Assembly: GCA_002803225.1 (NCBI GenBank)
Contig: NXFV01000482.1
Coordinates: forward strand, 42,033-106,032
DNA: 64,000 nucleotides
Direction: 5' to 3'
Source of the DNA: Gamarada debralockiae
Lineage: Eukaryota > Ascomycota > Leotiomycetes > Helotiales > Hyphodiscaceae
The translations under genes were made by a program, and so were the position numbers. This document shows positions 1 to 64,000 of this stretch, one piece after another (the stretch's first letter is position 1; each line of letters opens with the position of its first letter). Below the pieces are notes generated by a model. The model had not been told where the DNA came from, searched no databases, and saw only the letters and a list, made by a program, of their open reading frames with translations.

Positions 1-1
1 T

Positions 2-1372
2 GGAGTACCTCCTTCACCCTATGGCCAACAATACTCTCCTTTCGCGAATCAAGATGATGCCTTTCCCCCTCTAGCCGGGCGTCAGGCAAGCATCGATATT
101 ACGGTCCCGACAATTGATACGAGTTACGCTTCGCATCCAGGCTCGAACTATGGCTCACCAAGAGACGAAGATCTGAATCGATTTGGCCTTGGTCTCTCTC
201 CAGCTGCTGCGAAGGGCTTGAGTGTTTTGGATGCGCCGTTACCGTCTTCGTTTGATAGCAATGGTGTCTCTTATTACGCAAGACAAGGCCCCATTGCGTC
301 CTCGGTGCCAACAAAATTCGGACTCGAATCACCTCCAGGATCTGTTGGAGCAGCTAGAGATGGACGAACTTCTGAAGCACTGAAGAGTTTGCATAGTTCT
401 GCTTTCGGAGACGATACCAGAGACCGATTCAATGGCATTCCTTCCTCCCCGCCCTCTGAAGAGTACTTTGGAAAGAGAGCTATGCATTCCCACCGATTTG
501 CGAAATCAAAGGTCATGTCTGCAAGTCTACCGAAGGCTGTGGATCAAGATTGGGAGGCAGGCTTTACATTCGAGGAGGATTATTTACCCGATACCTTGAA
601 GGATCTCATGACACCCCAGGAGAAAGCCAGAAGAGGATCGCGGAATGCCGATGAGGAAGGAAGACTTATTCACAGCGGTACAGGTACTCCAAATAATGAA
701 ACAGCAAGCAAATTCGGTTCACCCTCTAATGCCAGCCCTTCAAGATGGGGTCCCCTTTTCCAACGCCATCAACAGCAAAAGGAAGAGGAAGAAAAGGCAG
801 CAGCTTCCCGTGCATCAGCTTTCGGTCATGTTGGCTCGCCGCTCCGCAATTCCTCTCTTCACCCTGGCGCCAGCCCCAGCTCCAGACCAATAGCCCGACC
901 CAGCGTATCTGGCGACACATCTCCTTTTATCGCCTCTCCACCCCGCCAAAGCTCGATGTCAATCATCTCTCAACAACTCCAACGAACCCGTTTGTCTAGA
1001 GCAGAATCTAGTGGCAGCGATCCAGGTCTCCATCCAGTATCAGCTGCTCGTGTATCCAGCAATCCTATCGGCTCAGGTGCTGTGAGAACTGGTCTTGGTG
1101 GCGAGAGACAGGTCAGCTCGAGTAGTATAGGCAATGGTGGTAGTGGCAGATTTACCACGCCTATTGGTGAGGAGCAAGAGGAGCAAGGAGAGTTTGTCTT
1201 CAATATGGATGATATGGAAGCGGACAAGAAAGGCGAGAAGAGAAATAGTGGTGGTTGGACCTTCGCTGGTGGTACACGAAGCCCGCACCTAGGTCCGATC
1301 GGCGGAAGTCGCAATGGCGTGTCCAGCACCACGAATGGTGGGGCTTTGGATGGTATGTTTGGTGCTCGATAA
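2..1372 (+). CDS. C-terminal part of a CCCH-type zinc-finger family protein (5' end outside window)
   Basis: The frame is open from base 2 to a TAA at 1370-1372, about 456 residues, and no start codon belongs to it here, so the gene begins upstream. The visible part is low-complexity and rich in Ser, Pro and Gly. It has a conserved-looking acidic block (EEDYLPDTLKDLMTPQEKARR) near residues 185-205, a SPSRWGPLFQR motif near residue 250, and repeated SP sites. I recall this tail from fungal proteins annotated as C-x8-C-x5-C-x3-H zinc-finger or ankyrin/CCCH RNA-binding proteins. No zinc finger lies in this part, so the family call is from memory. No intron is needed. The downstream neighbour is RPL28, beyond a 1-kb spacer that holds an inverted-repeat element. 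Confidence 0.5.
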   Translation, partial: GVPPSPYGQQYSPFANQDDAFPPLAGRQASIDITVPTIDTSYASHPGSNYGSPRDEDLNRFGLGLSPAAAKGLSVLDAPLPSSFDSNGVSYYARQGPIASSVPTKFGLESPPGSVGAARDGRTSEALKSLHSSAFGDDTRDRFNGIPSSPPSEEYFGKRAMHSHRFAKSKVMSASLPKAVDQDWEAGFTFEEDYLPDTLKDLMTPQEKARRGSRNADEEGRLIHSGTGTPNNETASKFGSPSNASPSRWGPLFQRHQQQKEEEEKAAASRASAFGHVGSPLRNSSLHPGASPSSRPIARPSVSGDTSPFIASPPRQSSMSIISQQLQRTRLSRAESSGSDPGLHPVSAARVSSNPIGSGAVRTGLGGERQVSSSSIGNGGSGRFTTPIGEEQEEQGEFVFNMDDMEADKKGEKRNSGGWTFAGGTRSPHLGPIGGSRNGVSSTTNGGALDGMFGAR

Positions 1373-1789
1373 TATGCTTACTAGCCATCGAATTATCATC
1401 CAAACAGATCAACAACAGCGATCAGGGAAGGGCCAGCCATTCATCCCGCCCAGCTGCTTCAATACAGTGAGACTTTTGGAGCATATTGAAAGCGCCACAT
1501 TGAAACTGGGGTCATACTGGGATTGGATCATACAACTCTTGGGGAAAATTGCTTCTCATTGTATCATAGAATAACAGGAGCCTGCATTGGAATGCCGTGG
1601 TTGGGGCGGTCTTCTTTTCAGGAGTACAAATAGCACGCTTTGGGTCATAGATTGGTTGGTCATGAAATAGGAAATATAACATACGGAAGAATATTTCCAT
1701 GCAACTGCTTGGGAACAACGGCTCTGGATCCTAGATGAAGCCCCGAAAAAAGAACACCATGTTAGCCACGTGACAAAGATCCAATCATC
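1373..1789. other. 3' flank of the zinc-finger gene, no gene seen
   Basis: No supportable ORF. It contains a CACGTGA box at 1767-1773, just before the inverted-repeat element that starts at 1790. Confidence 0.5.
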
Positions 1790-2052
1790 CACGTGCTCTC
1801 AGTCGGAGTAAAAACCGTCCACCTTTTGGCCAGCGAGAACACCAAAATGCACCTACTCAAACTATTGATTCGTCGCCCTTCCGCTTTTGAAAATTTGTAG
1901 AACTCGGAGTAATGCTTCTCGAGAAGGAATTAACTCTATAGCTCAAAATAGTTATATCGTGAATTAATTCGATGTTGACGAGAATACGGATTTGTTGAAT
2001 TTGTACGCGGTGCCCAAAATCGGCCACTTTTTTCTCCGACTGAGAGCACGTG
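1790..2052. mobile_element. MITE-like element with perfect 19-bp terminal inverted repeats
   Basis: The left end at 1790-1808 reads CACGTGCTCTCAGTCGGAG. The right end at 2034-2052 is its exact reverse complement. Similarity continues inward, imperfectly, for roughly another 25 bp (A-run, then a CTTTTGG/TTTTGGG block). The 263-bp span has no coding capacity. Each tip includes a CACGTG box. I could not find a clear target-site duplication in the flanks. It sits in the spacer before RPL28, about 330 bp upstream of the start codon, so it could affect that promoter. Confidence 0.6.
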
Positions 2053-2383
2053 ATAACCTTCGATAGACGCCTCAGGCCGACATCCGGCCGAGATCAGAAC
2101 CATCGTCAAAAACTATTTTCAAAAGAGCGCAGTCAACCCCAAGTTCCTGCAAGTCCAAAGTCCAAAGTCCTCAATTCAACAAATCTCTCGCTCATAAGCC
2201 CACCTCTTTTCTATCAAAGATCTGGCATTTCATCTCCCTTACCCATCAAAAGGGCTCCCTCTCGTTAGGGCTTGTGGCCCTTCCTCTCGCCAAAACTTTT
2301 CGCGCTAACCCCCATCAATTCTCGAAATCATTTTTTGAACCTCAAGACAACGACAAGTCAACGGCATCCACCAACACGCAAAG

Positions 2384-3222
2384 ATGCCTACCCACTTGAG
2401 CAAAACCCGCAAGCAGTATGTCTCCATCTTCCGATTCTCTCGACTATTCAATTGTCTCTGCGCCGCCAGCCACTCTTCTCCCTCACCTTTCTCCCGATTA
2501 CGATTTGCTGATGGGCGAATGATGGGCTGGGGATGGCTTCACACCCAAGGGATGGGATGTAGTTGGGAAATGTATGCTGATGATACCTGTGTAATAGTCG
2601 CGGCCACGTCTCCGCCGGTCACGGTCGTGTAGGAAAGCACCGCAAGCATCCCGGTGGTAGAGGTCTTGCTGGTGGACAACACCACCACCGAACAAACATG
2701 GACAAGTACCATCCCGGTTATTTTGGAAAGGTCGGAATGCGATATTTCCACAAGCAGGGCAACCACTTCTGGAAGCCGATTATCAACTTGGATAAGGTAT
2801 GTGTGGTCTTTCATATCCTGGTGAAGGGTTGGGAGGGGAAAGGAGTGTGGGCATTGGAGGGAGGCATTGGGATGAGATTGGGGCCACACGATGCGGCAAG
2901 AGAAGCGGCAGATGGAGAGAGATTGATGGAGGGTGTTGGAACTGGAATTGGGTTGAACGAAGGATATGTGGAGGACCTCTGCTAACAATCCCTCCCACAG
3001 CTCTGGTCCTTAATCCCCGCCGAAAAGCGCGATAGTTACCTCGCCGAAGGCGCCAAGAAAGACACCGTCCCCGTCCTCGACCTTCTCCCCCTTGGATACA
3101 GCAAAGTGTTAGGCAAGGGCCGACTCCCCGACGTTCCCCTCGTCGTGCGCGCAAGATGGTTCAGCAAGGAGGCCGAGCGGAAGATTACTGAGGCTGGTGG
3201 TGTTGTTGAGCTGGTCGCATAG
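2384..3222 (+). CDS. RPL28: 60S ribosomal protein L28 (L27a / uL15)
   Basis: Cytosolic large-subunit protein uL15. Three exons: 2384-2415, 2598-2796 and 3001-3222. Intron 1 has a GTATGT donor after the codon start CA and ends TAG at 2597. Intron 2 has a GTATGT donor and a CACAG acceptor. Joined, they give 150 residues, against about 149 in yeast. The start [18 protein letters not shown], the basic [15 protein letters not shown] block, and the ending [13 protein letters not shown] are typical of the family. The introns (182 and 204 bp) are long for this window, and the first comes after only 32 coding bases, as is common in fungal ribosomal protein genes. Confidence 0.95.
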
Positions 3223-3603
3223 AGGAGCGTTTTTCGTCTGTCAATTGCAAAGGAATGGATGCATGGGAAGGGTTTCGTGGCTTGGCTGATGAATATGGCT
3301 TGCCTTGCGGAGTTCATCATACGAAATGAATAAAAACCTTCAAGACCAATGTTGCTTATTTTCTTGTGATGGTGGTGAGAGTGCGGTGGGAAAGGGAGAG
3401 GGCGTGGTTTGACTTGATTTGATTACTATGTTACGAATTATGTGCGGATGCTATGGTATCTTGGCTGACAACACAGGCGCCTCTAAATGCTCCAAAATGC
3501 TACAGCAAACCGGCCAGCAACGCTAAATATGTACAGCGAACGCCATTCTATGCTTCTCACCATACGCCATTTCACAGCAAACGCCTCCCTTCCGCAAAGT
3601 ATC

Positions 3604-5082
3604 TTACAACATATCCATCTCCTCATCATCCGACATCTCAACCTCTTTGAGGAATTCATGCTCCAGAGCTTCTTCAGCACTGATGCGCTTATTTGGATCA
3701 AGCTCCAAACAGCGTTCCAGGAACCGCACCGCGAGCTTCTCTTCATCCGTCAAAGGATCCTCACCCCCGTCCTTCCCTCCGTCATTCCGGCACGTAGACC
3801 AAAGAATAATCTTCTCGAGCGTGAAGCCTGCGTTGCCAATCGTCGGGATACTGGTCTCAAATTGTGTTCCGTGGAGGAGAGCACACATTCTCATTCTCTT
3901 GAGGCCGAAGATCGTTGCGATCTCTATCATGGCCTCCACATCATCAGCTGAGTTGAAGAACGGGAAGCGCTTAGATAAGATAGTGAGGAGGATGACACCA
4001 GCCGACCAAATGTCTATCTTGGTGCTTTGGTGAGTACACTTGAAGAGCACTTCTGGAGCACGAAATCCTCGAGTACCTGCACGATTGGCACGTCGTGAGG
4101 GTCGATTGTCGTTTCGTGGATAGCCAGATGATGGACCCATTGATGCTGCAACGCTATTCATGACTTTTTGACGTCGAGTTTGGCTCGATTCATTGCAGAG
4201 ACATGGCTTGCACTCCGTTCCTTCCCGCTCAGCGAGGCCAAAGTCCACAAGAACGCCACGCTGCTTATCTGGCTCGTAGAGGAAGTTCGTAGGCTTGATA
4301 TCCCTGTGAAGAATACCTTTGGCGTGAACCGAAGCAAGAGCTGAGAACAGTGACCTGAAGTAGATCTGCATATCCGGGACAGTCATCCTGCGAAAGTACT
4401 CTCGAAAATCCGTATGGCGGAAGTAAGGTAGAACAGCAACAACTTGATCCGTATGTCTGAAAGCAGTGATCAAAGGACAGACAGAATCGCAGCCTCGGAG
4501 ATCATTGAGGAGTTCCAATTCGTTGAGGATTCGAGAAGGGCTGCTCGTGACGTAGATTTTTTTGATGGCGACGTATTTGGGACGATGTCGTTGCTGTGCG
4601 TACTCGTCCATATCTGCCAATGCCTGGATGTCGACTCGCCGCTTTTTCAGGGGTGGCGACGTCCATTTGGAGGAGTTTTCCTTCTCTTCGATGTCCCAAT
4701 CGTTGTGGTACGCCTCGTATAAGAGATCTTCCGCCTTGTATACCGTAGAGAATGTACCTGTGTCGCGTCAATTAAAGTTCAGCATGTGAAAGTAAATCAA
4801 TCGACTACCTTCTCCAATTCGATTTATAAGGCGGAATCGGTCCTTTATGCCCTTGAAAGTCTCTTGGAATCGCAACATATCTTCTTGTACCGCAGCGTCA
4901 ACAACATTGTCGCTGTCGTCGGAGTCCTCCGAGTACTCGTCTTCCTGGTCATCCTCGTCGCCTTCCGGCCTCGACTCCTCAATTGTCTCTAGATCCTCCT
5001 CCAACTCCTCCCTTTCCTCCATATCATCGTGGTGGATTTCGAAAGGAGGAACTTTCGCGGTACGCGGTCGAATTGCAGCCAT
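3604..5082 (-). CDS. CDC7: Cell division cycle kinase Cdc7 (Hsk1), catalytic subunit of DDK
   Basis: Ser/Thr kinase that, with Dbf4, phosphorylates the MCM helicase to fire replication origins. Two exons on the minus strand, 5082-4809 and 4757-3604; the 51-bp intron splits the Gly-rich loop, which reads IGEGTFSTVYKAE when joined. The product is 475 residues. The first ~85 residues are strongly acidic (Asp/Glu/Ser). The catalytic Lys is in VAIKK near residue 157, HRDIKPTN near 242, DFGLAE near 263, and the APE-type GFRAPEVLF follows. The stretch CDSVCPLITAFRHTDQ and the FREYFRRM segment are Cdc7 hallmarks. The kinase inserts are short. It is divergent from the condensin gene, 308 bp apart. Confidence 0.93.
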
Positions 5083-5390
5083 TGTTTGCTACAAGACGAA
5101 CTCTTATAAACGAAACGCAAAGAGCCTCCTACGATGACAAGAATTGCCTTCCAGAAGCCTGCCAATAATCAGTTTGTTTATATCCAGGTACGAGCGTACG
5201 GCCCAGCAGCGGGGTGCAGTGTTCCAGTGGGTGGACGCGATTGGGCTAGTACCCGATTGGGAAGTTTGTTTTCAAAACACGCACTTCATCCGACAACCAA
5301 GAAGCGCGACAAGCCGACGACGCTTCGATCAACGTTTTTGCATTTCAAGCCCATGATTGCGCAGTATCATACTGCAACAAAATCGCCAAC
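5083..5390. promoter_or_regulatory. Shared divergent promoter, CDC7 / condensin subunit 1
   Basis: 308 bp lie between the two start codons, so both 5' UTRs and core promoters are in it. I see no clear TATA box or MluI-type (ACGCGT) motif, although both genes act in S phase or mitosis. Confidence 0.6.
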
Positions 5391-8300
5391 ATGGATACCA
5401 TACAATTCGACATCAACGATGCCCTCAAACACTACATGAGCGATCCCGCGACTGTCTCAACACCAGAGGCCGATTCCAACCTCGTGGACTGCGAAAACGA
5501 CCCCGAATCCCTCACCAACTCACTAATCAACACAGTACTCAATCCCATCGTAGATTCGGTGGCAGAGAACCCGGATGCGATCACAAGATCCTCCTCTTTT
5601 GATTCTCTGCAATTCTTACTAAAGTGTGCCCCAGTTTCCCTTAAATCTAGTCAAAACTACGCTGTTGAACCCGACGCTGAGCTCTTCAAACTTTCCAGAT
5701 CCTCCTCTGTTCTGCCCACTCACGCCCTCAGCAAGATATTCGATCTCGTTGTTTCGGGCCTTTCGGCGGAAGCGGATATCATTCATAACGATCTCGAGAC
5801 CGACGAGCAAGATATCATCTCGCATCATAAACAATTGTTGGAGGTCTTTGGTTTCCTGCTGCAATGGACGATTGCCGCTGTCGAGACGAAGGCGGCCGAG
5901 AAATCGAGTACGGCGCCCGCGGCGAGAGGGAGAGGAAAGGGTGCTAAAGCTAAGACTGCTGCGAAGGATGGAACTTGGGATTCGTCTGCTCAACTACAAA
6001 CTGCACTGGACACAATGTGCAAAGTGCTGAAATTGAAGCTCTCGAAGATCTTCCTCACGACCTCAGAGAGAGACACATTCATTAGTCTGTTTACCAGGCC
6101 AGTTTATATGGTTTTGGAGAGCGAGCAAAGAGTTAAGAATAAGGCGATCCTGATGCATGCATTCAAAGTTCTATGCATTGCAGTGAAGCACCACGGCCAC
6201 GGTTACGGTGAGATTGAATATAGATTTGAAGATGGATTTCGTACTGACAGCGCGTATCAGGTGCTCAAATATCGATTGTCCAGAATTTGACTTATTTCGA
6301 GCATCTCGCGGAGCCCATGGCCGAGTTTCTTCATATCCTCTCGGAACAATACGACTATCCCCAATTGACCGATGAAATTCTTCGAGAACTTAGCAACAAA
6401 GAGTTCAACAGCAATGACACGAAGGGCCCGAAGTCAGTCTCTTCATTCATTGTTAAGCTCTCCGAGCTTGCACCCAGACTAGTCATCAAGCAGATGACTC
6501 TGTTAGCAAAACAATTAGATAGTGAATCCTACGCTCTGCGTTGTGCACTCATCGAAGTTTGCGGTAACCTCTTGGCCGATCTGAGCAAGCAAGAAGAGCG
6601 CAGCGATAACTACAAGTCACAACTCAATGCATTTTTCGACGTGCTGGAAGAGCGTTTCTTGGATGTTAATCCGTACTGCAGATGTCGAACAATCCAAGTC
6701 TACATTAAACTTTGCGACCTCGAGCAGAAGTTTCCCAAACGGAGACAAAAGGCTGCGGAGTTGGCAGCACGAAGTCTGGAGGACAAGAGCAGCAATGTTC
6801 GCAGAAATGCAATCAAACTCCTTGGATCCTTGATCAAGACTCACCCTTTCAGCATTATGCACGGATCGCAACTTTCGTACAAGGAATGGAATGCCCGACT
6901 AGACACAGTTGACGCTGAATTGAATGCCTTGAAGCCTCCAGTTGGCACTCCAGGTCTTGCGGATACGAAGGTGGATACCGCATTACTGGATGAGGCAACG
7001 CAAATTGAATCGGATTCGCCACAGAAACCCATGACGGACGAGCAGAAGATCGCCGCAGTCCGGAAGGCTCAAGAGGATGCTGCAGCTTCGGAGGCGATTA
7101 ACAAGCTGACATTGACAAGACGATACTACGTTGAGGCACTCAAATTCATCGAGGTTTTGCACGGAGCAACAACTACCATCTGTCAACTTCTCGGATCCAA
7201 GAACAAGAGCGAAGTCATTGAAGCCATGGACTACTTCGAAATTGGAGATGCCTACAACATCGAGCAGAACAAGCTTGGCATTCGACGAATGCTGAGATTG
7301 ATCTGGACCAAGGGCAACAGCGATGAAGGCAAGGGAGTTCAGAATCATCTCATCGAGTGCTATAAACGCTTGTTCTTCGAGGCACCAGATTCGTATAGCG
7401 AAAACGACGCCGCCAACTATATCGCTCGAAACATGATCAGCTTGACCTTTGGAGCAACTCCGGCTGAGCTAACTTCGCTCGAGCAGTTGTTGAGCACTAT
7501 GATGACTGCGAACCACATTTCAGAACTTGTTATCTCAAAGCTGTGGCAGGTGTATGGTGTTCAAAAGAGAGAAATCTCGAAGAGCCAGCGACGTGGAGCA
7601 ATCATCGTTCTTGGAATGTTGGCAACCGCCAAACCTGAGATTGTTTTTGGAGAGATGGAAACCATGTTGCGAATTGGATTGGGGAGCCTTGGACGATCAG
7701 ACTTGCAACTAGCCAAGTACACTTGCATTGCCCTTCGACGAATCAACCCTACAGGACGAAAAGCGAAAGAGACGACTGCGCAAACTTCCAAACTTACGAA
7801 TGACCATGCTGTTCTTACGAAGCTCGCCGCTATCATTGAGATTGAGTCCGACAATAAAGAATGGTATGGAGTAGCTGAGCAGGCCATCAGTGCCATCTAT
7901 ACTCTGTCGAAGCACCCTGATACACTTTGCTCCGAGATCCTGCGAAGAAAGACAAAGCATGTCTTCCAAAAGCGAACGGAAAAGACTCCAGAACCAGAGC
8001 AACAAGAAGAGGCAACTCAAACGGAGACGCCTCCTCCTGATACTCCACTGCCCACAACGGAGGAGACAGAGGCCAAGCTGAAAGGCTCAGTTGCTCTTTC
8101 TCAGCTCCTATTCATCGTTGGACACGTCGCTATCAAACAGATTGTTCATCTTGAACTCTGTGAGCTCGACTTCAAGCGACGGAAGGCCGAAGCAGAGAAG
8201 AACAAGCCTGCCAATGAAGCCCCTGCAGACAAAGCAGCTAAGGAAGCAGCCGATGATCTTGACATGATTGGAGGTACGACCGAGGACGACTTTACGGAAG

Positions 8301-9143
8301 CCATGACCCACATCCGTGAACGTGAGCTTCTCTACGGCGAGAACTCTCTCCTGGCAAACTTTGGTCCCCTTGTCTCTGAGATCTGCTCAAACAACACGAC
8401 CTACAGAGATCGCAACTTGCAAGCCGCAGCCACACTTTGCTTGGCCAAGCTCATGTGCGTCAGTTCCGAGTATTGTGAGCAGAACCTCCCTCTCCTGATC
8501 ACTATCCTGGAGCGATCCAAGGACCCCATCACGCGTTCCAACGTCGTCATCGCACTCGGCGATATGGCAGTCTGCTTCAACCATCTCATCGACGAGAACA
8601 CTGACTTCCTGTACCGCCGTCTCAACGACAAGGATGCAAGCGTCAAACGCACTTGCTTGATGACTCTTACATTCCTTATTCTTGCAGGTCAAGTCAAGGT
8701 CAAGGGCCAGCTTGGAGAAATGGCGAAGTGCTTGGAGGATGAGGATAAGAGGATTGCGGACTTGAGTCGCATGTTCTTTACCGAGTTGAGTACGAAAGAT
8801 AATGCTGTTTACAACCACTTCGTCGACATGTTTAGTTTGCTGAGTGCGGAGAAGGATTTGGAGGAGGATGCGTTAAAGAGAATCGTTAAGTTCTTGGCTG
8901 GATTTATTGAGAAGGTTAGATCCTCTCCTTTCCGGATGCCAAGTAGGCAGGACATGCTAACGAATTGAATAGGACAAGCACGCCAAACAGCTGGCAGACA
9001 AACTCGCCGCCAGGCTGGCCAGATGCGAGACTGAGAGACAGTGGAATGATGTTGCTTATGCTTTGAGTCTGCTACAGCACAAGAACGAGGAGATCACGAA
9101 GTTGGTCACGGGTGGATTTAGGGTAGTTCAAGCCAGTGCTTGA
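5391..9143 (+). CDS. CND1: Condensin complex subunit 1 (Cnd1/Ycs4, CAP-D2 homologue)
   Basis: Non-SMC HEAT-repeat subunit of condensin, needed for mitotic chromosome compaction and segregation. Three exons: 5391-6207, 6261-8914 and 8973-9143. Intron 1 (53 bp) rejoins two frames to give HGHGYGAQISIVQNLTYFEH, the conserved family stretch. Intron 2 (58 bp, branch GCTAACG, acceptor ATAG) leads to the last exon, DKHAKQLADKLAARL onward. The product is about 1213 residues, close to yeast Ycs4 (1176). Helical HEAT-type repeats run throughout, for example LEDKSSNVRRNAIKLL and RSNVVIALGDM near the C-terminal third. A basic, Ala-rich insert (GRGKGAKAKTAAK) is near residue 187. An acidic/Pro segment (PEPEQQEEATQTE) separates the two repeat halves. 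Confidence 0.95.
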
Positions 9144-12100
9144 AGTAGCGCGGATCTTGTATGAATATCATGAGTTTGGAGAATGGGATGGTGTGGTACA
9201 GGTCTTATGTTGGAGTCTTGACTTTATTTTAGCTTGCATCATGCGTAATGAATGAAAGCTCTGACCTCAAAACCTGCTTATGGCACTGAACATGTGCTTT
9301 CCGCTGCTCGAGTCAGGCCCCAGTATCTCATTCTATATCTTTCACCGTCTCCAGTATTTGTCTCCCTTCCTTGATTATAATCATTGGCCGTTCTTAGTCG
9401 GGATGTTCATCTTTTATAAGCTTCCAGGTACGCGTTGTAAATGGAAGAAGCCAACCGAATTCAACCTCAAGTGGGTCGTGGAAGCTAACCAGTTTCCCGT
9501 ATCTTTCCTTCTTTAGAACAAGACAGAATAGGAGATTCCTCACAATCGAGCCACTGAATAGTGATTTCTTTCAAGCCCCTCATCTTGTGCAGCATCCCAT
9601 TTTACACGAATTGAATCAGCTGCGTGAGATAAATGACCACACGCTGTATTTTTACCCTAACTATCCTCCTTCAAAGTTCCTCCTAGTAATGAAAATGTCC
9701 TGTAGGAGGCATCCCGCGGGAAGCAGCAATCGCAATCAGATGCTGAGCCGATCATATCACTCCAGTCTTTGCTTCCGAAGTTCATTAATTAGAGAAATAG
9801 ATCGTGTCTTTGAGGGATCGAAATAGGGATAGTAGCGCCAGAGATTGCAGTGCGCCTCAGGTGTCTACACCATCCTTCTTCCTTCCATCATTTCTATCCT
9901 TAACCTCGGAGCATCACTTTGCGCTCTCAATTTTGCCAGCATTTCTTCGCTTGGCTCCTCCGTCTCGTCGTCTTGATCAACATAGTCAGCTGCTTCACAT
10001 TGTTAGCGATACAAAGGATCGATATGCAACAGCACCATGTAATTTCATAAAGTACTCAAAGTAAATTCGAATCATTTGATTTCTTTTATAACCACTAAGA
10101 TAAGCAATATTTATCTCCTGTAGTGAATGCATCATGGCCACCTGAATCTCTCGGAGGGTTTTAATTCTAAATGAGCTCAACTCGTCAAATGATCAATGGG
10201 GAGATCACACATTTTTCATCATACTTATTCGATCAACTTCAAATCAAAGGTCCATTAGGGCTACACTATGTGTCTCGCTACCCAAGAGTTATGTTCAATC
10301 GTTCCAGCTGAATGATTTAACATATTCTTCTCTCATCAAGAGACCGACTTCGTGTCTGTCCTCCTCCACTACCAGAGACTTCCAAATTTCATCGGGCGTT
10401 GTCAGCTTGATAACGACACATAGCATTAAACAATATAGAAATTTGCACCGTAAATACTCTACCTAAACCCTATTGGGTGGTATAATCGCTCGATGTGTAA
10501 GAATGCAAGTGGTCGCCAACTTGGGCTCGCTCACGACACCAACTTTGTGAAGATCTGGCAGGTTGGTTAGAAGAGATCATAAATCTATATGTAGGCCTGA
10601 TATGATCACTAAATGTACGCTGTCTGATCGTCTTCCTTGTCTAAGTAGGCCATAGAAGCAACAAGCAGTGAAGTTCGTAACGTATACTCAACTTACTCGT
10701 CAGTCTTTCTGCCCGAGGCGGTGCCTCGTGTGTCGCCTTCGAAGGCGAGAGGAGAGGACGCTTTCAGGAGTTACCCGAAATGGTAGAGAGTAATTCTAAA
10801 ACACTATTAAACATGTATATTTCGGGGTTTTCTAAGGGATTCCTACGACGGCTAGTAAGTTGAGGAGGGGGGTTCTTGGGCTCTAGGGCTGCAAAATCTT
10901 CTTTCGTTGAAACTCGAGGGATCAATTGGCATGAAATTAATTCGCCGGCTGGGCTAGTATAAACAACTGAATAATCGTCCATGATTCCATATGATGATGG
11001 TGTTGGAGGCAGTCATGTTGTTCCCTTAAGCATTACCTCAAACATCACTCCCGTCCCAGAAAAGAAGGATCACTAGCACCAACGACAAGAGCTCCTCCCT
11101 CATCGTTAGCAGTACAAAATATCATTCTTTGCCCCTACGCTTCATTCCCATGTTTCTTTTACTAGTCGACGACTATTACAAGCCGCGAGTAAGGTATCAA
11201 TAACCGGAGGTGCTGATTTCAAGGCTCAATTAAATCCCCTTGTAATTATTTCAAGAGACAAATTTCAATACCATAGTAACGGGCCAAAAAGGCTAATATG
11301 CCATAGCATAGAAGACACTCAATTACCGCACACCTTATTTCCTGTTTTTCGTCAAATTTAGCTATCTTTTCAGCCCTATTTTCACGTACCCTGCCTGTTT
11401 ATTTGTGTCCTCTCCCTCCGGGATAGCCCCTCCTCAAAGACTGGGCGAAGGAACCCTTAGTATATTTGTACTTGGTGACGGATGGCACTGAAATCTTATT
11501 TGTGGTATTTAAATCTTTTCGGTATTTTCCTATAGTAAATTTTGTTTATGAAATCTTTATCCATTGGGTTATTTTAATACCGATGACAGATTTCCTCTTT
11601 CATGTAGCTAGATCTCCTACCAAGTAGCAGATAAGAAGAGACAATATCCATCTATTTTGGCCCAGAAGTCGCTCGGCCTTATCCTACGAGGTCCTAAAGA
11701 GACCACTGCAGTCGGGTATAAATTAGGGGCTTTAGACTCTGTTCTAGAGCAGAAGACCCCTCTGTGCCCGAGATGTATAAACAGCTTATAAAGAGCCCCA
11801 TTTTATATTCCTCTCATGTTTAAAACCTAGAAGAAAAGAATCAAGGCGAAATAAATGCGCTACCTAGGCCCTGCGGCCTAGTTTGACGGGCCTACTTGTG
11901 GAAGTGAATTTAGACCCAAGGGAAAGTTTCAGCCGAGTAATCAACGCAATAGTGAATTTATTCCTCCTCCTGAAAATTCTTCGGTGAGCCATTTAATGAA
12001 TATTCACTAATATACGGTTCTACCTATAAAGATAACATCCCCTCTCCCCTCTTCCCCAAAAACTATTACACGAACACTACATTTTTTCCTTCTTACTTTC

Positions 12101-12391
12101 CTCTACCCTCATCTATCTTCCAATATTCTTGGCCAACCCCTCCCTACCCATCAACAAAAAGGAATTTGTTAGCTTCAGTTGGCCTACCAGCAAGGACCCC
12201 GAGTCGCCTAAGCATTGCGGCTACTTGCAGGGCCAACACAACTTGTATTGTACCTAGCAGGTAAACGGACCATCTAGCACACTCAAAATAAATTCAACCA
12301 CAACTTTGGTTAGTATTTCCGTTACTAGCAAAGGCCAAAGTCGACTTGAGCCTACCCTAGACATACATCCCTTCTCATCTTCGACTACTAA
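9144..12391. other. Gene-poor region
   Basis: About 3.2 kb with only short ORFs on either strand, none recognisable. It reads as AT-rich with many stops in all frames, consistent with old, decayed repeat DNA. A short open stretch near 11660-11800 is not identifiable. A pair of palindromes lies at 10714-10747. Confidence 0.5.
10714..10747. repeat. Two adjacent perfect palindromes
   Basis: At 10714-10728, 6-bp arms CGAGGC/GCCTCG flank a 3-base loop. At 10734-10747 a 14-bp palindrome CGCCTTCGAAGGCG is centred on TTCGAA. They lie in gene-poor DNA and may be the tip of a decayed element. No downstream T-run or gene suggests a terminator. Confidence 0.5.
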
Positions 12392-12829
12392 AACAGCCTC
12401 TTCCTTATCACCTACCTCTCGACGTCTGCCACACACTTAGATTCATTCGCAGTTACTCTCGAATACCCAGCAAATTATTTCGCTCATCGCCTTCCATTAA
12501 CCCCGGCACCACATACCTTTTCCCTATGCCTCAATAAAAGCGCAACTACCAAATACTCAGAATCTCTCGTCATCCAACTCCTAATAATAGATCGGAGCAG
12601 AGAGCCTTCGAGAGCATCCGCTCGAGGAAAAGATCCTAGTAGAGGCAGAGGCGAAGGCAATGGTAGAGCCAACATAGCTGGGCAAGTAACTACTCCTCTA
12701 TCTGGAAACAGCGGTCAACAAGCATCTGGGCCATCTGATTATAGCTCTTAGCAACAACAGCAGGTCCCTCCATACAACAGTCCATATGGTGCTCTGCAAC
12801 AACAGCTGGTTGTTAAACCTGAATCCTAA
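12392..12829 (+). pseudogene. Decayed ORF, RG- and Gln-rich, possibly from a retroelement
   Basis: One frame is open from 12392 to a TAG at 12749-12751, then continues for 25 codons to a TAA at 12827-12829. There is no start codon. The second half encodes an Arg/Gly/Ser stretch (PSRGRGEGNGRAN), and a Gln run follows directly after the TAG, so that stop may be a mutated CAG. Low-complexity RG/Q segments occur in retroelement Gag and in RNA-binding proteins, but nothing specific is recognisable. No reverse transcriptase or integrase motif was found nearby. Compositional chance is a real alternative. Confidence 0.25.
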
Positions 12830-13378
12830 CCTGCACAAAATCTGTTTCTGTTCGTAAGATGAGTAGAGCTGCTTTATCGGCAATACTAGGTGAGCTAAGG
12901 TGAGTAAGGGTGAGGCGAAGGTGGGAAGCAGGTGATCAGTGATGGGCAATAGTGGACAAGTGGCAGAGTCGGCCTGAGCATGCATTGAGAGGCTCATCTT
13001 CGCTCCCTTAAGGCCGGGTTACACTTTCTTCGTCTTGTCTCTATGTGCAGATCCCATTTTGGCTCACTTGCTGCCAAGAATCTTCTGGATCCATTTTTGG
13101 ATCTACATCCGCTTTTATACTCGGGATAAATGGCTTGGCCTTATTATTCCATAACATCTCCTTAACGGCTACAGGGACGATTTTATGTGATATGAATTTC
13201 GACAGCACTTAGTTTGGTCCGAATCTTTTGGTGCGCGTCCGCGCCGCAAGACGGGAATTTCTATTTTTAGAATAGCTCGCCTAAAGCTCATCATTCCAAT
13301 TGCTTACTTCACCTACACGTCTAAAAATCTAAACATTCTGGTTACAGCATTTTCATCTCCCATAGGGGAGGCAAACGA
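12830..13378. other. Intergenic, nothing recognised
   Basis: No supportable ORF. This lies downstream of the HET gene (which ends at 13379) and would hold its 3' UTR. Confidence 0.45.
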
Positions 13379-15604
13379 CTACACCATTACTAGCCGTCGT
13401 TTTTGGGGTTGAAATTCCTCCAAAATGTCCAGACTATCTACTGGTATAATCAAGTCCAATTGCGTTTCGCGAAATGCAGCCTCTCCTACAACATGGACCA
13501 TCAACAAATGATGGAAGACCAGGCCCTCTTTCTCGTTGTAATCTCGAGCTAGGAGAACGAAATGCTTTTTCTCCTGACCCGGGAGTTTGTCTACTTCGGC
13601 ATCCATGCTCATGATCGTGATAAAGCAAGGCACCCCGCGTAACCAGAAGACGAAGATGGATTGCTGCGTTTGGCTGTAGACGTCGTTTATTGGTCTACTG
13701 TAATTTGGTGTGAATTGGAGCATTATGGCTTCGACGAAGACGTAGCTGTTCCTTTATGCATCTGGATACTGCAGGAAGTCGAAGTTAGGGTTGCCACATT
13801 CTTGCCCAGATACTCGAGCGATTGGATCATTCCGGAAGTGTTCAACATGTGATGTCTGGAAGAATTGCACCAGATGGGTATCCAAGGCTCTCCACATACG
13901 AAGATGAAGAGGATATTCGTGTGGCTTTTTAAAGTCAAATGGGTAACCAGGCCAGAGACCACCCTTCCATCCGGCCCAGGACCAAGTGGGAAATCCGGGA
14001 CGGCGTATGGGGGGATATTGAGAGCGCCAGAGTAGTCCCCACTGGAAATCTTCTACTGGTAGCCCAGCGTAGAAGCCACCCTTTTCCTTCGAATACATTG
14101 TCTCAAGGAATTGAATAATACCCGAGAATGCATTCAGTCCGTCCATGGGATTGGTCATTGAACGGTAACTATATAGCGTAAGCTTCGATCCATATCGTTC
14201 CAGTCGATGCGATGGAAGATCAATAGGAGTTCTCAGGCAGCCATCTCCGACCTTGGAAGCTAGCCATCCTCCTTGCCCTGGGTTGGCCTCAAGAGAAAGG
14301 TGGTGAGCCCAGGATCGAGTGTCGTTGAGAGATTCGCAACACTGCATACCATTGCATTCGAAATAAAGCTGATGGTCGCTGATGTGAAGACATCGAGGGG
14401 CTAAAAGAGCTTCCTGAAGTGTCCAAGCCCTTTTGCCCCATGGAGCCCTCCATATCTGTTGTGAAAGAGTCGGCATCATCCCAACCAAACGCTTTTCGTT
14501 GATACGACAGGCAAGTTGAGCGAACATATTCTTGCTTTCTTTAAGCCTCGGAAGGCCTGCATTAGCTGACTTGCCCGACAGGGCGATGATCGCTACATAT
14601 GCACCAGAATAAATGTCCTTCATTGCCATTATCTGCTTCTCTTTGTCTTTGTTATCGGCCTGATCAATGCAAAGGGAATCAACCCAGAGGTAGTGCTTTC
14701 CCAAACCGCGAGTAAGCTCGATTGCATCTTCAATGGTTTGAGGAAGTCTTCCCAACTTGGAGCCGAGCTGGTAGCTTCGTTGAGTCACCCCTCCCCAGAC
14801 ATAGCTCAAAGCCAGATAGTCAAAGGAGACTTCTGGAGGTCGGACAATTTCTCGAGTAGCAACCTGGACAAATTTGATATCTGGAAGATCTTGAGTCCAT
14901 ACCGGGCGACATTTGGCGGTGTGTAGTTTATCACAGGAATCTAGCCAATTTTTGATGGTATCAATCTGCAGACGATCAGGGGAAATAAGGCTTCCTCCTA
15001 GTACGTGATCGGGATCATCATCTTCGACAACACACAGGGCGTCTCCTCGATGTAATCTAGTGTTGAATTCTATGGTGGTTGAGTCCTCACTGAGTGCAAT
15101 GAGGAGACACTTCGGGAATTGGCTCCATCCTTCCAAATCGGTCACCGTTGGAGTTTCTCCCGCAAGACGATTCATAGACCAGTCAGGAAGAAGTAGCACG
15201 TCTTGGGTCGTTGAACTTGGACTCGGTGTCAGGGCGAATAAACAGATACAGAGAGGGCAACTGTCCCAAAATTCGATTGACCCAGTCTTTCCAATACTTT
15301 GAAATTTATCAGTACCTTTGGCCGCTAGCTTGTTCAGATCGGACGTGGTGTCCCATGGCAGTTCTTTCTGGAGAAATTGAAGAATATTGAGGTCTTGGCA
15401 CCGCTTGCAAAGCTCTCGGTCTGAATTCTCAGAGCTAGTTCCATATTCCATCAATCTTCGTTCCTCTGAAAAGAACCAGGCAAACGCATCACGTGGCCAA
15501 CGGGCAGAGGGACAACTCGAAACGTTGTGACTAGCCTTTCTGCATTTAAGGCAGAGTAGATTTGGATTCTCTTTCTTGTTCCGAGTAGAAAAGCTGGTTT
15601 CCAT
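13379..15604 (-). CDS. HET-domain (heterokaryon incompatibility) protein, interrupted near its 3' end
   Basis: HET domains act in fungal non-self recognition and programmed cell death. The frame from the ATG at 15604 (METSFSTRNKKENPN) runs to a TAA at 13754-13756. The earlier ATG at 15895 would add about 97 residues of unlikely N-terminus. CxxC pairs (CLKCRK, CKRCQD, CPLC) are near the start. The HET core follows: FDYLALSYVWGG, then LWVDSLCIDQ, IYSGAYVAIIALSG, RAWTLQEALLAPR and PTWSWAGW. After the TAA the same frame stays open to the stop at 13379-13381 and encodes a typical HET C-terminus (KKHFVLLARDYNEKEG to PQKRRLVMV). Either the TAA is a nonsense mutation (a C-to-T change from CAA fits) or it lies in a 72-bp intron beginning GTATCC and ending TTACAG that keeps frame. 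About 741 residues if read through. Confidence 0.85.
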
Positions 15605-16759
15605 ATTGAAGGGGAAAGAATGGAACAGAAGAAGTTTGAAGTGGCTGTCTTGTTGAAGACAGTCGCGGGGCGTGATGGCTGAACAGCAGAGACAGAACCA
15701 CGACGGCGACGCGGAATTGTGAGACAGCGGTGGAATATGACAATTTATGAGGCTAAAAGATTTAGAATGCGAAAGGAAACTGGAGCATGAGGCCATTATC
15801 TGGAAGAGACTTACGACAATACCCAGAGGCGAAGGCTCAGCTGCTGAAAAAGCAAATTGAATGGATAAATGGCTCTGTGGTGGCTGAAGCTGCACCTAAA
15901 TCGGGCAGCAGTCACACCACTACATTTCTGGCATCCCGCTTAAAGCCATACTGGCGGTCAGCAAAACCTTAAAGAGATGCTATCCCTGTTTGTTTGTCCG
16001 GAACCATCGGTTGGGCCGTTTCTACAGCCATGGTGAAGAAGCAAAATGACATTGACCAATGCGGATTGCTGTTCTGTCAAGCGAGAATGGCGAGCTGTTC
16101 GGGCAGTGGGCTTGAAATTAGTTCGAGAGTTGCAGAATGGAAGGTTTGAGAAATGGCCAGGCTCTAATAATTTGGAGAAAATAATGAGGTAAAGTATATA
16201 TATTTCTAACTTGGTTCTGGAAGGCGGGAATGACTCCATTGTTCCAGTCACGCAACTTCGCGGAACTTCCACGCTGACTTCTTGTACAAGATTTTGTACT
16301 GTTCGAGAGGTAAATTTGGCCAGGTAGAGAGACAGGAAGTCTTGATAATTCATATTTCAAAGCTGGAAATCATTGATGGCTTCCACTTGCCACTCAGAAG
16401 GATCCGATCGGGAGAAAAGGACATGCGGTTAAAGAGCTGGAGAGCCTTGTAGAGAGAGAACAGTCCAAACGGCTTTCTTCCTAGAAGTTGGGATTGCTAG
16501 AACAATTTATAGACCCAGCCTTGCATTTCACATTCAAGATTCATGCTTTTTGGAGAAGATCTCATAAACTTCGAAAGAACTTGGAGTTGCAATAAAAGAG
16601 CGAGCTGAGAAGGCGTACTAAGGCACGTGACCACAGCCGAGGACAATAGCTGACTAATCGACCACGACTTCCAAAGCTACCTTGAGCTCCAACATCGCCA
16701 TCAACTCAAGCAAACCAAATCACTTCTCCCCAACCACACAACATCCCCAAGCCAACAAA
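15605..16759. other. Spacer between the HET gene and RPN12
   Basis: It holds both 5' regions. The HET frame stays open up to 15895, which I take as 5' UTR. A CACGTGA box is at 16624-16630, 130 bp before the RPN12 start. No other gene is seen. Confidence 0.5.
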
Positions 16760-17647
16760 ATGTCAGAACACGACCTTAACTCCATCCTCCAAAAACTCAA
16801 GTCCTCGCGCGACTATGCCGACTCTTCCACCCTCCTCTCCCGAGCCAAAATCACCCTCCTAAAACTGCACGCCCTAACACCCCAACCCACCACTCCCCCC
16901 TCCCTCCTCCTCGCCGCCCGCGAAGTCTTTGAAGCCGGCGCCCTCCTGTCCATCCGTGCTAAAGATCCCGACGCTTTCACCCGCTATGTGCACCAACTGA
17001 CTCCCTTCTACGAGCTTCCCTCCCAACTTTTCCCGAGCGGATCTGGAGACGGGGAGAAGAATAAGATAACGGGCTTGTATTTACTGTTGTTGTTGACGCA
17101 GGGTAATTATGCTGGTTTTCATACTGAGTTAGAGGGACTTGAGTTGAGAGCGGGGGAGGCGGGAGTGGGTGTTGTGGAGGGTGATAGGTATTTGGGGTAT
17201 CCGATTAAGTTGGAGCGGTGGTTGATGGAGGGGAGTTATGATTTGGTTTGGAAGGCGATGGCTAGTAGAGAGGTGCCTTCTGAAGAATACGGTGTTTTCT
17301 CCGAAGTACGTTCCCTCCCCGTCCGCCTAAAAAATAATATAGCAAACCTAATCGCCACCACACAGATCCTAACATCCCAAATTCGCAATGAGATCGCCTC
17401 ATGCTCCGAAACCGCCTACCCATCGCTTCCTATTTCATCGACGAAGAACCTGCTGTTCCTGGATAGTGAGGGCGCAGTGGTACAGTTTGCGCAGAGTAGG
17501 GGTTGGTTGATTAAGGATGGACGGATATATTTCCCAAATCAGAGTCTTAAGGCGGGTGTGGATGAGGAAGGCAATGAGAAGGAGGTGTCTCAGATGACTA
17601 TTGAGAATACGCTCGGATATGCTAGGGAGTTGGAGACTATTGTTTGA
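16760..17647 (+). CDS. RPN12: 26S proteasome regulatory subunit Rpn12
   Basis: Lid subunit of the 19S regulatory particle, with a PCI/SAC3-GANP-type fold, needed for lid-base assembly. Start ATG at 16760 (MSEHDLNSILQKL); the open frame extends further upstream but lacks an earlier ATG. Two exons, 16760-17305 and 17366-17647. The 60-bp intron (GTACGT donor, CACAG acceptor) is a multiple of three and has no stop, so it would pass unnoticed in a plain ORF call. Removing it gives VFSEILTSQIRNEIASCSE, as in the family. The product is 275 residues, against 274 in yeast. The C-terminal NLLFLDSEGAVVQFAQSRGW and NTLGYARELETIV are characteristic. Confidence 0.95.
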   Translation: MSEHDLNSILQKLKSSRDYADSSTLLSRAKITLLKLHALTPQPTTPPSLLLAAREVFEAGALLSIRAKDPDAFTRYVHQLTPFYELPSQLFPSGSGDGEKNKITGLYLLLLLTQGNYAGFHTELEGLELRAGEAGVGVVEGDRYLGYPIKLERWLMEGSYDLVWKAMASREVPSEEYGVFSEVRSLPVRLKNNIANLIATTQILTSQIRNEIASCSETAYPSLPISSTKNLLFLDSEGAVVQFAQSRGWLIKDGRIYFPNQSLKAGVDEEGNEKEVSQMTIENTLGYARELETIV

Positions 17648-17960
17648 GCTTTTCTTCACCGATGGTTCCTATAAAGGTATACTCTTGGTGGGGGGATACT
17701 AGGCTGGTCTGCAAAAGGCAAGATGGAGGAGCAGCATGGCATGGCATGTATTCTAGATTGGCGCTCAGGCGTACTTCAGAAATGTGAGACGGATGGCATA
17801 AGATCCGATTTCTTCCTTCCACTTCCACCACCATGTTGTATCTAATTGCTCTCGATCGCAACAAATTCAATTGATAGTACTCCCTACATGCTGCAACTAT
17901 TCAGCTGCCACGTCTACTATTTTATTCCGAACTCCAGTTCATTCTCTCCCAAAATCTTCT
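17648..17960. terminator. Convergent 3' ends of RPN12 and alpha-COP
   Basis: 313 bp separate the two stop codons, so both 3' UTRs and polyadenylation sites must lie here. I see no clear AATAAA. Confidence 0.4.
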
Positions 17961-20900
17961 TCACGCAACTAGTTTCAATCCACTCCCATTCTTTCCCACT
18001 TGGCAAACCTCGCATACCACACATACGCTTCCCTTGTATTGGGTCTGGTACTTCGCTCCATCGAAAGCGCAGACCTCGAATGCTGAGCCAGAGTAAATGG
18101 GTGTATATGATGCGGCACAGATGTCGAATTCAGCGAATTGGTCGAACTCGATCTCAATTGCGTCGTTGGGGTTGCGCTCGCATTGGGCTTTTATCTTGCG
18201 TGCCTGTGAAATGTTAGATCTTGATCATATGCAAGGACAGAGTCATACGTACATTTTCGACAAACTTGGCATTCCAACCATTTGCAATCATACGATTCGC
18301 AAAGCTCAACGCTGAGTTGAAGTTCTTGTTCGCGAAAGCCAACCTCATAGCATTTTGCAACGTCAGTTGTCTATGCGGCACCTCCAACTTGGGGATTGTG
18401 AAATATGCAGAGAGCTCGAGAGCTCGCTTTAGCGTCACCGGGTCTTTGGAAATTTCTTCCGTTGTGCCAAGTTTTCGGCGGGCGAGCTCGATGGATATAG
18501 CGATGATGTATTCGGAGGCGGATGTGATGAGTTTCTTAGCTTCGCCGACTTCGGATGCCACGGAGACAGTATTGACGAGAAGTGCATGAAGCATTCCTCT
18601 GAATATCCGAGAGCCATCCTCAAGCTTGTTACCCTTCATGGCGTCAAATCCTTTCTGCAAGTCGTTGGTGGCCAGTGACTCGATATCGCGGGGAATAATG
18701 GGTAAGACCTTTCGTGGGTCTGTCTCATCAACTGTCCGGCGGACATAGTTGACGAGGGGTGGAAGGCCAGTAGATGCCGGGAGGAAGGTCTTGCTAGCTT
18801 GGTAGATCTCCAAGAAGCGAGGTTTTAGGGGTTCGAAGTTGACTGCAGTAACCTGTCGGTTGAGCAACTGCATGGCTGTCTCGAATGACCCTCCAGCCAC
18901 GTGATCAGCTGCCAGTGGAGAGTTGCGGGCCCAGAGATCTGCCTCGCTGCTTCCAGCACCAGCTTCAGCACTGTCAACGTTCACGAAATCACTCTCCATT
19001 TCCGGAACAATATCGTCACCCATATCCCATCCTGCAGCATCCTCATCGTCATCAGCTTCGACAAGGGCAGCGTTTCGAGGAGCTCCATCTTCCGCTCCAG
19101 CGTCCTCGAAGCCAAAGCCATTTGATGCAACAGCGGGTTCGTCTTCTAACGACAGGCCCTCAACTTGACCAAGTAAAGCCTTTTCGAAGAATGATTGGGA
19201 GGCAGCTTTTGTTGGCCAATTCGACTTGAAGGTTGCAACGACGGGTTTTGGTGGAGAAAGAGGGGAGCCAAGAGCTGGGAGTGTGATCTGGTCTTCTGTG
19301 AGGCCAGTAACTTCGAGGATCGATTCGCACTCTTCCGTGAGGCCGTGGGACTTTGCGGTCATATATGCGAGAGGATCTGCAACTAGTTAGTCAGGTTTCA
19401 AAAATTGCTTCCACGAAACTTACAGAGATCGATCTCCTTGAACATTTGTATTCTATCATTCACATCCCCAAGATACAAAGAGTTCTGGAATCGAGCGGTG
19501 AAGTCTCCACGGTGTTCGGCGATTTTAGCCATTCGGGTGAGTTTTGCTTCATCGCCAGTGGCGAGGTACAAGAAAGACAGCTTGTCAAATTGTCTCAACT
19601 TCTGGTAAGTCATCTCAACAATCTGATGGTTGCCATGGGCAAGTGCCTCAGTTGTCAATCTCGACCAGAGCTTGGGCCTATCCAGTTGTTTCGCCATCTC
19701 TACCGCAACATCAAGGTTACCGCACTCAATGGCCAGCTCGAAACGTGTCTGTGGATCTTGAACGAATTGCAGAGCAATTTCAGGGTAGCCCTTCTTCTGC
19801 AAATAGGAGATGATGCTTTGACCAACCAGACTCGAGTTCTTGATGATCTGCAACATTTCCTCGTAATTACGCTTGACGAGTGCCATCTTGAAACGGTATT
19901 CTGTAGGGTCGATGTTCAAGATCTTGGGCTTGGCATTTCGATCGAGGCAGTATACGCTGCGTGCTTTAACCCGAACCAGGTATACAGTCTGGTCGAGAGT
20001 TCGAACAATACCATTATCGCCATTAAGAAGAGTGTACTTGATGTGGTTCAAGGTCGAGTAGAGGAGAACGCCAGCATCATCCCAGGTCGCGCTCTTGATT
20101 CGGATTGTTTCGTGAAGTGTGCTGACCTGTTCCAAGGTCTTGGTGACAATTGTGACATTATGCTTGCTGAGAAGCGCAGCGTAGAGGCCATCATTCGACC
20201 AAACAACATACTTAACCCCCGTGACAGCAAGTTCAGCGGTGCTCTTCTTTTGTTGAATATCATAGAGGTGAACGGTGGTGGGAGTAATTAGGAGGAGGTT
20301 GCCAGTTCCACCGAAATAGATATCAGTCGTTCCAGTTGGGGGTTTGATGGTTTTCGTGGTGGAATTAGAAAGGTCCTTGATGTCAATCTGTTGGCTGGCT
20401 GCGTTGAAAACAGCAAATCTGTTGCGGGCCACAAACACAGCCGAGTTGCCCTGACCTCGTTTCGTATCCGTAGGATCCATTGAGCCAGAGCCATCCCGAG
20501 GAAGATTGATGAGCTCGTAAGAGCCTCCGTCTGCAGGCGAGGTGACAAGGATGGCTCGTTCTGCGGGGTTATAGGAGAGGGATCTAGGAGGAACCCATGG
20601 GCTGCCAAGCTTCTTCAGAGTCAACAGAGTTGGGCTCTCGAGGTTCTTCTGGAAGTCATAGGACCGAACGTGCTTCTCCTTAGTGATGAAGAAGAGGTTG
20701 TTCTGGTAGAAAGCAGATGCTGGGCGTTCTCGTTCAAGTTTGAAGACCATAACTCCATTGTCGTGACCGGCAGCAAAGAGATTGATCTCTGGATGAGCCG
20801 CAATAACCCAAAATCGATCATTCTCTCGCTTGAAGGACTGGACTGAAGTGCGCTTGTTCAAGTCCCAAACTCGAATGGTCTTGTCCTCTCCAACTGACAA

Positions 20901-21887
20901 AATCAGATCTTGATGTGGGTGGAACAAGCATCCTGCGGCATTCTGGAAATGACCCCGGCAAGTATCTACCTCCCAAGCCTTGGTCTCACTCATCCTCCAT
21001 AGCTTCACAAGTCGGTCATCACCAGCGGACACGATCAGGGGTAATGTTGGGTGAAATGCGACCCAATTCACCCCTCTGTCATGACCTTCCAGCACGAATT
21101 TGACCACCGCATCTGTATTGCCAAACATATCCGCTTGGTTCTGGTTTCCACGGGACATTTGATCCTCGAATGTCATGGATGTTGGGGCGGAGTGCTTTTT
21201 TCGCAGGCCCGAAATATCCCAGACTCGGACTGACTGATCCAGGGAGGCAGATACTACCAAGTCGTCCTTCGGATGGAATTGCGCGCACATCGTATAGTGA
21301 TTATGGCCAGTCATGGTGCAGACTAAAAGAGGCTATCAGCAGAGTTATTGGGTAATTGGAGGGTTTTTGGCTTACTCAAAGATCTGTTCTGCCAATTCCA
21401 GATTCGAATTGTTTGATCATCGGAACTCGAAATGATCCAAGGAAGCTCGTGATGGAAAAAGACTGTTCGGACGTAATCCAAATGTCCATTTAATGTGAAC
21501 AGACATCTGCGAGTCTGGTATGACCACACCTTGATCTTATAATCATCTCCACCAGATACGAAGAGGGGTTGTGTCTTGTGGAAGTCGATTCCTCTAACTG
21601 GTCCATCGTGCTCCTCAAATCTGTCAATCAATGTTCCCATACGGTAATCCCATAGCTGGATAGTGGACGAATGCAGAGAAACAAGAATCCATGGTCTGTC
21701 AAATCATTAGCATTGGATGCGCAAAGGGGGGCTCTCGGCTGGACAGACCTCTTAGGATGGAACGCAATTCCTTTTGCTCTCGAAGACTTCGACTCGAACT
21801 AACAATACAGTCAGCGACAATTCTGCTCCAAACCAGAGACCAATCCAAGCTGCATACCTTCGTGAGCATATTTGGGGAGGATGCCAT
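17961..21887 (-). CDS. COP1: Coatomer (COPI) subunit alpha
   Basis: Alpha-COP, the largest coatomer subunit, coats retrograde Golgi-to-ER vesicles and binds KKXX cargo tails. Six exons on the minus strand: 21887-21858, 21798-21749, 21695-21376, 21322-19424, 19376-18253 and 18203-17961. Introns are 47-59 bp and all phases fit. The product is about 1221 residues (yeast 1201). The N-terminus [21 protein letters not shown] is followed by six or so WD40 repeats to about residue 310 ([58 protein letters not shown]), then the helical COPI region. The C-terminal domain ends in the conserved [20 protein letters not shown] and [17 protein letters not shown]. The first exon is only 30 nt. Confidence 0.95.
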
Positions 21888-22392
21888 CTTGACCGACGCT
21901 GCGAGAGACGAGGAAGCTTATGCGGCGCGCATGAAGGGTGGCGGGGTCTAGAGGTGGTTGATCTCCCAGTAATAAGTGTTCTAAAGACACTGTGTTCGCG
22001 GCGGACGAGAGGAGTACGTGGCAGGTGGGAAAGGGAGATTGTATTCTCGAGGACTGTGAATTTGTGCGTAATTGTATGGAAATCGTGGTCAGTTGCGTTC
22101 GGGACTACGGTGACCATTTGCGCCTTGGGCGCAATAGAAGCTCCCAATAGGGACAGCTTGTCCTTAAGCGTCACTTCTAAATATTTCGGTTCAGCCCTTG
22201 TCCAGAATTCTAGAAAGTTTTTGCAGACTCTTGTAAAATAGAATACCATGTCAAAATTCGTTCTTCCTTGATTAGAAGTTTATTGATTCAATCCGCTGGC
22301 GGAGAGCAGCTTCCCAATTGCGAGTCTTGCGGCCCTATTATTCCTGAGCAAACACCTTCCCAAATTCCAGACAACTGTCCCCAATCAACACG
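21888..22392. promoter_or_regulatory. Shared divergent promoter, alpha-COP / UGGT
   Basis: 505 bp between the two start codons. Both products serve the early secretory pathway, so joint control, for example by the unfolded protein response, is plausible. No motif resembling a HacA site could be assigned with confidence. Confidence 0.5.
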
Positions 22393-25300
22393 ATGGGAGT
22401 CCTTAGCTTGCCGTGGGGTCTCACTGGAGCTCTACTGGCATCTACGTATCTTCATTCCTTATGCGCCTCTGCTAGTCCGTCCATAAACGTCGGATTGAAA
22501 ACTTCATGGTCCTCGGCGCCATATCTCCTTGAACTATTGTATGCTTCCAATGCCTATTGCCTTTTATGGATGCTGACAATGACATAGAGAAACTGCCGCG
22601 GACGAAAATGCGACTTCATACTTTCCCCTCCTGGATCGAATTGCAGATGGACATTTCTTAAAAGCATCCACGGACCAAGAGCTCTATGAGCAGTTTATAC
22701 AAGTGCTCAAAGAGGATGGGCATATGGCAGATCCAGAAACGCTCTCCTCCTACCAATTTGCATTGTCAATGCGATCGTCAGCTCCACGGATCGAGGCACA
22801 CTATCAATATTATCATACTGCTGTGGAACCATCATTGAAGGCGGAACAGGAAACATCCTGTCCTATATGGGTACTTTTTAATGGCAAGCAATACTGCTCG
22901 CCTACATTAGAGGAGGCCCATGGTGAGGTTGGCGGGGATAGGTATGTTGGCTGTCAGTCCTTTGAGAAGGCTAGGGGCTAATGCTCTTCCAGCCAGACCC
23001 AAGACCTACAGTTTGACCGGGTTCTAGGAAACCCTTTGGCACCAGCAGCGATTTTATACACAGATATTACATCTCCAGATTTCGGTCAATTTCACAAGTC
23101 TCTGGTAGAGACAGCACTGGAAGGAAAGACATCCTACCGCGTCCGTCATAGAAAGGCTCTTGCATTTGAGGGAAATCCGCTTGTCATTCCTGGATATGGA
23201 GTCGAGCTTGCTTTGAAACGGACGGACTACATTGTTATTGATGACCGGGAGGATGAGGGAAGCACACCTGCAAAAGCTGCTTCGGAAACAGAGGTTAAAT
23301 TCGAAGACGAAGAATTTGCGGACCTCAAGCCCCTATCTACTTCAGAGCTATTCTCTCTGGCGGTAAAGGCATCGAGTTTTATCATGCAGAGCGAAGAACC
23401 CTTTGATACTCTTGTAAAGCTATCTCAGGACTTCCCCAAGTATTCTAGTGCCGTGGCGTCTCATAATGCCACTGAAGACTTTTTGTTAGAGCATGAATAT
23501 AACAGGGGGGCACTGGTTCCCGCCGGATACAACGTTTGGTGGATGAATGGTGTCCAAATGATCGAGCGACAGATAGAAGCTTTGAGCCTGCTTGATATTA
23601 TGCGGAAGGAGAGGAAGCTCATCAACGGTGTCCGTGACCTTGGCTTGAGCGGACAAGAAGCAATCCAACTTCTCTCTCATAACGAAGTCTCGACTGTGAA
23701 GGCTGAAAATGAGCCCCAGAGATTTGACTGGAGAGATGATATCGAGGGCGGCAAGGTCATAATCTGGATGAACGACATCGAGAAGGACAAGCGGTATCAG
23801 GGGTGGCCTACAGATCTATCCGCTGTAAGTGACGATCCTGCTCGGATCCTCGCAATCCAAAACTAATAGCTATGCAGATGCTCCAACGGACCTATCCTGG
23901 GCAATTGCCAACTGTGAGGAGGGACTGTTTCTACCTGGTTTTACCGGTGGATTTCACCGACCCTGAAGACGTACGCCTTGTCGCTGATACAATGCTAAGC
24001 TTTGTGAAACGAAAGCTTGCAATTCGGATCGGTCTGGTGCCCATTACGAAAACCCCACAAGCTGCAGAGCAGGCTGCGATTGTCTATCATTTGCTGGATG
24101 CGTATGGACTGACAGCAGTTATTTCGTATCTTGAGGTCTCTTACACATCCAAGAAGATTACGTCTCCAAGCAAATCAAGCTTTCAATCCGCAGTACAAGG
24201 AAAGAAGCTTCGCCTGGAGAAGACTGCACATTCCTTTGAGGAAGCACTCAAATCTGAAGACTATCAAGCGCAGATTCAGGGCTCGCAAAAGTGGATTCGA
24301 AGACTCTCGGCGGACAGCAAAACCCCTCCCATGTTCGTGGACGGCGTTGCACTTCCTCGTGATGAGAATTTCCTCCAGGCGATGAGCACGAGAGTGACAA
24401 CCGATTTACAAGCCATTCAACAAGCAGTCTTCAAGGAAGCTTTCGAGGCTGATGCCTGGCTTCCCACATATTTCCTCTTCCAGGCGGCCTCGAAACGAAA
24501 CGCACTGGTAGTTCCAGAAGACGAAAAGACCCTGAGGATCTACGACGTCAACAAACTCGTTGGGGAGAATCAGGAGCTTTTGACAGCGTTACCGCGAGTT
24601 GAAGTGGATCCCTCATCGGCCAAGGCAGACTGGGCTCATATGATTTTGGTTGCTGATCTGGACTCGGAAGCTGGTGGGAAGCTTCTCACAACAGCCACTC
24701 TATTCCGTGAAACAAACCCGTCGGTTGAACTAGTCATCGTGCACAATCCGGCCTCCAGCCCAGCTGACTACGGTGTGAGCAATCACTTGTATGCTCACAT
24801 GCGAGATACTTCAAACAAAGCATTCTCAAGCATCAACGATCTAATTTCTGTCCTGGCTTCGGATGACTCGGGGGTCAAGCCAGTTGTTCAAGAAGAGGCA
24901 GATCAGTATTGGCATGCCGCAGACTCACTCATCAAATCCACAACGTTCCGACCTGGGCAAAATGGTCTTCTGCTCAATGGCCGTCTTGTCGGACCCATCC
25001 CCGACGATTCCGAGTTCGACGAACAAGACTTCGAGCAGCTATTGTCTTATGAGCGCTCCAAACGCATTGCGCCAGCATTGGCGGCAATGGAAGCTCTCGG
25101 CCTGTCAGGTAAACTCGCAGATCCTCTGTCCGCAGCCAAGATATCCTCTATTGTAGCTTTGTCGACGATTTCTGATACACCAGACGGTATCTTCGAACAG
25201 GGCTCTACGATTCGAATGAGCCAGTTCGACGTCTGGAATTCCTCGCATACCGTCATCGAAGTCGGCGACATCTCTACGGCAACCATTCAAATGACTTTAC

Positions 25301-27015
25301 TGGTGGATCCCGCAAGTGAACAAGGCCAGAAATGGATACCCATCCTGAAAACCTTGTCAGAGCTTGATGGAGTCTACATGAAGATATTCCTCAATCCCAA
25401 AGAGAGACTTTCGGAACTTCCAGTAAAACGATTCTACCGATATGTCTTGGACTCGAAGCCCACTTTTGATGACGCTGGTGCTCTTCGATCACTCGGTGCA
25501 TCATTCGGTGGTGTTCCTCAAGAAGCTCTGTTGAACCTTGGTATGGATATACCTCCAGCCTGGTTGGTCGCTCCGAAGGTGTCGGTTCACGATCTGGATA
25601 ACATCAAGTTAAGCTCTATCAAAACCGACGTCGATGCCCTCTATGAGCTCGAGAATATTCTGATCGAAGGTCATTCCCGAGAACCTCCTAGTATGGTAGC
25701 CCCTCGTGGTGCACAGCTTGTGCTGGGAACCGAAAGAGATCCCCACGCCGCCGACACGATCATCATGGCCAATTTGGGCTACTTCCAGTTCAAGGCAAAT
25801 CCTGGATTCTACAAGATTTCTCTCCAGGAGGGCAGAAGCTCCGAGATCTTCAACATTGATAGCGTCGGCTCTCTCGGCTGGAGTCCTGTTCCAGGCGATG
25901 AGAATACTGAAGTCATCTTGATGAGTTTCCAAGGTGCCACATTATACCCTAGGATATCGCGCAAGCCTGGCATGGAAACCGAAGACGTTCTCGAAGCGAA
26001 GTCGGATTCAAAGTTAGACATCGTATCTCGAGGCCTGAACTTTGCACAGGGTATATTGGGTGGCAAAAGCAAGAGCCTAACCAGCCAAGAAGAGCACGCG
26101 GAAATCAACATTTTCTCCGTCGCCAGCGGTCACCTCTACGAGCGCATGCTAAACATCATGATGGTCAGTGTTATGAAGCACACAAAACACACTGTGAAAT
26201 TCTGGTTTATCGAACAATTCCTCTCGCCATCCTTCAAAGACTTCATCCCTTACCTCGCTGCCGAATACGGCTTCAAATACGAAATGGTAACCTATAAATG
26301 GCCACATTGGCTACGTCAACAAACCGAAAAACAACGTGAGATATGGGGCTACAAGATATTGTTCCTCGACGTCCTCTTCCCTCTTTCCCTCGATAAAGTC
26401 ATCTTCGTCGACGCAGATCAAATCGTGAGAACCGATATGATCGATCTTGTCAACCACGACTTGAAGGGCGCACCATACGGCTTCACGCCTATGTGTGACA
26501 GCAGGACCGAAATGGAAGGTTTCCGCTTCTGGAAACAAGGATACTGGGAGAAATTCCTTCGCGGCCTCCCCTACCACATCTCCGCCCTCTACGTCGTCGA
26601 TCTCCAGCGATTCCGCCAGCTCGCAGCCGGCGACAGACTCCGCCAGCAATACCACCAGCTTTCCGCCGATCCAAACAGTTTGTCGAACTTAGACCAAGAC
26701 TTGCCCAACCACATGCAATCTGTCCTACCAATTCATAGTTTGCCGCAGGAATGGCTTTGGTGTGAGACCTGGTGCTCCGATGAAAGTTTGAAAGAAGCGA
26801 GGACGATTGATCTGTGTAATAATCCCTTGACGAAGGAACCGAAGTTGGATAGGGCGAGGAGACAGGTGCCGGAATGGACGGTTTATGATGATGAGATTGC
26901 GGCGGTGGATAGGAAAAGGAAGGGGTTGAATGGGAATGGGAAGGTGGAAAAGAAGAATACGAAGAGTAGAACGTTGGAGGAACCCGTAGAGACGCATACG
27001 AGAGATGAATTGTAG
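22393..27015 (+). CDS. UDP-glucose:glycoprotein glucosyltransferase (ER folding sensor)
   Basis: UGGT reglucosylates N-glycans of misfolded glycoproteins in the ER lumen so that calnexin can rebind them. Four exons: 22393-22538, 22588-22941, 22993-23824 and 23878-27015, with introns of 49-53 bp; for intron 2 the first CAG at 22990-22992 is the acceptor that keeps frame. The product is about 1489 residues. It starts with a signal peptide (MGVLSLPWGLTGALLASTYL). The long sensor part includes FDRVLGNPLAPAAILYTDI. The GT24 catalytic domain begins near residue 1190 (HLYERMLNIMMVSVM), with the DAD metal-binding motif near 1288 (VIFVDADQIV), then SLSNLDQDLPNHMQ and PQEWLWCETWC. The C-terminus is RDEL, an ER-retrieval tail. 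The catalytic residues look intact, unlike yeast Kre5. Confidence 0.95.
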
Positions 27016-28320
27016 ATGAGATATTTGTTTGTAGGATTCAGTAATGAGATTGTATAGTACGCCGATATCTAGAGCGTTTGTGCAAGGCCATGGAATTTGG
27101 TGATGGCGAGGTTTGTGATTCTGCTTGTTCTTTATTGATTGTCCTAGTAAGGTGCTAGCTGTGGACACAGCTTTCCCCTCCTTTATATCCTCCCCTAGAT
27201 TATTCTAGTCGGAAAGCTTAGCCACAACAAATAAATACCTTGCGAGAAAGAAAGTGCTTGCTTCAGAGAAGTGCCAAGGCCTTCTGATGATTTGAGGTAT
27301 TGCAAATCTGGCAACTCAATCATTCACAAGCTGGCCGAATTCAAACAACATAATGAGCCTGTCGCTCTCTGATTATAAATACCTACTTCGTCCGCCCAGC
27401 TTCAACCAGACCTCTCATTGCAATGCGCACAGTCTTCATAACATACAATGCGAGTCAATCGACTCCTGTGAACTCTTCCTCAATTATCCATCAGGCTGCC
27501 AGTGACTCCATAGACCTTGAAGTTTCTGGATTCGTGAAAGCTACAGTTGGTTGCAAAACGGCTTTTCCTCCCGCACTCTGCTAAGAGGGCCTCAAGAGCA
27601 GGCAGCAAATGCTCAATGCAATCAATGTTCTGTGTAAAATAATGTGTGAGACGACCGTCACGGCGCTAGCTTGTCCATAGTCTTGTGAAAAGATATTTAC
27701 ATTATCGAATCCAAATGCAGATGCTCATACATACTGCAAATTGTGGAGTGAAAGCGTCTCGTCTCGTCGAGAGAGGAGGAGAGAGACTTGTCGAAGGAGA
27801 TTTGTTTGGATTTCCGCATGCTTTGAAATCGGGAACTTGACGGAATCAGTACCTTAAAGGTATCCAGAGAGTATTCTAGACTTACCGCTAGTATTAACAG
27901 ATATTCCAGCCCGCTAATGATAAATAATCTTTCTACTCGACTGTAGGAGCTCCTTCAATCGCCCGAAGCCATCGGCAGGCTTGCGGGTGGTCCGAAGCTG
28001 CCTTCTTATCCTTCGGGCCTTCTTTTTGATGCGGTGACTTTTGTTGATCAGTCCTAGAGAAGAGAACGTTTGCTTTGGCGGATCCCCAGCGTCGTCGATG
28101 ATTATTGACTGGTCAACTATCATTGTTAGCAAGTCTCATCAATACTAAATCTGGACATCCTCCCTCGAGAGACGTGGATAGCGGCAAGGAGAGGGCTTGC
28201 ACTAGGTAGTGACCGACACTGTCCAAGTGGAGGCAGCGTATCCTCGAATGCGCTCATGGTAGAATTATCCAGAGATGTCTGCAGCTCCTCTATCCTTGGA
28301 CACTTCTGGTAACCACCCTT
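27016..28320. other. Intergenic, nothing recognised
   Basis: About 1.3 kb. A minus-strand ORF of 72 codons (28132-27914) is rich in Lys/Arg and matches nothing I know. Start of the accessory block. Confidence 0.45.
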
Positions 28321-28982
28321 TCAACTCCCTCTTATCTGCCGAAAAGCTTTCTTTCCTCGATAGCATATCCATCCCCGCAATCCCTTCACGGCCAACTCAT
28401 TGGTCGGTGAAGGCTTCGGAATGTCCGCCAAGGTGATTGGGCTGTTCAACATTTTCGTTCGTATTATCGAATTTGTAGAAATATTGCGATAGCGTTCGTG
28501 ATCGGGAGGGAGCTTTGATTTAGTCCTACGTGTCATTAGAGTAAGGTCAGGAAAGAGACTAAACAGTCGTCCTACAAAGGAGAAGTGCTGGAGCCATTGT
28601 GGCTTCGCTGCTAGACATGCTTCGGGGGATATTACAATTGTTGCTTCGACGTTGTTGATGGAGCTTGTATATTGGAGACCGGGAATGTTGGGAGGTAGGA
28701 GAGCGCTCGAGGAGAGGGAAGCAATCAGGGCCTGGATATCTGCCTGCTGGGCCAGGAGGTATTCGAGTTGTCTCTCGTTGTAGACCGCGGTGTATATCCT
28801 CACCGATTCAACCACATTCGCAGGCTTGTACTCCCCATCAAATTTCAGATACAAAGCGCCCAGAATCGACAGAGATGGACGAATAACGCAGTGCTTGGGC
28901 TTCCTAGTGTATGTTCAGGCACCAGCGTCGGGCGCCAATCCACCAAGTACTGGACCTCGCCATCAACTCGATCCCAAGTCAT
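28321..28982 (-). pseudogene. Unidentified gene remnant with a chromodomain-like N-terminus
   Basis: From an ATG at 28982 the minus strand encodes about 45 residues with EVQYLVDWRPTLVPEHTLG, which resembles the middle of a chromodomain (YLVxW...PE..L). That frame ends at a TGA. A second frame, offset by one, overlaps it and runs from about 28900 to a stop at 28321 (KFDGEYKPANVVESVRIY onward), about 180 residues of unknown type. A frameshift between them or an unrecognised small intron could explain this. The chromodomain reading rests on a short match and is tentative. It lies immediately downstream of, and on the same strand as, the BTB gene. Confidence 0.3.
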
Positions 28983-29021
28983 CCTTGTGCTCCATCAGCC
29001 TAAAGAAGATATCACCTCAAG

Positions 29022-30021
29022 CTAATGTGTAATTCCACAATATGAATCAGTGCTACCTGATCGCACGCAGTGTAGGCAAAGCCCAATGCTGTTGTTCAAG
29101 TTGTCTAAGCTCCAACAGCGGCTTCTCCTGTATTCTGGCGTAGCATGCTTGTACTCGTAGGTACACGCAATACTTGGTTCCTCGGGGATCGGATCAGGCA
29201 TCTTTTCTGCTAACTTTATTGCCTCAGAGATGCAGAGCAAGTGCGTTGGCCAAAGATGCTGCCTTTCCAGCAACTTCAAATAGGCATATGCATATTTGCT
29301 TGACCATCCACACCTGTGAACACATGTCCCGTCATTTATTCCTGCTATGAGTATTTCTGCTAGTTTAAGCCTTGCAGAGCTTCCTTGTTCTTCCAGTAGA
29401 CCTATGCATGGACCAGTCAGTCGCATATTCTAAATTCCCACATTGATCGTTAAGGTACTTGTACTTACAGAATACCCTCCAAGTCATAGCAGACTCAACC
29501 TCTTCGCATGAAAGAGCAAGGTAGGGACCACTATGGTTGAGTACCAGTGCTTTAGTAATCTCTTTAAACGCTTGTGCATTCTGGAATAGATACGCCGCGG
29601 CAGTAAGAAGCATTAGATCGCCAGCTTCGTTTTCACGAGGCTGAAGCCAATTTCCGCTAGCAAATTTCAAAGCGTTCACACAATCATACTTATCCGCCGT
29701 TACAGCAATCCCTAGAACGTCGCCTGCGGTAAGGGTTTGAGGCACGCGCTTGTTCCGGTGGTGAATGACGGCACAGATAAGCTTCAGCGAGGCGGCGCTG
29801 TCTTCTGGCAATGGTAGCTCTACTGGTCCATCTCGACCGAGCATATTATGGCCTTCCTTCCAGTCTGGCCCGAACATAGCGGAGAAGGGTTTCGAGGCTG
29901 CCTTAAGAAACAGCGAATGAACACGAAGCTTCACCTTGTCCGGGCCTACAAGCAGAATAACGTCGCCATCTGCAGCGATATTGACAATCTCGCTTGGTTT
30001 GTTGTCCCTTAGTTCTTCCAT
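29022..30021 (-). CDS. BTB/POZ-domain protein (fungal type)
   Basis: BTB domains mediate protein-protein contacts, often with Cul3. Start ATG at 30021 (MEELRDNKPSE). Exons 30021-29469 and 29401-29022; the 67-bp intron has a GTAAGT donor and a CATAG acceptor. The product is 310 residues. The BTB core covers about residues 15-110: GDVILLVGPDKVKLRVHSLFLKAAS, FSAMFGPDWKEG, then ADKYDC. The second half carries the pattern usual for this fungal family: LLEEQ, HRCGWSSKYAYAYLKLLER, EKMPDPIPEEPSIACTYEYKH, and a closing Cys/His segment (CLHCVRSG to CGITH). Many ascomycetes carry large lineage-specific sets of these genes, of unknown role. It looks intact. Confidence 0.88.
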
Positions 30022-31645
30022 GCTGGATATACAGAGGATTGGTGTCTGAATGAAGGAATGAATGAAGAATGATGATGATGATGAATTCCAGCTGGCTAGT
30101 CAGGCTGCCGGCTCCCACACCAGAGGGTGTACTAATTGATGACGGATTTGTCAACAGCCGAAAACACTAAAAATTGAGCTGTAAAGTCTGTGTTCTTAAT
30201 TCTCTACAATACTACCATATATCACTCTTAATTGGTGCTCCCTTTGATTCTACGACTCTCTTACACCTAATCTAGCATCTCACCAATACGCGCACGGACT
30301 TCTACTATAGTACTAGATACGTAAGAAAGACCATTTATTTACGCGTTTTGTTTTCCCCCTGGTGCCACTTCTAGCACTAATTACATAATCAGCTGTCACG
30401 TGATCTAGGATTAATTCAAGACAGACAGCCTGACGCCGCTTTTGGAAAATCAGCGCTGCCTTTAACCCCTTTTTCCATCCGATCTTCTAGCCGAGGAAGT
30501 GAATGAACTGTTATTTAAACGGCGGCTAACATCTGTACATCAATTATTGAAGTGTAGGCGCTAGTATCGCTTCGAGAAAATTTTCAGTTCAGTTCGTCAT
30601 CTTGTTTGGGGTCGCGAAAGCTGAGAAGGAGGCTCGACGATGGATGGTTATGGGGCTTGGTTCAACTTGCCCAGGGAGAACTTCATTGATTCAGTAATTA
30701 ATGCTGTATGTAGAGAGTCTGAAACCAGTGATAGAGATTGAAATGAAGTATTCAGTATTGGTTTGAAGTCTACTGGAGCTTCTGTTGATACTTGGTATTC
30801 CAAATTTTCCCGCCGTGGACCATGTTGCAAAACATACAAGCATGCTGCTGGGTACTCTTCCTCACTAGAGGATACCCGGATGATCAAAAGCTACTACGTA
30901 ATAATATACTTATTCAACGCTCTAACCCCTCACTACTGTCTTTTCTTCTGAGGAGGCAGGACAGGGGAGCTGTAAAGCTTGAATCGTTGAGCCGTATTAA
31001 GAGCTGAAGCCGAAATAGGAGAACTCTCTCCAGCCTCAAACATCCCAATCTCTTAACTGGACATGGAAATTGACAGAGTCCCGGAGAAAGTTGTGTCTTA
31101 TTGGAAAATAATTTGAATCGCTCAAACAGATTGAAAGATTGATTTCTGTGTGGAGTGCCTTGCCAGGCTTGTTCCTGCGAGGAAGTATGAACATCAAACT
31201 TGGATTTCATCTTAGAAACCGAACTTGAGGATTTGAGATAGGGCTTTTATTCCAAAAATTCACTCCTTGTGAACCTTTCACTACACTCAAAATCAAGCTA
31301 ATCGAGTACAAAGTTGCTAACGATTGTTCATCGAATGAACGGGCTAGTAAATTCGATTGTCCTGAACTCGTGATGTTATCTGTAGTCGCCAGAATTCACT
31401 CCGTGACTCTGCCGATTCTGAACCACAACCTTCGGCTTCCCGCTCAACTCTTCCATCAACAACTTCCACAACTCCCACTCCCCAACCTCAACTTCTGTAC
31501 AACACCACTGTACAATACCACCAACAAGCTTCAAGAAGCATCCTCAGATAACCAGACATCAAAAGAAACAAGCAGTAAGTAGGACCCTCGTCCTTTGTTT
31601 ACTTGGGAGGGATTTCCCGCTTTCGACTGTGGAAGTGACATGACT
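30022..31645. other. Intergenic, nothing firmly recognised
   Basis: About 1.6 kb between divergently placed genes. A CACGTGA box is at 30397-30403. A plus-strand ORF at 31370-31582 (70 codons, Leu/Gln/Pro-rich) ends near a GTAAGT at 31575 and could be an upstream exon of the gene at 32219, but I cannot join the frames. Confidence 0.35.
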
Positions 31646-32071
31646 CATACGACTAGGGCTCCGATCGACTTTATCTCATCAGTCGGAATTCTGATGGTGG
31701 CGCCAGTGTTCAAGCAATCCGTGAGCCACTCAAGGGTCCACAATCGCTTTAATTCTTCAAGGTAGAGTTTTCCGCGCTTGAAGCAACATTTCAAGTATCT
31801 GTCTGACACATACGACTAGTTCACTTTATCCCATCAGTCGGAATTCTAGTGGTGACACTAGTGTTCAAGCACTCTGTGAGCCACTCAAGAGTCTGCGATC
31901 GCTTTAATTCTTCAAGGTAGAGTTTTTCCGCTTTCAACTGCTTGAAGCAACATTTCAAGTATCTGTCTGACACATACGACTAGTTCACTTTATCCCATCA
32001 GTCGGAATTCTAGTCATGATGCTAGTGTTCAAGCGCTCTGTGAGCCAATCAAGGGCAATTCTTCAAAGTAG
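31646..32071. repeat. Tandem repeat, period 163-164 bp, about 2.6 copies
   Basis: Copies begin at 31646, 31809 and 31973, each with CATACGACTAG, followed by TTTATC.CATCAGTCGGAATTCT, then GTGTTCAAGC..TCTGTGAGCCA and CTTTAATTCTTCAA.GTAGAG. Copies 2 and 3 are nearly identical where they overlap; copy 1 differs more. The third copy stops about 100 bp in. It lies just upstream of the PD-(D/E)XK-like gene and may be part of its promoter or first intron. Confidence 0.85.
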
Positions 32072-32218
32072 AAACATGTGTCGTCATCGTCCCAGCTACG
32101 CACACCCGAAAAGTATCAGCAACATGAATCTATCAATGCCTCCTGGTATCGCGGCCCCAGCAGGGTTGCCAGGTAGAACTCACTCAACTGCTGCTCCAGG
32201 TATGCTATCTTCCATGAG

Positions 32219-33343
32219 GTCCTTAGAGCACAGCTGACAAACAAAGAAACACCCTCCCCAGCGTCGTCTAAAAGAACAAAGAGTCTGGTCAAAGATAAAT
32301 TCTTAACTGAGACTTTCAAGGACACACCGAAGGATCTTGAAATGGAGTGGAAGAAGGTGCAAAAGTACATTTTTGCTCCAGGCCCCATAGAAACGGTAAG
32401 CCCCTATAGGTAGAACGCTCTGGAGGCAGTAAGCTTACATTTCTAGCTTCCTCCATCGTCTCTTCACGATATCTACGAAGCTGCGGAACTCTTTAATCTA
32501 CGCATAGACGACGATACAATTCTATTTGAAGAGCTAAAGCGTTATACAGTACCTCAGTACCTTGACGATACCTTTGCCAGGATCTCCTCTATAACGAACA
32601 AGAAGAGAACGAACAATGAGGCCTTTTCCCGTACAATCCTGGATCAAATCCTCATCAGCGCTGTGTACGAAGAAAACAACAAAAATTTAAACAAGCAACC
32701 CGAATCCGAAGACTCGAATCATACGCACCCCCCTACGCCGGATACAAGCGAACATGAAGACCCAGTTGAGCTTGAGCTCGTACATGAGACGCAGCTGACC
32801 GAATATGTTACTTATGAGGGACGGACCAGGCGATTGTCAGGATCTGCTGACTATAGTGTTTGGTATGAGAGTATAGCAAAGCAAACCATGGCAACAAATC
32901 TTTTGGTTGTAGAAGCCAAACGCCGGGGTCGCACTGAACTTGCAATGCCACAACTCATCTGCTATATGGGGATCGTCCATAATTCACGCAAAAAGGAGTC
33001 GATGGATAATTGTATAGTGTATGGTTTTGCATCTGATGGGGAGGTCTTTCTCTTCTGCCAGATTGATAATGACGGCGTCTTCACAACGAGCCAGCCGCTA
33101 AGGTGGAGAGGTGCGAAGGAGCAGATCTATTCTATCATGCGATACCTCCTCCGAGCAGCAGTCCTTTCATCACCAACCACATCTCCAAATAAGGACTCTC
33201 AGGAAAGGAAAATCATTGTCGCGTCACTTGGCAGCCAGGTGGTACGTCCGAAGGGGGAACTTCCCAACGAGGACTCTGATGGTGATATGGACTCTGATGA
33301 TGATATGGACTCTGATGGTGATATGGACTCTGATGAGATATGA
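32219..33343 (+). CDS. PD-(D/E)XK nuclease-like protein of unknown role (5' end uncertain)
   Basis: Exons 32219-32395 and 32447-33343 (intron 51 bp, GTAAGC donor, TTCTAG acceptor) give at least 357 residues. The start lies upstream and could not be fixed: the frame before 32219 runs into a stop, and a plus-strand ORF at 32016-32237 is offset by one, so a missed exon or a frameshift is likely. The core reads GSADYSVWYE, about 18 residues, then NLLVVEAKRRG. This D...ExK spacing and the following AMPQLICYMGIVHNSRK and VYGFASDGEVFLFCQID fit the fungal family with a PD-(D/E)XK-type core. The C-terminus is a run of acidic repeats (DSDGDM). The nuclease assignment is inferred from the motif. Confidence 0.55.
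33272..33343 (+). repeat. In-frame 18-bp repeat coding DSDGDM, four copies
   Basis: Copies of GACTCTGATGGTGATATG start at 33272, 33290, 33308 and 33326 (the last partial, ending in the stop codon). It forms the acidic tail of the preceding protein. Copy number could vary between strains. Confidence 0.9.
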
Positions 33344-33345
33344 TT

Positions 33346-33477
33346 CAATGGAACCCAAGAGATTGGCAGGAATGTTTCCTTTTGCTGGACAATGGAACCC
33401 AAGAGATTGACAGGAATGTTTCCTTTTGCTGTACAATAGAACCCAAGAGATCAGCAGAAATGTTTCCTTTTGCTGTA
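33346..33477 (+). repeat. Tandem repeat, period 44 bp, three copies
   Basis: Copies begin CAATGGAACCCAAGAGAT at 33346 and 33390, and CAATAGAACCCAAGAGAT at 33434; each continues with CAG.AATGTTTCCTTTTGCTG. The array starts three bases after the stop codon of the PD-(D/E)XK-like gene and would lie in its 3' UTR. Confidence 0.9.
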
Positions 33478-33627
33478 TTGGCTAAATAAATTCTGTCCTT
33501 CACAAATACCGGGCTCGACGCCCTCGAATATTCCTCCAACACAAAAATCCTTCAATGCAATTTGTCGTGACCACCAAGTTAGACAAACAAAATGATGAGG
33601 AAGCGTATCCGAATGGAGGGAGAATGA

Positions 33628-34801
33628 TTAGGCGCATGGAATGAGGCGTGCTCCGTTCTGAGTACCGGCGGGTCGTTGCCCTTCGTCCTCGTCATCGGAA
33701 GGGTCTTCCAACTTCGAATCAATAACTCCATCGCGACGATCACCCATTCTCTGCTTCTTGGTTGGCGTATCATCCTCGGTCTTGTTGTCCAGGCCCATTC
33801 CATCCTCGGCCGTCTCATCACCCATCTTCTCGCCCTTCATCTCGAGATCTCCAGAGCCACCCGCAACATCATCGCCAGTAGCAGTTTCATCAACCAAGTC
33901 GCTGAGGAACGCCTTGAGAGCTTTGTTACGCTCGAACAAAGCCTTGATGGCGACGTGGGTCCGCTTCTCAATGTCCTGCGTGGTCTTATTAAGTTCTCCG
34001 CCAATAAATCTCTCGCCCGCCATGACTTTGCTGCCACTGTACCGCTTGTTGTGTGCCACTGCAACCTCCTCCCACTCGACGGAAGACAATCGTCGATTAC
34101 CAACCTCCTCGATCTTCTTCTTAACCTCTGCCTTCAACGACGTGGCCTCCCCGCATGCCCCACTTAGGCCGAATGCCTCGACCCTTGAACTCCTTATCAT
34201 GCTTGAACATACGACGGAGGACTTGGTTGCGCCACTTGTTGGCATCGGAGATCCACTTCGAATCCTCCCACTTCAATTCGTCCTTCTCTGGGAAGAAACG
34301 CTTGTGCTTGTTGCCTTGAGTGTCCTTCAACTCTAACTTAAGCTTCTCTGACTCAGCGACACCCTTCTTGAATGGTGACTTATCAAGACCAGGGTTATCC
34401 TTCAATAAGAAGATGGTTCCGCGAGGGCTAATGGGAGCATGTTTTTGAGTCTAGATGCCTATGTCAGCATTGGTTCAAATAAGCTTGAGCACTGTACTTA
34501 CTGAGCTCTTAAGATGGACACGTTGGCGATAGACCTTGGTGCCGGTGGACTTCATCTCAGGTATCTGCTCAGACTTGAGAACTTGGTTGGTGGAAACGGT
34601 AGCGTTAGGAGGGGCTGCAGGATTGGCGATAATAGGAGTTGTGGAAGTAGGAGTTGCAACTACCTGCTGAGCGCGAGCTGGCGATGCGGAAGTCGTAGTT
34701 GCCGTAGCAGGAGCGATGGCTGCTTGAGTTGGGGCAACCAATTGCAGAGAGGTGGAACCTAAAGGGCGAGGGTGAATGTTTTCCTTATTTTCGGAGTCCA
34801 T
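33628..34801 (-). CDS. Unknown fungal protein, frame broken in a GGGG run
   Basis: Start ATG at 34801 (MDSENKENIHPRPLG). Exon 1 is 34801-34502; a 51-bp intron (GTAAGT donor, CTAG acceptor) leads to exon 2, 34450-33628. Exon 1 is Ala/Thr/Pro-rich. Exon 2 contains KRFFPEKDELKWEDSKWISD, WRNQVLRRMFKHDKEFKGRG and, in another frame, KKKIEEVGNRRLSSVEWEEV and KRTHVAIKALFERNKALKAF, then an acidic tail. The frames meet at a run of four C on the plus strand (34149-34152): with one base fewer the reading passes smoothly through WGMREATSLKAE. So this is either a recent frameshift or a base-call error. I do not recognise the family. About 374 residues if continuous. Confidence 0.6.
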
Positions 34802-35889
34802 TTAATGGTTGTTCTCTCTGGGCAATTGTCAGCAATGCGCTTGCAGGAATGCTTGCAATCTGATTCTGAATCTCTCGGTGTGTGGGACAATAGGGACCAA
34901 GGAAGCCAAGCCAGGATCTGAATCGCTGATGTTGGTTTAGCGATCAGGAGTCCAGTTGTCCAGCCATCAGGATGCTGAGTGCCCAAGTCAGGTCCGAATT
35001 GCTCATCTTGGATTAAACGATTAGTACTCCAGATGCTCAAGCTAACAGTCATGGAAGAGGTCGAAAGCAAAGTCACAGCATCGAAGGCACAACAAAGCAC
35101 GCAAAAAGAACCAAGCAAATAGCAAAGAAAGAACAAATGGATTATTTCGAGGACTTTCGGCAAGGCTTGCAAGTGCTTGATGGCGAGTCTGTCTGGATTT
35201 CATTCAATAGCTGTGAGGATTTGGTCTCCCTGCTGGCTGGAAAAAGAGACTATGATTGGAGATCTAGAATTTCTTTCAACTTTGTGGCATACTCTTGAAG
35301 GATCTATTTTGAGTTACTGGAGCTCATTGCGTGGTTCTGCTGCTGGTATTCTGCTTGAAGCAGCCTTTATAGGACACCTTTAGAAGCGTGGGGCAAGAAA
35401 GGCCCTCTTTTCCAAAGATTTGGAAGGTCTTCACACAGGGTTACAATCACTGATTCGTTTTGATCGATTCAAATGCAAGTATCCGTTCTTCGAACCTCGA
35501 TATCTACAAAGGCCCCCAAGCACAGTCCAGCTGCTAATGTATCTACAATCGTTGAAAAGAAATGGGCGATTCAAATTCCGCCATTGGGTTCGTCATTCTG
35601 CATCTCCTTCATCACCGCTTTTTCCGCTACCATAATATCCGACTTCCTCCAGCAGCTCGTTGATCAGCTTCTAGTGTCTGGCCACTTTCTGATGACTCCA
35701 ACCAAGGCAAGAGCAGTCCGATGGGGGATATCCAGCCGCTTCCTCGCAATGGGTCTCTTCTGATCTAACCTTGGAATTAGAATCGCTCAAGACGGATGAA
35801 TAAATGGAATGAGTGGGTTTCGATGGGATCCAGCTCTCGAATCCGGCCAGGCAGAAAGAAAGGACTGCTTTGGGGATTACTTACTGGGT
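34802..35889. other. Intergenic with repeats
   Basis: Holds an imperfect 43-bp direct repeat (34913-34955 and 34990-35032, period 77, roughly two-thirds identical) and one copy of an 87-bp duplicated segment (35059-35145). A minus-strand ORF of 137 codons (35172-34759) spans these repeats and overlaps the start of the neighbouring gene; I do not think it is real. Confidence 0.45.
35059..35145. repeat. 87-bp dispersed direct repeat, copy A
   Basis: Nearly identical in sequence and length to 38234-38320: both begin GGTCGAAAGCAAAGTCACAGC and end ACAAATGGATTAT, with only a few substitutions. Copy A lies about 260 bp upstream of the start codon of the unknown gene at 34801, hence in its promoter or 5' UTR. 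Confidence 0.9.
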
Positions 35890-37064
35890 CTACAAAGATA
35901 AAGCATGCTCGATCAATCGTCCAACAAGGAGCATTGTCAAGTACGAATCATTGCCGGCGTTGTGGACCATTTCCGAGTTGAGCTGACGATTCCCTTCCCT
36001 TTTGAGAAAATTGTCGGTGAGATTCGCTAGGCCGGGCTGCTTGTGCTTAGGATCAAGGTGGCGCCATTCGATTTGTGTATCAATTACCTCGTCCCATAGT
36101 CCCCTAAATGCTGAAATCTTATTCTTTGCGCAGTACGCATCCTCATTCTTTCCAGCATGGACAACCAATCGGATGGGCACGTTCATGGCTCTTTCTTTAT
36201 CCACAATCTTCGTCATTTCGTTGTTGAGATTGGCGAGACTAACGAAGGTGATTTTTCGGGTACCGAAGACAAAATCTTTGACTTTTAAACCCTTTGCTCA
36301 AGCCCAGATTGGAATACGATCATTCCGGAAGTCAGAAACGCGAAGGCAGTAGGATTTTGCGTTTTGGGGCATTCGTGTAGGATCCTTGCGAATTTCTGTA
36401 AGAGCATCTTCATCCATTCGTAAGACTGTAATCCCGCACTCCCGAATCGCATCTGAGTGATCGTATCTCCCTTCAAAGTCGAATGAAATATATGTGACAG
36501 GACACTGAAGGTAAAAGGATCTGTTGTTACGGTTAGTTATTTACTGAGGTTCATTAATAGAAGGAAGGAGTCTTACTTGAAATCGAAGGAGGTTGGAACA
36601 GATTGAAAAGTGAAACCTTCATCAGCGACAACATGATCATTATCGTACTCGTAATCGTAATCATCATCATCATCACCACTGAGGCCCTCACAGCCGTTTC
36701 CGTCATCGTAATTCGCCTTCGCCGTCATAGCCTCGCCGAGTACTTGAGTACTGGCGTCAGCCGTTATCGGGCTACCGGCTACAGCCTCACCGAGTACTTG
36801 AATACTGGCGTCAACTGTGGCGGTGGCTTCTTCTTCTGCTCTGGCTCTCCTTCTCGCGAGTTTTCTCTCATGCTTGGCCCGTCTGGTGGCGCGTTTTGCT
36901 GCGCGTGCTGCAGGGTCTTCGACTTCTAAGCGTTGTCGCTCTGCTGAACGATCATCCCGACGTTTCTGCGCCCGTTCTTCGGTGCGCTTCTTTTTGTTTT
37001 GACACCGTCTAAAAACACGTTTTTCTCGAATGAGTATCTCCGTATACACTCGGTTCTGAATCAT
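35890..37064 (-). pseudogene. DEDDh 3'-5' exonuclease-like protein (Gfd2/YDR514C type) with an in-frame stop
   Basis: Start taken at the ATG at 37064 (MIQNRVYTEILIREKR). Exon 1 is 37064-36577, with a basic region, two copies of a DAS.QVLGEA repeat and an acidic tail; a 56-bp intron (GTAAGA donor, CAACAG acceptor) leads to exon 2, 36520-35890. Joined, VPTSFDFKSFYLQCPVTYIS precedes SFDFEG (first D-x-E pair), then VVHAGKNED, IDTQIEW and HNAGND (the H..xxD end motif). These are the RNase-H-fold DEDDh signatures of the fungal Gfd2-like family. A TGA at 36298-36300 interrupts the frame between SDFRNDRIPIWA and AKGLKVKDFVFG, and a CGA-to-TGA change would explain it. No convincing intron removes it. 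About 372 residues if read through. Confidence 0.65.
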
Positions 37065-38519
37065 GATGATGATTTGATTCGTTTGCTGGCGTGGGGGCTG
37101 ACGGACATAAGGTGTCGATGACCCTGGAGTAGCTAACACGAGGACGAGCCGACTGTGTACAGGGACGTGTACAACGAAGACTCGGAATCCACTGCGATGA
37201 TCATTAGCTTTGTTCAAAGAGTTGGACTGAAGTAGGGAAGAAGGAATAGGCAAGCGGATTGAATGCGGATGTAATTGCCCAAATCCACTGTCCGAATGCC
37301 TCGAACAACATCATCACTTTAGGTATTTGAAGTATGTGACTCTTTCAGAAAAGGAGAGGCAGTATGTTTCAATAAAGGGAAGGGATTGGTTGTAGAGGGA
37401 TGTTATCTAAGATGGCAGAGTGGACTTACAGTTTAGACTTGCTCGAAGGGTCTTAAGGTCGACGAGAGGTCGACGTAGGTGGCTGAGGTAAGTAGGGCGT
37501 AGAGGTTTGATTATCAACAATAGAGACTTGAAGAAGGTACAATGTTATTGTTGATGATCAAATCGTTGAGGGAAAATGTTGCGTGGGAAAGAAGACGAAG
37601 GTTCGGTTAATGACGCGGAGGGAGATGCGCAACGAGGCTGCCGCACAAACGACCAAATTCACTGGCAGAGAGCTTCAGAAAGATGTGATTTAATTCGCCA
37701 GCATTCTATCCGGGACCTCCATGATGCAAATTTCATACATTTTGATTGGACAGATGGAGGGAGGACTGCGCTAGCCTCTTTCAGAGCTGTATGAAGAAAG
37801 GTAGGCAGAAAATAGCCATTTTAAAGCCTTTCCATGGCAAGAAAGGCATTTACTGCTGGATAAGTAGATAAGCACAAAGTATCTATAGGTATATACCTAC
37901 GAGACTCAAGTAACCTCATAGACACTATGCCGACTTCAGGAATCCATGACGTAAAGGGCTTACTTACAGATCTTTTCAGCACTTAAGGCCCTTGCTTCTT
38001 TGTTTATCCAGTTATTGTACTCGCGTCTAGATAAATGCATTGAGTGATGCAACAAGCTGGCATGGAGGAACGGCTTTTGCAGGACCTGCAAGCCAAATTT
38101 GAGAAGCCTTCTGTGCTGGGATTGAGTTGCTGCATAACATTTGGCCTTGGAACAGCTTCGCTATGCTGACTGAAATACAAATTGCTGATGTTGAAGCAAG
38201 TAGGTCCAGCTAGTGCTGCTTGCACATAATGTAGGTCGAAAGCAAAGTCACAGCGTCGAAGGCATAACAAAGCACGCAAAAAGAACCAAGCAAATAGCAA
38301 AAGAAAAACAAATGGATTATACCATATTGAACTCAGCTTTTTTTGCCTTCATTCCCCGGGATATCAAACGCCTTGACTCTCATGGCGCAAACTTCTTCCC
38401 AAGATACCACTCTCATGCCGACGATTACTGTCCAGATCAAATATGTTCGACAGGTGGTCAATATCGTCGAACTGTATTGCACAATGCCTTCGCGTGCACC
38501 ACGGACCCAATCCCCAGTA
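37065..38519. other. Intergenic with one copy of the 87-bp repeat
   Basis: No supportable gene. It holds the upstream part of the DEDDh gene and copy B of the dispersed repeat. Plus-strand ORFs of up to 104 codons here show no family signal. Confidence 0.45.
38234..38320. repeat. 87-bp dispersed direct repeat, copy B
   Basis: Second copy of 35059-35145, in the same orientation and 3.2 kb away. No gene starts next to it, so it could mark where a related gene was lost. Confidence 0.9.
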
Positions 38520-39334
38520 TTACCTGAGCAGCCCACCCAAATCCCTCTCCATCCCACTAACCCTATCCTCAAGCTCCCTCTTCTTCCGCTCTAACTCCCT
38601 AATCTCCTCCTCCTCCCTCCTCAAATCCTCATCCGTAACCACAATCTCCACATCCTCCTCGCTCCCCGGAGTTTCCCTACCCTCCCCATCCTCCTCATCA
38701 TCATCAGCATCCCACCCATCCCCTCTATTCATCCTCTCTAACTCCTTCGTCTGCCTTGCAACCTTCTGCTCATAATGCTGCAGACTAGCCTGAATCTGCC
38801 CATGCCTCACTCTCAACCCTTTAATCCGTTCCGGAACCCCAGGAATGCTGTACACATCATTTAACTTCTCTGCTCCACGCAGCAGAACCTCGATATCAAC
38901 CTCGCCTTTTGCCTCAGTTTTCCTGACTTCGGAGTGTAGTTCTGGACCCAAAACGGCGGCTACAGCAGTGTTTCGTCGTGGTGCTCGAGCGCCGACGCCG
39001 GTGCCTGTTGTTACTTCGCCGGACGCGACGTTGAAGACGGTTTGTCTGCGGTTGTTGGAGGCTTTGGGGTCGGGGTAGGGTGTTTGTGCTGTGGTTGGGG
39101 GAGGAGGTGGTGGGACGGAGAAGAGCGCTCGTTCGTGGGGTTCGGTGTCGCGAATTAGGGAGGTTATGTCGTGAGTTGAGAGGAGGGCATTTGTGAAGAT
39201 CTTTGGAGGAGGAAAGCTTGGTGGGGTTGGCTGAGGCTTGTGGGGGTTTGGGCTGGAAGATAGACTTACGAGAGAATTGCTATTGATTCGGAGGAGAGCG
39301 ATATTTGCTCGAGATGGCGTTCTAATAGAGACAT
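38520..39334 (-). CDS. SPC34: DASH (Dam1) complex subunit Spc34
   Basis: The DASH/Dam1 ring couples kinetochores to spindle microtubules. Two exons: 39334-39270 and 39216-38520, with a 53-bp intron (GTAAGT donor, CCAAG acceptor). The product is 253 residues. The N-terminus MSLLERHLEQISLSSESIAIL joins to SFPPPKIFTNALL, STHDITSLIRDTEPHERALF, the family signature. Then come a Pro run and RRQTVFNVASGEV. The C-terminal part is a charged coiled coil (DLRREEEEIRELERKKRELE). It is the only clear housekeeping gene inside the 28-42 kb accessory block. Confidence 0.93.
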
Positions 39335-39844
39335 GATTATTGACTTTTTCTGTGTCGTTGAGGTTGAGTTTTTGTTTGGATCGCTTCCTCCAACCGCGTC
39401 GTGTTTTGCGGGGTTCTGGTCTAACCTCGTTCGGATTTGACCAACGTCAAATTTCGAAGACCACTTTTCTTCCATCACTCCCAAAGGATTCTATGACTTT
39501 CTTAGTTCTACGAATTTTATGTTTTCAAGATATAACTATTCGTGGTTGGAATTATGCTGTTTCTCGATCTCTGTTCAGCAAGTCACCAAGTTCTGCAAAG
39601 TTACCAGAATGATAGTACGTATGATGTTTTTGAACCAAGTTTTGAGAAGCATCTGCTCTACTTCTCAAAGATTCTCGAGACTAGTACCTCTTGCAGATGT
39701 CACAGTATTCAGTTTATTTCCAAACATCTCTCATGTACTGCATCCCATAAAATTCCAGCGCATCACAAGAAACAGCTCAAGTTCGCTCAACTGTTCTACA
39801 GAACCCCCTTACGGCTTCGAATTTCCCTTAGCCTCTCTGCCATC

Positions 39845-40777
39845 ATGGGCACTATTCTTCAAGTGATACTTGAGCCATTTGAGCGCCCAGTGACTGTTAC
39901 TTTGGTGGCATATTGTAATGCAGTGATTATAGCTATAAGAGCTATTCTCCAAGAAGAATTGGCAAGATCGGCCGAATCAGTCAAACCTTTAAACCAACAG
40001 AATCAGCAAAAGCTAGAATACCGAGGATCCGAAGAAACAGAGTTCGGACGATTAGTACTCTCCCAAGAATTTAGACTTTTCAACAAGCTCCTTACAGAAA
40101 CCCGCCTCCAAATCTGGAGAACAACCTTGCCAGGCCCTCGATTCATCGAATTGGATTGCTACTATACTGAGCCGGAGAAGGGATCCAAAAGGCCGACAGA
40201 AGTAATACGGGAATATGCACCAGCCTCTATCATTTTCAGTATCTGTCGAGAATCAAGATGGGGAAGCTTTGAGAGTCAGGAAATATATACCCCTCGGTCA
40301 GTGTGAGCTCACCCGCTGTTACCTCTACTTCGATCCCGAACGGGACACGATTTTCATGCCTTATACGCGAACCTTCTGCTGTGGTTGCTGCGAAAGTATG
40401 GCAGCTAGCATTGTCATATCTAGGAGGTGTTATCTAGAGCAAGGCTTGGTCTAAGATACACTATCTTGTGGTGGATTGTCTACAATAGACATTTCTAGAG
40501 ATAAGTAGGGATTTTTAAAAAGTTGACTGGCCTCAAGGGATTCACCACTGTCCTGAATAAGTTCCCCGCAGATGTCCCGTGTTATAAGAAAGGGAGGTCG
40601 ATGAAGACAGAAGCTGATCTAGTGCAACTCGAAGCCCGGAATGTGGAGAAACTTAGTTGGCCCAAGATTACTTTCAAGGTTGTCGATGGATGTTGGGAGC
40701 CGACACCGGGAAATTGGGGCTTGGTACAAATTGGGGGCGAGAGACAAATGCTCGAATGGTGTCTAAGTTCATATTAA
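39845..40777 (+). pseudogene. 2EXR-domain gene, broken by frameshifts and a stop
   Basis: From the ATG at 39845 the frame encodes FGRLVLSQEFRLFNKLLTET, RLQIWRTTLPGPRFIELDC and IIFSICRESRWG, the start of a fungal 2EXR domain, then ends at a TGA near 40306. The expected continuation (EALRVRKYIPLGQCELTRCY, then LYFDPERDTIFMP) is in the next frame; removing one G from the GGGG at 40260-40263 would join them. That frame stops at 40454. Further homologous pieces follow in other frames: SKIHYLVVDC near 40450-40490 and GLKGFTTVLNKFP, VPCYKKGRSMKTEADLV up to 40777. At least three lesions point to a real pseudogene. 2EXR genes are abundant in leotiomycetes and of unknown role. Confidence 0.75.
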
Positions 40778-40908
40778 GCGTACACTTAGCCAACTTGAAA
40801 TTGATTCGATTAGCTTCCAAGTTTGCAGATGGCTTTAATTTGGAATGTCAGGTCCATACCCACTGAAACCTGAAGACACCGAGTCATCAGGCTCAACCTC
40901 AAATCACT

Positions 40909-41146
40909 TAATCGTTCCAATAGTTTGAACTATTGAAGCCTTTATTGTTATACTCACTCTATCCTGCCTACCCTGACTCGTTCAAATTATATGAACGATT
41001 GAAAACTTCGTTGCTACTTTTACGATATCCATCAGCCTAACTACAGCCCCAACGCTCTAATCGTTCAAACAATTGGAACGATTGAAAACTTCACTGCTAC
41101 TTTCGCTATATCCTCTCTGCTCCAAGTCAATCTAACTACAGCCATA
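40909..41146. repeat. Three imperfect tandem units with palindromic cores
   Basis: Each unit starts TCGTTC (40912, 40978, 41060) and carries an inverted core: AATCGTTC with GAACGATT around 9 bases at 41058-41082, and CGTTCA with TGAACG at 40979-40997. The cores are followed by GATTGAAAACTTC..TGCTACTTT and CTAACTACAGCC. Units 2 and 3 are the most alike (period 82). The DNA is AT-rich and non-coding. Just downstream (41180-41250) a further hairpin pairs CTATGGTAG with CTACCATAG. Confidence 0.75.
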
Positions 41147-41290
41147 GGAGTTGACGAGTATCATAATGGTAGTCGCAAATCTATGGTAGTCGTAATTATT
41201 TATAGCTACCATAGAGTCTATCGTAACTATTTGCAAAAAAAAATATTATTGATGATCACCATAGAACAACCATGATGCCGATTAAAAGGG

Positions 41291-41527
41291 ATGGCGGATA
41301 CAACACTGCATGGGGCGGCTGAGAACGGAGACGAGAGCGTAACGCGGCTCTTGCTCAAGAACGGGGCCCTGACCGATGTCAAAATGAGACCAGAAGAATG
41401 GCAGTCACTCCACCGGGCGGCCCTGAGAGGACATGAGGAGGTGGTGCGACTGCTCCTTGACATGGGGATTGATTCAAAATGCACCAGTTCAAGCTCTTTA
41501 CCTATAATTAATAGAAAAGAGCCATAG
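41291..41527 (+). pseudogene. Orphan ankyrin-repeat fragment
   Basis: A 78-codon ORF starts with an ATG and encodes two ankyrin repeats: TTLHGAAENGDESVTRLLL, KNGALTDV, then QSLHRAALRGHEEVVRLLL, DMGIDSK. It then runs into unrelated residues and a TAG. It is GC-rich compared with the AT-rich DNA on both sides. Ankyrin arrays usually follow NACHT, HET or other signalling domains in fungi; none is present here. I take it as a captured piece of a larger gene. A tiny functional protein is possible but less likely. Confidence 0.6.
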
Positions 41528-42293
41528 ACTTATTTCTTTAAATTCGATATTATTATTATAAGTAAATTAAGTTAAGAATAAGATATCAGGAGACCTAGTT
41601 CCTTTTGTGCCGAACCTAGCACAGTGAGGGTCACGTGAGGATTCCATGTTACCACGTGCTCATGGTCACATGGCCTTTTATGATATATATATATCAGCTC
41701 AACTCTCGAGCTCTTCTCTTCTTTCTCTAGCTTAATATTCTTGTTATCTCGACTAGTTAGCTAGAGAATTGAGGCCAGTACTTGGCTTGCATCTTTGATT
41801 AGATGACTCAGGTCCACGTACGGATTGACTAGAGCTAGAGGCGGTGAGGACAGCCAATTAATATGCCGGATATTCCTGTCATGCGGTCCGCATATATATC
41901 GAAAATGCGTTCTTACTATAGTAAGTATTGTAGGACAAGCTAACGGTGGGGAATTGAAATGGCGTCCGCCACATCACAATCCCGTGTCTCCCCTACCGAA
42001 AACGGCCTTGCAAGATCCCGAAATTGTGGAGGCTTGCTCAAAATTGCCTCCACTCAATAAATATGTAGGCAGCAAGCATATTATCTCCTGCGAATGCCTT
42101 TGGAGTCTCTCGGAGACCCACGGGTGTCTCCATTACCTCCACGGACATGTTCAGCTCTCATGAATATTGTTCAAAAGACGCCCCAATTCGGCTACTTTTC
42201 CGTTTCGCATATAATAAGTAAAGATTGCAGCACTTTCCATGATTTTGATCTTGTTCTTATTGTCAAACTTCAAATACACTTCGCCCTTTAGTA
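41528..42293. other. Intergenic, possible LTR remnant
   Basis: Around 41627-41760 a GTCACGTGAGG box, a run of TA repeats (TATATATATATC), a CTCGAGCTCTTC stretch and TTATCTCGACTAG are ordered like a fungal LTR promoter region. A similar order in the opposite direction occurs near 48370-48530. No internal retroelement sequence or second LTR was found. Confidence 0.3.
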
Positions 42294-43236
42294 ATGAAAA
42301 TTTTTTCCGCTTTCCTCTCCTTTGCTGCGAGCGCAGCCTCCGCAGCTGTACTTGAAGACCGAGCCGTATGCAATGCCGACAACTGTCTTCGTGCCATCCG
42401 AGCAACCTCAAGGCTAAGTAGTGCATCATCTGACTGCTTCAATTTCCTCGGTTCGACAACAGCGACGCCGACATCATTGTAAGCTTTGACACATTTCAGG
42501 CTCAGTCACACCTTCAGATTCTGTCAAGCTAATCAGAGTTTTCAGCACCACGCTTCCTGCACCCACTGTTACCATCACCACCTATTCCATTTATGGCAAC
42601 CCTCAAACCAAGCGTGAGCAGCCTGCTGGAGCTCTCAACCCAAGAGATCCCGTAGCTGTCATTGCAAGAAGCGCGACCACAGGCTCAATTCCCACTTATG
42701 CCTCAGCATGTAGCGGCAGTCTTCGCTACTCATCAGCATGTTCCTGCATTGGGGTAACCGCAGGACCCATCACAGCTTACACCACAATAACGCAAACCGT
42801 GACTCCGGCGACAGTAACGCAAACTTCTACCATCAGCGGTAAGCACCAAACCTCTGCATCTCCCCTATCCCCAAATCGTATCATTGCTTAACTAATTCTC
42901 TCCTTTACACTAGTCTGCGACCCCTCCAACGACTACGGCCTCGCCTGGGCTAGCGGCGAGTGGGGCCAGCCAGCTGGCAACAAGCCTGGATATTCCAGCT
43001 TTTCAGCCACGGCAGCAGAATGCTGCGCTGTATGCTACACGACCACAGGCTGTGCGTTCTTCGAATTCTTCGAGGAAGTTTGCTACCTGACCACGTTCGG
43101 CGGTGGTCCTGTCACGAACCCCTACAATACCGAGTGTCCAAATGGCCTGGCAGGTTTTAATTTCGCCCCTGCAGATGTTTTTCAGCCTCCCCAAAATGTC
43201 TTTGGAGAAGGCCCGTGTTCGGGTCCCTTTAGTTGA
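42294..43236 (+). CDS. Secreted cysteine-rich protein of unknown function
   Basis: Three exons: 42294-42478, 42537-42838 and 42914-43236, with introns of 58 and 75 bp (GTAAGC donors; CAG and TAG acceptors). The product is 269 residues. It starts with a signal peptide (MKIFSAFLSFAASAASAA). The mature start, VCNADNCLRAIRATS, matches a Cys-bearing motif common at the N-terminus of many fungal secreted proteins. A Thr/Ser-rich middle (TAYTTITQTVTPATVTQTS) is likely O-glycosylated. The C-terminal domain has eight or so Cys (ECCAVCYTTTGCAFFEF to GEGPCSGPFS). There is no transmembrane helix or GPI signal. A surface protein or effector is possible; nothing in the sequence decides it. Confidence 0.82.
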
Positions 43237-44995
43237 TTCTCCCGCCAACTGAACGGTTTTGTGGCGTATTCTTGAGGGGTTTCATTATTGCAATAGCGTT
43301 AAATCTTGAGGTTTGGAGATGAAGTAAGATTCATTCGCATATGTAAGAGAGCTCTTTTGCCTCCCAGGCGAAAGACACAGCTGCACGAACTTAATTTTTA
43401 GAATATAACGATATTCAAGAGGAAAATCATGATTCTGGACTCCATGTGACACGTTCAAATGGAACACGCTCCTCACGCACTTCTCGACTGGAAGGTACGG
43501 TGTGCGAGGCCCAAACCAATGAGGCAGGGAGCCAGCCAGGATATGTGTTATTATCCTCAACCAATTATGTACCTTGTGCTTTACACGCTGTTTATGGCAT
43601 ATTTATTAATTTTCTTCTGGGATGTGTGTCGGGCTGGCAGTTATCACGGACCCAACAATATTGTATTGTCTCCTTGACAACGGTGACGGAGTGATTTAGA
43701 TATTAAATACTTCTAACACATCATCCAAAATACTAAGATTCAACTGCCAGTGCGTAGGTAGCAGGACTCTTCTTCCCATTCTTCCAAACAGTCCGCAAGC
43801 TAAACACTGCATTGCCCTTGCTGGTTAGAGGACCAGTGTTTTTAGTCCCAATATTTAGCATATGCGTCTACTGTTCAAATGAGCTTGTACAGTGAATTTA
43901 AGCTATAGTAGACTTACCTGCTAACTCGCCATTAAACGCGAGACAATTCATAATAGTCAAACAGTCAAGCGGCTGGTTCGGTATTCCAATATAGCTTAAT
44001 AATATTTTCAAGAAAACTAACTAGGGTCTGTTTGCTAGTTGCGAGGAAGCTCATACTTGTATCATAATTAAGTCAAGTCCGTTAGCGTCACGGGAGTATT
44101 TGCGATAATCCAAAGATTTGGGGTTGGCTTTTCCTACACGACTCATCATAACCAGCCTGAATTATTCGAGTTAGCTCAATTCTTTCAAGTCAATTTAAAT
44201 TATTCGGTCTACTTCTCGCAACCTAGCACTTTGTTTATTACTCAAAATTCAAGGCTGCGTCCTCCAGTAACATATAGAGCATATAACCCGTAGGATGCTT
44301 TTTAGTTACTTGATTCTTTAGCGTTGCTGATTCTTTAATCTACTTAATTCTCTTCCAGGATACTGTATTTCTTATTTTTTATTGAGAAAAACATTTTGTA
44401 ATATCAACACAACAACGGAGCTATGTCCGAGCGTATGTTTATCTGGGATCCTCAAGCTTCCGATATCATGCAGTTCTCAAAGGTCATTAATAATGAGCAT
44501 TTACGCGAATTATTTTATTATGGCAGAGTTTACAATAGTCCTCGTTTTCAAGCGGTCGAAGCTAATGCGCCAGAGCCCCATTTGAACACTTGATGTAGAC
44601 AGCAGTCGCCATCTGTCCAGGCTTGTTAAGGGGTAATAATCCGACCCGCCGCCTAGACTTATTTAAACTTGGCTTTCACATGCCAAAAATTCCACGGAGT
44701 AGAACCTCATTAACTATTGTAGAACGCTATCTTACTTCTTCACATATACAATATATTTCGAAAATTTTCTCTACTTTACAGGATATCAGTACATGCCACT
44801 ACATTATAATACATCTTTCGGATGCAGCAATCTAGTGAGCCAGGAATTCTTGCAAGCTGCTAGAATCTCAGGTTATTGTTACATAATCTTGTAGCACCTC
44901 TGATAGTGTAGAAAACCGCGCTTTTTATATAGAGAGTTTTCCAAGATACTACAAATAGGCCCACGCCTGCCAACCTGATTACGCACGCATTCCCC
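43237..44995. other. Intergenic, nothing recognised
   Basis: About 1.8 kb of AT-rich DNA with short ORFs only, none with a recognisable motif. Confidence 0.5.
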
Positions 44996-46764
44996 TTAAC
45001 CCCTGGCCACAGGCATCAACTTAACCATCAGAGGCTTCCGCTGATAAATCATAAATACCTTCATCCCATCTACCCAGTCCTTGCTCTCCTCACACAGCTC
45101 CATATCAAAATTCCATAACAGTCGGGCTAAGATAATCCTCATCTCCACATGCGCCAAATTCATGCCTATGCAGTTTCGCGGACCGACTGAGAATGCTTGC
45201 AGAGCTTTCTTTCGATCAGCTTTATAATGATCGTCTCCAAGCCAGCGTTCGGGGGCAAACTTGTCAGGATCTCTGAAGTTTTCAGCAGAAGAATAACAAG
45301 CTTTCTGGCTGACGCCCACAAGCGTTCTGGGAGGCACAAAGCGGCCAGCAATTATATTTCCTTCTGGGCCGGTTATACGCTGTAGCTGATTTGCAACTAG
45401 GAAAGTTGTGTCAGAAATTCCATGTACTAGGTAAGCTTCTACCTCCACCTACCAGGTGGAAAAATCCGCAACCCCTCTTCAAGAACTGCAAGCTCATATT
45501 TCAAGCTAGTTACACTTGCCATATTGATGCTGCCTTCGGTTGGAAAAGTAGCACGAATCTCCTTAACTAGCCGTTCGAGGATCGAGGGGTTTTTCAACAG
45601 ATGATACACGACGCCTGAGAGCAGAGATGCTGTCGTTTCAGAACCGGCGAGGGTGATCGATACGCAGGTTTCTTCTAACTCCTCGATAGATATACCAGCG
45701 GGAGTGTTGAGATGGGACTGGGCGTAAGTTATGCTGTATTTCTTCAGCTATATTCTGCCGGCTTGTTTTGAACGGGTGCATACAAATCTGGTCTTGGATG
45801 CTTCATCTGAAGTCGTTTTGCTACTCTCTCTCTGACGAACCCTCTGTGAACCGCTTCCTGCTTGGCGAAAAGTATGCTCCCAAGCCGGAGGACTAACGTA
45901 TCAAGTGGAGGGTTTGACATGCAAACGCCGATTAGGACAAACCCCTTCAGGAAATCAAACATGTTCTGCACCCAAACCTAGACGACATAAGCTCCAGCTG
46001 AGGAACACCCAATAAGATTACTGACATGTAGTGTTGAATTGTCCAAACAATCGAACGACTGCCCAAAGGTAAGGTCGCCAATGATGTCAACTGTTGCAAA
46101 ATTAAAGAATTCAGATAAATCGACTGGACCTTTGGTGCAATGCTCATTGAGTTTTTGAATTAAGGAGTCAAAATATCTAGTCAATATTGGCTCCTGATCT
46201 CTCAACGCTTTCTCTGTGAAGCCGTGAGAAAAGTTGCGTCTATTGATGTTAATAAACAATGAAACATCTCATTGTGCCTTTCTCACCTCAGGCGACTGTG
46301 ATCAGAATCACTAGGGTTGAATCCTAAGCCATAGACACCATTTGGTGGCGGTGGAAATGCTTTCGGATCCCTAGAAAGCTCCGGGCGAACCTTGGCGTAT
46401 ATATCATTCCACGCATCCGGAGTACTGTAAGACAAAAACCTCCGACCTACGCGGACGACTGGCCCGTACTTCTTGTGAAGCTCAACTAGTTTGTATGGAA
46501 AATCTCCCTTGAGCATATGGGACGTGCGTGGGAGGTCACTGATAGCCCATAGCTTTGGGCCGGGATACGCTGAAAGGGCATCGAAGTATGCATGGTAGAT
46601 AGAGCGTGTAAGAATGAAGAGAATAGCCTGTGCGATCAATTGTTAGAAGGTAATTTAGAGGGTTCTATCTAGCTAGCTGTAACGAAACTTACGAGAACGA
46701 GGATACAAAGGACTTGGTCTCGTGATGGAGGCCAGGAAGGAAGAAAAAGCTCTGAAGGAGTCAT
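44996..46764 (-). CDS. Cytochrome P450 monooxygenase
   Basis: Haem-thiolate oxygenase, ER-anchored. Six exons: 46764-46693, 46627-46287, 46239-46026, 45977-45784, 45733-45453 and 45396-44996; introns 47-65 bp, all phases consistent. The product is 500 residues. The N-terminus (MTPSELFLPSWPPSRDQVLC, then ILVLAILFILTRSIY) holds a membrane anchor, followed by YPGPKLWAISDLPR. The I-helix motif is AGSETT, the ExxR is in EEGLRIFPP, the PERF-type motif is FAPERWLG, and the haem loop FSVGPRNCIG puts the ligand Cys near residue 442. The style is that of CYP65-like fungal P450s (isotrichodermin 15-oxygenase relatives). No polyketide, peptide or terpene synthase gene lies in the window, so the substrate is unknown. 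Confidence 0.92.
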
Positions 46765-48413
46765 ATTAAATTGGGATAGTGGCGATATTCTTATAGTTAG
46801 CCTCCGAGAAGCGATAAATTGGTGATTTTTCTTATGAAAAAGTAAAAGGGGAGCTTGAAGAGGTACGGGGTTTGAAGTCGTTTACATGAACCGCATTTTA
46901 ATATTTCGTCTCCGCACATGGGCTATATTAAGCATTGCCCTCGGTGTCAATGCGTCGCCTGATTGGTGAGCATGCAATCAGCCATTAGCCCGCATACGAA
47001 AGCTGCGCTTTGCATGGCTAAAATCAGATGATTTGCGCCACAGGCTTTTAAATAAATTCAATTTGATCTTTCTACTGTATTTTCTCCACATTCAGATTCG
47101 TCTAGTCTGACACGTGATTAGCACCCAATTGACAGGTGTGATATTCGAGTGCCAAAATCAAGTTGATTTACGGGAGTGGGAGTTTTCCAGGCTATTCATA
47201 CTAGTTCTACACGGTTCACTTTACATAATCGTGAATTACAGTAGGAGCTTCTGTAAGGTCAATGTACCAGCGTTTTACATATTAGAGCTTGTGCTAGCTA
47301 CACTGTGTGAAAGCATCAAGCTACAGGATTACCACGCCAAGAATCTCGATCAAGGAACCTTACCTCTACCACTATATCCGCCGGTAATTACCTCTAAGTA
47401 ACGGATGCTTATATAGACAGCTCTTACAATAGATGGTCTTTTTGTTCTCGGCGAATCTCAGATGTACTCCTGCGCTAGCGTTTTAAAATAAATGAAAGCT
47501 AACTCATATATATATACCTCTGAGTTCGCCTTAACGGATGTGCCTAAACCCCTGATCTTCTCTGCCTTGATAGATAATAACTTTGTTGCTTCATCCAATA
47601 TCCATCCATTCTGTATTAACACGCTCTAGATTCCCGAAACTCTCGTTTCATTTCTGCCTCGGCGTCGCATCAAGCACTAAATCTGTCTTTCTATTTCCTA
47701 TACTTTCGAAAAAGGGGAGAAGCTTCGTGCCTGCGAGGAACCTGCTCTCCTCTGAATCTTATGCTAATATCCCTTAAGAATGTAAAGCGTCAACCTTATT
47801 TACTCCAACCAACTAATTTCACGGCCTCGTCGTTCTTTTACGTTGTTGATGTAGTAGTATTAGACGTCCAGTCTAGAAGCGCGATCTCCTTGATGATATT
47901 TGCCATGATATCAACGGGGATCCAATTCACATCAAGATACCCTAGCATCTATGGCTACATCTTCAACCTTGCCGACATTTCGATAATCTAGTCCTAACAT
48001 TTCAGAATCTTCCAAAGCATGCAGGTTAAACAGGTGAATGAGCATAACGTAGGTAACTACTCTCTCCCTGCCCTCCCCCCCAAACCCAGTCTCATAATCT
48101 GCTTCAACCTATAAAACTTAAGCCCTAACCCTATCTTCACTACAGTTTTCTTGACAACTAATCTCTGAGCAACCAGTTTCGCTTTGCTGTATCCCTGAGG
48201 CGTCGACGAGAAGTTTTCGAATTTGGTTACCAAAGTTCCAGTATGCTGGCTGAGGGGATGAAAGCAAACGACAGGAAATAATGAACTAATTATGCGATTC
48301 GGATAAGGTTTGATATTCTTGTAATGTGAAGCTTGAGGGGTAGTGAGTTGAGATTGAAGTTAACTCATCACGCGATATATATATAAATCAGGAAATCATT
48401 AGGACAAGAAGTG
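46765..48413. other. Intergenic, nothing recognised
   Basis: AT-rich with short ORFs only. A CACGTGA box at 47111-47117 has no gene within reach. Confidence 0.45.
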
Positions 48414-48732
48414 TCACGGCACCACACAGAAGCCTTAAGAAAAGCATAATAATATTCGTACGAAGACAAGAGAAAACTAGGCTAAGGAGAGAAGAAGAAC
48501 TCTAGAAAGAGCTCGAGCTTATGTATAGGACTTTGCCGAGCCACGCGAGTGTAATGGCGCTGAGATCGAACCTGGAACTACACCAATGCTGCTAGATCAA
48601 CTCAGCTCAACAAATGCATCTCCTGTGACAACCCCCGCAGTAATTAATGCCTAAGATCTAAGGCTCCATAGTATTTACAATTGTAAGAACCTCGCTTAAA
48701 TCACGTGAGGTCTAGGGCCGTCACAGAGATGC
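48414..48732. repeat. Composite repeat remnant: LTR-like and tRNA-like parts
   Basis: 48414 begins TGTCACGGCACC and 48715-48725 reads GGGCCGTCACA, an imperfect inverted pair with TG...CA ends. A smaller unit, 48616-48732, has ends GCATCTC-CTGTGAC and GTCAC-A-GAGATGC. On the minus strand 48550-48610 carries a tRNA-like stretch with TGAGTTGATCTAGCA and a GGTTCGATCTC box resembling Pol III A and B boxes, as in fungal SINEs. Its right part has the CTCGAGC/TCTAGA motifs also seen near 41700. I cannot say which of these is the true element. Confidence 0.35.
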
Positions 48733-50192
48733 GCTAAATCTATGGTACCAAGGGGTTTAAAGCTCTTAGCTAATCGTAAATGTTGAGAAACCGAGGTGGG
48801 AATTCTGGTCAAAATTCTGGATGATTTGAAACTTGTTGAAATCCTTGAGATATTTGTCTTCATATATTCCAATTGGTGCACCAACTCGGAACATTTATGT
48901 CTCGAAATCCTTACTTCGTCAATCGTCACATGAATGTTACAATCCGGTTAGACAGCGTCAGGAAAACCAAACAACCAATCACTAAATTCCTGATCTAATG
49001 GGCTTTAGTGAGCAAGAGCTTCCTAATTCCTTCCAGAAACACCCTACAACATCAAGCTTGGCCGGGATATAAAACACTCCAAGTGTCACATGATACTAGT
49101 CACATGACCCAACGGCTTTCTTGCCTCAGCCAGAAAAGGGGCCAAAAAAAGTTGCGAGCTGCCTTCGAACAACGCACCTTCAATTTACACCATCACCCAA
49201 TTGGACGGACATGGCATGATGCATATCCTATTTTCGAATCAGAATATCCATCTTTTCCGGCATTCGTTTCTACTTTGCCAACGCATCAAATGCTCCTTCC
49301 AGATAATAATCGTTTCTTCAGGCGCCAGTTCTCCTCCGTCGAGTCGGAGCTCAGATCCACGATAACTCGATCAACAGAAAAAATAAAAATGTTTCGGTAA
49401 CAAGGGATGTCCTGGAGCGTTGCTGCCCGACACACAGGCTGATCTGGTCCTGCGAACTTATATTTCTATTATTATTTGTCTTGTGCAGAAAACAATCCCG
49501 ACTTCCCCGGTGATCAGGTTCTTCTTTGTCCCTCCCTCCCTTCTCCTTCCTTCGAGAAGGACCCTCCTTCTCCGGGGTCTGCAGGCGCTTGTTCAACTTG
49601 CAGCTACTTGCATCAATTTTCGCAGAAAAAAAAATAGTATAAGATTCTCGGCTTGCCGCACTGTTTTCTTTCCCAAACATCCACTTCCTACACAATCCCA
49701 GGAAAAAAGATTAATACCGAGGAATACCTCACACCTTACTTGCTTCTGCTTCCGAAACAGCTTCCACCCCCTTTTATCAATCTTGGACAGGCAAAGCCAG
49801 TCCATATCCAAAAGCAACGCCCACTCATTGGTCGCCTTGTCATTCTTGCTGATATACGTCGGCTTATCCTTGCATTCCCGCGAGTAGTTGATCAAGGAAA
49901 CAGACCACGCAACAACCCTACGAGCACTCAGATCCAGGAATCTGACACCCCTTTTAACGGATACGGATTAAGGGAAAGAAGGGAAGGGTTCGAGCATTCA
50001 TCCGCAAGACGACGAAAGAGGCCCCTTAGAGCCCAAGTTCCCTCACAGATTATCATGAACCTCAATCCACCTCGTCTTCCTTCTCCTTGTTGGAGATACC
50101 TACCGCGGGCATTGACGCCTTAACCCTTCTGCCCCCGAGCATTCGTGCCAATTCGCACAACATATATACAACGAAAGATAGTGGTAGCAATC
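48733..50192. other. Long 5' region of the gene at 50193
   Basis: No gene is recognised. CT-rich and A-rich stretches from about 49400 to 50190 suggest a long 5' UTR or promoter. A pair of TCACATGA boxes lies near 49087-49106. Confidence 0.4.
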
Positions 50193-51197
50193 ATGCGACC
50201 TACAACTCCCAATTTCAACTTCGCCCGGCAGGGAGGCCCATCCTCCCCGCCTGCTACACCAACAGCTACGACCTTCACCTTCAGCGGCAAGAAGTCCCGC
50301 AGACAGGGCATCCCCATTTTCCATGACTTCCCTCCAATCCCACCAACTGTTCATACCAATGGCGGGACAATTACGCCAAATGGCTCCGGCACGACCTTCT
50401 CTTACAACCGTTTCGAACCCCTCGACCTCTCACCCCGCTCCTCGTCTCCCGCTTCCTCGTGCCATTCTTCCGAATCCGAAGCAGACAGCGCGCCTGCCCC
50501 TCGATCCCATAGCTCCTTCCCAGCCGAACCAATTTCCGAGTCACCACCCAAACGTACCCGAATAAGAATCGTGACAGAGGCGAACTTCACGGTAGAAGAG
50601 TTCAGGGAGAGCGATTACGACGGTTTTGACTCAGACTGTGAGTCTGTTCTACGGCCACATCAATATGAGGACGCGGAGAGTGAGAAAGCGCGGTCAACTC
50701 GGGCATCTTCACCGCATCATGAGCTGGATGATGGGGTTGTCAATGGATTAAGAGATCTGGATTGCGGGACTGAGGAACAGGATGCGGAAGAGGAGCGGGA
50801 GGCGTGGGAGAAAAGACGAAGAGAGGAGAAACGGATGAAGAGGAGAAGTTCGGGAAGTGTGCAGAAGAGGAGTTTGGCGCAGAGCATTGGGAGTGATACT
50901 GATGATGAGGATTTACAGCCTGTTTTTGAGGGGGTGAATGAGGCGGGGAGCAGTGCTAGGAGATTGAGGAGGAAGGTTGCAGGGGATAGGACGTCTTTGA
51001 TCTTTGATGACCCTCCCGTTGGAAGGATCATTGAGGAGGAGGAGCCGGACAGTTCCGAAGAGGTCCTGGTCGTTGGGGAAGTGGAGGAGGGGAGTGATGA
51101 AGAAGAGGATGGGGAGGCTTGGGATAGGGAAATGCCATTTTATAGGCAGGAGGATATGGACCTTGATTCTGAGGACGAGGACGATGATAATAAATGA
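50193..51197 (+). CDS. Conserved fungal acidic protein of unknown function
   Basis: A single exon of 334 residues. The frame is open upstream to 50145, but the first ATG is at 50193 (MRPTTPNFNFARQGGPSSPP). The N-terminus is Pro/Ser/Thr-rich with GKKSRRQGIPIFHDFPPIPP. The middle has PPKRTRIRIVTEANFTVEEF and REEKRMKRRSSGSVQKRSLAQ. The C-terminal third is acidic and ends in an Asp/Glu run after EMPFYRQEDMDLDS. The basic clusters could be nuclear localisation signals. It looks like a disordered nuclear protein, but I cannot name it. Codon use matches neighbouring genes. Confidence 0.8.
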   Translation: MRPTTPNFNFARQGGPSSPPATPTATTFTFSGKKSRRQGIPIFHDFPPIPPTVHTNGGTITPNGSGTTFSYNRFEPLDLSPRSSSPASSCHSSESEADSAPAPRSHSSFPAEPISESPPKRTRIRIVTEANFTVEEFRESDYDGFDSDCESVLRPHQYEDAESEKARSTRASSPHHELDDGVVNGLRDLDCGTEEQDAEEEREAWEKRRREEKRMKRRSSGSVQKRSLAQSIGSDTDDEDLQPVFEGVNEAGSSARRLRRKVAGDRTSLIFDDPPVGRIIEEEEPDSSEEVLVVGEVEEGSDEEEDGEAWDREMPFYRQEDMDLDSEDEDDDNK

Positions 51198-51952
51198 TGG
51201 GTTGGGCACAGGGTTACGATTTGACGAGTGATGATACATGGGCTTGTTTAATCATGTGAGGTTCTAGGGGACATGATTGACGACAACACACGGCATGGGA
51301 TTAGGGGTTCATGGTCTTGCATTGGTATACGGATGGGAACAATTAGCATAGCGTTTCGGTTTTCAGGAAGTCTGCATAGCGAACTAAATAGACTGCTTTT
51401 CTGTTATCAATTTCATGGCATTCAAACATCCCCTCCTGTCGTGCGACTGGGGTACTGTCAGCGTGATTCAGTGGACAACCTTCCGAGGTGGCACAGATGA
51501 TCAGATGAATCGGATGCTGCCACGACTAGTCAGTCATCGGCGATGACATGATGTCATAGCAACCGCTCAGGGAGATCTAATTCGAGGTCAAAGTCAGGAA
51601 TCTTTCGAATATCAAGGCCCTAAGAATAACTCTGGCTCTGCCGCAACCACGCGGTTGCGCGGCATCAGTGATCTCGTCTTAGGATCAAAGTAAAAATTCA
51701 ACAAGAAGATAGAAAGACAAGTTATGAACATGCATCTCGCATAGCATCTCACATAGGTACTGGTATTGAAAGCAAGGGTCTGAGAAAAGGGTGCTTCCAG
51801 TCTCTAACCAGAGTGGGTCCAAAGCAGCCCTCGAAAAAGCAACACATCAAGAGCCCCCCCACGAAAAAAGAAACAAAAAAAATTCCAAAGCCATGGAACT
51901 GGAATAATCTGAACCATGAGAAAGAATGCCAAAATGAAAGAAAGAAACCCTA
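51198..51952. other. Intergenic, nothing recognised
   Basis: 3' flanks of the acidic-protein gene and of the tRNA gene. On the minus strand, beyond the tRNA 3' end, there is a T-rich stretch (51851-51945 has runs of A on the plus strand) that could end Pol III transcription. Confidence 0.4.
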
Positions 51953-52101
51953 CGACGAAAGCAGGATTTGAACCTGCGCCTCCGAAGAGAATAGATGTCT
52001 GGAATCCAGGAAATTCTAGTCTATCTGTTGGATTGTTAGTTACGGTTTTTGGGGAATTGAAGAGGGGGACGAACCGCATTAGACCGCTCTGCCATTTCGC
52101 C
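51953..52101 (-). tRNA. tRNA-Ser(AGA) with two insertions
   Basis: Minus strand, 5' end at 52101. The acceptor stem GGCGAAA pairs with TTTCGTC (one G-T pair), discriminator G. The A box is TGGCAGAGCGG and the B box GGTTCAAATCC. The D stem GCA/TGC is followed by G26 at 52075. The anticodon stem is ATAGA (52024-52020) with TCTAT (51995-51991), the loop is CT-AGA-A-A, anticodon AGA at 52017-52015. The long variable arm CTC-TTCG-GAG marks a class II tRNA; T stem GCAGG/CCTGC. The canonical intron of 17 nt lies after A37 (52013-51997), and its third-last base G can pair with C32, as in normal tRNA introns. A further 50 nt lie between positions 26 and 27. Without both insertions the molecule is a standard serine tRNA. 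Confidence 0.85.
52025..52074 (-). other. 50-nt spliceosomal-intron-like insertion inside tRNA-Ser
   Basis: The insertion starts GTTCGT, has a pyrimidine-rich stretch (CCCCCTCTTC), a branch-site motif ACTAAC 12 nt before the end, and closes AACAG. Its length is within the 47-67 nt range of protein-gene introns in this window. It sits exactly between G26 and A27. It shows no homology to the tRNA body. Whether any machinery removes it from a Pol III transcript is unknown. Confidence 0.6.
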
Positions 52102-52947
52102 CGATTTGAGAAGTTTGATTGGATAAAAATCTTCTTATTTGGCTATCTGAAGGTGGTAGAGGCTGGTAGTTGGTTTGGGAAAGTTCGGCTTGAGGCAGGA
52201 GAAGTCGAGAGTCGAGGTCATCTGAATGGGAAGATTTTTGGAGCATTTTTCTCAGTGGTATATTTTCATATTATTTATTGGAATAATACGTGGATAGAAG
52301 GAAAAGATATTAATCCCCAAATCCACGTTCAAGTTCCAAAATCTAAGTAAAGAGGGTCCTCCGACGGAGCAAAACTGGATTAGAAGGCTCTGAGGCACTC
52401 ATTGAGCCATTGGACGCAGAGGATAGGAAGAATAGATTCTAGGTCTTTAAAGCTCACGCTTAAGCTGGCTGGACAATTGCTATCTTATACATTATTCCAA
52501 TTTCTACTGTATCCCAATTATAATTCGTAGTGTAGATTTGTGATATCATATGCGTCCTGCTAGAGTATACTTGTAGAGAAGCGTATCTAGGTTCTAATCT
52601 CCAAAGGCTTGCTTCTGTTAGAACACGTTCTCCGCGGCTGGGCTCTTCATATCCAATATCTCTTAAAGTAACAGCAATTCACAAATACGATCATGTCACA
52701 TCGATCTTTTTGAACTCCGGACTTCAACTTAAACGGCAAGGCTGTAGTAGTCTTGGCGCTAGGCGATTTACAGACTTCAGTCGTGCCGAAACACTTCTTC
52801 CGTCATTCACTCCAATTGCACGGCGCTGTACAATAATTCCTGTCCCTCCAACATCTGCGCTGCGATATCAAGCATCATTTAGATCGACCATACCAACTAT
52901 CTCTTGAATACGGACCATCTTTGATCAACTTTGGATATACTATCAGC
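52102..52947. other. Upstream regions of the tRNA and of TAF12
   Basis: No gene. The TAF12 5' UTR probably begins after about 52700. Confidence 0.4.
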
Positions 52948-54843
52948 ATGAATAACGGCGCGCAGGGCCAGCCCGCCGCAGGCCAGCCATCTGGTGCGCA
53001 ACAAGGACCAAGACCTCAGATCTTTCGACCAGAGCATATGCGCCAACTGCCCGACAAATTCACGCCAGAGGAGAAGCAGAAATGGGAGCAGGGACTGAAG
53101 CAGCTGTATGCCCAGATGGAGACACATCCGAAGGAATCACCCCAGCATCTAGAAGCCAAGCGCAAGCTCTTCGACTTCTCCAAGACCCTACATGGCAAGA
53201 TACAAGCGTACCGAATGCAGCAGGCACAGGCACAACAGGCTCAGCAAGGTGGAGAAGCTCGACCGCAGAGTCAGGGACAGCCACAAGGTCAAGGAGGAGA
53301 GAATGGTAGTCAGGATCCGAATGCTCCCCAGCAGCCACGACCACAACCTAAGATCTCTCAGAAGATAATGGATCATATCAACAAGTTCCCCTATGTTATC
53401 CCTGCCCAAATCCAGCCTGGTACCCCCGAAGCAGCGAAATGGATACAAGACGCGAAGCAGAGATACGCGAAGGGCTTGGTTGCAATGGAGAATTCTTCGG
53501 CACGAGTTACAGCCCTTGACGCTATGGTGAACAAGAGAAACGAAGAAGGAAAGCCATTAAATCCTGAGGAGGAGAAACACTATAGAGATACGAAGGCGCA
53601 GGCGGAGAAACAGCATGCGGACGCATCTAAGTTCGTAGAGAACTTCCGCATGTCACAGAAGCAACAGCAAGTTGCCAACCAGCAAGGGAATGCGTCCCAG
53701 CCGCCAGGAAATTCCAACCAGAATGGTACACCAACTACCACCAGACCGAATATGAGCATGCAACAACCTCCGAATCCAGCCCTTCAAAATACACAGACTA
53801 TTAATGCTGCGATGGAAGCGGCGAGAAATCAGCAGAATCAGCAGATGGGTGGTCCTCGTCCTCCTATGCCGCAAAACGGACAACCTCAAATGCCTAACCA
53901 GAATGCCCCTTCTCATCCCAATATGCCTCAGCACCAGAATAGTCAAGCCCAGAATATCAAACAGGAAGTTGGAGTTCCTCAAATCAATACGACAGTCAAC
54001 CAGCAACGACCGGGGAACAACTCTCCCCAATCGGCAGTACCACAATCGGCAGCACCTCAGTCGGCAACTTCCCAAGTTCCTCGGGCATTGACACATCCGC
54101 AAGCGCTGCAGACTGCTGCTCGCACCTACTCAAGCGGACAAACGTCCGGCACGCCGAACGTTATGGGCCATTCACACCCGCACCCGCCAGCACCTCGCGA
54201 GACCGGAAACGTGATGACGAATAAAATGCCCATCCCCAAACATCTACCAGAAAGAGCAACAGGACCACCACAACCAGTCACAATGCCTCATGCGCGACCA
54301 ACTCTCTCCGGCGGACCCAGTAATACTGGCAATGGAGTTACTGGTCAACCGGTTCTTCAGAAGCAGCCAGGATATAGCTTGGACGCTGATGGCGATCGCG
54401 TTTTGAACAAGAAGAAATTGGATGAGCTTGTTCGTCAGGTTACGGGTGGAGGAGAAGGTCTTGGAGGTGGAGAGGGTTTGACTCCGGAAGTTGAAGAGGT
54501 ACGTCTCTTATTGCATCATTATTTACTTCATATCACTTTTTGCGGAGGGCAATTCATCCTTGAATTTGGGCTAACACATCTACAGTCTATCCTCAATGTC
54601 GCCGACAGCTTCGTTGATCAAGTCCTTCAAGCAGCATGCAAGAACGCCAAGGAACGCGGCTCCAAGATCCTCGAGATCCGCGACATCCAACTTACCCTCG
54701 AGCGTGGCTACAACATCCGCATTCCTGGCTACGCCAGCGACGAGATCCGCACTGTTCGCAAGATTCAACCTTCTCCCAACTGGATCTCGAAAATGAGTGC
54801 TGTACAGGCTGCGAAGGTTACGGGTGGAAAGAATGCTGATTAA
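52948..54843 (+). CDS. TAF12: Transcription factor TFIID/SAGA subunit Taf12
   Basis: Histone-fold subunit shared by TFIID and SAGA; it pairs with Taf4 or Ada1. Start ATG at 52948 (MNNGAQGQPAAGQPSGAQ). Exons 52948-54498 and 54586-54843. The 87-bp intron (GTACGT donor, CTAAC branch, CTACAG acceptor) is a multiple of three without stops, so an unspliced ORF is also open. The product is about 602 residues. A Gln/Pro-rich N-terminal two-thirds holds EEKQKWEQGLKQLYAQMETH and KISQKIMDHINKFPYVIP. The conserved start of the C-terminal part is KKKLDELVRQVTGGGEG, then the histone fold SILNVADSFVDQVLQAACKN and ILEIRDIQLTLERGYNIRIP. The tail is SPNWISKMSAVQAAKVTG. Confidence 0.94.
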   Translation: MNNGAQGQPAAGQPSGAQQGPRPQIFRPEHMRQLPDKFTPEEKQKWEQGLKQLYAQMETHPKESPQHLEAKRKLFDFSKTLHGKIQAYRMQQAQAQQAQQGGEARPQSQGQPQGQGGENGSQDPNAPQQPRPQPKISQKIMDHINKFPYVIPAQIQPGTPEAAKWIQDAKQRYAKGLVAMENSSARVTALDAMVNKRNEEGKPLNPEEEKHYRDTKAQAEKQHADASKFVENFRMSQKQQQVANQQGNASQPPGNSNQNGTPTTTRPNMSMQQPPNPALQNTQTINAAMEAARNQQNQQMGGPRPPMPQNGQPQMPNQNAPSHPNMPQHQNSQAQNIKQEVGVPQINTTVNQQRPGNNSPQSAVPQSAAPQSATSQVPRALTHPQALQTAARTYSSGQTSGTPNVMGHSHPHPPAPRETGNVMTNKMPIPKHLPERATGPPQPVTMPHARPTLSGGPSNTGNGVTGQPVLQKQPGYSLDADGDRVLNKKKLDELVRQVTGGGEGLGGGEGLTPEVEEVRLLLHHYLLHITFCGGQFILEFGLTHLQSILNVADSFVDQVLQAACKNAKERGSKILEIRDIQLTLERGYNIRIPGYASDEIRTVRKIQPSPNWISKMSAVQAAKVTGGKNAD

Positions 54844-55525
54844 GGGTTCGGTATCTGGAGTTTTTGGCGTGGAAGAATACTGGCATGGCGTCACTGGCGG
54901 AAGGGTACGGCATGGATGGATGGCGTTCATATGGAATTCCTCTGTGTACTTATTGCGCGATGCATTTCACAGGTAGCAGAAGCCTGTCTCTAATACAAAA
55001 CTGCATACAATTCCCATAGTCTAGATCTCAATTTGTCGATTTGAGCACGTGATACTTACCGCCTTGCTTCGGAGGCTAAAATGAAGGTTTCAGCGGCTAT
55101 CATGCCATGTCAGACTTGCATTTGATCTCGTGATAGAGACTGAACGATTGTATTTTCTGCTCTTAAACATAACGAAATGATAAATTCATAAAAGAACTTT
55201 GTCATGACGTCTGCAGGCTGCTTATGTTATCAGTTTTCCAGGCACGCATACTCGTAACCCGCTTCCGGACGAACATCTCGGCTACCGTAGCAGTTTAAGC
55301 TTCGTTCCGCTGCAATCTGGAGACAGCTTCGACCTCTCCCTCAAACATCCAACGACCGCAACACAAACTAATCTTTTCAAACTCCATCAACGAAGCATCA
55401 AACTCTCCAAGAGTCGCCCCACTATTTCACAAACCAATACACTGCTTTCAAACTACATCGACGCGATCACCGAGAGGCAAGCTCTACGTCACGAAAGGGC
55501 GCCTTCAAGACGCTGACACGACGAT
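54844..55525. other. Spacer TAF12-RPN3
   Basis: Holds the 3' end of TAF12 and the RPN3 promoter, with a CACGTGA box at 55046-55052. No gene. Confidence 0.5.
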
Positions 55526-57401
55526 ATGCCCAGCAAGACTCCTCATACAAACGGCACTGATCCAGTCGAGAATGGTGTCAATGGTACCAAAGACGTCGAG
55601 ATGAAAGATGATGCGCCAGCCCCGTTGAAGGGCGGAAAGGGCAAGAAAGTCAAAGAAGGCGAGGAGGAGATGACTGTTGTTGTGCCACCTTCAAAGGGCT
55701 CAAAGCTGTCTGTTCCTCCCCCGAAGGATAACGATGGTGACGTTGCTATGGATGGTGCTGATGAGATGAATGGTGAGGATGCTGGGGCTCCCATGGTTGA
55801 CCCAGGGGCTAAAGCTGTAGCTGGTACGTAAACATCACTTCTTATTGCCTATTGAAGATACTCATATGGATTACTTTGTTATAGATATCAAGAGCAACTT
55901 CCCGTTATTGGAGAGAGCTGTTACCTTGTTTGATGCCAGATTCTCCCTGCGAGCCCTTCGATCAATCTCCTCCATCCGCAAACGCCTTACACCAGATATC
56001 CTAGCACAAGCCATCACTGAGACATACCCATCGACAAGTCCTGCTGCAAAGTCTTTACTCATCGCTATCGATAGAGAACATGCTACATTTGGAAAGCCAG
56101 CATCGACTGAGATGGAGCTGGATGGCGAGTCGAAGTCAAAGCCCGGAAAGAAGGAACCCAAAGAGATCATCCCCGAAATCGACATCTTCCTTGGCATTCT
56201 CATTCAAATTTACTACCTGGACAATAAGATCAACCAAAAAGGCGCTGTTTTCTCTGGCCATCTCGCTGAACGGATACACTCCCTCAACCGCCGAACCCTC
56301 GACTCTCTTTCTGCCCGTGTGTACTTCTACTACTCTCTGTTCTGCGAGCAGATGGCACCTCTTCCGCCCTCTCCCTCCTCGCCCGTTGTTAACATCCGAC
56401 CCACTCTGCTCTCTGCTCTTCGAACAGCCGTCTTGCGCAAAGATATCGACACACAATCTACCGTCATCGTCCTCCTATTACGAAACTACCTCTCTACATC
56501 CCACATCACCCAAGCTGATCTCCTGATCTCACACACCAAATTCCCTGAGAATGCGTCAAACAACCAAGTTGCGCGTTATTTATACTACTTAGGTCGCATC
56601 CGCGCCATCCAATTGCGATATACCGAGGCTCACGAGCATTTGACTGCTGCTACTCGCAAAGCTCCCTCAAGTCCCAGCGCGGCTGGATTCTCGCAAACCG
56701 CTACCAAACTACTGCTTGTGGTTGAGCTCTTGATGGGAGATATTCCTGACCGTGCAACTTTCCGACTCGCCAGCCTCGAGCGCGCTCTGCAGCCTTACCT
56801 TCTCCTTGTACAAGCTGTCCGAGTTGGGTTGTTGGATGAGTTTGAAGATGCCATCATGCAACACAGTGCCACCTTCCGCCGCGATGGAACATACACACTC
56901 ATTCTCCGCCTCCGACAAAACGTCATCAAGACCGGCATTCGCATGATGTCTTTGTCCTACTCGCGCATCTCGCTTCGGGACATCTGCATACGCCTAAAGT
57001 TGAAGAGCGAGGAGTCTGCGGAGTATATTGTGGCTAAGGCTATCCGGGATGGTGTCATTGAGGCTTCGTTGGATCGGGAGAAGGGCTTTATGAAGAGCAA
57101 GGAGGTTGGTGATGTTTATGCCACGAGAGAGCCGGGAGAGGCGTTCCATGATCGTATTCGTGCTTGTCTCGCGCTTCATGATGAGAGTGTTAAGGTAAGC
57201 TTTCCCCCCGTATCTCAATTTCCGAGGATATGATATGCTAACTCATTTTTGCTCAAGGCAATGCGTTTCCCAATGAACCAACACAGACTAGAGCTCAAGA
57301 ACGCCCAAGAAGCACGAGAACGCGAGCGTGAAATGGCCAAGGAGATTCAGGACGGAGATCTGGACGAGGATGATCTTGGGGGCGAATTCGAGGGCATGTA
57401 A
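55526..57401 (+). CDS. RPN3: 26S proteasome regulatory subunit Rpn3
   Basis: PCI-domain scaffold subunit of the proteasome lid. Three exons: 55526-55823, 55885-57194 and 57258-57401, introns of 61 and 63 bp. The product is 583 residues. The N-terminal ~100 residues are charged and disordered. Next come DIKSNFPLLERAVTLFDARF, INQKGAVFSGHLAERIHSLN, and the helical repeats. The PCI part includes LRQNVIKTGIRMMSLSYSRI, SLRDICIRLKL and EYIVAKAIRDGVIEASLD. The C-terminus is AMRFPMNQHRLELKNAQEAR and an acidic end EGM. It is the second proteasome lid gene in the window (with RPN12), not adjacent. Confidence 0.95.
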
Positions 57402-57912
57402 GATGACTGGTCTCGAAATGTACACAAGAAACAAGACTCATTTGGAGATGGGGGATATGAGGAAGGTTTGGTGGCACTTCACACTATTGTCTTGCTACTA
57501 CACCTCTACTACTACCACGACGATTCTCTTGGGATGATAGACTGCAGCATTAGGGAGGTTTGCATGTTCTCGAAATCTAGGAGAGGATGTCGAGTGCTAC
57601 ATTAGTTTTTTTGCGACGCATGGAATTGCCGCCCTCGTTGCGGCCGTCGTGCATGCAAATTTGTGCATGGCGCATAGTAATTGATAGATGTTTCTTTGAA
57701 ATCCCAGAAGCTTGTGAAGTGAGCCTTGACATGCTTGAGTCCGCGAGTGAAGTGCGATGAGTCGTCGGGTCTGTGACCTGCTCTCCAGCCTTGCTCTTCA
57801 ACCAAGCCGTCTGAATGCCCAAATCGAATATTTACTTCACTTTCCAAAAAAACAAACAAACCTTCCAGGTATCTTTCTCGACCGGTTTCGAGCTCTTTGA
57901 AAATCCTTTCAA
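57402..57912. other. Spacer, nothing recognised
   Basis: 511 bp between RPN3 and the MYST gene. No supportable ORF. Confidence 0.5.
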
Positions 57913-59713
57913 ATGGTCAACAAACAAAGAAAGCAACTCCATCAAGAGTCCAACACGATGTCATCAGACCCACCGCGCCTCACCCGCTCAGGACGCGATT
58001 TCGCGCTCCAACCAATCCCAACTGCTCTCCCTTACGTCCAAATCCCAACCCGACTCCGAGCTCTACCTCATCGAAACCCCCTTCCGCCTGCTATAGCTGT
58101 CTGGGAACAGCAGAAGCTTAATCCACGGAAAAGCCAAAAGCGAGGAAAGGAAGAGCAGCGACAAACTGCCCCACAGCCTGCCACACCGCTTACTCCAATC
58201 CCAGCCTCTACAACCACAGCTACTCGACTTCGAAATCTACCCCACCGAATTGAGGGTCCAGCTCCTCTAGCTTACCGACAACAGCGGAAACCAAAGAAAC
58301 TAACGGAGCCAGAGCTACAGCAAGAAGAAACACAACTACCGCTGAAACAGCTTCTGCCGGGCACGGTCTGCATATCAACTCTACTCTCTGTCGAAGATTT
58401 AGAAAAGAACAAGGAATTAGCAATGCCAGTGGCTTTACGGCGCCCCAGTACCTCACAGAAGAGACGCGCGAGTGGTCACGAAAAGGAAAATGCTCGCCCA
58501 AATGGCACCCTAATGAACGGCCTCCCCAAACCCCATTCCCCAACCCAAATCAACGCCGCAGCGCACACGCACAACCAAGCCCTCGCAAATGGCCTCCCGG
58601 AAAGCACGCACACACATCCTTCCCAAATCCATCCTCGTCCACCACCAGCCCCTAGCCGCACCGAAGAAAAAGACCGCGAAAAAGCGTTGGAGCGCAATAT
58701 CGATAATGTGGTATTTGGAGATATCATGTTTAAGGCTTGGTATCCGAGCTGGTATCCGAAAGAGATTATTGGAGAGAAAGCACTGAATGGAGATGCGAAG
58801 GCGATGGGGATTGTGGTGCAGACGTTGTATGTTTGTAAGAAATGCTTTAGGTATGGGAAGGAGGTGCATGAGTGGGCTAGACATTGTCAGCTGTGTAACA
58901 GGGAGACGCCGGGGACGAGGGTTTATGGGCATGGTGATGGTGAGGGGAATGTTAAGGGTGCGGGGATTTGGAGTGTTTGGGAGGTTGATGGCGGTGTTGA
59001 CACTGTGAGTTGCATTCTTCCCAATGATATTTGAAAATATTTGGAAACCGAATACTGATATGAGGCTTTAGATCTTCTGCCAAAACCTCTCCCTATTCGC
59101 AAAGCTCTTCCTAGACAACAAATCCGTCTTCTTCGACGTGTCCGGCTTCAACTACTTCCTCCTAGTCCACAACTCCACCTCGCAAATCGTCGGTTTCTTC
59201 TCCAAAGAGAAAATGTCATGGGACAACAACAACCTAGCCTGCATCCTCATCTTTCCACCCTGGCAGAAAAAAGGTCTAGGCTCCATCCTCATGGGCGTAT
59301 CCTACGAAATTTCTCGGCGCGAAGAAATCTTGGGTGGCCCGGAGAAACCGATATCAGATCTTGGGAAAAGGGGGTATAAGAGGTTTTGGGGAAGGGAGGT
59401 TGCGAGGTGGTTGTTGGAGTGTAGAGAGACAGATAGGAAGAAGGGGAAGGGAATGGTTACGGTGGGGGATGTGAGTCGGGGAACGTGGATACATGGGGAG
59501 GATTGTTTGGGGGTTTTAAGGGAGATGGGTGTTGTGGAGCGGGGCGGGAAGGGGAGGGGTGAGGTGGAGAGAGTGGTGCTTGATAAGGTTAAGGTTAGGA
59601 AGTGGGTTGAGAAGGTAGGATTGAATTTGGAGAGGGTGGTTGATAGGGAGGGATTTGTGGAGGGATATGGGTATAAGGAGGTTGTGGAGGAGGAGGAGGA
59701 GGCCGGTGATTGA
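57913..59713 (+). CDS. MYST-family histone acetyltransferase, Sas2-like
   Basis: Sas2-type enzymes acetylate H4K16 and counter silencing near telomeres. Exons 57913-59004 and 59072-59713 (intron 67 bp, GTGAGT donor, TTTAG acceptor). The product is about 577 residues from MVNKQRKQLHQESN; the ATG at 57958 (MSSDPPRLTR) is an alternative start. The N-terminal 250 residues are Pro-rich and disordered. The MYST part starts NIDNVVFGDIMFKAWYPSWY, with the C2HC zinc finger CKKCFRYG and HCQLC, then FCQNLSLFAKLFLDNKSVFF, FFSKEKMSWDNNNLACILIF and the acetyl-CoA loop QKKGLGSILMG. The usual SPEKPLSDLG-type segment is GGPEKPISDLG. All core elements are present, so it looks active. Confidence 0.88.
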
Positions 59714-60101
59714 GTGCCAGGAACAGGACGGGCTACGATTTACAAATATTATCTAAAGATGCCACGACGGAAGAAGGAGGCATTCTTCGACAGCTTTGAG
59801 GAGATGCCATTTGAAGGAGTAGCTAGAGCAAGATGTAGGATCTTACATCTTCGCAACGGGGCTTGCATGGCTAAGAGGAGGAGATAACAAAGTGTCACAA
59901 ATATCAATAAATAGATATGACACTGTAGCATAGCAAATGAGCATGATATCACATCCAGGATCTAAACCCCGTGACTTACTCGAATCCTTGTTAGCCTGAA
60001 TCGCTAACATCGCGGATTATCACACCACTCCACTTCTCCTCACTCAAGATCAAGGCTTGCACCTCCAATTTACTTGCAGCAATTGCGCAGATCCTGCAAC
60101 T
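59714..60101. other. Spacer, nothing recognised
   Basis: Short intergenic stretch with the 3' end of the MYST gene and the 5' UTR of the next gene. Confidence 0.4.
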
Positions 60102-60546
60102 ATGATTCGAAGAGCAGTGATTTCAGCTGCAAGACCGTTGAGTGAAGGAGTCTCGAATAGGAGGGTCGGGGCACGGAGTGTCGCCACCTCAGTTTGGGAA
60201 GGACTAGGCTATATGAAGGTTCCTCCCCTTTTCCCCAGTCAGTTTTGAAACATGAGCGAATCTTATACTTCTCAAGGAATCTAGCACCCAATTCAAAGCA
60301 GAGGCCAAAGACCAAGAACTCAAAGAGGGGAAAGCAGCCGAAGAATCCCTCTTGGCTGAATCGGCTAGGCAAAAGACCAAAGTCCAATCCGCGAAGAAGC
60401 AGACAATGGCCGATCTCGATGAAGAGCTAAGACTGAAGCTCGAAGATATCTCTGGAGAAGGAGGAGGAGCGGGGATTGAGTATGAAGGGGGCAAGGCTGT
60501 GGGTTTGAAGAGAGGGGTGAAGGAGAATATGTTTAGGGTCATCTGA
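60102..60546 (+). CDS. Small conserved fungal protein, probably mitochondrial
   Basis: Exons 60102-60218 and 60277-60546; the 58-bp intron has an unusual GTTCCT donor and a TCAAG acceptor. The product is 128 residues. The N-terminus MIRRAVISAARPLSEGVSNR, then RVGARSVATS, is basic and free of acidic residues except one Glu, as in a mitochondrial presequence. The rest is a charged helix (FKAEAKDQELKEGKAAEES, KKQTMADLDEELRLKLEDIS) and a closing GLKRGVKENMFRVI that I recall from conserved fungal proteins of unknown function. No transmembrane segment. Confidence 0.7.
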
Positions 60547-60715
60547 TTACTCTGTCAAGGCGTTTCGGCGGGCATTGCAATTGCAGACACGGAGTTTAAG
60601 TGACATTCTGCTTGGAATCTCTTCCAATACAATTATCAGTGGAATGGAGGCGCAAGAAAGGGGAGAGAAAGATTGTCTCATGATCAACACGTGATCTGGC
60701 GCACACCTAAAATCT

Positions 60716-61092
60716 ATGACGTCGGCTTCTCACGCGTTGAACTACATCACATCGAATGGAGTTGAAGCTCTTAAATTGTACATTACCACACTTCGAAAAC
60801 ATCAATTGACTTGTGAACAAGGGAATTGGGAACCAGTAACCAAATACTGCAGAGATACTTCACCAACAGCGCCATTTACACGAGATCCAAACTCCCAAGA
60901 AGAAATATCAGGTAAGTTACTTAGCCTTCCTGAAACGTGAATTGTCGATCCAAGTGGATTCTAGCAGTCCATTTCAAGGACCCAATATGCACTGATTCCC
61001 GGTTTCTCATCCCTATCCGGCGATTGAAGTCAAGAAGATCCATGGCAAACATGGCCAAGCGGAAGTCTTTCATCTCGGTTACTGGCAGATAA
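60716..61092 (+). CDS. Small hypothetical protein
   Basis: Exon 60716-60911 (MTSASHALNYITSNGVEALK onward) and exon 60968-61092, joined over a 56-bp intron with GTAAGT donor and TAGCAG acceptor; a second acceptor 3 nt upstream also keeps frame. The product is 106 residues with a basic C-terminus (IRRLKSRRSMANMAKRKSF). A CACGTGA box lies 22 bp before the ATG. No family is recognised. Good splice sites and an open frame across the join support it, but it could be chance. Confidence 0.45.
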
Positions 61093-61180
61093 TGAGCGAT
61101 CGATATTTATACCCTCGCCCGGTAGTTATAAGTTCAATTGTTGGACCTCGTTGACACAATCCCAAGCAGGATATCTCATC

Positions 61181-62734
61181 ATGGTAAAAACACGTTCCGC
61201 GAAGGGAAATACCAAATCTCCTCCAAATACAGCAGGCACAAAACGGACAGCTACGGCCTCTGCCTCGTCTTCTCCTACTGCCAAACGGGGCAAGACTTCA
61301 AAGAAGAAGGAACAAACGGCTATTGAAGAGAGTATGAATGGAATTAAGGACCATAAGGACGTTGAGAAGCAGATCAAGGGGGAGGAGACGAGGGGAGATA
61401 CAGATGAGAGTAAGGAGTCCCTTGCGGATAGTTCCCATTCCCGCAATGCTATTTTTGAATCAGAGTTGTTCACGCAGATTGAGCCATTGAAGTTCTCAGG
61501 TGGCTGAGGAGTCGGCGTTGAGAATGTCTGAACAAGTGAGCGATTGCTGACTCGAGATCTTTACAGAGAAAGGTGGCATTGGTGGTAACGGTGATACCAC
61601 AGAGAATAACGATGGTCTTAAGGACGGACAGAATAACGCTTTTGATGAAGTTAAATCCGATAAGATTGAAGGTAAGTTCCTCCTCAAACTCCAGGTTGCT
61701 CTACCCGACTGAACGAATATGCCACTGAATGCAGGCATTAACCCTCTCTTTTGCAGTCACAAAATCAGCACAAGAAGAGCAAGACCCCAAAACCGCGGAT
61801 ATCTCCAAGAATAATGAATCACTCATCGATGATGAACGCGAAGCCGAGATCCCGTCCTCCATTCTAGAGAAGGGAATAATCTACTTTTTCTTCCGCGGCC
61901 GGGTCGGTGTCGAAGATCCACAAGGCATCAAAGACGTAGCGCGGTCCTACATTATCCTTCGTCCCATTCCTCTTAGTGCCAAACTGGGTGATGGCCCGCT
62001 TGAGGATTTGGGAACTTCGAGATTGCTTGTGCTGCCTAAGAAGATGATGCCGAAGAGTACGAAGGATCGGTTTTTGGTGTTTGTCGAGAAGCCGAAGGCT
62101 AGCATCGAGGAGTTGAGGAAGCAGTTTCAAGGTAGTGATTACTCGACTAAGACTGCTGGGTGAGTTCGCTGTGTCTGAGAAGGTGCGTCGGGATGAAGAG
62201 TTGACGGGATGCAGAACAAGTCGTGTACCACCCGCAACACCCTTCGCTGAGGGAGTTTATGCTATTACGACGACGGGCCAAGAATCACATCTCGCATACG
62301 AAATCACTTCTCCTGAGATTGGCGAACTTCAGAAGGACTTTGGAGTCAACGAGAAGGGAAGTTATGTTCTGTCTGTCAAAAACCCGAAGTTTCCTGCCCC
62401 TGCGAATGCCAGTATTGGCAACCCAGCCAAGTATCCGGAGGAGATCCAGAGAAAGTTCAGGGATCTAAGATGGGTGCCTCTCGAGCCAGAGATGTTGGAT
62501 TATGAGCATACGCAGGTTTTGATCATTGGTGAGAGAAGGGGTGTCCTTGGTAAGGCGGCGGAGGAGATGAGCAAGGATCAGACGGATGACAGCAAGGAGA
62601 AGCCCGAGGAGGAGCTTGAACGGTTGGAGGACGAGGATCACGATCGAGTAAATCACCTCAAGGAGAGCGATCCTGTCTTTGCAGACCTGGGATTGAGCGC
62701 AAAAGAGTACTCCAAGATGAAGTCAACTTGGTAG
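61181..62734 (+). CDS. Conserved fungal protein of unknown function
   Basis: Four exons: 61181-61499, 61567-61671, 61757-62159 and 62215-62734. Introns are 67, 85 and 55 bp; for the second the later acceptor at 61756 keeps frame. The product is 448 residues. The N-terminus MVKTRSAKGNTKSPPNT and a KR-rich Ser/Thr stretch look nuclear. The conserved core reads ILEKGIIYFFFRGRVGVEDP, QGIKDVARSYIILRPIP, LVLPKKMMPKSTKDRFLVFV, TPFAEGVYAITTTGQESHLA and KKFRDLRW-type RKFRDLRWVPLEPEMLDYEH. Relatives are listed in databases as BTB-domain transcription factors, from memory, but I see no BTB fold here. The intron 1 donor (GTGGCT) is weak. Confidence 0.82.
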
Positions 62735-63362
62735 ATGACAATCGTTCATACCATTTGAACTATTGGGCCGGATGTGCGTGGCATGAACATCGAGGTCTGA
62801 ATCGTCCATGGTTCCAGCATTTTGGGTAGGTTGATTTGCTTCATATTGCGTGGCTGGATCTGGTATACGGCTGGCTTGGGTATAGGCTGGGTTACTCTGA
62901 GATGATGTTTAACTTATTGCTCGGGGGTGAGGTTTTTGATACATAATTGCTAAATATACGAGTATCCAAATCATTTCATGCTACTGCGCAGCCCAAGAGT
63001 CGAAAAGCGGTGTTAAAGCACCTGAGCTAGAGTGGCTGCGGGAGTGGTGACTCAATTCGGCGTTAGAACAGCACGTAGAAAATCGAATCTCATCCCAGCC
63101 AATTACAGGAAAATAGACCCATACGTATGGGAATATCATTCCAGACACTTCGCAGGCGGTACCTGCTAAGCAAATAAGTTTTGCTTCCTAGTGGTCTCGC
63201 AGGGGTGGAGCGGACAAATGAAGTGCATGGGTTCTCGCGGAGAGGTTATCAGAAAACTCTGACAGGATAAGATGACAAGAAACCCTCCCAGTGTGCACGA
63301 AATCCTCCTTGCATCTCCCTTTCATCTCCATTCCTACACAAAGTATTAAAGCAACTGCCACG
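62735..63362. other. Intergenic, nothing recognised
   Basis: 3' flank of the preceding gene and upstream flank of the decayed DJ-1-like gene. Confidence 0.45.
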
Positions 63363-63722
63363 ATGTCTCCAAGACCCAAAGTCCTCTTCGTCGTAACCTT
63401 GCACGACAAGCTGGGAACATTGACCGCAAAACGGGTGTATTTAGTAAGTACGTGTCCACCGATTCCCTTCGGAACTCTCTCTAAGAAAAGTATAGCCAGA
63501 AGGAGCACACCCACACGAAGTCCTAGGCCCTCACGTTGGCATCCCCTAGACCTCTCCCAAAAGCGGCATCGCTCCACTGGACCTCATGTCCGAAAGTGTC
63601 TCGGCCGACGACGTCGTAGCGCAGAATTTTTCTCAAGAGGGATCCTGAGACACAGAAACTGAAGACATTTTGTGGAGAGCGGAAGAGTTTGAGGCGGCGT
63701 TCTATGTTGGTGGATTGGGGTC
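63363..63722 (+). pseudogene. DJ-1/PfpI-family gene remnant
   Basis: Relatives are class I amidotransferase-like proteins (Hsp31/DJ-1), often glyoxalases. Exon 1, 63363-63443, encodes MSPRPKVLFVVTLHDKLGTL, with a 52-bp intron (GTAAGT donor, TATAG acceptor). Exon 2 from 63496 encodes PEGAHPHEVLGPHVGIP, a TAG at 63547-63549, then TSPKSGIAPLDLMSES, a TGA at 63646-63648, and DILWRAEEFEAAFYVGGLGS, ending at a GTAAGT at 63723. The P(E)xAHP.EVL and AAFYVGG motifs identify the family. The nucleophile-Cys region is not found downstream. Two in-frame stops and the missing 3' half mean it is not functional. Confidence 0.75.
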
Positions 63723-63979
63723 GTAAGTCTTGATCCTTCTTCCTTTCCCGAATAGGGACTGGTTGTACTGGCCAGGCTATATTGCAGGAGATTTCCAAGA
63801 GAGGAGGTGATTCATGTAAAGAAGGATACTCTATCGTAGTTAGGGGACTGAGGCTCTCCGGGAAGTCACTATAGGAAGGACAGCTCTTTTGGGACATCTT
63901 TTCTTAAAATCATACAATGAGTCGGCTCAATATCTAGTCTCTTCCTCATCCACTCTTCTCAAAAATCATCGAAAACCAA
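63723..63979. other. Tail of the window, nothing recognised
   Basis: No continuation of the DJ-1-like gene could be read here. Confidence 0.4.
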
Positions 63980-64000
63980 GGGGGGGGGGGGGGGGGGGGG
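63980..64000. repeat. Run of 21 G at the window end
   Basis: An uninterrupted G homopolymer closes the window. It is not a telomere repeat (TTAGGG) and no similar run occurs elsewhere here. It may be a contig-end artefact. Confidence 0.9.

Follow-up and report, generated by a model that had tools for sequence, protein, structure and literature searches.

Nuclear tRNA introns between positions 37 and 38 (37/38) are cut by the tRNA endonuclease. More generally, two splicing systems are held apart, with the spliceosome acting on the transcripts of RNA polymerase II (Pol II), and an endonuclease and a ligase acting on tRNAs. Three sets of observations lie close to this boundary. First, according to PMC5832005, frequent interruption by introns was known at the time in just two small structured RNAs, U3 and U6. 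Second, ectopic spliceosomal introns have been described in the rDNA of lichen fungi, from which they are removed in vivo, and yeast removed one such intron from a Pol I rRNA; the word “tRNA” is absent from the main text of that paper (PMC8527467). Third, PMC4090602 supposes that non-canonical tRNA introns are uncommon in the genomes of eukaryotes, excepting nucleomorphs and a red alga, and takes insertions in the D and T arms elsewhere as pseudogenes; the string “spliceosom” is absent from that text. Our search of the open-access literature turned up no account of a tRNA gene with spliceosomal introns; subscription journals and preprints lie mostly outside it, so that an unseen report is possible.

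A tRNA-Ser(AGA) gene with two kinds of intron

We refer to the whole stretch of DNA analysed as “the window” (64,000 nt, C197:42033-106032); it is nuclear DNA of an ascomycete and part of a genome of 54.3 Mb in 1112 contigs. The sole Rfam match above gathering score in the entire window is a tRNA-Ser(AGA) gene on the minus strand (Table 1). The original prediction had described this gene as carrying a 17-nt intron at 37/38 and a further 50-nt insert at 26/27 that resembles an mRNA intron. A fresh reading of the minus strand gave the same coordinates for the exons and both introns, and the GT start, the CTAAC near the end and the final CAG of the insert are all present. The 5' site of the insert is weaker than GTAAGT. 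The presumed branch adenosine lies 11 nt from the end of the insert.

Table 1. Features of the interrupted tRNA-Ser(AGA) gene and its surroundings (window positions)
Feature	Positions	Strand	Basis or remark
tRNA-Ser(AGA) gene, class II, two introns	51953..52101	-	Rfam RF00005, 36.1 bits (gathering score 29); ARAGORN on spliced form
Exon 1: acceptor 5' strand, D arm and G26, 27 nt	52075..52101	-	Sequence
Spliceosomal-type intron at 26/27, 50 nt, GTTCGT...ACTAAC...CAACAG	52025..52074	-	Sequence and deletion scan
5' splice site GTTCGT	52069..52074	-	
Branch motif CTAAC	52035..52039	-	Presumed branch A at 52036; putative branch role
Exon 2a: positions 27-37, anticodon AGA	52014..52024	-	Sequence
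Canonical 37/38 tRNA intron, 17 nt, endonuclease type	51997..52013	-	ARAGORN on spliced form
Exon 2b: position 38 through discriminator G73	51953..51996	-	Sequence
Intact B box, GGTTCAAATCC	51964-51974	-	
Upstream AAATAAG element, common to other tRNA genes of the genome	52134..52140	-	Putative function
First TTTT downstream	51931..51934	-	Possible Pol III terminator, 18 nt past discriminator

With the insert left in, ARAGORN reads the gene as tRNA-Gly(tcc) and gives it a 57-nt intron; with the insert removed, the call changes to tRNA-Ser(aga) with a 17-nt intron and a score of 107.4, in line with the original prediction. The 26/27 junction of the spliced gene reads ...GCG followed by ATAGACTAGAA..., and removal of the insert leaves a molecule with 7/7 acceptor, 3/4 D-stem, 5/5 anticodon-stem and 5/5 T-stem pairs. 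Deletions of 30–90 nt in this gene yield 6310 distinct products, only one of which outscores the GT-AG product under our own cloverleaf scorer, and that product has the wrong anticodon, CCT. ARAGORN rates two alternative GT-AG choices higher (112.5 and 108.2), both of them again with anticodon CCT. The fit of the GT-AG insert is not a matter of chance.

A genome search with the window gene found one relative, C870:28562-28711, which is a second tRNA-Ser(AGA) gene with an insert of its own (GTAAGT...ACTAAC...ATCAG). This insert is at 28/29, two positions off, and is unlike that of the window gene. When either insert is removed, the same anticodon arm results, ...GCGATAGACTAGAA.... Two compensatory pairs (5-68 and 6-67) set apart the acceptor stems of the two genes, GGCGAAA/TTTCGTC and GGCGCGA/TCGCGTC, and this suggests that both genes are under selection. 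An uninterrupted Ser(AGA) junction, sought across the genome as an 18-mer with up to two mismatches, matched two places, neither of them a tRNA; such a search could miss a gene with a different anticodon stem. The original prediction had left room for the insert having killed this copy. This is unlikely, since the genome yielded two Ser(AGA) copies, each with a GT-AG insert, no uninterrupted copy was found, and the acceptor changes are compensatory. The Ser exon had no match in prokaryote genome contigs, as expected.

Interrupted tRNA and U6 genes across the genome

Patterns based on the D arm matched 117 places in the genome (16, 64, 32 and 5 for the individual patterns), 84 of which were read and 33 not, so that intron-free copies of any isotype may be missed. 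Reversed patterns used as controls gave 13, 32, 31 and 12 matches, and many of the D-arm matches are therefore due to chance. Nuclear tRNA genes account for 26 of the 84 places read; GT/GC-AG introns are present in 16 of these and absent from 8, and 2 are degenerate. TAGT-type and other extra D-arm matches were mostly not tRNAs (one of eight was new, a Gly gene on C67, followed by none of four). Genes for tRNA-Ser(CGA), tRNA-Asp and tRNA-Glu, all without such introns, were found outside the D-arm patterns.

The 16 interrupted genes lie on 16 contigs and together hold 25 mRNA-type introns of 45–60 nt, with up to three per gene. They comprise Ser(AGA) (two genes), Ser(UGA), Leu(UAA), Lys(CTT), Arg(ACG), Arg(TCG), Asn(GTT), Thr(AGT), elongator Met(CAT), Trp(CCA), Gly(GCC) (two genes), Ile(AAT) (two genes) and Cys(GCA). 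Trp and Arg(ACG) have three introns each. Most of the 16, including the window gene, also have a 37/38 intron. The introns are found in the acceptor, D and anticodon stems, the variable loop and the T arm. In the 5' half, the sites are 4/5, 6/7 (three genes), 23/24, 26/27 (three), 27/28, 28/29 (two) and 30/31; in the 3' half, they are the variable loop (two), 51/52, 53/54 (three), 54/55, 55/56, 57/58, 60/61, 61/62 and 64/65 (two). Both Arg genes have an intron at 6/7, and this shared position suggests an old, shared gain. The two tRNA-Ile genes are reciprocal: the 4/5 intron of the copy on C491 is absent from the copy on C844, and the 26/27 and 54/55 introns of the latter are absent from the former. 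The Ile copy on C491 had been considered as a gene free of such introns, which was rejected because its acceptor stem is split at 4/5. Similarly, a candidate Ala(TGC) gene on C437 was rejected, this gene being Cys(GCA).

Two further loci were noted. At C397:736-1109 (+) (L011), two tRNA-Gly(GCC) genes lie less than 400 bases apart, one with and one without a 53/54 intron. At C810:5613-5684 (+) (L083), a degenerate tRNA-Trp has none of the three introns of the Trp gene on C1016 at those junctions; it is either an old intron-free copy or a processed copy.

Introns of the same type occur in U6. Of the genome's two U6 genes, one (C1066:53003-53125 (-), L108) has two GT-AG introns of 55 and 52 nt, and the other (C507:132-234) is uninterrupted. 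All 14 copies of 5S rRNA above the cut-off are full length and uninterrupted, in a search that disfavours interrupted copies. Other tRNA-like sequences include two neighbours on C68 (L017, a covariance-model match at C68:96979, and L042, at C68:97412), which read GGGAATGTAG...TTCRATTCCAG with a long middle part. One repeat family (L065, L068, L071, L073, L081 and L085) has an A-box-like core, TAGCGCAATCGGGAAGYGCTYATACT, and is possibly a tRNA-derived SINE. A second family (L030, L049, L054, L060, L062, L067, L075 and L094) is marked by TTTTTGGC and an A-box-like core, followed by AAAGCTATTC or similar.

Splicing in silico restores the expected tRNA throughout. Without splicing, ARAGORN (relaxed threshold, introns up to 60 nt) gives the expected isotype for 1 of the 16 genes (Thr, 86.4), and if introns up to 70 nt are allowed, it also names the Gly gene on C397 (88.0). 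With splicing, under the same relaxed threshold, the isotype fits the anticodon in all 16, with scores of 105.7–117.1; this is comparable to the 105.6–116.7 obtained for 10 tRNAs of the same genome that lack such introns. In four cases (both Ser(AGA), Arg(ACG) and Trp), the model kept is not ARAGORN's top choice, slightly higher-scoring GT-AG alternatives being available; there, agreement with the paralogue and with the anticodon decided which model was retained. A search filtered for branch motifs gave no model for three loci, namely, Ile on C844 and two degenerate loci, Trp on C810 and Ile on C561. Both introns of Ile on C844 were set by hand, and the second has no CTRAY.

The models were picked with GT/GC-AG ends; motif-blind support comes from two other approaches. 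In the first, comparison with paralogues, the GT-AG choice is among the one to four tied best deletions at 11 of 12 junctions. The junction that fails is U6 intron A, because the 5' parts of the two U6 copies differ too much. In the second, all deletions of 30–90 nt were scanned after removal of the gene's other introns, with between 206 and 6377 distinct products per intron. The GT/GC-AG product was the unique best in 17 of 25 cases, tied best in 2 and beaten in 6. The products that beat it numbered one each for the first Ser(AGA) gene and Thr, five for Met intron 1 and 12 for the first intron of Ile on C844; the two variable-loop introns, where length is unconstrained, were beaten by 202 and 2 products.

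The alternative that survives best, itself very improbable, is that the interrupted genes are dead copies and that working intron-free genes lie elsewhere in the genome. Intron-free genes do exist, including ones for Gly(GCC), Lys(CTT) and Cys(GCA), which also have interrupted copies, and two degenerate copies (Trp on C810 and Ile on C561) are present. The interrupted genes, however, are structurally sound after splicing: the acceptor stem has 7/7 pairs in 16/16, the D stem 4/4 in 10 and 3/4 in 6, the anticodon stem 5/5 in 14 and 4/5 in 2, and the T stem 5/5 in 15 and 4/5 in 1. Stem changes between copies are compensatory (Gly 3-70, 7-66 and 52-62; Lys 7-66), and in 14 of the 16 genes a T run follows the 3' end by no more than 21 nt (53 nt in Lys; Ile on C844 reaches the contig end). 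Both known Ser(AGA) genes are interrupted, with no tRNA recovered by the junction search described above, and decay would not preserve GT-AG in 11 of 12 paralogue junctions. Pseudogenes would be expected to have broken stems and intact copies elsewhere; here the stems are intact, and the search for an uninterrupted Ser(AGA) gene found none. The genes have the cloverleaf after splicing, the boxes and the T run of functional tRNA genes, though the B box is split in half of them.

Signals for splicing and transcription

The 25 tRNA introns have a median length of 52 nt. Their termini are GT-AG in 24 and GC-AG in 1, with GTNNG at the start of 22 and YAG at the end of 23. CTRAY occurs near the end of 23/25, as against 8.0% of 2241 background GT..AG stretches from the window, and CTAAC in 18/25, as against 1.7% of the same stretches; these counts are partly circular, since a branch-motif filter proposed most of the models, with two introns lacking CTRAY added by hand. 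The best branch adenosine lies 9–13 nt from the intron end in 22/25. The mRNA introns of the window, placed between protein alignments, measure 53, 53, 47 and 49 nt in the alpha-COP gene and 61 and 63 nt in the Rpn3 gene, whose protein shares 91% identity with its counterpart in Tricladium varicosporioides and 96% with further sequences. The host is accordingly placed in the Leotiomycetes, probably in the Helotiales, and its named relatives at the protein level are Tricladium varicosporioides and Cudoniella acicularis. CTRAY is found in five of these six introns and is absent from Rpn3 intron 1. The claim that the insert matches nearby mRNA introns in size and signals thus holds for the whole set (45–60 nt versus 47–63 nt). 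The tRNA introns combine the termini and 5' consensus, the branch motif and the host-like size by which U2-type introns are recognized.

Could these introns be cut instead by the tRNA splicing endonuclease at a bulge-helix-bulge, as in a red alga and archaea? Scattered positions and multiple introns per gene do recall those systems, as far as the available text of PMC4090602 describes them. However, a complete 4-bp central helix is present in 1/25 introns and three of its four pairs in 1/25, compared with 1.0% and 6.7% in a mismatched control (one register). GT-AG ends, a branch motif and a fixed branch distance play no part in bulge-helix-bulge cutting, and the U6 introns fit it poorly. The non-standard endonuclease cut that the original prediction offered as a second route, therefore, loses ground with the geometry showing no excess over the control in that register, and we consider it even less probable than the death of the genes.

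A still fainter prospect is that an introner or transposable element with incidental splice signals has recently multiplied to give these introns, another idea raised at the outset. The introns are alike in size and scattered across many genes, but a genome search with the whole Ser(AGA) gene found no second copy of the window insert. In pairwise comparison of 27 introns, only those of two sister Gly genes match (21, with the next pair at 10 and a maximum of 13 for 300 shuffled comparisons), so intron interiors have no other shared sequence above the shuffled control. An assembly or sequencing artefact is scarcely credible: the assembly is a draft of 1112 contigs, but 25 inserts in 16 genes on 16 contigs follow one consistent splice grammar.

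The position of the T runs fits transcription of the interrupted genes by RNA polymerase III (Pol III). The B box, which we take to span positions 52–62, contains an intron in 8 of the 16 genes (at 53/54 to 61/62), and that of the window gene is unsplit. An intron within the B box should harm TFIIIC binding. In the three genes with introns at 53/54, the final AG of the intron preserves a 10/11 B-box match, AGTTCGANNCC; for the remaining five, no stretch of the precursor matches better than 8–9 of 11, versus 9–11 when spliced. Between −45 and −20, ATAAG (in most cases as AAATAAG ahead of an A/T stretch) was found in 12 of 28 genes examined, versus 2.0% in the background; it is absent upstream of both U6 genes. 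AAATAAG may be a gene-external promoter that makes damage to the B box tolerable.

A proposed pathway and its relation to known systems

Gene structures, splice signals, restored cloverleaves and paralogues with and without introns all point the same way: the window insert and its kin are, with high probability, U2-type introns in nuclear tRNA genes, removed by the spliceosome from Pol III pre-tRNAs. A spliceosomal intron in a Pol III tRNA gene, as originally predicted, is strongly supported, and the case extends to 16 tRNA genes and one U6 gene. From sequence, we infer the following order of steps. Pol III would transcribe the interrupted genes, and the spliceosome would act first, removing the GT-AG intron or introns; we place this step before folding because introns in the acceptor stem and T arm would disturb folding. 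The tRNA body would then fold and its ends would be processed, after which the tRNA splicing endonuclease and ligase would remove the 37/38 intron, giving products that are presumably used. Reverse splicing is the proposed origin of U6 introns, and the tRNA introns may possibly have arrived by the same route. Since their interiors do not match and their positions are shifted, several independent gains are suggested.

We lean, with some reserve, toward a broader reading, in which most cytosolic tRNAs depend on the spliceosome, tRNA and U6 Pol III genes have been invaded genome-wide, two independent splicing machines act on shared pre-tRNAs, and AAATAAG takes over as promoter. If so, tRNA supply would be coupled to mRNA splicing capacity, and introns could settle even within the B box once AAATAAG had taken over. 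In any event, both splicing systems seem to be required for one molecule, in essential genes. Several questions become testable: (i) whether splicing needs coupling to Pol II; (ii) how Pol III handles a split B box; (iii) in what order folding, the spliceosome and the endonuclease act; and (iv) how introns are gained, a question on which tRNA introns allow exact comparison, their hosts' mature sequences being known.

Annotation of tRNAs can overlook such interrupted genes. At gathering score, Rfam recognized 1 of 13 of them (the window gene was found separately) and also missed the uninterrupted Ser(CGA). For tRNAscan-SE 2.0, the available part of PMC8450103 describes a non-canonical intron search for the archaeal mode. 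As a speculation, introns of this kind could be the reason why few tRNAs are counted in some genomes of fungi.

What is new here is the presence of spliceosomal introns in a class of genes not reported to have them in the literature searched. Canonical 37/38 introns occur in this fungus too, and the GT-AG inserts differ from them in position. The tRNA introns of Cyanidioschyzon, nucleomorphs and archaea are similar in lying outside 37/38, in occurring several per gene and in reaching the D and T arms; they are described as depending on the endonuclease and a bulge-helix-bulge or, in the Guillardia nucleomorph, as being 3–24 nt long and of a mechanism not known (PMC4090602). By contrast, those of the present fungus are 45–60 nt long, have GT-AG ends and a branch motif, and show no excess of bulge-helix-bulge structures. 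The lichen rDNA introns are likewise of the mRNA type and lie in ascomycete genes that Pol II does not transcribe, but they interrupt Pol I-transcribed rRNA, whereas the introns described here interrupt tRNA genes of Pol III. Another related group is formed by the introns of fungal U6 snRNA and U3 snoRNA, which are also spliceosomal, GT-AG, of fungal length and located in small structured RNAs, U6 being itself a Pol III product. The present introns differ from these in having tRNAs as hosts, in spanning 13 anticodons and many positions, in often occurring several per gene, and in being found mostly alongside a 37/38 intron.
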